This document shows, piece by piece, positions 1 through 34,192 of a DNA stretch of 34,192 nucleotides (positions are counted from its first letter, which is position 1; every line of letters begins with the position of its first letter). Where the stretch lies: the NCBI GenBank assembly GCA_027012955.1, contig JALUYL010000084.1:1-34192 (forward strand), written 5' to 3'. Both the position numbers and the translations under genes were made by a program. Under the pieces are notes generated by a model that had not been told where the DNA came from, did not search any database, and was given only the letters and a program-made list of their open reading frames with translations. The DNA is from Sulfurovum sp. (GTDB lineage Bacteria > Campylobacterota > Campylobacteria > Campylobacterales > Sulfurovaceae).

Positions 1-88
1 TATAGATAATTAGCAAATTAGAGGTAGAATATCAGAGATTTTACCTTGTAATGATTTTTTTAAGCTCAAAAATTACTATGAGGAAAAA

Positions 89-790
89 TTAGTCACTTGG
101 GTGGGTTTGAATTTGCAAGTGGCTCTGTAAAATGGACATAATCCCTATCATTGTTTTTTTGTTAATATATTTTTTTATGAAAATAGATATTTGAGATGTT
201 AAAAATAAAATTAATAATATTGAACTTGGTATAACTAATGCAACTCCCCATACAATTAAATAGTAAGCTAACATAATAGCTAAGAAAATATAAACAATAT
301 TGAAAAACGATTCTAACTTATTAGGAAGTTGTATATTGTATTTATTTGATATTTCAAATAATGAATCTGGATATATTGGATTATTATATAAATTAATAGC
401 AACAATAATTAAAAGAAAACCAAAGAAATAAATTATTGGTTTAAATTCTTTAATAGTATCTTTGTGTCTAAAAACTCAATTAAAGGAAAATAGTGTAATT
501 AAAGAAAATAAGAATATGGAAAATAATAAAGCCATCACATATGGATTGTAAATTTTAAGAAATGCCATTAATAGCATTAATACTAAAGATAGACCTCCAA
601 ATTTACTAAAAAGATCAGGAATTATTTTAAATTCTTTTAAAATATCAGCCCGAGAACGCCAATTCAAAAATATATCTAATCCATTTTTAAACTGATTAAA
701 GATTAAGTTCCATGAATTGTTTTTTCTTAAAACTTCCTCAGTGAAAAATATAAATAAGATTGCTTGTATAATCCATAAAAATGCATTCAA
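89..790 (-). pseudogene. Membrane protein of unknown function, interrupted by an in-frame TGA
   Basis: The minus strand reads as one open frame of about 233 codons broken only by TGA at 478-476. The first part (790-476, 104 residues) starts with TTG, preceded by AGGAG at a six-base spacing. It has a hydrophobic N-terminus and two more hydrophobic stretches near residues 65-104. After the TGA the same frame continues with hydrophobic, Ile/Phe-rich segments to a stop at 89, including the 61-residue part that could start at ATG 274. I do not recognise the family. The simplest reading is a multi-pass membrane protein with a nonsense mutation (TGG to TGA would give Trp). Two separate small proteins are possible but the continuity argues against it. 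The last codons run through a 19-bp repeat found again at 27892, so the original C-terminus may be lost. It is more AT-rich than its neighbours, which suggests acquired DNA. Confidence 0.55.
108..126. repeat. 19-bp dispersed repeat, copy 1
   Basis: The 19 bases TGAATTTGCAAGTGGCTCT recur exactly at 27892-27910. Both copies are preceded by a CACTT that can pair with the internal AAGTG (94-98 with 117-121 here), and both are followed by a similar A-rich stretch ending in CAT. This copy forms the end of the interrupted membrane gene. The origin is unknown. Confidence 0.6.
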
Positions 791-849
791 TTTTTACTCC
801 TAACATATGTATTAGATGACATTATGTCCTACTAATTCGTAATTTTTGT

Positions 850-855
850 ATTATA
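850..855 (-). promoter_or_regulatory. -10 box for the minus-strand membrane gene
   Basis: The minus strand reads TATAAT here, inside the near-palindrome spanning 848-863. A start site near 843 would give a leader of about 50 bases before the TTG at 790. No convincing -35 is visible, as is common for sigma70 promoters in this phylum. Confidence 0.45.
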
Positions 856-998
856 AAGTATACAAAAAATATTTGCCTGTCAGATTAAATCAATATATAC
901 TAGATATTTATGAGAGGATAGTGTGTCTTATCAGCACTCCACACCAACCCCACACCACAAACGCTATCATAAATCATAAACAAATTTAGGAGGACATG

Positions 999-3344
999 AT
1001 GGCTCTTATACTCTCTATACTTATCGTTTCTTTGGCGTTGGCATTTTTTGCTGCGCCTTTGTGGGCTTGGTTTTTGGCTTTGGGTGTTTTGTTACTGGGT
1101 ATAGGAGCAGGAGTGCTTTGGTGGGTAGTCGCTGTGGCGCTTGCTTTGCTGTTTTTGCATAGACCTACACGGGTGAAACTCATAACCAATAATCTCTTTA
1201 AGTTTATAGAAAAAAATGGACTCCTCCCTAAGATATCTGAAACAGAAAAGACAGCCCTTCGCGCAGGAGATGTGTGGGTAGAAGGGGAGCTTTTTTCGGG
1301 GAAGCCTGATTTTAAAAAAATCTTTGCCAATCCTTACCCGACACTGAGTCAAGAAGAACAGGACTTCATAGATAACGAGGTGAACGAAGTCTGCGCTATG
1401 ACTTCTGACTGGGAAGTCTTTGAAAAGCGTGATTTGCCAAAAGAGGTGTGGAAGTACCTCAAAGAGAAGAAGTTTCTAGGGATGATCATCCCCAAAGAGC
1501 ATGGAGGTCTTGGGTTCTCTGCCTATGGACACTCTTGTGTCATAGAAAAACTCGCTTCACACTCACAAGTACTTGCCATTACGGTGATGGTACCTAACTC
1601 TCTTGGCCCTGCTGAACTACTCCTGCACTATGGAACAGAGTCACAAAAAGAACACTACCTATCTAGACTGGCTGATGGTCGTGACATCCCTTGTTTTGCA
1701 CTCACAGAACCTGAAGCAGGTTCTGATGCAGGCTCCATACAGTCTGAGGGTGTAGTGTTTAGAGATGAAGATGGAGAGATGAAGATACGTCTGAACTTTG
1801 AGAAGCGTTACATTACCCTCTCTTCCATAGCTACCGTAATAGGGCTTGCATTTGTACTCAAAGACCCTGAAAAACTTTTGGGTAAAGGAGAAGAGTGGGG
1901 CATTACTTGTGCTTTGGTAGATGCAAAGAAAAAAGGCATTGACCAGACACGCCGACATGACCCGTTAAATGTACCGTTTGTCAATGCACCACTTGTGGGT
2001 AAAAATGTCATCATAAGCATAGACGATGTGATAGGTGGAGAGTCAGGGCTTGGTAATGGTTGGCAGATGCTTATGGAGTCTTTGGCTGTGGGGCGTGGTA
2101 TATCGTTGCCAAGTACCAGTACAGGTGGCTCAAAACTTGCTACCTATGTGGCTTCTACCTACTCTGTGGTACGGTATCAGTTTGGGCTTAGCATCGCTAA
2201 GTTTGAGGGTATCGCCGAAGTGCTTGGGCGTTTGGGTGCGAGTACCTATATGCTTGATGCGGCGAAGACCTTTACACTAGGAGCCATCAACGATGGTAAA
2301 AAACCTGCTGTTGCCAATGCCATTATGAAGTACGAGAGCACAGAGATGTTTCGTAAAAATGTACTGGATGCCATGGACATACAAGGTGGAGCATCCATTA
2401 GTAGAGGCCCTCGTAATTTGTTGGCTCATGCGTACTTTGGTGCACCAGTGGCTATCACGGTAGAGGGAGCGAATATTATGACTAGAACGCTCATCATGTT
2501 TGGGCAGGGGATGATACGTTGTCACCCTTATGCCTACTCTCAGATAGAAGCGTTGGAGTCTGGAAATGTGCAGTATTTTGATGATTTGCTCTTTACACAT
2601 ATAGGACATGTGGTACGTAACAAAGCTATAGCATGTGTGATGGGTGTGACACGTGGGTATGCACATGCGACAGTGAGTCAAGGTAAAGCCAGACGGTATG
2701 AACAAAAGCTCGCTTGGGCTTCTGCGAAGTTTGCTTTTTTCTCAGATGTGGCACTAGGGTTATTAGGTGGAACACTCAAACGTAGAGAGTCAGTCTCTGG
2801 ACGTTTTGGTGACATTTTGGCACAGATGTACTTCATCACCGCGGCACTGAAGCGTTTTGAGATTGATGGTCGTCCTAAGAGTGATGAAGTTTTTTTAGAA
2901 GTAGCAGTCGAAGATGCCTTTGGCAAGATAGATGTTGCCTTTAGAGGCATTTTTGAAAACCTTGCGGGAGGTGTACTTGGCATACCGTTTAAACTTATGG
3001 GCTTTTGTACACGGCTGAACCCTATGGGTAAAACCATGAAAGACATAAACCTACATGCCATAGCAAAAGTACTGAGTGAAGATGACGCTGTGAGAGAACG
3101 AGTATGCGGAAACATCTATATGGGTGAGAGACCTACGCAGTTACTAGAAGCTACCCATGCGATGCAGGCGGTTAAAGAACTCTTAGTCAAAGAAAAACAA
3201 GATGAAAAGCTTACGACCAAAGAGACGCGAGAGCTTAAAAGTGCAAGAGCTTTACAAAAAGAGATTATCACAGTAGATAGTTTTAAACATAACGACTACT
3301 TTAGAAAACCAAAAACGGTACGTAAAAGTACTAAAAAGGTTTAA
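999..3344 (+). CDS. fadE: FadE-type acyl-CoA dehydrogenase
   Basis: This is a membrane-associated acyl-CoA dehydrogenase of the FadE type, which oxidises acyl-CoA to trans-2-enoyl-CoA in the first step of beta-oxidation. Residues 1-55 are strongly hydrophobic (two likely membrane spans). The flavin/substrate motif CFALTEPEAGSDAG lies near residue 230-245. The conserved VEGANIMTRTLIMFGQG block near residue 490 carries the expected catalytic Glu. The remaining C-terminal part matches the DUF1974 region specific to FadE. About 780 residues is close to the 814 of E. coli FadE. Two ATGs stand in tandem at 996 and 999. AGGAGG at 988-993 leaves two bases to the first and five to the second, so 999 is preferred. 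It is followed after two bases by an acyltransferase/hydrolase, so the two are surely cotranslated. No thiolase or hydratase gene is in the window, so a full degradation pathway cannot be inferred. Confidence 0.93.
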   Translation: MALILSILIVSLALAFFAAPLWAWFLALGVLLLGIGAGVLWWVVAVALALLFLHRPTRVKLITNNLFKFIEKNGLLPKISETEKTALRAGDVWVEGELFSGKPDFKKIFANPYPTLSQEEQDFIDNEVNEVCAMTSDWEVFEKRDLPKEVWKYLKEKKFLGMIIPKEHGGLGFSAYGHSCVIEKLASHSQVLAITVMVPNSLGPAELLLHYGTESQKEHYLSRLADGRDIPCFALTEPEAGSDAGSIQSEGVVFRDEDGEMKIRLNFEKRYITLSSIATVIGLAFVLKDPEKLLGKGEEWGITCALVDAKKKGIDQTRRHDPLNVPFVNAPLVGKNVIISIDDVIGGESGLGNGWQMLMESLAVGRGISLPSTSTGGSKLATYVASTYSVVRYQFGLSIAKFEGIAEVLGRLGASTYMLDAAKTFTLGAINDGKKPAVANAIMKYESTEMFRKNVLDAMDIQGGASISRGPRNLLAHAYFGAPVAITVEGANIMTRTLIMFGQGMIRCHPYAYSQIEALESGNVQYFDDLLFTHIGHVVRNKAIACVMGVTRGYAHATVSQGKARRYEQKLAWASAKFAFFSDVALGLLGGTLKRRESVSGRFGDILAQMYFITAALKRFEIDGRPKSDEVFLEVAVEDAFGKIDVAFRGIFENLAGGVLGIPFKLMGFCTRLNPMGKTMKDINLHAIAKVLSEDDAVRERVCGNIYMGERPTQLLEATHAMQAVKELLVKEKQDEKLTTKETRELKSARALQKEIITVDSFKHNDYFRKPKTVRKSTKKV

Positions 3345-3346
3345 TC

Positions 3347-5464
3347 ATGCGATTTGCCTTTGCTGTCTCATCTTTAGCCATAGGACTCATACGTAAGTTT
3401 TCTGGAGCCAATATAACGGTAAGTGGTGAGGCATTACCTGAGTCGCCTGTACTCTTCGTAGCAAACCACTTTACACGTTTTGAAACCTTTGTCGTACCAC
3501 ATGTGTTGTATGAAAAGTATGACAGGACTTCACGCTCTTTGGCAGATGACTCTGTGTTTGTGGGAGCATTGGGTAAGTTTATGTTGTGGGTAGGCGCTAT
3601 CTCAAATAAGAGTAAGAACCGAGACTGCATCATAGTTGAGGACTTGCTGTCTGGGAGTGCAGATTGGGTTATCTACCCTGAGGGATATATGGTAAAAAAC
3701 AAACGTATTACCTTTAACTATGGAGAGTTTTTTACCCATTCTCCTGAGTATGAAGGAGCTGTACATACAGGCGCAGCGGTGATGGCACTCAAGGCTAGGA
3801 TTTTGCAAGAAAGAGCCAGACGCAACCATAATGAAACCCTTAAAGACTTTTGTGGAAAGATGGATATAGACAGTAACAAGATAGACAAGTCATTAAGTGT
3901 AAAGATTGTGCCTATTTCCATTACCTACTACCCCATACGACCAGGACGTAACCGTTTTTTAAATTGGGTCGATACGAAGATAAACCAACGTAACAAACGC
4001 CTCTTTGAAGAACTTGAGATAGAAGTAAACCTCCTTATGAACGCACATATGAACATACGTTTTGGTAAACCTATAGCTTTAGATAACTATATGGATGCAC
4101 TCTTGGAGAATGAAGAAGATATCTACGATGAAACAAAAGTAAATGCCTTCATAGATGCCAAACGTAAAGCTCTGACCAATGACATGATGCAACGTGTCTA
4201 CTCACAGATGCAGATACATTTTGACCATATGTTTATCTTATCATTGGTGACGATGCCTACGGTAAAGGTCTGTCCAACATACCTACGTACACTCATCTAC
4301 AAAAATGCGCGTTCTTTACGTGAATTACCAGACCATAATTTGCACAGTGAACTTCAAAGTGAAGTCTTTAAGCTTATACTCGATGAAAATTATGCACCAT
4401 TTGCCTCTGCCATAGAAGTGGCAGTGAAACAAAAGATACTCTACCAAGACAGTGACGGAGAGTATCTTTTTGACAGAAGTTTGCTTGAAAAAGAGTACCC
4501 CTTCCATAAGGTACGGGTAAAAAATACTCTACAAGTCATACTCAATGAAATTAAATGGCAAAAGAACATTGTCAAAATGGCAGAAGAGAACAGTAAATAC
4601 ACAGAAGCAGAGCTTAAACTGGATAACTTTAGACACATCTCAAAACGTTCGTGGAACTACTTTGAACGTGAGTATCAAGAGTATGTGGGTAAAAAACCAC
4701 GCAGAAATAACAAGGGTGCGCCTATCATACTCTTTGATGAAAAGTTTGATATGGGGGTGGTATTTTCGCATGGGTATATGGCAGCACCCAGAGAGATAGC
4801 CACACTTGCAGCGTATTTGTTTGAGAGAGGTATTAATGTGTATGTACCAAGACTTCATGGACATGCCACTGACCCCAAAGCACTGCTGGATGTCACAGCC
4901 AAAGATTGGGAGACAGACTTTGAACGTGCCTTTACTGCCATGCGTCAGGTCTGCTCCAAAGTCTACATCGGTGGTTTCTCTACAGGGGGGCTTATAGCAC
5001 TCATACACGCAGCACAGTACAAGGTAGATGGGGTCATTTCCATCAATGCTGCGCTTAAACTGCAAGACCTGCGTGTAAGCTATGTGGTACCTACCTTACA
5101 TCTCTTTAATGAGATGGTAGCATATCTTAATGCCAAGGGTATCATGGAATGGATAGACAACTCCAAAACAGAACAACCCTTGGTGAACTACCACAAACAC
5201 CCTTTGGCTTCTGTATCACAACTTGAAAAAGTCATGTCCAAAGTCACAAAGTCTCTCAGTAAAGTTACTGCACCTATACTCATCATACAAGGAGACAATG
5301 ATCCTGTGGTAAAACGCGAGAGTGCAAGGCTCATTTATGATGGTGTACGTTCAGAAGAGAAGAAGTTGTTACTCTTACCTCGTGATAGACATAGTATCTT
5401 GGCAGATGAGAAGTGTGAGGAAGTTTTTGAGGCTGTGTTTGGGTTTATTGAGGCTGCTAAATAG
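3347..5464 (+). CDS. Fused PlsC-like acyltransferase and alpha/beta hydrolase
   Basis: This 705-residue protein joins two lipid enzymes. The N-terminal half has the glycerolipid acyltransferase motifs: N40-H41-x4-E46 (the H-x4-acid motif, here with Glu) and Y110-P-E-G113. This predicts acyl transfer to a lysophospholipid or glycerol phosphate at the membrane. The middle (about 260-450) is helical and unassigned. The C-terminal part from about residue 465 is an alpha/beta hydrolase of the serine aminopeptidase/monoglyceride lipase type. It shows an early HGY motif near 475, the nucleophile elbow GFSTGG with Ser545, an Asp in QGDNDPV near 650 and a His in DRHS near 682. The start lies two bases after the fadE stop. 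Its 3' end overlaps the convergent nuclease gene by eight bases. A role in recycling acyl chains between lipids and acyl-CoA is inference. The substrates are unknown. Confidence 0.85.
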   Translation: MRFAFAVSSLAIGLIRKFSGANITVSGEALPESPVLFVANHFTRFETFVVPHVLYEKYDRTSRSLADDSVFVGALGKFMLWVGAISNKSKNRDCIIVEDLLSGSADWVIYPEGYMVKNKRITFNYGEFFTHSPEYEGAVHTGAAVMALKARILQERARRNHNETLKDFCGKMDIDSNKIDKSLSVKIVPISITYYPIRPGRNRFLNWVDTKINQRNKRLFEELEIEVNLLMNAHMNIRFGKPIALDNYMDALLENEEDIYDETKVNAFIDAKRKALTNDMMQRVYSQMQIHFDHMFILSLVTMPTVKVCPTYLRTLIYKNARSLRELPDHNLHSELQSEVFKLILDENYAPFASAIEVAVKQKILYQDSDGEYLFDRSLLEKEYPFHKVRVKNTLQVILNEIKWQKNIVKMAEENSKYTEAELKLDNFRHISKRSWNYFEREYQEYVGKKPRRNNKGAPIILFDEKFDMGVVFSHGYMAAPREIATLAAYLFERGINVYVPRLHGHATDPKALLDVTAKDWETDFERAFTAMRQVCSKVYIGGFSTGGLIALIHAAQYKVDGVISINAALKLQDLRVSYVVPTLHLFNEMVAYLNAKGIMEWIDNSKTEQPLVNYHKHPLASVSQLEKVMSKVTKSLSKVTAPILIIQGDNDPVVKRESARLIYDGVRSEEKKLLLLPRDRHSILADEKCEEVFEAVFGFIEAAK

Positions 5465-6386
5465 TTGGCATTTTGACTATTTCGTAATCAACTCTTTTCC
5501 CTATTTTTTTCATTTCATCAATATGTTTAATGGCAGATTGATGTATGAAGTCTCCTGAGATAGTATATCTTGCTGTTAATAGACAACTTCTAAGTAATGG
5601 CTTATCTTCTACGAAAGTTCTTGCATCAGTTTGAAACGCTTTAATATCTTTATGCTCAATTTTCCACTTTCCATTTTCATTCCAGTTTTTGCATTGAATG
5701 AGTACGATTTCTTTTTCTTTTTTTGCAATTAAATCAATGCCATGGTCAAGTACGCCTTGTTGCTTACCATATTCACTGACATGATAGCCTCGTGAACGAT
5801 ATACTTTTGCTACATATTCTTCGTATTCTCGACCTTTATTTATCTTCTCCTCATGAGTTGTTTTATGATTACAATTTATAGGATTTTTTAATATTGTTTC
5901 TTGTCTTTTTCGTTCTTGATAAATTTTTTCTTCTGTATTTTGTTTTGTTTGATTTTTAAATTTCTGAGTGAGTGCTTCATTTTCAAGAATATCATCTTCC
6001 CACAATACATATTTCATTTTACTTTGCGCATTATATTTTTGTCTTGCACCATTAAAATTACCTTTTATTGTTGAGAGTATCCATTTTTCCTTGATTTCTA
6101 TCCACTCTAATTTTTGAAAAATTTGATTAATATTTTTTTGTGTAGTTTTAAAATGTCTAGCTACCTCTTTCGTTGTAATTAAGTCACCTACAACTTGATT
6201 GTATTGTTGTTTATATTCATGTTGTGACTTGTATGATTTCTGATGACTTTTTGTGGGTGTATCTTTCCAACTCTCATTGTAGGGTTTATGAAATGGTTTT
6301 TTAGTGGATGGCATACGATTTTTAGTAGTTTTTATATACATAGTAATGGATGCTATAATGATAATTAAAAGGGTAAATTCGAACAT
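5457..6386 (-). CDS. Membrane-anchored Mrr-like restriction endonuclease
   Basis: The 309-residue protein starts with a single membrane span (residues 4-18). A highly charged linker follows, then a helix-turn-helix-like segment (about 68-135) resembling the C-terminal domain of phage antirepressors. The C-terminal domain is of the Mrr type (PD-(D/E)XK superfamily): E187/E189 in a KGREYEEYVA helix, the GIDLIA strand with Asp218, and Q231-C-K233. These are the expected catalytic residues of a DNA-cleaving nuclease. No methyltransferase is nearby, so it could be a methyl-directed nuclease or a DNA-processing enzyme facing the cytoplasm from the membrane. It is Lys/Asn/Ile-rich and more AT-rich than flanking genes, which suggests horizontal transfer. 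It overlaps the upstream convergent gene by eight bases. Fold confidence is good; target and role are unknown. Confidence 0.8.
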   Translation of the reverse strand: MFEFTLLIIIIASITMYIKTTKNRMPSTKKPFHKPYNESWKDTPTKSHQKSYKSQHEYKQQYNQVVGDLITTKEVARHFKTTQKNINQIFQKLEWIEIKEKWILSTIKGNFNGARQKYNAQSKMKYVLWEDDILENEALTQKFKNQTKQNTEEKIYQERKRQETILKNPINCNHKTTHEEKINKGREYEEYVAKVYRSRGYHVSEYGKQQGVLDHGIDLIAKKEKEIVLIQCKNWNENGKWKIEHKDIKAFQTDARTFVEDKPLLRSCLLTARYTISGDFIHQSAIKHIDEMKKIGKRVDYEIVKMPTI

Positions 6387-6442
6387 TATGTCTCTCTGTA
6401 TATAATTTTTTACTGTAAGAAGATTATATCAAAAATAATCTA

Positions 6443-6451
6443 TGCTATTAT
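6443..6451 (+). promoter_or_regulatory. Extended -10 promoter of ychJ
   Basis: TGCTATTAT is an extended -10 box about 30 bases upstream of the ychJ start. The spacer at 6387-6481 also has to hold the divergent nuclease promoter. Confidence 0.4.
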
Positions 6452-6481
6452 ACTAACAATTAAACCACACAGGAAACCCCA

Positions 6482-6943
6482 ATGCAACAACCATGCTACT
6501 GCAAATCAGATAAACCATTCTCAGAGTGCTGTGAACCCATACTTAGAGTGTTAGAGGTGGCTCCAAGTGCTCAGGCGTTGATGAGGTCACGCTATAGTGC
6601 GTATTGTCTGGGAGATGTGAACTACTTGCAAGCCACTACGCATGACCATACGTGGACAGATGAAGAGTTGAAGTTTATACAAGACTGGGCAGACAACAGC
6701 TTTTGGCAACACTTGGAGATAGTAGATGTCTCTGAGGATGTGGTGGAGTTTAAAGCCTACTATATTTTCGATGGGAAGCAACATATGCACCATGAGCGCT
6801 CAACCTTTTTAAAGGTCAATGATATGTGGAAGTATGTCGATGGTGAAATCTATGAAGATAAAATGGAGTTCTTGCGTAATGAAAAGTGTATCTGTGGCAG
6901 TGGAGACAAATACAAGCGTTGTTGTTTTAAACGCCTTGGATAA
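6482..6943 (+). CDS. ychJ: YchJ family protein with two SEC-C motifs
   Basis: This is a UPF0225/YchJ family protein of 153 residues. It has a cysteine motif at each end: CYCKSDKPFSECC near residues 5-17 and CICGSGDKYKRCC near 137-149. The latter is a textbook SEC-C zinc-binding motif as in the SecA tail. The middle contains the family hallmark ALMRSRYSAYCLGDVNYL and an NTF2-like fold (residues about 35-130). The molecular function of the family is not established, so none is assigned. AGGAAA lies five bases before the ATG. It is a monocistronic gene between a divergent nuclease and convergent mltG. The 134 bases after it contain an imperfect CTTGAGC/GCTTAAG hairpin near 6983 but no strong terminator. 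Confidence 0.92.
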   Translation: MQQPCYCKSDKPFSECCEPILRVLEVAPSAQALMRSRYSAYCLGDVNYLQATTHDHTWTDEELKFIQDWADNSFWQHLEIVDVSEDVVEFKAYYIFDGKQHMHHERSTFLKVNDMWKYVDGEIYEDKMEFLRNEKCICGSGDKYKRCCFKRLG

Positions 6944-7077
6944 ACTTGTTGGATAATATTTGGTATATCAATTTCAACAGCTTGAGCTAAATGTGCTTAA
7001 GTTAGATAATCTTTGTTTCCATCTTACATCAGTTATATACAGTTATTATAGTATAACTTCTGAATTAGCGATTGTTT

Positions 7078-8022
7078 TTAACGGGCTTTTCTTATGTTCT
7101 TTCGATGGGTTTTATAATTGTTGGTAAAGTCGTGCACCCCTTTGGCATTTTTCATGAAGTAGAGGTAGTTTGTTTTTGCAGGTTTCATGGCTGCTTTTAG
7201 TGCATCTAGACTTACGGCACCTATGGGAGAAAGGGGTAGACCTTTATACTTGTAGGTGTTGAAACGACTGCTGTCATTTTTTATGCGCTCTGGCGTGACT
7301 TTGATATGGGAGTATTTACCATAGTTTAGTGTACCGTCCATCTGTAAAGGCATCCCTTTTTTCAGTCTGTTAACGATAACAGAAGAGACGATGGGCATCT
7401 CTTTTGCATTGGCAGCTTCTTTTTGTATGATGGACGCGGAGATGAGTATGTTTAGCCACTGCTTTGGACTGTAGGTACCATAAACCTTTTGAGAAATCTC
7501 TTTATATTTCTTTTCAGACTCTGTCACTAAAAAATGCATAAGATGTTTTTCGCTGATACCATAAGGTACATAATAGGTATCGGCATAGACACCCGCTTCG
7601 GGGTAGGTAGAAAAGTGTGTGTATTGTGTTTCAAGTTTTGTTTTGTCGAGTTGAAACTGTTTTGCAAGTGCCTCTATAAAAAGTGTTTTTGTTTCTCCTG
7701 GGATGAGTGTTACTTTTTCCATTTTGGCTTTGGCTGTGGTGAGTTTATAGAGAAAATCAATACGATTTAGTTTACTCTCACCTATGTTTACCCAACCACT
7801 TTGTGGCTTGCCCATGAGCACTAAAAGGTACTTGTCTATGCTAGACACTGCGTACCCCTGTTTACTTAACTGTGTTATAATATGACCAATAGAACCTTGT
7901 GGAACCAAGAGTGTTTTGGTGGTCTTGACAGGAAGTGTAGTATAAAAGGCAAATGAGATGATAAAGACCAGTGCGATATTTTCTGCCCATGCCATCCATG
8001 TGCTTCTTCGTAATACACTCAT
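7078..8022 (-). CDS. mltG: Endolytic murein transglycosylase MltG
   Basis: MltG cuts nascent glycan strands at the outer face of the inner membrane and helps set glycan length. The 314-residue protein has one N-terminal membrane span (about 13-30), a LysM-like region, and the YceG domain. In the motif ASIIQKEAANAKEMP, Glu202 corresponds to the catalytic Glu of the family. The LPLSPIGAVSLDALKAAMKP block near the C-terminus is also characteristic. The ATG at 8022 has AAGGA eleven bases upstream. It overlaps the divergent AsmA-like gene by 65 bases, so its promoter must lie inside that gene's coding sequence. Confidence 0.95.
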   Translation of the reverse strand: MSVLRRSTWMAWAENIALVFIISFAFYTTLPVKTTKTLLVPQGSIGHIITQLSKQGYAVSSIDKYLLVLMGKPQSGWVNIGESKLNRIDFLYKLTTAKAKMEKVTLIPGETKTLFIEALAKQFQLDKTKLETQYTHFSTYPEAGVYADTYYVPYGISEKHLMHFLVTESEKKYKEISQKVYGTYSPKQWLNILISASIIQKEAANAKEMPIVSSVIVNRLKKGMPLQMDGTLNYGKYSHIKVTPERIKNDSSRFNTYKYKGLPLSPIGAVSLDALKAAMKPAKTNYLYFMKNAKGVHDFTNNYKTHRKNIRKAR

Positions 8023-10528
8023 CTTTTTCGTGGTCCTTTTTGTTGCATTGTTTGTCTGGGCTGCTGCAGGTATAAAGATAGATAGTCTAAAACTTTTTGA
8101 CTATCATGTTGATGGATTATACATTAAACTTGATAAAAAGCTTATACTCAAAGCCAAGATTATACGTATACCACAACGTAAAGCCAACCCTTCTTTTGAC
8201 AATGTAGATAAAACATTTCAAAATATCAAGTATCTGCTTACCTTTTTTCAAGATATTGAACTCGATGAGATAGACTTTAGAAACAATACCCTTGAAATCA
8301 TCTTTCGTGATAATATTTTGCAGTTAGGTACTAATGATTATTTGGTACGCGGGAACATAGAGCAAGACGATGACACTTTAAAAGGTGAGATCCCGATATT
8401 GTATTTGAAAAAGCAAGATATAGCGCTTAAGGGTACCTTTTCTTATGACTTGCAAAATGACGTACTCAACACAAAGGGTAAGGTTATCTTTCATGAGACT
8501 ATAGGTGAATTTACTGCGAACAAAACAGGTAAAGATGTGGATTTTTCTTTCAAAAGTAAAAGTTTTTCTGATTTGAGAAGTATACTCTCTAAATTTGGGT
8601 TACCCTCCAATATTGAAAGTTGGATTGTCGATAAAGTGACAGCTAAGTCTTACAAATTACTCTCCTTTAAAGGAAAAGGGAAAATAGAAAATAGCGAGTT
8701 ACACATAGACATCGAGAGTTTGAAAGGTAAAGCACTCTTATCTGGGGTTGATATCTATTTTAAAGAAGGGGTAGACGCGGTACATGCAAAAAGAGTGATA
8801 CTCAACTATTATGATAGAGGATTGTACTTTGATTTGTATCAGCCTGTGTATAAAGAGAAACATTTAGATGGTAGTACGGTAGCTATCACAGGTTTAGGTC
8901 AACATGATGCAGCACTGGCTCTCATGCTTAAGTCTGATACTACTTTGGATACTGATATTAAAGCGTTACTTCAAAAATATGATATTCACATTCCTTTGAG
9001 GCAAGAAAAGGGAAGGTTGCAAGCCAATGTAGCTATCGATATAGGTTTAAAAGAAAAACATACTGACATACGTGTTTGGGTAGATGTGAATGAGAGTGAT
9101 ATCTATCTGGGTGAGACAAAGTTACATGTTTTAGGTGGCAGGTTAGGGTATGAAGATAATATCATTCGCATTGAGAAGATACGTGTTTCTGAACCAGATT
9201 ATGTGGGTGTTTTGGATGGAACAATAAACATAAAAAAGAAAGAAGGGAAATGTATATTTGATGCGAAAAAGCTTCAAGTGAAAGCAGAAAAAAAAGTTGT
9301 GTGGTTGTTGAAAAATGTTTCACTTCCTTTTGCTTTTGAGTATAAAAGAGATTTGAAATTCAAAGTTCCTAAGTTAGCTATAGAGATGTATAAGAAAGAT
9401 GAAGAGAGTGTTTTTACTTTTAAGGACTTAAATACCATAAAATCTTATCTAGTCGATAAAAAAATAGTAGACAGAGGCGGGAACTTTGAAGTGCGTACAA
9501 AAGATTTTAAGCATTATACTTTTAAAGGTCTGCTCAAACATAGTAGTTGTTTTTTCTATGAGAAAGAGAAGAGTTGTAAAAGCAGTATCCCTGTCCATGG
9601 GGACATCACCTCTACCAATCTGAATTTTTATGCTTTAGGTAAAAAAATACATTACAATCAGGCAAAAGCCCGAATAGATATTGAAAATCTCAATATTGAC
9701 TTAAAAAAGTTTTTAGACAATACACAAAAGAAAAGGAAGACAGGTAAAAAACTCATTATTACAGGGAAAAACAGTAATCTTCGTTATGAAAACTACACGC
9801 TGCTAACCGATAGTTATGATGTCACTGTAGATAAAAAAGGTAATATAAAAGCCATAGGAAGCAGTGCTGGGGATATTATAAAGTTTTCAAAAATTGGTGC
9901 TAACGTAGCCATACAGGCACTACGTATGAAAGATGCAGTGTTGCATCCTTTGATTAACTTTCATGGACTGCAAGGAGGGCGCTACTCTTTAAAGCTTGGG
10001 GGTGACCCTAAACGTACTATGAAAGGACAAATACTCATAGAGGGTGGGGTAATGAAAGGTTTTAAAGCCTATAAACGTACTTCTAAGTTTGTTAAAACAC
10101 TTCCTGAACTAGAGCCCTTACATAAGAGTAATGATAAAGATGGTTATCATATAAAAGAGGGTGTGATAGAGTACCGTATGATTGAGAGTAAAAAAATCAT
10201 CTTTGATTCCATCTATATTAAAGGGGAAACTTCGACTATTGTAGGGAAAGGTACACTCAATTTAGTCGATAAAACAATGGATATACATTTGACGATTCAA
10301 GTTGCTAAAGAGATTGGAAAGGTACTTGGAAGCATCCCTTTGGTCGGTTATATCTTAATGGGAGAGGATAAAAGTATCAACGTAGGTTTAAAAGTGACAG
10401 GGAAAATAGACAATCCTAAGGTACAAACTTCTGCGATAAAAGATATACTCACTACACCGTTTGAGGTGATTAAACGTACGTTAGAGTCACCTGCACATAT
10501 TTTACCTAAGAAGTTAGAGGTGCCCTAA
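7958..10528 (+). CDS. AsmA/YhdP-like envelope protein (DUF3971 type)
   Basis: The 856-residue protein has one N-terminal membrane anchor (about 18-37). A long beta-rich periplasmic region of alternating polar and hydrophobic strands follows, as in the AsmA/TamB/YhdP family of bridge-like lipid-transport proteins. The C-terminal signature is clear: a GKGTLNLVDKTMDIHLTIQV strand pair, an IPLVGYILMGEDKS turn and a VTGKIDNPKVQ ending, as in YhdP. A role moving phospholipid between the membranes is inferred from the family. ATG 7958 has AAAAGG eight bases upstream. A GTG at 8000 is an alternative that would give 842 residues, but it lacks a ribosome-binding site. With ATG 7958 the first 22 codons are antisense to the start of mltG. 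It ends eight bases from the convergent DUF4395 gene. Confidence 0.87.
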   Translation: MIKTSAIFSAHAIHVLLRNTLIFFVVLFVALFVWAAAGIKIDSLKLFDYHVDGLYIKLDKKLILKAKIIRIPQRKANPSFDNVDKTFQNIKYLLTFFQDIELDEIDFRNNTLEIIFRDNILQLGTNDYLVRGNIEQDDDTLKGEIPILYLKKQDIALKGTFSYDLQNDVLNTKGKVIFHETIGEFTANKTGKDVDFSFKSKSFSDLRSILSKFGLPSNIESWIVDKVTAKSYKLLSFKGKGKIENSELHIDIESLKGKALLSGVDIYFKEGVDAVHAKRVILNYYDRGLYFDLYQPVYKEKHLDGSTVAITGLGQHDAALALMLKSDTTLDTDIKALLQKYDIHIPLRQEKGRLQANVAIDIGLKEKHTDIRVWVDVNESDIYLGETKLHVLGGRLGYEDNIIRIEKIRVSEPDYVGVLDGTINIKKKEGKCIFDAKKLQVKAEKKVVWLLKNVSLPFAFEYKRDLKFKVPKLAIEMYKKDEESVFTFKDLNTIKSYLVDKKIVDRGGNFEVRTKDFKHYTFKGLLKHSSCFFYEKEKSCKSSIPVHGDITSTNLNFYALGKKIHYNQAKARIDIENLNIDLKKFLDNTQKKRKTGKKLIITGKNSNLRYENYTLLTDSYDVTVDKKGNIKAIGSSAGDIIKFSKIGANVAIQALRMKDAVLHPLINFHGLQGGRYSLKLGGDPKRTMKGQILIEGGVMKGFKAYKRTSKFVKTLPELEPLHKSNDKDGYHIKEGVIEYRMIESKKIIFDSIYIKGETSTIVGKGTLNLVDKTMDIHLTIQVAKEIGKVLGSIPLVGYILMGEDKSINVGLKVTGKIDNPKVQTSAIKDILTTPFEVIKRTLESPAHILPKKLEVP

Positions 10529-10536
10529 AGAGAGGT

Positions 10537-11265
10537 TTAAAAGTCATCACTTTCAAATTCTCTTTCCATAATGAGGTCTTTTTCTTTTTGAAATTGGTCT
10601 TGGGTTAAAACCAACTCATGTAAAAACTCACCAAAGAATGTTTTTGATTCTGTTTTAGCAAGAAACAGATAGATACCAAACAGAAGTCCAAAGACTGTGA
10701 GCAGCCAGATAATCTTTTGTATAGGATTAAAAATCTGTATGGGGTCTTTTTGTTTTATCTCACATACGCCACCTGGGCAATGTTGTGGGTCTTCTTTAAT
10801 GATGGCTTTGTATATCATACAGCCTACACAGACTGAAAAAGCACTTTCCAAAAACATTAAAGAGATACATAACACACACACGAGTACTTTGTAAAAGGTA
10901 ATATCCCAGTGTAGTACAAACCACCACATCATAGGCAAAGAGATGATCCAACCCAGTGTCCATGCAAAACGTTTTTGTAGTCCACCGACATATTCTGGTG
11001 TTTGCTTGCGTACTGCAAACTTTCCAAGCATTAATGATGGTGAATATGTCGGACTAATCATCCTTGCTGTAAAATCGATAAACAAAAAGGTTAAATACAC
11101 TTTTGCCACGATAATATGGTTAAAACCAATACCAACAAAGATAACAATGGTGCCAAGCATACCTAATATGCCTGCAGCAGCTCTTGCTTCTCGTTCATTG
11201 ATAACGGTAACATCATAGCCAGGTACTTTTGCACCATAATTCCATAAAAAACTTTTAAGATTCAA
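10537..11265 (-). CDS. DUF4395-type integral membrane protein
   Basis: The open frame extends upstream to 11652, but that part is antisense to the next gene and is not membrane-like. A TTG at 11265 has AGGAG seven bases upstream and a TATAAT box at 11297-11302 that would give a leader of about 25 bases. I take this as the start (242 residues). The protein begins NLKSFLWNYGAKVPGYDV and has about five hydrophobic spans. It carries the DUF4395-like core INEREARAAAGILG, a conserved region with FIDFTARM, and cysteines in VCVGCMIY and CPGGVC. The tail (after about 215) is charged and probably cytoplasmic. The function is unknown. The cysteine pairs could bind metal or take part in redox chemistry, but that is speculation. 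Confidence 0.8.
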   Translation of the reverse strand: MNLKSFLWNYGAKVPGYDVTVINEREARAAAGILGMLGTIVIFVGIGFNHIIVAKVYLTFLFIDFTARMISPTYSPSLMLGKFAVRKQTPEYVGGLQKRFAWTLGWIISLPMMWWFVLHWDITFYKVLVCVLCISLMFLESAFSVCVGCMIYKAIIKEDPQHCPGGVCEIKQKDPIQIFNPIQKIIWLLTVFGLLFGIYLFLAKTESKTFFGEFLHELVLTQDQFQKEKDLIMEREFESDDF

Positions 11266-11296
11266 AATAGTACTCCTATTATTTATTGATATGGAG

Positions 11297-11302
11297 ATTA
11301 TA
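11297..11302 (-). promoter_or_regulatory. -10 box of the DUF4395 gene
   Basis: TATAAT on the minus strand in the short divergent spacer, placed so that a transcript would start about 25 bases before the TTG codon. This supports the short version of the gene. Confidence 0.45.
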
Positions 11303-11341
11303 CCTAAAACGTATAAATAAAAATTAGAGTATAATAAAAGT

Positions 11342-12046
11342 ATGAAGAAATTTATTTTAATATTTACTATGAACAGCGTAGTTTGGAACAGTATAGTTTG
11401 GGCAGATATATCTGCTGGGGAAGCAGCAGAACTAGAAGTACGTGCAGCTAAAATACGCAAAGAGTTAAACATACATACCCCTACAGCTAAAGAAAAAGAA
11501 GTAGCACGTATTAGGCATGAGTTACATTTGGATTTTGATACATCATCTAAAGAAGCCTTACTTGAGAGCAATAAACCGACGACGGTCGAATCTCTTACCA
11601 CTTCAAAGGAGTCGAGTATCACAGACTCGGTGAGTTCAGCCTTCTCAAGCATAACTGATACCTTTAGTTCAGAAGATGAAAAAGAAGAGGGTTACTCCTT
11701 TTCAGGCAGTCTCAACAGCTTTTATAATAGCGTTGGTTTAGATGCAGGAGAGAGTTGGGGGATGCCTTCGGTATTTGGATTCAATGAAAAGAAAAAAACA
11801 TCTTTGTTTAGCATAGGTATTTTAGGTGACATAGGAGATGCAGGGACTACTATGTATAAGGGGATGAAGTATTCTGGACAATCAGCAGAATTTACCTCAG
11901 GTATGATGTATAAAAGTTCTAAAATGTATAACACAATGTTCGGGGTGTTTGATGACTCTCCCTTTAATGTCTTCCAAGAGGAAGATGAAACTTCCGTCTT
12001 TGATGTATTTGAAGGTGGTAACTCGATGTTAGATATGTTTGATTAG
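11342..12046 (+). CDS. Exported protein of unknown function with short internal repeats
   Basis: I do not recognise this 234-residue protein. It has a signal peptide with a Lys-Lys start and a likely cleavage after Ala21 (IVWA before DIS), so it should be periplasmic. Two helical repeats follow: KIRKELNIHTPT (37-48) and RIRHELHLDFDT (56-67). A Ser/Thr-rich linker spans about 68-120. The acidic C-terminus has four spaced units: FGVF 200-203, FNVF 208-211, FDVF 220-223 and LDMF 230-233, each followed by an acidic residue or Gln. A TATAAT box at 11330-11335 lies so close to the ATG that the mRNA may be leaderless. There is no clear Shine-Dalgarno. It stands alone between divergent and convergent genes. 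Confidence 0.72.
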   Translation: MKKFILIFTMNSVVWNSIVWADISAGEAAELEVRAAKIRKELNIHTPTAKEKEVARIRHELHLDFDTSSKEALLESNKPTTVESLTTSKESSITDSVSSAFSSITDTFSSEDEKEEGYSFSGSLNSFYNSVGLDAGESWGMPSVFGFNEKKKTSLFSIGILGDIGDAGTTMYKGMKYSGQSAEFTSGMMYKSSKMYNTMFGVFDDSPFNVFQEEDETSVFDVFEGGNSMLDMFD

Positions 12047-12059
12047 TGTTGTAAGAAGT

Positions 12060-13277
12060 CTATTCATTTCGTAATACAGCAAGCGGATCGGTTTGAGAAG
12101 CTTTTTTTGCAGGATAGAGTGATGAGAGTAATATAATAAAACTTGTCCCTATAAGGATAAAAGAAAAGTCACCAAGCGTGAGGTCAACGGGAAGTTTAGT
12201 GGTACCATAAACATCTTCTGGCATAGAGATAAGGTCAAACGTTTTCAAAACCCAGATACCTAGCCCACCCAGTAGAGTACCCGCCACAATACCTGCAGAA
12301 CCTATCACCAACCCTAAACGAAAGAAAATAGCGCTTATTTCTGCTTTTGTGGCACCTAGCGTACGCATTAGGGCAATCTCTCTACGTCTGCTCATGACTG
12401 TCATGAGTAATGAAGAAATGATGTTTAATGAAGCAACAAGGATGATAAGAAGCAAAACTAAGAAGAGTGCCTTCTTCTCCATCTTCATGGCAGAAAAAAA
12501 GTTTCCGTTTTGTTGCCACCAACCTTCTATGACTACCATTTCTGGAAGCACTTTTTTGATGGCATCTATCTCTTCAAGAGGGTTTTTTGTATAGATATGT
12601 AATCCATCATAAGCGCCATGTTTACGCTTTAAGAGTTTTTCAAAAGCTTCTAAAGTTGTATACATGATGGCTTTGTCATAGGCTTTGAGTCCAGACTTAA
12701 AGACACCATCTACGACAAAACGTTTTTGTAAAGGCATTGTACCAAAGCCTATGGCTTGTTGTTCAGAAAAGTAGAGTGTGACTTTGTCACCTACACGGGC
12801 ATTCATCTCATAAGAAAGACCTTCTCCCATCACTACTCTAAATTTAGAAGTACCTGTACTATTTGCATCTTTAAAAACATGGTTTATTTTGGCTTCTTTC
12901 TTGGCATCTACACCGTAAAGTAGTGAGCCTTGCACGGCACCATCATTTTTTGTAATGACTTGTGTCGTGTAGTAGGGTGAAAATTGTAGATTTGGAAACT
13001 TTTTTGAAAGTGAGTTCACTAAAGTGTCATTGACCGAATTTTCTGCCAAAGGGAGAATGGTCAGTGGATAATTCATTACAAAAAGTTTTTTAGAAAACTC
13101 TTTTTGTGTACCATTCATTATCCCCATCGCAATCATCAACACCAATACCCCAACAGCAATACCTAAAAAAGCCAACATTGCTGAAATAAAAATAAAAGGG
13201 TTTTCTTTGTCATACTTGAGGTAGTGCTTGATGATGTGCCTAATAAATTTTTTATTAGGCGAGGGGATAGTTTTCAT
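12060..13277 (-). CDS. LolC/LolE-type ABC transporter permease
   Basis: This FtsX-family permease of 405 residues is the type that releases lipoproteins from the inner membrane. It has an N-terminal span (about 30-50), a large periplasmic domain (about 55-265), and three C-terminal spans. A cytoplasmic loop carries the coupling motif MSRRREIALMRTLGAT, diagnostic of LolC/E. The frame opens at 13319, but the ATG at 13277 begins with the KTIPSPNKKFIRHIIKHYL cytoplasmic lead and shares one base with the secA stop (TAATG), so 13277 is chosen. No ATPase gene is adjacent. In Campylobacter a LolC-like permease also follows secA (recalled, not checked), which points to conserved order and coupled translation. 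Confidence 0.9.
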   Translation of the reverse strand: MKTIPSPNKKFIRHIIKHYLKYDKENPFIFISAMLAFLGIAVGVLVLMIAMGIMNGTQKEFSKKLFVMNYPLTILPLAENSVNDTLVNSLSKKFPNLQFSPYYTTQVITKNDGAVQGSLLYGVDAKKEAKINHVFKDANSTGTSKFRVVMGEGLSYEMNARVGDKVTLYFSEQQAIGFGTMPLQKRFVVDGVFKSGLKAYDKAIMYTTLEAFEKLLKRKHGAYDGLHIYTKNPLEEIDAIKKVLPEMVVIEGWWQQNGNFFSAMKMEKKALFLVLLLIILVASLNIISSLLMTVMSRRREIALMRTLGATKAEISAIFFRLGLVIGSAGIVAGTLLGGLGIWVLKTFDLISMPEDVYGTTKLPVDLTLGDFSFILIGTSFIILLSSLYPAKKASQTDPLAVLRNE

Positions 13278-15916
13278 TATGCCAATAAACCTTTTTTGGG
13301 TCCACTCTTTCCACAACAATTTTTATATTTTTGACCAGATCCACAAGGACATGGGTCATTTCTTTTTGGTTTTTTTGCTGCTCTTTGTGGTGTAAGCTTT
13401 TCTGAATCTTCAGTAATAGTACCTTCTTCGTACGATTGGTTCAGTGTGACATCTGCAACATCTGCTTCTAACTCTTCTCTAATATGCTCAACGGCTGCTT
13501 CTTCCTCTTCGGCTGTGGTAAAGTCAAACTGTACCAACTGTAGGGTTTTAACAGCTTCAAGTTTGATGCGCGTTACTAGGTCAGTAAAGAGTTTGTATGA
13601 GTCTTGTTTGTACTCTGTGAGTGGATCTTTTTGGTTGTACCCTCTAAGCCCGATACCCGTTTTAAGTACATCCATCTCATAAAGGTGGTCTCTCCATTGA
13701 GGGTCAAGTACTTGAAGGTATAAGATACGTTCTATTTCTTTACGTTGTTCTGGGTCTATGGGTTCCATTTTGGCTTCATAGAGATTTTCTAACATATCAC
13801 GTATCATGGTAGTCATTTCTTCTACTTCTTTACCTTTAAACTCCGTTGCATCCACTTCTATATGCAACTCTTCTTTAATGAATGCTGCGAGTTTTTCAAC
13901 ATCAAAGTCTTCCGTAGGCATACCTTCAAAGATTTCAGCTTCTGCCATAAGATGTGCGATGTACTCTTCACGGTTCTCTTTTATCTTTTCACCAATATCA
14001 AACTCAGGGTCAAGGAGTTGGTTTCTAAAGGCATAAATAGCTTTACGTTGGTGGTTGGCTACGTCATCATATTCTAAGATATGTTTACGAGATTCATAGT
14101 GTTGGTTCTCTACTTTTTTCTGCGCTTTTTCAACAGAACGTGTCACAATTTTAGAGTCAATGTATTCACCATCTTCTACACCAAGTTTGTTCATGATATT
14201 TCTGATTTTATCTCCACCGAAGATACGTAGAAGATTATCATCTAAACTTAGGAAAAACTGAGATTCTCCGGGGTCACCTTGACGACCTGAACGTCCACGA
14301 AGTTGGTTGTCTATACGTCTACTCTCATGTCGCTCAGTTCCTAGTATCATAAGACCACCAAGGGACTTGACTTCGTCATCTACTTTGATGTCAACCCCAC
14401 GACCTGCCATGTTGGTAGCCACGGTAACAGCAGCTTTTTGACCAGCATTCATGATAATCTCTGCTTCTTGTGCATGGTTTTTAGCGTTGAGCATGTTGTG
14501 AGGGATTTTTTCTTTTTTAAGTCTTTCATCAATCATCTCTGATTTTTCAATGGAAGCAGTACCCACAAGTACAGGTTGTCCTTTAGCATGCAGTTCTCTT
14601 ACACGTTTGACAACTGCATCCATTTTCTCACGCTCTGTATTATAGATAAGGTCATTTTTATCTAACCTTGCAACAGGCACATTTGTAGGTATAGAGATAA
14701 CTTCTAAGTTGTAGATTTGAGAAAATTCTGTAGCTTCTGTTTGTGCAGTTCCTGTCATACCTGCAAGCTTATCATAGGCTCTAAAGTAGTTTTGGTAGGT
14801 AATCTCTGCAAGGGTTTGTGACTCTTCTTGAATCTCAACATCTTCTTTACATTCTAGTGCTTGGTGCAGCCCTTCAGAATATCTACGTCCTTCACTTAAA
14901 CGTCCTGTAAATTCATCAACGATGATGATTTCATTGTCTTGAACCACATAATCCACATCTTTTTCAAATATATAGTGTGCTTTAAGTGCTTGGTCAAGGT
15001 GGTGTGAAAGTGCAGCATTTTCAAGTGAGTAGAGGTTCTCCACTTCAAAAAGATCTTGTGCTTTTTGAAGTCCATCTTCTGTCATGACGATGGTTCTGTT
15101 TTTTTCATCTACTATGAAATCACCAGTTGTTTTTTCATCTTCGCCCGCTTTGACTTTTAGCTTCTCTCCACGTTCCATCTGTTTTGCTATGGTGTCAGCT
15201 TGTGCATAGTAACTGTGGTCACGTTGTGTTGGACCAGAAATGATAAGAGGGGTTCTTGCTTCATCAATCAAAATAGAATCCACTTCATCGATGATGGCAT
15301 AGTGGTGGTCACGTTGTGCTTTTTCTTCGGCACGTACCTTCATGTTGTCACGTAAGTAGTCAAAGCCGTATTCGTTGTTGGTACCATAGGTGATGTCTGC
15401 AGCGTATTGTGCTTTTCTTTCCATGTCATCATGGATGTCTGCTGTTAAGCATCCTACTGTGTAGCCTAAAAATTCGTAAATAGGAGACATTTCAGCACTG
15501 TCACGACCTGCGAGGTAGTCGTTCACGGTAACGATGTGTACGCCTTTACCTTCCATAGCATTGAGTACTACAGCAAGTGTGGCAACAAGTGTTTTACCTT
15601 CACCTGTTTTCATCTCGGCGATATTTCCATCATGAAGCACCATACCCCCAACCATTTGGACATCATAGTGTCTCATACTCATAGTACGTTTAGCCACTTC
15701 TCTAGTGATAGCAAAAGAATCAGAAAGGACATCGTCTAATGTTTTTTCTCCATTTTGTACGGCTGAACGCAAGGCACCAAATGCAGCTTTGAGTGCATCA
15801 TCATCTAAGCTCTCATACTGTGCTTCTAGAGCATTAATAGGTTGTACTTTTTTAAGATAATTTTTTACGATTTTATCATTTTGCGTGCCGAAGACTTTGA
15901 GGATACTTTTTATCAT
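13277..15916 (-). CDS. secA: Protein translocase ATPase SecA
   Basis: SecA drives preproteins through SecYEG. The 879-residue length is typical. The Walker A motif MKTGEGKT is near residue 102, the [19 protein letters not shown] box near 209, and the second helicase lobe shows [13 protein letters not shown] and [16 protein letters not shown]. The C-terminal zinc site is C856-x-C858-x8-C867-C868, the CC form common outside enterobacteria. It is followed directly by a LolC/E permease with overlapping stop and start. The ATG at 15916 has only a weak ribosome-binding site. Confidence 0.98.
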
Positions 15917-16011
15917 TGTATATGTTACCTAATATTATAGTGGGGATTATTTTATCTAAAAAGGTATTAATAATGAGTTAGTGTGAGAAAATCATATCTA
16001 TATGTAAACAA

Positions 16012-16037
16012 ATGGGTACCCACAAGAGATACCCCAT
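16012..16037. repeat. Imperfect inverted repeat between tapT and secA
   Basis: ATGGGTA (16012-16018) and TACCCCAT (16030-16037) pair with one bulged base, and a perfect GGGTACCC palindrome overlaps the left arm. The hairpin follows tapT on the minus strand and precedes secA. It could end the vapB-tapT transcript or be a REP relic. There is no T-run on either side. Confidence 0.4.
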
Positions 16038-16072
16038 ACGGGTGAATGGCATGAAACTGCATAGTGGTTGAT

Positions 16073-16696
16073 TTATGAATGGGTATTGGTATTTTTATAA
16101 AGTTGATACTCTACCATTTTATGAAATGGAGTTAGAAAATTTTTTAGACTTTTTGTATTGATATTTTCTATCTTATGCATCTTTAAAAGTTCCAATACAC
16201 ACAATGTACTCTCCATTGTACTTAGACAATATGCTTGGGGTTGCTCTTTAAATACAAAAGCAGACTGTTTAGTATGTGTAAAACTTACTTTTGGCAAAGC
16301 ATCTATATTTGGACTCTCTTTAAGCATAGCACGTGAACACGCCCATGTTGAGTCTATGAGAAATAGTACGGTTTGTCTGCTTTCGTCTCCTATTTTCTCT
16401 TCATTTAGATTGATACTGTTTTTAGAGGGGTAGAGTACAAAACAGTTATTCTCTTTATCATCTAAAATAGCATTTATCGCATCATTATTTGTAAAGTCTA
16501 TGCCTATATGAAGTTCACAGTTTGTTAAAGAGAGGTTTGTAAAGTGTCCTGTGCCATTTTTGGTCTTTCTAAACTCTTTGGGGTGCATGAGTATGACAAA
16601 GCGTGTGTTGGTCTCTATGGGTGTGATGTATGCACACATGCATGATGTTTTGGGTCGGTAGCAGTGGTAACAGATAGAACGTGGATTAGTGGACAT
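16073..16696 (-). CDS. tapT: DTW-domain tRNA-uridine aminocarboxypropyltransferase
   Basis: This DTW-domain protein (207 residues) belongs to the family that adds the 3-amino-3-carboxypropyl group of S-adenosylmethionine to uridine in tRNA (acp3U; TapT/YfiP in E. coli). It starts with a cysteine cluster, CYHCYRPKTSCMC near residues 9-21, likely a zinc site. It then shows the VILMHPKEFRKTKNGTGH block and the signature DSTWACSRAM near residues 114-123, which gives the family its name. The ATG overlaps the end of the MFS gene by eleven bases, so it is the last gene of a minus-strand unit. Substrate position in this organism is inferred from the family. Confidence 0.88.
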   Translation of the reverse strand: MSTNPRSICYHCYRPKTSCMCAYITPIETNTRFVILMHPKEFRKTKNGTGHFTNLSLTNCELHIGIDFTNNDAINAILDDKENNCFVLYPSKNSINLNEEKIGDESRQTVLFLIDSTWACSRAMLKESPNIDALPKVSFTHTKQSAFVFKEQPQAYCLSTMESTLCVLELLKMHKIENINTKSLKNFLTPFHKMVEYQLYKNTNTHS

Positions 16697-17879
16697 CTAA
16701 ATAGGACTTTTTAAACCAAAGATAATACGCTGCATATACAAAGAAGCCAGAGCCTAAGGTGAGTGTAATACCTTGTAATGACATACCCCATTTTGAGGCA
16801 TAGCCTATGAAGAGTGCTGTAGCAACATTGGAGAGCATAAAAATCATGTCATTGTAAGAGATGACCCTTCCCATAAACTTACTCTCTGTCTCTTCTTGTA
16901 TGAGAAGGTAGGTGTATGACCAGAGTGTTGTGATGAAAAAACCTGTGATAAACAGCCCTACAAGTGCAAAGTAAAAATGGTACTCTAAAAAGCTCCAGAG
17001 TATGATGGCAAAACCTTGGAGTATGAAAAAGTAGTGCAAATTGTGTTTAGAAACAATATTTGAGATAAAAAATGGACCAATCATCAGCCCTAAAGCTCTT
17101 GTAGCATTCATCCATCCTATTGCCAGTGGTACAGCGATGAGTTCTTTATACTGGAAGTCTGCAAGCAAGGTAATGAGTGCATCAAAAGAGGTGAGTCCTA
17201 TAGATGCATGCAGCAGTATGAGATGGAGTATCTTCTTTTGTGAGATAATATAGGCAAAACCAGATTTTAACATCTCAAAGTTTGATTCTGTATGGGTGAT
17301 GGTCTCTATGGAGATATGTAAGCCTATCAGTAAAAGCACGGCGATAGTGTAGAGCATAGCGTCAATGCTAAAGGCAAGGTCAAACCCTATATAGTAAGTG
17401 ACCACACCACCTACGGCCATACCTAAAGCATAACAGACAGACCAGATAACAGAGTGTATTTCGTTGGTATTCTTAAGCATTGCTCCTGAGACAAGCTTTG
17501 GAAAGAGTGCCATCTCGGCTGAAAAGAGCATAGAGGCAGAGGAGGAGCGTATAAAGATGAGTATCATCAGTACCCAGACATATTCTAAAGAGTTGATAAA
17601 TATAAACCCTAGTGTCATAGATATCTCTATCACCAATAAAATACCCATAAGCTTTTTAAAGTCTATACGGTCAATGACAAGCCCAATGATGGGGGCAAGT
17701 ACAACTGCAGGGAGCATTGCCATGGTGGCAGTTAAGGCTATGGTTATTTCGTCTGCACCAAAGGAGACTATCATAGAAAAGATAGCCACTTGAGAAAACC
17801 ATGTCCCAAAGTAAGAGATAAACTGTATGAGTGAAAGCCGTCTGATGACGGGATGTTTAAGGGTATCTAGGTAGGTCAA
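16686..17879 (-). CDS. MFS transporter (MFS_3/EntS-like)
   Basis: A 397-residue permease with about twelve hydrophobic spans, beginning LDTLKHPVIRRLSLIQFISYFGTWFSQVA, which resembles the MFS_3/EntS group. The A-motif-like loop IGLVIDRIDFKKLM after span 2 is conserved. Export of a small molecule is likely but the substrate is unknown. The start is TTG (17879), four bases from the preceding stop, with no strong ribosome-binding site, so it is probably made by translational coupling. The 3' end overlaps tapT. The tapT neighbour gives no clear hint about its substrate. Confidence 0.88.
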   Translation of the reverse strand: MTYLDTLKHPVIRRLSLIQFISYFGTWFSQVAIFSMIVSFGADEITIALTATMAMLPAVVLAPIIGLVIDRIDFKKLMGILLVIEISMTLGFIFINSLEYVWVLMILIFIRSSSASMLFSAEMALFPKLVSGAMLKNTNEIHSVIWSVCYALGMAVGGVVTYYIGFDLAFSIDAMLYTIAVLLLIGLHISIETITHTESNFEMLKSGFAYIISQKKILHLILLHASIGLTSFDALITLLADFQYKELIAVPLAIGWMNATRALGLMIGPFFISNIVSKHNLHYFFILQGFAIILWSFLEYHFYFALVGLFITGFFITTLWSYTYLLIQEETESKFMGRVISYNDMIFMLSNVATALFIGYASKWGMSLQGITLTLGSGFFVYAAYYLWFKKSYLDVH

Positions 17880-17882
17880 GGT

Positions 17883-18635
17883 TTAGGCTTTGTCTTCAAG
17901 TGAGTAAGGGATATTCGCTTTTTCAAGTACATCAACATACATAGAAAATGCCTCTTTCGCTAAATTTTCATCATCACTAGCCACAGAGATACTCACAGAC
18001 CAGCCCTCATCAAGCAGTTTAGGTAAAGAGGAGAACTCCACACCTTTTGGCATATTTCCCATCACTTCTATAAAAATGTTTTCTTTGCAGAGTGCTGTGA
18101 GTGTATATCTATAGGTCTCTTTTTTATGTGGGATGAGTTTTCCCAGTATCTCTGTCAGCATAGGGTGGCTCATCTGGGGAAAACCTGGCATAAAGAAGTA
18201 ACGCTCATCTAAAGAAAAGGCAGGCATTTTGTTCACAGGGTTATCTAAAAGTGCCGCACCTTTTGGAAGCTCAGCCATCTTAATAGGGTGAGGGTAGGCA
18301 GCCTCTCCCAACTTCTCCTCTATGATACGCTTGGCTTCTTCATGCACCACAAAATCTCCACCACGCAAAGCAATAGCAGCACATTTACGTGTATGGTCAT
18401 CGGGTGTAGAACCTATGCCACCAAAAGAGAAAAGCACAGGATTAGGCTGAGATGCAATAAATTTAATAGTTTGAATAATAAGCGCAGGGTCATCTTCTAT
18501 GATAAATGAGCCGGTGAGTTTATAACCCTTCTCGGCTAAAGCCTTAGAGACAAAGTCAAAATGTGCATCCTCTCTTCGACGGTTGAGGATTTCAGTGCCT
18601 ATGATGAGGGTGAAGAAGTGAGGTGTGTTTTGCAT
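17883..18635 (-). CDS. Molybdopterin-binding-fold protein (CinA N-terminal domain type)
   Basis: This 250-residue protein has the MoaB/Mog-like fold of the CinA N-terminal domain without the C-terminal nicotinamide-nucleotide amidase domain. Characteristic stretches are LIIGTEILNRRREDAHFDFV near residues 9-30 (the CinA GTELL-like motif) and SFGGIGSTPDDHTRKCAAIA near 68-88 (the GGxGxTxDD motif). Stand-alone versions may bind molybdopterin or hydrolyse ADP-ribose-type nucleotides; which applies here cannot be told. It starts 14 bases after vapC and ends four bases before the MFS start, so it is within an operon. Confidence 0.87.
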   Translation of the reverse strand: MQNTPHFFTLIIGTEILNRRREDAHFDFVSKALAEKGYKLTGSFIIEDDPALIIQTIKFIASQPNPVLFSFGGIGSTPDDHTRKCAAIALRGGDFVVHEEAKRIIEEKLGEAAYPHPIKMAELPKGAALLDNPVNKMPAFSLDERYFFMPGFPQMSHPMLTEILGKLIPHKKETYRYTLTALCKENIFIEVMGNMPKGVEFSSLPKLLDEGWSVSISVASDDENLAKEAFSMYVDVLEKANIPYSLEDKA

Positions 18636-18649
18636 ATTTTTAATCTCTT

Positions 18650-19015
18650 TTATATCAAATCGATATTTTTGATGTATTTAAAATCTTTGACATTATAGGT
18701 AAATAATTTGTATTTTCCTACCAATGCAGTTGAGGCTATGAGGCTATCGGGTATATCTAGGGTGTGACTTTTGGCATAGGTCTTTACAAGTTTGGTAGCT
18801 TGTGTAGATATGTTTTCATTTAGCTGTACAATGTAAAAGAGAGAAACAAACTTTTCAAGTTTGTTTAATTCAGCTTTGTTCAGTGCACCATAGTAAAGTT
18901 CCATGACTGTGATGGATGATATGGCAAGTGTTATATTGAAGCTTTGTACTTTATCTATGGTATTTTGATTGCCTTTTAGTATCTCTATAAGGACATTGGT
19001 ATCTAACAGTATCAT
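18650..19015 (-). CDS. vapC: PIN-domain toxin (VapC family)
   Basis: A 121-residue PIN-domain ribonuclease, the toxin of a type II toxin-antitoxin pair. The acidic active-site residues are in place: Asp5 (ILLDTNVLIEIL), Glu39 (VMELYYGA), Asp90 (LDIPDSLIAST) and Asp111 (NVKDF). Its ATG overlaps the antitoxin stop in an ATGA arrangement, which ensures coupled translation. The likely target is a tRNA or rRNA loop, by family analogy. It looks intact. Housekeeping-like genes follow within 14 bases, so they may share the antitoxin-controlled promoter. Confidence 0.9.
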   Translation of the reverse strand: MILLDTNVLIEILKGNQNTIDKVQSFNITLAISSITVMELYYGALNKAELNKLEKFVSLFYIVQLNENISTQATKLVKTYAKSHTLDIPDSLIASTALVGKYKLFTYNVKDFKYIKNIDLI

Positions 19016-19236
19016 TTCCAGGCTTGCTCTCTTAGACTCTCTTGTGTCGTATCTCTATCTTCCCACATACCTGAAAACTGAGAAAAATCATTAGATTGAG
19101 GTTTATTCTTTTTTTCTTGTAGGTCTTTTTTGAGTGTGTCACGTATATAAGCTGAGAGAGAAATACCTAAGGTATTGGCTTGAGACTTAAGCTCTTCAAA
19201 AAGTGACTCTTCAAAATATATTTGTGTTCTGTGCAT
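19012..19236 (-). CDS. vapB: Ribbon-helix-helix antitoxin (VapB-like)
   Basis: The 74-residue protein begins MHRTQIYFEESLFEELKSQA, a ribbon-helix-helix DNA-binding domain (strand 3-8, helices about 11-20 and 26-40). An acidic tail around SQFSGMWEDRD wraps the toxin in such systems. The frame is open upstream into the REP region up to 19491, but that part is repeat-derived. The ATG at 19236 fits the domain boundary (an ATG at 19266 is a weaker option with no ribosome-binding site). As in other pairs it should repress its own promoter, which would then lie in 19240-19330 next to the REP cluster. Confidence 0.85.
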   Translation of the reverse strand: MHRTQIYFEESLFEELKSQANTLGISLSAYIRDTLKKDLQEKKNKPQSNDFSQFSGMWEDRDTTQESLREQAWK

Positions 19237-19400
19237 CTTTTGTTCCCATACATCATATTTATACATTACTATAGCATAAATTGGGTTTGATGTAAAGAGA
19301 ATGTATTGGTCTACACATATGGCAATAACGTTGATTTGGTGCGATGGCATACCCCAAGGGCATTTCCGTTGGGCATCACGTTGATTTGGTATGTTGATTC

Positions 19401-19489
19401 GGTGCGATGGCAATCGCCCCCTACACCATTTGATGATGTATAAAATTGTATCTGCATAAACACCCGTAGGGGGCGATTGCCATCGCACC
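19401..19489. repeat. REP pair (24-bp perfect inverted repeat), left cluster
   Basis: Left arm 19401-19424 and right arm 19466-19489 are exact reverse complements over 24 bases with a 41-base loop. Each arm contains its own small hairpin, GCGAT-TGCC-ATCGC in the right arm, headed by GTAG, the tetranucleotide expected for REP elements recognised by RAYT proteins. So this is two REPs facing each other (BIME-like). Confidence 0.85.
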
Positions 19490-19572
19490 AATAAAAATGT
19501 ACATGAAACAAAAATATCACATCCTCAATCGCACCAATACAAATATGCATAAAACAAAATATCACATCCTCA
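19483..19572. repeat. Tandem direct repeat, two units of about 45 bp
   Basis: The stretch beginning TCGCACCAAT and ending ATCACATCCTCAA occurs at 19483-19527 and again at 19529-19572 with few changes. A third, more diverged copy follows the right REP cluster at 20244-20285. Confidence 0.7.
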
Positions 19573-19648
19573 ACATACCCAAAACCTAAAAACATGACAA
19601 TTTGCCATATTTTTAACCCCATCTAAATAAACCTGCCATAATACACCT

Positions 19649-20098
19649 ATGGCAAATTATAAACGCATATTTCTTGATGGCTACAGCTACTACATTACCA
19701 TGGTTACGCATAAACGTAATCCTATACTTGTAGATAATATAGAAGCCTTACGAGAGAGTTTTCATGAGAGCAAACGGTATTACCACTACAGTATAGATGC
19801 CATAGTCGTGCTACCTGACCATTTACATATGATAATTACACCCAAGAAAGCCAAGGATTACCCTAAAATTGTGAGGGCAATCAAATATAATTTTTCTATC
19901 AAAATAATACACAACGAAGAACAATCAACAGCACGACATAAAAAAGGAATGAATCCTGTGTGGCAAAAACGCTATTATGAACATACTATAAGAGATGAAA
20001 AAGATTATCTACGTTGTTTGGAATACATACAAAATAATCCGATGAATCATGGGTTGGTTGATGATAGCAAAGATTGGGAATATATGTTTGCGTTTTGA
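19649..20098 (+). CDS. REP-associated tyrosine transposase (RAYT, Y1_Tnp)
   Basis: A 149-residue HUH endonuclease of the IS200/IS605-like Y1 family that acts on REP hairpins. The metal-binding H58-L-H60 sits in VVLPDHLHMII. The helix near the C-terminus, EYIQNNPMNHGLV, carries the likely catalytic Tyr126 in the YIxxNP context typical of RAYTs. The protein begins YKRIFLDGYSYYITMVTHKR, the usual first strand. It appears intact and full length. No strong ribosome-binding site precedes the ATG, so expression may be low. The stop codon lies where the right repeat copy begins. Confidence 0.92.
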   Translation: MANYKRIFLDGYSYYITMVTHKRNPILVDNIEALRESFHESKRYYHYSIDAIVVLPDHLHMIITPKKAKDYPKIVRAIKYNFSIKIIHNEEQSTARHKKGMNPVWQKRYYEHTIRDEKDYLRCLEYIQNNPMNHGLVDDSKDWEYMFAF

Positions 20099-20159
20099 TT
20101 TTGTGTGATGGCATAGCCCAGTTTCCGTTGGGCATCGTGTTGATTCGGTATGTTGATGC

Positions 20160-20250
20160 GGTGCGATGGCAATCGCCCCCTACATAAATTTTATGATGTA
20201 TTCAAATTTGTATCTTTATAAAAGCTGTAGGGGGCGATTGCCATCGCACC
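20160..20250. repeat. REP pair (24-bp perfect inverted repeat), right cluster
   Basis: Arms at 20160-20183 and 20227-20250 are exact reverse complements and identical to the arms of the left cluster. The 43-base loop resembles the left loop (shared ATGATGTAT and TTGTATCT). It lies 57 bases past the rpoD stop on the minus strand, so it may also protect or end the rpoD mRNA. Confidence 0.85.
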
Positions 20251-20306
20251 AATACAAATATGCATGAAATAAAAATCTCACACCCCCTGTCAAATTAGAC
20301 TAGAAA

Positions 20307-22157
20307 TCACTCTTCTATATAGTTCTTAAGTTTACGCCCAACCTTAGGGTGTTTAAGTTTTTTAATGGCAGATGATTCTATCTGTCTTACTCTTTCACGT
20401 GTGACTGAAAGCTCTTTACCAATCTCTTCTAGTGTTCTGTCACTTTCGTCTTCAAGAAGACCAAAACGCATACGAATAACCGCTTTTTCTCTTTCGTTGA
20501 GTTGGTCAAGGACTTCGTCTATCTGGTTGTTTAGGTCATCTTTAAGTACAACATCAGTTGGGCTAAGTGTTGTTTTGTCTTCGATGAAGTCACCAAATCT
20601 ACCATCATCTTCGTCACCTACAGGAGTTTCAAGTGATACTGGCTCTTTGGTAATTTTGATAACGTTCTTCACTTTATCAACTGAAAGACCTACTTCTTCT
20701 GCGATAGTATCGAGATCTGGCTCTTTTCCTGTCTCTTGAAGGTGTTTTCTGATGATTTTGTTGATACGGTTAATCGTCTCAATCATGTGAATAGGGATAC
20801 GAATCGTTCTTGCCTGGTCTGCAATGGCACGAGAAATCGCTTGACGAATCCACCATGTTGCGTAGGTAGAGAACTTGTACCCTTTTTCATACTCAAATTT
20901 ATCAACCGCTTTCATAAGCCCGATGTTACCCTCTTGGATAAGGTCAAGGAATGGAAGACCACGGTTTGTGTAACGCTTGGCAATAGACACAACCAATCTA
21001 AGGTTAGACTTTGCCATACGTGTTTTTGCTACTTCTGACTTGGCTTTACCTTGACGGATTTGACCTAGAATATCTTGGAGTTTCTCTTCGCTGAGGTCAA
21101 AACTACCTTTAGATGCTTCTCTTGTTTCAAAAAGTTTCTTAATCTCAACATAGGTAGAAACCATAGTTGTCTCTGGGACAGAATCGATGATGTCATCTTT
21201 GTCCATATTGATGATGTTATTAAGTAACTTTTGGTGGTTTTCTTTGAGTGTATCGTTAAAAAGTGGAAGTTTATACTCAAGTCTTTTTAGCTCTTTATCA
21301 AAACTGTCATCAGAAGTAAGTGCTGTCTCCATCGCTTTTACAAGTTCATTGATGAGTTTAGATGTTGGTCCAAGATTTAAAAGAGACTTTTTAAGTAACT
21401 CTTTTTTAAATGCAATTTTAAGACGCTCATGTAAGATAGCTACAGGGTCAGTTTCTGTTTCTAAAAATGTATCTAAATCTTCACGTGCTTTCATCCAGTC
21501 TTTTTTAGCTTTTTCAAGTGCTTTAAAACTGTCTACAACTTGTTTTACTCTTTTATTGTTTTTTGGACCTTTTGACGCTTCTTTCTCTTCGGCTGTTTCT
21601 TCTGGAGTGTCATCATCTGCAGAAGCTTTTTCATCTTCAAAAGATTTAAAGAGTTCTTTAACACGTCTTTCACGGTTAAGTAAAGGCTCTTTATAGTTGA
21701 TAATATATCCGATGAGGTAAGGTACAGAACAGATAGCATCGATGATGACATCTTCACCCTCTTCAATAGTTTGAGAGAGGTCAACCTCTTCTTCTTTCGT
21801 TAAAAGTGGAATTTTACCCATTTCACGCAGATACATACGTACAGGAGAGTCAGAACGGCTCCATTCAAGAATTTCTTTCTCTTTATTAAGATCAAATGTA
21901 TCTTCTCCGCTTTCTGCAAGTCTTTTTCTTGCATCAGCACGTTTTTTCTTTTCTTTTTCTGTTAAAAATTTTGCATACTCTGATGCTGAAATGATTTGTG
22001 TTTTGGAGTCAGTGGCAAATTTATTGATTTTCTTTGCTTGTGCAGCTGTGGGTTGTTTGGTGAATTCTTTAGCGATGTTTTCGAGTGTAACCACATCGCC
22101 TTTTTTCTTAGATGTAAAGAGTGCTTCTATGTTCTTCATACTATCTTTTGCTGCCAT
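20307..22157 (-). CDS. rpoD: RNA polymerase sigma factor RpoD (sigma70)
   Basis: The primary sigma factor, 616 residues. Region 1.2 starts with [11 protein letters not shown] at 104-114. A charged non-conserved region spans about 140-360. Region 2 ([21 protein letters not shown] then [17 protein letters not shown]) lies near 380-455, with the -10 recognition helix intact. Region 3 follows, and region 4 ends with the -35-binding helix-turn-helix [20 protein letters not shown] near 575-600. A TATAAT box and a leader hairpin lie upstream. It ends 57 bases from a REP pair. Highly acidic and basic patches in the non-conserved region are normal for the family. Confidence 0.97.
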
Positions 22158-22174
22158 TATAATCCTTGAAAGTT

Positions 22175-22213
22175 TGAGGTGGAAGACCTCAGAAAATATT
22201 AAAAAGGATTATA
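22175..22213 (-). promoter_or_regulatory. rpoD promoter and leader hairpin
   Basis: On the minus strand TATAAT lies at 22213-22208. It is followed in the leader by a 6-bp hairpin with a five-base loop (TGAGGT at 22175-22180 pairing with ACCTCA at 22186-22191) before an AAGGA ribosome-binding site. The hairpin may affect translation or stability of rpoD mRNA. Confidence 0.5.
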
Positions 22214-22243
22214 CCGAAATTTCATTCATTTTTAGCCCTAAAT

Positions 22244-22272
22244 TTGATTAATTTTAAATTTTTAGCTATAAT
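22244..22272 (+). promoter_or_regulatory. leuD-leuB promoter
   Basis: TTGATT (22244-22249) and TATAAT (22267-22272) are separated by 17 bases, a good sigma70 promoter. The box sits in TTTAGCTATAAT, the same string as upstream of the gene at 33400. It is divergent from the rpoD promoter. No leader peptide with Leu codons is seen in the short leader. Confidence 0.6.
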
Positions 22273-22317
22273 CGCCAAAATTTTAAAGGGATTTACTCCC
22301 CGTTGAAGGACAATGAT

Positions 22318-22812
22318 TTGCAAGGTAAAGTTTGGAAATTTGGTGATAATATCGATACAGATCTCATCATCGCAGCAAGATATCTCAATACTTCTGATGC
22401 GTCAGAATTAGCAAAATATGTAATGGAAGATGCAGATCCTGCATTTGTTTCAAAAATGAGCCCAGGTGACATTATCGTTGCAGGTGAGAACTTTGGATGT
22501 GGTTCAAGTCGTGAACATGCACCTATCGCGCTTAAAGAAGCAGGGGTGAGCGCTATTATCGCACCTACGTTTGCACGTATTTTTTACAGAAATGCATTTA
22601 ATATGGGACTTCCTATCTTTGAACTCCCAGAATCAGCAGAGATAGAAGAAGGCGATACTGTAAGGGTAGATATGGATGCAGGAGAAATCATTAATGTTTC
22701 TCAGGCAAAAACCTACAAATTTACACCTATCCCAGAGTTTATGCAAGAGTTGGTAGATGCAGGTGGACTTATCGAGTTTGCAAAACAAGAGATAGCAAAC
22801 AAAGAAAAATAG
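22318..22812 (+). CDS. leuD: 3-isopropylmalate dehydratase small subunit
   Basis: The small subunit of isopropylmalate isomerase, which converts 2- to 3-isopropylmalate in leucine synthesis together with LeuC (not in the window). It is the short type (about 164 residues) found in archaea and many bacteria. It starts [22 protein letters not shown] and carries the swivel-domain motif [14 protein letters not shown]. The frame opens at TTG 22303, but TTG 22318 has GAAGGA at an ideal seven-base spacing and matches the usual family start, so it is preferred. leuB follows after 14 bases. Confidence 0.93.
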
Positions 22813-22826
22813 AAAAGGCTAAAAGT

Positions 22827-23894
22827 ATGAAAAGTTATAAAATAGGCGTTATTAAAGGTGATGGGATTGGTCCTGAGATCATTGATGAAGCGATAAAAGT
22901 ACTCGATGCAGTTTCTGTAACACAAGGATTTAACCTGAAGTATGAAGAGATGTTACTCGGTGGTTCAGCTATTGACGAAACAGGTGTACCACTTCCAGAT
23001 GAGACTATACAGGGCGTGAAGAAATGTGACGCTGTACTTTTTGGTGCCATTGGTGGTCCAAAATGGGATAACTTGGAGAGACATCTACGTCCAGAGTCAG
23101 GACTTTTAGGTCTTCGTAAAGAGATGGGAACATTTGCCAACCTTAGACCAGCGATGGTCTATGATGAGTTAGTCAATGCTTCAAGTCTTAAACCAGCAGT
23201 CATCCAAGGTGTGGACATTATGGTTGTACGGGAGCTTACAGGTGGTATCTACTTTGGTCAACCACGTGAGTATGATGCCAACAAATCGTACAATACAATG
23301 GTCTATACACGTGAAGAAGTAGTACGTATCGCTGTAGTGGCATTTGATATTGCTATGCAACGTGACAAGCGCATCTGTTCTGTTGACAAAGCCAATGTAC
23401 TTGAAGTGAGCCAGTTTTGGAGAGAGATCGTTGAAGAGGTAGCCAAAGACTATCCAGAGGTAGAACTTACACATATGTATGTAGACAATGCTGCTATGCA
23501 ACTTATCCGTGACCCTAAGCAGTTTGATGTCATCTTGACAGGCAACATCTTTGGAGATATCTTGTCTGATGCTGCATCAATGCTTTCTGGTTCTATCGGG
23601 CTTCTTCCAAGTGCAAGTACAGGTAAAGGTGTAGGATTGTTTGAACCTATCCATGGTTCAGCGCCTGACATTGCAGGACAAGGGATTGCTAACCCGTTAG
23701 CGACTATATCGTCTGCTTCTATGTTGTTACGTTATGCTTTAGGTGAAGCGACCGCAGCGGACAAGATAGATAATGCCATCAAAAAAGCACTCTCAGAAGG
23801 CTACCGTACAGGTGACCTTGGTGATTATGATACCAAAGAGATTATGACATGTTCTGAGATGGGTGATATTGTCGCAGACTATGCCAGTAGATAG
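22827..23894 (+). CDS. leuB: 3-isopropylmalate dehydrogenase
   Basis: LeuB oxidises and decarboxylates 3-isopropylmalate with NAD+ in leucine synthesis. The 355 residues are typical. Visible motifs are GDGIGPEI at 11-18, the substrate-binding [13 protein letters not shown] region near 90-105, [11 protein letters not shown] near 133-145, the metal-binding Asp residues in VDNAAMQL and [19 protein letters not shown], and the NAD-binding [26 protein letters not shown] precedes the ATG. It is cotranscribed with leuD. A structured spacer with a terminator follows. Confidence 0.97.
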
Positions 23895-23897
23895 GAC

Positions 23898-23978
23898 GCA
23901 AAATGAGCAAAGCTCATCTTTGCTACGCTGACGCTGTGTCCTCTTCAGCAGAGGGCTCAAACAACTAGTTGTTTTTTT
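23898..23978 (+). terminator. Hairpin cluster and terminator after leuB
   Basis: Three hairpins follow the leuB stop. The first (23898-23923) pairs GCAAA-ATGAGC with GCTCAT-C-TTTGC around an AAA loop. The second pairs CCTCT (23940) with AGAGG (23954). The third is AAACAACTAGTTGTTT (23959-23974), running into T's up to 23978, and is the likely Rho-independent terminator. Confidence 0.65.
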
Positions 23979-24016
23979 AATCTAGTAAAAATATTTGATA
24001 AACATATAGGTTTTTT

Positions 24017-24853
24017 ATGGAAAAACGTGCAAGAGTACTCATAGACTGTGAAGATGCAAAAGGGTTGGTTTATAAAATTTCTAAAGTCTTTTATGACAGA
24101 GGATTAAACATAGACAATAACCGTGAATTTGTAGACAAAGAACATGGTCGTTTTTTCATGCGTACGATTGTCACAGGGCTTTTTGATATACAAGAGCTTG
24201 AAGATGAACTACGAACTGTTGTGCCTGCAGATGCACACATAAGAGTCATAGAACCAAAAGACAAAAAAATCATCCTCATGGTAACCAAAGAATCTCATGC
24301 ACTTGGTGATATTTTGGTACGCCATGCAGATGGTGAACTGGGTGCCCAGATACAGTGTGTTATAGGTAACCATGAGACACTCAAATCACTTGTAGAGCGT
24401 TTCGATATTCCTTTTATTTATGTTCCTGCTGAGGGACTTAGCAGAGGAGCACATGAAGAAAAAGTCATGGCTGAGATAGACAAATATGCATTTGACTACA
24501 TTGTTCTTGCTAAATATATGCGTATTTTGACTTCTACTTTTGTTAAGGCATATACACAGAAAATTATAAACATTCACCACTCTTTCCTCCCCGCATTTAT
24601 AGGGGCAAACCCTTATAAACAAGCATATGAGCGAGGTGTGAAGATTATCGGAGCTACGGCACATTATGTTACAGACGATCTTGACGAAGGGCCGATTATC
24701 GCGCAAGATGTCATTCCTGTAACACATAGACAAAGTTGGCAAGACATGCAACGTGCAGGACGTGACGGAGAGAAAATAGTATTGTCCCGTGCATTGGCAC
24801 TAGTATTGAATGATAGAGTATTTGTCAATGGGAATAAGACAGTGATATTTTAA
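24017..24853 (+). CDS. purU: Formyltetrahydrofolate deformylase
   Basis: PurU hydrolyses 10-formyltetrahydrofolate to formate and tetrahydrofolate, balancing one-carbon pools and feeding purine synthesis. The 278-residue protein has an N-terminal ACT domain (about 5-80, RVLIDCEDAKGLVYKISKVF) and a formyltransferase-fold domain. The catalytic set is present: Asn-x-His in INIHHSFLPAFIGANPY and the Asp in YVTDDLDEGPII. The length matches the family (about 280). It is isolated between two terminators, so probably its own transcription unit. Confidence 0.95.
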   Translation: MEKRARVLIDCEDAKGLVYKISKVFYDRGLNIDNNREFVDKEHGRFFMRTIVTGLFDIQELEDELRTVVPADAHIRVIEPKDKKIILMVTKESHALGDILVRHADGELGAQIQCVIGNHETLKSLVERFDIPFIYVPAEGLSRGAHEEKVMAEIDKYAFDYIVLAKYMRILTSTFVKAYTQKIINIHHSFLPAFIGANPYKQAYERGVKIIGATAHYVTDDLDEGPIIAQDVIPVTHRQSWQDMQRAGRDGEKIVLSRALALVLNDRVFVNGNKTVIF

Positions 24854-24856
24854 CAC

Positions 24857-24951
24857 CACGCGAAGCGTGCCTTCATTAAATCACGCTTGCGTGTCCTGTC
24901 TCTCCGAACGACCTTGAAAGCGAAGCGATTCGAGAGGAGAGACGCTTTTTT
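24857..24951 (+). terminator. Terminator region after purU
   Basis: Two short hairpins, CACGC-GAA-GCGTG (24857-24869) and CACGC-TT-GCGTG (24882-24893), can also pair with each other. They are followed by a perfect 8-bp stem, GTCTCTCC (24898-24905) with GGAGAGAC (24936-24943), and a T-run at 24946-24951. The last element is a good Rho-independent terminator. Confidence 0.7.
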
Positions 24952-25047
24952 GTTTCGTTTTTTCTAAAAAAATGAAAAGAGAACAACGCCACAATTCGAA
25001 TTTTTTTGGAAAGTAAACAATGTCAATCAAGGCAAAGGAATAATAAG

Positions 25048-25542
25048 ATGTTTAATATCGTACTAGTAGAACCCCAAATCCCCCAAAATACAGGTACCAT
25101 AGGCAGACTCTGTGTCAATCTAGGTGCAACACTACACCTCATAAAACCTCTAGGCTTTGACATAGACGATAAAGCTGTCAAACGTGCAGGTCTTGACTAC
25201 TGGAAGCACTTAGACTTGGTCGTATGGGAGAGTTTTGCAGAGTATTTAGCGGCACATCCTATTACTCAAAACTCTTATATGGGTACAACTAAAACTGATA
25301 ACCTCTACTTTAACGCACCTTTTAAAAAAGGTGATCACATTCTCTTTGGTGCAGAGACAAGAGGCATAGATGAAAAAGTGCTTTTGGCACATCCTGAGCA
25401 GTGCATCACCATACCTATGGGTGGCAAGGGTAGAAGTCTAAACCTTGGGGTGAGTGTGGGTGTGGTTATCTACGATGCCTTGCGCCAAAACTATGATGGT
25501 TTTGAAAAAATCACTATAGCCAATACTTTGGAGGAGAACTAA
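25048..25542 (+). CDS. trmL: tRNA (cytidine/uridine-34-2'-O)-methyltransferase
   Basis: A SPOUT-class methyltransferase (164 residues) that methylates the wobble ribose of tRNA-Leu isoacceptors in E. coli. Typical features are the start FNIVLVEPQIPQNTGTIGRLC, HLIKPLGF, the GAETRGID motif and the knot region CITIPMGGKGRSLNLGVSVG near the C-terminus. The open frame extends to 25006, but ATG 25048 has AAAGGA eight bases upstream and matches the family start. The stop overlaps the next small gene in a TAATG arrangement. Confidence 0.93.
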   Translation: MFNIVLVEPQIPQNTGTIGRLCVNLGATLHLIKPLGFDIDDKAVKRAGLDYWKHLDLVVWESFAEYLAAHPITQNSYMGTTKTDNLYFNAPFKKGDHILFGAETRGIDEKVLLAHPEQCITIPMGGKGRSLNLGVSVGVVIYDALRQNYDGFEKITIANTLEEN

Positions 25543-25688
25543 TGTCCTTTGGAGATATACTTTATATTATTGCTATCATTCTTTTTGCCTATATAACTTT
25601 TGGCATCGTAAGAAACTATTATAAAAATAAGTTTGATGACGAGGGTAGACGTATGGATATGCTTGATGAAGAAGAAAAAGACAAATAA
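25542..25688 (+). CDS. Small single-span membrane protein (48 residues)
   Basis: This short gene begins MSFGDILYIIAIILFAYITFG, one membrane span (about residues 5-24), then a basic stretch RNYYKNK and a highly acidic tail DEEEKDK. Its ATG shares one base with the trmL stop, and GGAGG at 25530-25534 lies seven bases upstream, so translation is very likely. No catalytic residues are apparent. It is probably a small inner-membrane protein of unknown role, co-expressed with trmL and followed 80 bases later by glyS. Confidence 0.75.
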   Translation: MSFGDILYIIAIILFAYITFGIVRNYYKNKFDDEGRRMDMLDEEEKDK

Positions 25689-25768
25689 CCCTCTATTTAC
25701 TAACTTTTAGATAAAATCATATTAAATTTTTTGTATCTGCGACAGCGGGTACTATCAGGATTATCTAA

Positions 25769-27817
25769 ATGACACAACCTTTACTCCTCGAAATCGGTGT
25801 AGAAGAACTACCCGCGATACCATTACTTAAAATCGTAGCTAACATTGAAAAATCATGGACAAAAATACTTGCTGAATATAATCTAGCCAATGACTTTGAC
25901 TTCATCTATACACCTAGAAGATTGGTACTCAAACATGCTGCTATGCCTGTAAGTCAAGCAGATGCAACAGTAGAGTTTTTCGGTCCTCCTATGGTTGCGG
26001 CAGTAAAAGATGGTGAGCCAACTAATGCGGCTCTTGGTTTTGCCCGTAAATGTGGTGTGAGCTTTGAAGAACTAGGACGTGGTGAGAAAAATGGCAAAGA
26101 GGTACTCTACTTCAAAAAAGAGGAAAAAGGTGCCCAGACTGCTTCACTCTTGCAAGAGATGCTAGAGAAGTGGATAGCCTCTATGGCATTTGGAAAGATG
26201 ATGCGATGGGGAGACAGAAGCGATGAGTTTATTCGTCCTATCAGATGGCTTCAAGTACGTATGGGTGAAAGCGCTGTACCTGTAGAACTTTATGGTGTAA
26301 AGTCAGATACAAAAACCTATGTACACCGTATGGTAAGTTATGATGCAGTAGAAGTACCAAATATTGATGCTTATGCGGACATTCTTAAAGAGGGTGCAGT
26401 GATGTTGCAGCCTAGTGAGCGTGAAGCAGTTATCTTGGCAGAGTTTGATGCACTAGAGGCTGAGCATAACATCGTTATAGAACGTGACAATGCGTTACTT
26501 GCTGAAGTTGTTGCGATTACTGAAAACCCTAAAGCTTTGGTGGGTACATTTGATGAGCTTTTCTTAGAGCTCCCACCTGAAGTGATTATCACTTCTATGA
26601 AAGAGCATCAGCGTTATTTTCCTGTATTTGAAAATGGGAAAATTGCCAACAAGTTTGTAGTAGTTTCCAATGCCTATACAAACGACTACTCTAAAGTAGT
26701 AGCAGGGAACGAGCGTGTACTCAAACCTCGTCTTGCCGATGGACTCTTCTTCTACAAAAATGACTTGAAAAATGGACTCAGCACTGATGGACTTGAAAAA
26801 GTACAGTTTATCGATGGTCTTGGAACATTGGCAGACAAGATAGTAAGAGAGAAAAACATTGCTACACGTCTACTAGGTCTCTATATGGAAAAGGTAGAAG
26901 CACAAAGCGGAAAAAACAATGCAGAACTAGAAAAACTCATGGACAGAGCAGTCAACCTTGCCAAAGCAGACCTTATGTCTGAGATGGTTTATGAGTTTAC
27001 CGAACTTCAAGGGCTTATGGGCTACTACTACGCTAAAGCACTGGGAGAAGATGAACTCGTTTACACTGCCATTAAAGAGCAATATATGCCTGTAGGTGAG
27101 GGCGCAGAGTTGCCAATGTCCATCTTCTCATCTATCGTGGCGATGTCTGCGAAGCTTGATACACTACTAGGACTCTTCTCGGTAGGTATGCTACCAACAG
27201 GTTCTAAAGACCCGTTTGCTTTACGTCGTGCAGTTAACGGCATAGTCCGCATCGTGACTGAGTATGACTTGGCATTTAACATTGATGATGTAGTGACACT
27301 TCTTAAAGATGCTTATGATGATTTCGATACTACTTTACTTACAGACTTCATCATAGAGCGTATCAACAAATCACTCGATGCCAATCCATCTGTGATAGCT
27401 TCTGTACTCGCATCTGGAGAAAGAGATATCAATGAGATAGCTAAAAAAGTAGCAGCGTTAAATGACATCGTTTCATCCGATACTTTTAAAGAGCAGTTTT
27501 CTACCTTTAAACGTGTAGCAAACATCTCTAAAGATGTAGATTTGGATGCAAACTTAAGCATAGACACCACACTCTTTAAAGAAGATGCAGAAGTAACCCT
27601 CTATAACGCTTACGAAAAAGTCATCAATGCGACATACCACAGCTACAAAGAAGAGCTAGAAGCAATGTTCGGTCTTAAACGTGAGCTAGATGGGTATTTT
27701 GATGATGTGATGGTAAATGCTGAGGATGTTGCTTTGAAAAATAACCGTTTAAATACTATTGGGTCTGTGTATAAGACGTTTAAGGGGATAGCGGATATTA
27801 AGGAAATTACGGTTTAA
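25769..27817 (+). CDS. glyS: Glycyl-tRNA synthetase beta subunit
   Basis: The beta subunit of the bacterial alpha2beta2 glycyl-tRNA synthetase, 682 residues, within the family range. It starts LLLEIGVEELPAIPL, the family hallmark. It also contains GKMMRWGDRSDEFIRPIRWL near residues 145-165, the HD-like region, and the GSKDPFALRRAVNGIVRIV motif near 475-493. The C-terminal part binds the anticodon. The alpha subunit gene (glyQ) is not in this window. A weak hairpin (TGAAAT-TAG-ATTTCA, 27836-27850) follows the stop. Confidence 0.97.
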   Translation: MTQPLLLEIGVEELPAIPLLKIVANIEKSWTKILAEYNLANDFDFIYTPRRLVLKHAAMPVSQADATVEFFGPPMVAAVKDGEPTNAALGFARKCGVSFEELGRGEKNGKEVLYFKKEEKGAQTASLLQEMLEKWIASMAFGKMMRWGDRSDEFIRPIRWLQVRMGESAVPVELYGVKSDTKTYVHRMVSYDAVEVPNIDAYADILKEGAVMLQPSEREAVILAEFDALEAEHNIVIERDNALLAEVVAITENPKALVGTFDELFLELPPEVIITSMKEHQRYFPVFENGKIANKFVVVSNAYTNDYSKVVAGNERVLKPRLADGLFFYKNDLKNGLSTDGLEKVQFIDGLGTLADKIVREKNIATRLLGLYMEKVEAQSGKNNAELEKLMDRAVNLAKADLMSEMVYEFTELQGLMGYYYAKALGEDELVYTAIKEQYMPVGEGAELPMSIFSSIVAMSAKLDTLLGLFSVGMLPTGSKDPFALRRAVNGIVRIVTEYDLAFNIDDVVTLLKDAYDDFDTTLLTDFIIERINKSLDANPSVIASVLASGERDINEIAKKVAALNDIVSSDTFKEQFSTFKRVANISKDVDLDANLSIDTTLFKEDAEVTLYNAYEKVINATYHSYKEELEAMFGLKRELDGYFDDVMVNAEDVALKNNRLNTIGSVYKTFKGIADIKEITV

Positions 27818-27891
27818 ACAATCAAAACCCTTATCTGAAATTAGATTTCAACTTTTGGACTACTTAAATACTTCAAATAGACACTTCTGTG

Positions 27892-27910
27892 TGAATTTGC
27901 AAGTGGCTCT
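27892..27910. repeat. 19-bp dispersed repeat, copy 2
   Basis: Exact copy of the element at 108-126, again preceded by a CACTT that can pair with its AAGTG. It lies in a 206-base spacer after glyS that holds no gene. Confidence 0.6.
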
Positions 27911-27935
27911 TAAAGGTAAACATTTAAAATCATAC

Positions 27936-28015
27936 TATTGCAGATGCAATACTGGACAGAATTGTTTACTCTTCACATAGGATTGAGTTGCAGGGAGAAT
28001 CAATGAGGAAAGTCC
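27936..28015 (+). other. Structured spacer ending in an RNase P RNA-like motif
   Basis: The stretch contains a hairpin TATTGC-AGAT-GCAATA (27936-27951) and a second helix ATTGA/TCAAT (27982-28004). It then has GAGGAAAGTCC (28005-28015), identical to the 5' strand of helix P4 (conserved region I) of bacterial RNase P RNA, which also follows a helix. The remaining conserved regions are not found downstream, so a functional rnpB is not claimed. A truncated copy or coincidence is possible. Confidence 0.25.
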
Positions 28016-28023
28016 ATTCTTTA

Positions 28024-28200
28024 TCATGAAATATTTTCTAAAAGGTAGCTGGTTTGAACGCTATGTGCATCTGCACTGTATTTGGCTGTCTTTGGTGACA
28101 TATTTGCCACGATGGGGTCGTAGTTGTCTACGCCTGTAAGTACGTAAAAACTTTGTGCATAGATGCTCACTGTTGTCAATAAACCTAATAATAATTTCAT
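28024..28200 (-). CDS. Small exported peptide, possibly a gene fragment
   Basis: A 58-residue frame starting [17 protein letters not shown], a clear signal peptide with likely cleavage after Ala15, followed by a short polar mature part (about 43 residues) with no cysteine. AAGGA lies five bases before the second ATG (28200), which is preferred over the one at 28206. I do not recognise it. It may be a real small periplasmic protein or the N-terminal remainder of a longer gene, since it stops next to the odd spacer at 27.9-28.0 kb. Confidence 0.45.
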
Positions 28201-28352
28201 AGTCATCCTTCTCTTTTGTATAGTACTCGAAAACGTGTGTTTGAGATTTTAGACGCTTCTGTGTGTATTTCATGTGAAAGTTCTGTTAAACCTTCTTTTC
28301 TTAACTATGCTCAACAGGTTAATAAAGCACAATTATGGAGGAGCATTATAGT

Positions 28353-28925
28353 TTACAAATTTGCCGATAAAGCCAACAGTCTACAAGAATTTTCCAAAAT
28401 GGAAATCTTTTTTGCCATCTCTGTGATGTCTCTGTCGTAAGAGATGAGTCCAAAGCCTTTTATGAGTAAAAGGTGTGTGTCGTGTTTTTGGAAAAATTGG
28501 GGTATCTCGTATTGGGCACGCTCTAACCAATCTTCTATATTTTTGGGGTCATAGATGATGATTTCACCTAAGATTTTTTTACCAAAGAAGTCTTGGGGAG
28601 AGACTTTTCCATGTTTGAGTGAGTATGCTGTTGCATAGGGAGGCATGGTGTAAGAGATGTACTTGGCATTGGGGATAGTCTCATAAATATGTTCATGGAT
28701 GTGTACATCGTCATTTGCCATAGACCAACGGTAGTCTCGTTTTTGACAGTCAAGCTTGACAAGTGAATCTTCGCAGACTTCATCTAAAATAGTGTCTTTT
28801 AAGTTGATAATAAAACTATGGCTAGAAAGTCTGGCGGAAATGGAACCATGGTAGACACCAAAAAAGTTTTTGTTAAAGAGTGAAAGAGAGACATGTTTAA
28901 TGTCATCGATGAGATGTTTATCCAT
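28353..28925 (-). CDS. Class II aldolase/adducin-fold protein lacking metal ligands
   Basis: The 190-residue protein fits the class II aldolase fold: FFGVYHGSISARLSSHSFII at about 21-40 (the GN-SxR-like start), KYISYTMPPYATAYSL at about 89-102, and LLIKGFGLISYDRDITEMAKKI near the C-terminus. In active members such as fuculose-phosphate aldolase, zinc is held by the HxH of the VHNHAVHCTA region and by NHG. Here these positions read TMP and KGFG, so zinc-dependent aldol chemistry is unlikely. It may be a structural or regulatory relative. It is transcribed alone from a promoter shared back to back with rsmH. The 146 bases at 28207-28352 hold nothing recognised. Confidence 0.8.
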   Translation of the reverse strand: MDKHLIDDIKHVSLSLFNKNFFGVYHGSISARLSSHSFIINLKDTILDEVCEDSLVKLDCQKRDYRWSMANDDVHIHEHIYETIPNAKYISYTMPPYATAYSLKHGKVSPQDFFGKKILGEIIIYDPKNIEDWLERAQYEIPQFFQKHDTHLLLIKGFGLISYDRDITEMAKKISILENSCRLLALSANL

Positions 28926-28953
28926 AGTAGATATGCCTTTTATCTATTTTCGC

Positions 28954-28960
28954 TATTATA
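28954..28960. promoter_or_regulatory. Bidirectional -10 region between the aldolase-like gene and rsmH
   Basis: CTATTATAAC reads as TATTAT on the plus strand (28954-28959) and as TATAAT on the minus strand (28960-28955). The minus reading would start the aldolase-like mRNA about 23 bases before its ATG. The plus reading would give rsmH a leader of about 60 bases. Confidence 0.45.
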
Positions 28961-29023
28961 ACATGAATACTTAAGGGAATCTCGACTACCTAAAGAGAGC
29001 TTTCTTTGAATCTAAGGATTTTC

Positions 29024-29947
29024 ATGCAAACACCTCACATCCCTGTACTTTTAGATGAAGTTCTAGCAAGCTTTCAAGATGTGGGTGAGGGTTACTTTGT
29101 TGACTGTACGCTGGGCTATGCAGGGCATAGTTCTGAAATGTTGGCAAAATATGAAAACTTTCAGCACATAGGCATAGACAGAGATGATGAAGCTTTGGCA
29201 TTTTCCAAAAAACGTTTAGAACCCTTTGCACAGAGAAGTACTTTGTATAAAGGCACATTTGCAAGTGTTTTTCCTGCATTAAAAGAAACACCTGTAATGG
29301 CAGTATTGGCAGACTTTGGAGTTTCTTCTTTACAGCTTGACAAGATGGAAAGAGGCTTTGCTTTTAACTCAGAAACATTAGATATGCGTATGGACGCAAC
29401 AGCACCTCTAACGGCATACGAGGTAGTCAATACCTACACGCAAGAAAAATTAGAGTACATCTTTGATGCCTATGGAGAAGTACGCTCGTACCGAAAATTA
29501 GCAGGTGCAGTCATGGAAGCTAGAGCCAAAGCCCCTATAGAAAGTGCCAAGGCACTCAGCGAAATTGCCAAAACAGTCATCCCCGCTGGAGGGAAAATAC
29601 ACCCTGCCACACTTATGTTTCAAGCCATTCGTATAGAAGTGAACAATGAACTAGGAGAAATAGAAGGTCTACTAGATGCTTTAGAACAAAAGCATAACAA
29701 GGGAGAAGTGGTTTCTCTCATCTCTTTTCATTCACTTGAAGACAGGTTGGTAAAAAACCGTTTTAAAAAGTGGGCAACAGCGTGCATCTGTGACTCTCAG
29801 GCTATGCGTTGTACCTGTGGCAAAAACCATGCCATAGGCAAAGCACTCTCCTCTAAGCCAGTGACTGCAACAAAAGCAGAACTTAAAGTAAACTCTCGTA
29901 GCCGTTCTGCAAAACTTAGATCTTTCAGGTTTAAAACCGATGCCTAA
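29024..29947 (+). CDS. rsmH: 16S rRNA (cytosine-1402-N4)-methyltransferase RsmH
   Basis: RsmH (MraW) methylates N4 of C1402 in the ribosomal decoding centre. The 307-residue protein begins MQTPHIPVLLDEVL. It shows the S-adenosylmethionine loop DCTLGYAGHSSEML, LADFGVSSLQLD, and the SFHSLEDRLVKNRF motif near the C-terminus. The frame opens with TTG 29006, but ATG 29024 has AAGGA six bases upstream and the usual family N-terminus. It overlaps ftsL by eight bases, the classic start of a division and cell-wall cluster, though mraY/murE are not next to it here. Confidence 0.96.
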   Translation: MQTPHIPVLLDEVLASFQDVGEGYFVDCTLGYAGHSSEMLAKYENFQHIGIDRDDEALAFSKKRLEPFAQRSTLYKGTFASVFPALKETPVMAVLADFGVSSLQLDKMERGFAFNSETLDMRMDATAPLTAYEVVNTYTQEKLEYIFDAYGEVRSYRKLAGAVMEARAKAPIESAKALSEIAKTVIPAGGKIHPATLMFQAIRIEVNNELGEIEGLLDALEQKHNKGEVVSLISFHSLEDRLVKNRFKKWATACICDSQAMRCTCGKNHAIGKALSSKPVTATKAELKVNSRSRSAKLRSFRFKTDA

Positions 29948-30236
29948 TACAGCAAAAAAGCAGAACATAAAAAAGAAAAAATCTCCTAATGGTATCACCT
30001 TTGGTATGTTCTCCGTGATTGTGATGTCTATGGCAATTATTTTGATACTTACGACTATAAAAATATATCTTTCTAACCAAATTTACCATGAATCAAAAGT
30101 GGTCAATAAGATGAACCAAGAAGTTTCTGTTTTAGGTGCTGAACAAATGATGTTGCAACAGAGCGTTGAGGCACTTAAATTTAAAAACCGTGTAACCGAT
30201 ACGATTTTTACCATACAAGAGGATGATAGCATATGA
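29940..30236 (+). CDS. ftsL: FtsL-like cell division protein
   Basis: A 98-residue bitopic protein with a basic cytoplasmic head (KKQNIKKKKS), one span (about 20-43) and a periplasmic coiled coil (about 50-85). That is the layout of FtsL, which joins FtsB and FtsQ in the divisome. The sequence itself is poorly conserved, so the call rests on topology and on its place right after rsmH, overlapping it by eight bases. Its stop overlaps the RND pump start (ATGA). Confidence 0.75.
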   Translation: MPNTAKKQNIKKKKSPNGITFGMFSVIVMSMAIILILTTIKIYLSNQIYHESKVVNKMNQEVSVLGAEQMMLQQSVEALKFKNRVTDTIFTIQEDDSI

Positions 30237-33200
30237 TAAAAGGTTTTATACGTTTTGCGATAGATAAGCCTATTATCAACCATATCTTTATGGTTTTTAT
30301 GCTTTTACTTTCTGTCTTTGCCTACCAAAATATCGCAAAAGAGATTTTTCCTGCATCAACGTTGGATGTGGTTTCTATACAAGGTGGGTATGCAGGAGCA
30401 AGTGCAGATGTACTGGACAAAATGGTCGTTGCTACCATCGAAGATGAGGTAAAAAGTCTTTCTTCTATAGACACGCTTTTTACGACCATCCAAAATGGTA
30501 GTTTTCTCATCAAAGCAGACATCAAAACAGGTGAGGACTCCCAAATTGTACTCTCAGATGTGAAAGACATCATTGCTAAAACAAAGCGAGATTTACCTGC
30601 GGATATGGATGAGCCTATAGCACGTATCGTTGTGCATGACTATCCTTTACTTTTGGTAGCTGTCTCTGGTGATGTGAGTAAGAAAAAACTCATAGATGTG
30701 GCAGATGATTTAAAAAGTAAACTAGCTCTTATTCATGGGTTAAGTAGCATTGATTTGCGTGGTGATACCGATGAAGAAGTGTTGATAACCCTAGACCAAA
30801 GAAAGCTTGATGCGTATGACTTGGACAAAACAGCAGTTTATAAAGCCATTTCAAACCTTTCAAGTATCTTCCCTGCGGGTACGCTTGATGGACAAGGTGA
30901 CCACCTGTACATCTCTACTATCAATGGTGAGAAAGATGCAAAAGCCTTAGGCGAAACCATCATGAGCGTAGGCGGAAAAAGATTTCGCTTACAAGATATC
31001 GCAAACGTGCATTATGGCTTGGGTGAGCCTTCTCAGATCTCACACTACAATGGCAAGCAAAACATCTCTCTAAACATTAACAAAAGTAAAGAGGGTAATG
31101 CTATTGCTTTAAGTAAAGAAGTCAAGAAGATGCTGGTTACTTTTAACAAAAAGTATGCAAAAGTAAATTTTCGCGCGTACACCGATACTTCTATCTGGAT
31201 AAAAAACCGTTTAAATCTTGTCTCTTCTAACATACTCTTTGGCTTGATACTTGTATTTTTAGCACTTTTTTTATCGGTCAATGCACGTATCGCACTTGTC
31301 GTCGCCATAGGGATACCTGCCAGCTTTATGATAACACTGATTGCTGCAGACATGATAGGTTACAGTCTCAACATGCTGACACTCTTGGGTGCACTCATCG
31401 CTTTAGGGATGTTGGTCGATGAAGCCATCGTTGTGGCAGAAAACATTTACAGGCATATGGAGATGGGCAAAACCCCAAGAGATGCAGCGATAGATGGTGC
31501 AAGTGAGATGTTCCCTGCTGTCTTGACTGCCACACTTACCACGGTTTTTGCCTTTTTGCCTTTGCTGATGATGTCAGGAAAGATGGGGATGTTCATGCAG
31601 GTGTTGCCTGTGATGATATCGGTACTTTTACTCTCATCTTTGTTTGAAGCCTTTTATTTTTTACCGCTACATGCTAAAGAATTTTTCAGTATAGGTACGT
31701 TTAAGGCTGAAACACATGATGAAGGCTTTTGGCCAAAGTGGATAGGGTGGTATGATGGTTTTTTACAGAAGTTACTCCTACATAAAAAACGCTCTTTGGC
31801 ACTTGTATTGGGCGGTATCATTTTAGCGACCATGGGGATGGGGAAACTGACAAAGTTTCAACTTTTCCCAGAGTTTGATGCCCAGCAAATTTATATGAAT
31901 GGTAAAATAGACATTAACAATGACCTCTCTCAAACAGAAGCCTATGTCACAGAAGTAGAAGAAGCACTCTTGGCACTTCTTAAAGAAAAAGAGATGGATT
32001 CAGTCACTTCCGTGATAGGTTTTAAGTTCAACAAAGACCAAAGTTTTGAGATAGGGGAAAATCTTTTTCAAATCTTTATCAACCTACATGAAAAAGCACC
32101 TGAAAACTTTTTTGACAGCTATGTTAATCCTTTCTTCTCTTTAGAGTATGATGACAGCGATATGATACGAGAAAGATTATCTCAGGACATCGCCAAAGAG
32201 ATACAGGAAAAGATAGGTACAAAGTTTAAAAACAAAAAAGTAAATGGTAAAAAACTTTTTGAAGAGTTTAACATTTATGTACAGCAAGCAGGTATAGTTT
32301 CTAACGATATCGAGTTGGGTTTTGAACATCCAGATAGAGAAAAAATGTTAGATGCTATGCAACGTGTAGAAGCAAACCTCTCTGCCATAAAAGGTGTAGA
32401 AGATGTCGCAGACAATGCCAACGATGGAGAGCGTGAACTAAAACTGCGTGTCAATGAATATGGGCAGTCTTTAGGCTTTAGTGAAGGTTACATCACCTCG
32501 GTGCTTCGTGGAGCATTTTTAAAAGCTGAGTATGCCAAAATGTTTAACGAAAAAGGTTTGGTACGTGTCAAGATAGAAGATGTCTATAAACAAAATAGTA
32601 AAGCCATAGCCGACTTTCAACTTTCCACTCCCGATGGACAACAGCGTGTGAGACTTTCTGATATATGTGACTTTAGCTATAAAAAAAGTTTTGTCAAAAT
32701 CTTTAAAGAAGATGGTGAAAAAGTACGCTCTTTGTTTGCCCGTGTTGAGAAAAAAGTCATTACCCCCGTTGAGGTCATGGAGCAGATAAAACCTTTGCTC
32801 GAAACGCTTAAAAAAGAGGGAATTAAGATTATCATAAAGGGAGAGGAAAAAGAGAATGCCAAGTTGAAAAAAGAGATGACACAGGCACTTGTTATTGCAC
32901 TTTTTCTCATCTTTATTACTTTGGTGTGGATGTTTAACTCTTTGGTGTTACCTCTGATTATTTTAACAACGATACCACTTTCTTTAGTTGGTGCATTGGT
33001 AGGAACATATATCATGGGTCTGCACATGACCATGCCTGGACTTATGGGGGTTATAGGGCTAGCAGGTGTGGTGGTCAATGATGGACTCATTATGCTTGAT
33101 TTTATCAAAGGTAGTAAAGATTATGATGAATTGGTAGAAAAAGCTGGGATGCGTTTACGTCCTATTTTATTGACGTCCGTGACTACGGTATTGGGACTTT

Positions 33201-33352
33201 CGTCTTTGATGTTTTTTGCTTCTGGGCAAGCACTTATCTTGCAACCTATGGCGATTACGCTAGGATTTGGAGTGGCTTGGGCAACTGTGTTAAATCTCTA
33301 CTATGTACCGTTGATGTATGCGGTTATCTATAGGGTAAAAGAGAAAGCCTAA
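30233..33352 (+). CDS. RND-family efflux transporter (AcrB/HAE1-like)
   Basis: A 1039-residue inner-membrane pump with the expected layout. Span 1 is near 15-35, periplasmic porter domain 1 is about 40-330, and a six-span block follows. Span 7 is near 515-535, then a second porter domain (about 550-870) and a final block. In span 4 the proton-relay motif reads LVDEAIVVAENI, with Asp396 followed by Glu397 where AcrB has two Asp. No membrane-fusion or outer-membrane partner gene is adjacent. It starts inside the ftsL stop (ATGA) and is thus co-translated with division genes. The substrate is unknown; export of a lipid or envelope component is one possibility. Confidence 0.92.
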   Translation: MIKGFIRFAIDKPIINHIFMVFMLLLSVFAYQNIAKEIFPASTLDVVSIQGGYAGASADVLDKMVVATIEDEVKSLSSIDTLFTTIQNGSFLIKADIKTGEDSQIVLSDVKDIIAKTKRDLPADMDEPIARIVVHDYPLLLVAVSGDVSKKKLIDVADDLKSKLALIHGLSSIDLRGDTDEEVLITLDQRKLDAYDLDKTAVYKAISNLSSIFPAGTLDGQGDHLYISTINGEKDAKALGETIMSVGGKRFRLQDIANVHYGLGEPSQISHYNGKQNISLNINKSKEGNAIALSKEVKKMLVTFNKKYAKVNFRAYTDTSIWIKNRLNLVSSNILFGLILVFLALFLSVNARIALVVAIGIPASFMITLIAADMIGYSLNMLTLLGALIALGMLVDEAIVVAENIYRHMEMGKTPRDAAIDGASEMFPAVLTATLTTVFAFLPLLMMSGKMGMFMQVLPVMISVLLLSSLFEAFYFLPLHAKEFFSIGTFKAETHDEGFWPKWIGWYDGFLQKLLLHKKRSLALVLGGIILATMGMGKLTKFQLFPEFDAQQIYMNGKIDINNDLSQTEAYVTEVEEALLALLKEKEMDSVTSVIGFKFNKDQSFEIGENLFQIFINLHEKAPENFFDSYVNPFFSLEYDDSDMIRERLSQDIAKEIQEKIGTKFKNKKVNGKKLFEEFNIYVQQAGIVSNDIELGFEHPDREKMLDAMQRVEANLSAIKGVEDVADNANDGERELKLRVNEYGQSLGFSEGYITSVLRGAFLKAEYAKMFNEKGLVRVKIEDVYKQNSKAIADFQLSTPDGQQRVRLSDICDFSYKKSFVKIFKEDGEKVRSLFARVEKKVITPVEVMEQIKPLLETLKKEGIKIIIKGEEKENAKLKKEMTQALVIALFLIFITLVWMFNSLVLPLIILTTIPLSLVGALVGTYIMGLHMTMPGLMGVIGLAGVVVNDGLIMLDFIKGSKDYDELVEKAGMRLRPILLTSVTTVLGLSSLMFFASGQALILQPMAITLGFGVAWATVLNLYYVPLMYAVIYRVKEKA

Positions 33353-33363
33353 AGAGATTTAGC

Positions 33364-33369
33364 TATAAT
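33364..33369 (+). promoter_or_regulatory. -10 box upstream of the small acidic protein gene
   Basis: TATAAT within TTTAGCTATAAT, about 30 bases before the ATG at 33400, the same string as the leuD promoter. It suggests a new transcript starting after the RND pump. Confidence 0.5.
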
Positions 33370-33399
33370 AATTGACTTTTATAAATTTTAGGATAGACA

Positions 33400-33702
33400 A
33401 TGAGCAATTATACAGATGATGACGATGACTACGGAGATTACAAAGATGACTTTTGGGGAAGAACCCCTCAGTCTTCTTACTTTGAGATAGCAAAAACAGC
33501 CAACCAAAATGTGGTTGAAAAAGAGATAGAAGCAGTCTTTAGAAGACTCGCAGTGGTTGAGCGTATGCTTGAAGAGAGAGGTGTCAATGAAACTGACATT
33601 AAACGTGAGATAGACTCAACTGTGATTGATGAAGATATCGATGGTAGAACAGGGTCAGTATTTATAGACCTTGTGGGTCGCATAGTAACCCAGTGTGAAT
33701 AA
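33400..33702 (+). CDS. Small acidic conserved-type protein, function unknown
   Basis: A 100-residue soluble protein. The N-terminus is extremely acidic (DDDDDYGDYKDD), followed by a predicted helix/coiled coil (about 35-60, EKEIEAVFRRLAVVERMLEERG) and a C-terminal segment GSVFIDLVGRIVTQCE. AGGATAG precedes the ATG. It stands 12 bases before the polyprenyl synthase gene, so they are likely cotranscribed. I do not recognise a named family. Its compact layout and good start signals argue that it is real. Confidence 0.8.
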   Translation: MSNYTDDDDDYGDYKDDFWGRTPQSSYFEIAKTANQNVVEKEIEAVFRRLAVVERMLEERGVNETDIKREIDSTVIDEDIDGRTGSVFIDLVGRIVTQCE

Positions 33703-33714
33703 GGCAAATCAACC

Positions 33715-34192
33715 GTGCTAAGTGCAGTAGAGAGAAAAATAGAACAGTTTATAGCAGATTTGAATGACAAAGAAGTGGCATCACTGTATGCCCGTCTTCC
33801 TCATGGTAAAAGACTACGTGCAAAACTCATTTTGAAAATAGCAGGTCACTCTTTAGCTGTGGTTAAAACGGCAGCTATTGTCGAGATGATACATGCAGCA
33901 AGTCTTTTGCACGATGATGTCATAGATGATGCGTACACAAGACGTTCACGTCCTTCTCTTAATGCACTCTACGGCAATAAAACTGCCATTATGTTAGGGG
34001 ATATCCTCTACTCAAAAGGTTTTTTAGAGTTAAACAACATTAGCCCAGATGTGGCTAAGATGGTTTCCGATGCTGTCGTGCAACTAAGCCTTGGTGAACT
34101 CAAAGATGTTTCACTCTCAAAAAGATTTAACACAGATAAAGCCATTTACCTAGAAATGATTTATCAAAAAACTGCTTCGCTTATGGAAGCGT
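33715..34192 (+). CDS. Polyprenyl (octaprenyl-type) diphosphate synthase, 5' part
   Basis: An isoprenyl diphosphate synthase cut off by the window end (159 codons seen). It starts at GTG 33715, the only good start after an in-frame stop at 33700, with AAGG about ten bases upstream. The LPHGKRLRAKLIL block near residue 29 binds diphosphate. The first aspartate-rich motif is D67-D68-V-I-D71 in SLLHDDVIDDAYTRRSRPSLN. The GDILYSKGF and QLSLGELKDV segments follow as in IspB-type enzymes. It probably makes the side chain of menaquinone, though ispA-type chain length cannot be excluded from this part. Confidence 0.88.
   Translation, partial: MLSAVERKIEQFIADLNDKEVASLYARLPHGKRLRAKLILKIAGHSLAVVKTAAIVEMIHAASLLHDDVIDDAYTRRSRPSLNALYGNKTAIMLGDILYSKGFLELNNISPDVAKMVSDAVVQLSLGELKDVSLSKRFNTDKAIYLEMIYQKTASLMEA

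Follow-up and report, generated by a model that had tools for sequence, protein, structure and literature searches.

Fatty-acid oxidation pathways built around acyl-CoA dehydrogenases are classically assumed to use ETF as the electron acceptor. For the FadE of E. coli, the use of ETF has been described as unsettled (PMC11495604; PMC9329746), and according to a review E. coli has no identified ETF on which its growth on fatty acids depends. Within the wider group of organisms considered here, fatty-acid oxidation has been reported for one Arcobacteraceae clade (PMC11265409), while a search for literature on beta-oxidation in Sulfurovum, or on the fusion protein described below, returned nothing on point as judged by title and abstract.

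The stretch of DNA that we analysed (34,192 nt, hereafter the window) covers positions 1 to 34,192 of the forward strand of contig JALUYL010000084.1 in the Sulfurovum sp. assembly GCA_027012955.1, a draft genome of a marine sulfur oxidiser that is 75.8% complete and split into 110 contigs. In agreement with the original prediction, ORFs, Pfam and NCBIfam place a FadE-type dehydrogenase gene two bases upstream of a gene coding for an acyltransferase-lipase fusion (Table 1). The other genes of the window have housekeeping or unrelated functions according to Pfam and NCBIfam (YceG, YhdP, SecA, RpoD, LeuB, GlyS, an RND pump and others). One of these neighbours, a gene for an Mrr-type restriction endonuclease domain protein (5457-6386, minus strand), converges on the fusion gene and overlaps its end by 8 bases; further downstream, an IS200-type transposase gene (19649-20098) lies near a PIN-domain gene (18650-19015), together spanning 18650-20098.

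Table 1. Features of the fadE-fusion locus, in window coordinates
Feature	Position	Strand	Basis
AGGAGG ribosome-binding site of fadE	988..993	+	Sequence; 5 nt upstream of ATG 999
fadE, FadE-type acyl-CoA dehydrogenase, 781 aa (predicted)	999..3344	+	Pfam, NCBIfam, homologues, model, fold search
Hydrophobic N-terminal stretch of FadE	999..1157	+	Hydropathy in 19 homologues; model helices 2-16, 21-34, 39-53
E489 of FadE, VEGAN motif	2463..2465	+	Invariant in homologues
ACDH_C, bacterial-type C-terminal domain of FadE	2514..3284	+	PF09317, 210 bits
Acyltransferase-lipase fusion, 705 aa (predicted)	3347..5464	+	ORF, Pfam, homologues, model
PlsC-like acyltransferase domain, residues 23-150	3413..3796	+	PF01553, 28.4 bits (cut-off 23)
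H41-x4-E46 motif (HFTRFE)	3467..3484	+	H41 and E46 invariant in 19 homologues
YPEG motif, residues 110-113	3674..3685	+	PEG invariant
Helical middle region, about residues 241-455	4067..4711	+	Predicted structure
Alpha/beta hydrolase domain, monoacylglycerol-lipase type, residues 471-688	4757..5410	+	PF12146, 81 bits (cut-off 27); sequence and fold
GFSTGG nucleophile elbow with Ser545	4973..4990	+	S545 invariant
Catalytic Asp652 (predicted)	5300..5302	+	Invariant; aligns with lipase Asp
Catalytic His682 (predicted)	5390..5392	+	Invariant; aligns with lipase His

The first gene encodes a predicted full-length FadE-type acyl-CoA dehydrogenase. Its ACAD N, M and C domains and its ACDH_C domain all score above the Pfam cut-offs, the FadE-type NCBIfam models are exceeded by far (919 bits against a cut-off of 600), and ACAD9 and VLCAD are among the closest structures in the fold search. 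In-frame ATG codons are present at both 996 and 999, and we prefer the latter as the start because it is favoured by the spacing to the AGGAGG element. The protein shares with E. coli-type FadE (PRK09463 / PRK13026, NF038187) its size, the hydrophobic N-terminus, the ACAD core and ACDH_C; it scores well above the cut-offs of PRK09463 and PRK13026 but below the enterobacterial exception model NF038187 (783 versus 1300 bits). Unlike its E. coli-type counterpart, it is followed by the fusion and occurs in genomes without detectable ETF. Hydropathy and the structural model suggest that the N-terminus likely mediates membrane association, and E489 is presumed to be the catalytic base, given its motif and its position in the ACAD C-terminal domain.

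The second gene encodes a PlsC-like acyltransferase joined to a monoacylglycerol-lipase-type hydrolase, both activities being predicted. As the original prediction had suggested should be done, the two domains were modelled: in the model (pLDDT 80.6, pTM 0.81) the N-terminal part resembles an acyltransferase, the middle is helical and an alpha/beta hydrolase follows. The hydrolase has the predicted alpha/beta hydrolase fold and the Ser-Asp-His triad of bacterial monoacylglycerol lipases, and these enzymes are its best matches both by sequence profile (1.5e-48, with the triad aligned) and in the fold search (E 4e-20, TM about 0.8-0.9 of the target). With LipS and the monoacylglycerol lipases of Bacillus sp. 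H257 and Geobacillus sp. 12AMOR it shares fold, triad and approximately 25% identity over some 250 aa; those lipases, however, are single-domain chains of about 250-290 aa, whereas here the lipase is the C-terminal third of a 705-aa protein.

The acyltransferase part is divergent. It passes the PF01553 gathering cut-off, with one homologue (L031) falling just short at 22.5 bits, and its NH-x4-acid and PEG motifs follow the same order as in PlsC/AGPAT enzymes (PF01553; T. maritima PlsC, 5KYM), from which it differs in its low score, its helical extension and the presence of HX4E in place of HX4D. The fusion thus lacks the strict HX4D motif, and all of its homologues have HX4E; profile comparison with T. 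maritima PlsC is weak (E 0.037) and places E46 opposite the usual Asp. Since HX4E/D motifs have been discussed for LpxM-type acyltransferases (PMC6286764), this substitution does not by itself imply lost activity. No Pfam family above cut-off and no solved structure matched the middle region; a PlsB-like C-terminal domain was considered for it but is not claimed, the GPAT_C match being weak and sub-threshold (E 0.016). Aas-type fusions likewise join a PlsC-like domain to another lipid enzyme, and weak PRK08633 matches were seen in 6 of 11 members; in Aas, however, the partner is an AMP-binding synthetase, and here, where Pfam gave no match to an AMP-binding domain, it is a lipase.

Both catalytic sets that had been read from the sequence hold up in homologues: H41, E46, P111-E112-G113, S545, D652 and H682 are invariant in 19/19 aligned fusion proteins. 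The homologues come from many Sulfurovum species and from three further families of the order, so that the fadE-fusion pair is kept across four families. Wherever an examined locus contains complete copies of the two genes, the fusion lies directly 3' of fadE, as anticipated, with a spacing of -4 to about +20 bases. Comparison with the closest homologue (96% identical) gave dN 0.021 and dS 0.489, i.e. a dN/dS of about 0.04, and the ratio is low in all three regions of the protein, including that of the acyltransferase: the fusion is under strong purifying selection. Pairwise distances of FadE and of the fusion are closely correlated (r = 0.985, 171 pairs). Given the dN/dS value and the conservation in four families, the pairing of the two genes is not a product of chance.

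The divergence of the acyltransferase domain (28 bits, HX4E) and the broad substrate range of the alpha/beta hydrolase family would suit another function, in which the hydrolase acts against acyl-CoA overload, as a thioesterase on acyl-CoA or as a detoxifying esterase, while the acyltransferase is structural or vestigial. We regard this as distinctly unlikely, as neither catalytic set varies across the four families, the acyltransferase region is itself under purifying selection and the closest solved relatives of the hydrolase are monoacylglycerol lipases.

A search on plasmids gave no full-length match to the fusion, the hits being mostly free-standing hydrolases. The genome-wide pattern scan for the fusion found one contig outside the phylum (L028:1-10362, GC 44%, labelled Desulfocapsa), on which a ligase end, fadI, fadJ, fadE and the fusion are followed by a PAS-type histidine kinase gene. 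Here fadE and the fusion are each broken into two overlapping frames; the contig may represent cross-phylum transfer, misbinning or an assembly error.

No thiolase or hydratase is encoded in the window, as Pfam and NCBIfam scans confirmed, but the original prediction was mistaken to extend this to the function of the pair, since both enzymes are found elsewhere in the same genome. Intact fadI and fadJ genes lie on contig C88 and a ligase gene (fadD, 65%-identical) on contig C14, which completes a beta-oxidation set. These names are given by homology: as in the FadI/FadJ complex that works with FadD, there are a clear thiolase, multifunctional FadJ homologues and an acyl-CoA ligase, with scores that fall below the gammaproteobacterial equivalog cut-offs. 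In relatives, both within the genus and in other families of the order, the genes stand together in the order fadD-fadI-fadJ-fadE-fusion. In a locus of the same genus (L029) and in five others (L032-L036), fadE and the fusion are preceded by genes for a ligase (~570-590 aa), a thiolase (~430 aa) and a multifunctional protein (~710-725 aa), in that order, the genes of L032 and L034-L036 being identified by size and position. For the first three genes of L029, the NCBIfam assignments are fatty-acid-CoA-ligase-like, thiolase of FadI/FadA type and FadJ; L031 holds the last four genes of the module (thiolase, multifunctional protein, fadE and fusion), and other Sulfurovum loci have FadJ-like genes upstream of fadE according to NCBIfam.

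In the genome under study the window, C88 and C14 are three separate contigs, and no overlap was found between C88 and the left end of the window. On C88 (L041:1-6810), a 122-bp sequence near one end has an inverted copy at the opposite end, and next to fadI-fadJ there are repeats of ~85 bp; these repeats may explain the breakage of the module over contigs. In some species the splitting is real, as in a single-contig relative (G221) fadJ sits about 13 kb from fadE. G225, another genome with the module, is likewise a single contig. Elsewhere in the genome (L090, contig C95:14983-17437) a gene for a FadL-type outer-membrane protein directly precedes an AMP-binding ligase-like gene. FadL was considered as a marker of the module and dropped, because it showed no correlation with FadE: it is found in most Sulfurovum tested, FadE-positive and FadE-negative alike, and in none of the four FadE-positive genomes of family f6.

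These results bear directly on the earlier proposal that FadE and the fusion serve to desaturate or remodel membrane lipids instead of degrading fatty acids. Such a role would fit the lack of thiolase and hydratase genes in the window and the separation of fadE from fadIJ in this assembly, and the acyltransferase could act on membrane lipids. FadE-type enzymes, however, make 2-enoyl-CoA, which belongs to beta-oxidation and is not the kind of double bond found in membranes. The intact fadD, fadI and fadJ of the same genome and the single operon of relatives rule out remodelling as the main reading, and the exact co-occurrence with FadJ described below argues in the same direction, leaving it in our judgement highly improbable. 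Of the findings named beforehand as speaking against the proposal, a complete beta-oxidation set was thus found, whereas neither relocation of the fusion away from fadE in relatives nor loss of active-site residues was seen. The other half of the proposal, a transfer of acyl chains between lipids and acyl-CoA by the fusion, is still plausible.

Distribution across genomes supports assignment to beta-oxidation. Of 249 genomes sampled from the class, nine have a full-length FadE, and FadJ and the fusion occur in precisely those nine, as expected if few members of the group degrade fatty acids. In a sample of 78 genomes of the genus, the fusion and FadJ occur together in 22; one more genome has the fusion without FadJ and two have FadJ without the fusion, these three exceptions being assemblies of 230-310 contigs. 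Fisher tests gave p of about 1e-16 (class) and about 4e-16 (genus), values that are not corrected for shared ancestry. As judged from gene content and order, the fadE-fusion pair closes a predicted beta-oxidation module, rare in the phylum and carried by a minority of Campylobacterales.

Using PF01012, which covers both subunits, we searched for ETF in 16 and then 38 genomes. The family, and with it the ETF of the classical scheme, was not found in any of the 29 fusion-bearing genomes, our own included (the set contains G000, G221, G225, G122, G165, G186, G203, G207 and G241); FadE was searched for directly in the nine class genomes and is inferred in the other 20 from linkage, which most of their loci show. 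The nine FadE-bearing genomes of the class all belong to this set, eight of them at least 99% complete and with FadE and FadJ confirmed. ETF was likewise not found by PF01012 in two genomes with FadJ only. Ten of 14 controls were positive, and the family was found in five other class genomes, all with short acyl-CoA dehydrogenases, where ETF pairs lie within about 10 kb of the short dehydrogenase genes and of a hydratase gene. Genomes with FadE are not the only ones without ETF: it is also missing from several genomes of the class whose acyl-CoA dehydrogenases are short. The pattern is therefore supportive, though not proof, of a FadE that does not need ETF. Because the tested genomes have no detectable ETF, FadE probably passes electrons directly to the membrane quinone pool, oxygen being a less likely acceptor. 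The quinone of the phylum is generally held to be menaquinone; if it is so here, the low potential of menaquinone would make direct reduction by FadE slightly uphill.

Taken together, we consider it rather probable that the pair forms the last two genes of a fadD-fadI-fadJ-fadE-fusion module in which the fusion apportions acyl chains and FadE passes on electrons without ETF. By homology, FadD would make acyl-CoA, which FadE would oxidise at the membrane before FadJ and FadI complete the cycle; fatty-acid degradation by this pathway in the cell is what we infer from the gene set. The fusion would set the sharing of acyl chains between lipid and oxidation: its lipase could cleave esters resembling monoacylglycerols or lysolipids and so supply FadD with fatty acids, and its acyltransferase could return surplus acyl-CoA to a glycerol or lysolipid acceptor. 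The fusion would thus probably connect FadE both to the hydrolysis of lipids and to the re-esterification of acyl-CoA. Against the proposal speak the divergent acyltransferase domain (28 bits; HX4E and not HX4D), the lack of a known relative for the middle region and the distribution of the module over three contigs in an incomplete assembly, which makes co-regulation here only putative. A specific supply of exogenous fatty acids is not supported, as the FadL pattern does not follow that of FadE. More tentatively, the system might represent FadE-dependent beta-oxidation without ETF, in which membrane-associated FadE reduces quinone directly and the fusion is its dedicated partner, supplying it from lipids and returning surplus acyl chains.

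The same two activities in one chain, the likeness of the lipase to monoacylglycerol lipases and the constant link between fusion and FadE would also be expected of a storage cycle, in which acyl-CoA is turned into a neutral or storage lipid by the acyltransferase, the lipase mobilises this lipid again and beta-oxidation is the sink. A single PlsC-like domain alone would not make triacylglycerol, however, and to our knowledge no storage lipid has been described in these bacteria, so we think such a cycle unlikely.

The fusion stands out as an uncharacterised two-domain lipid enzyme that occurs one-to-one with FadE in the class sample. Owing to this tie, it would mark out the few fat oxidisers in a group whose members are known rather for living on sulfur and hydrogen. 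Finally, the genomes that are at least 99% complete and contain FadE, FadJ and the fusion with no detectable ETF point to natural test organisms for FadE function.
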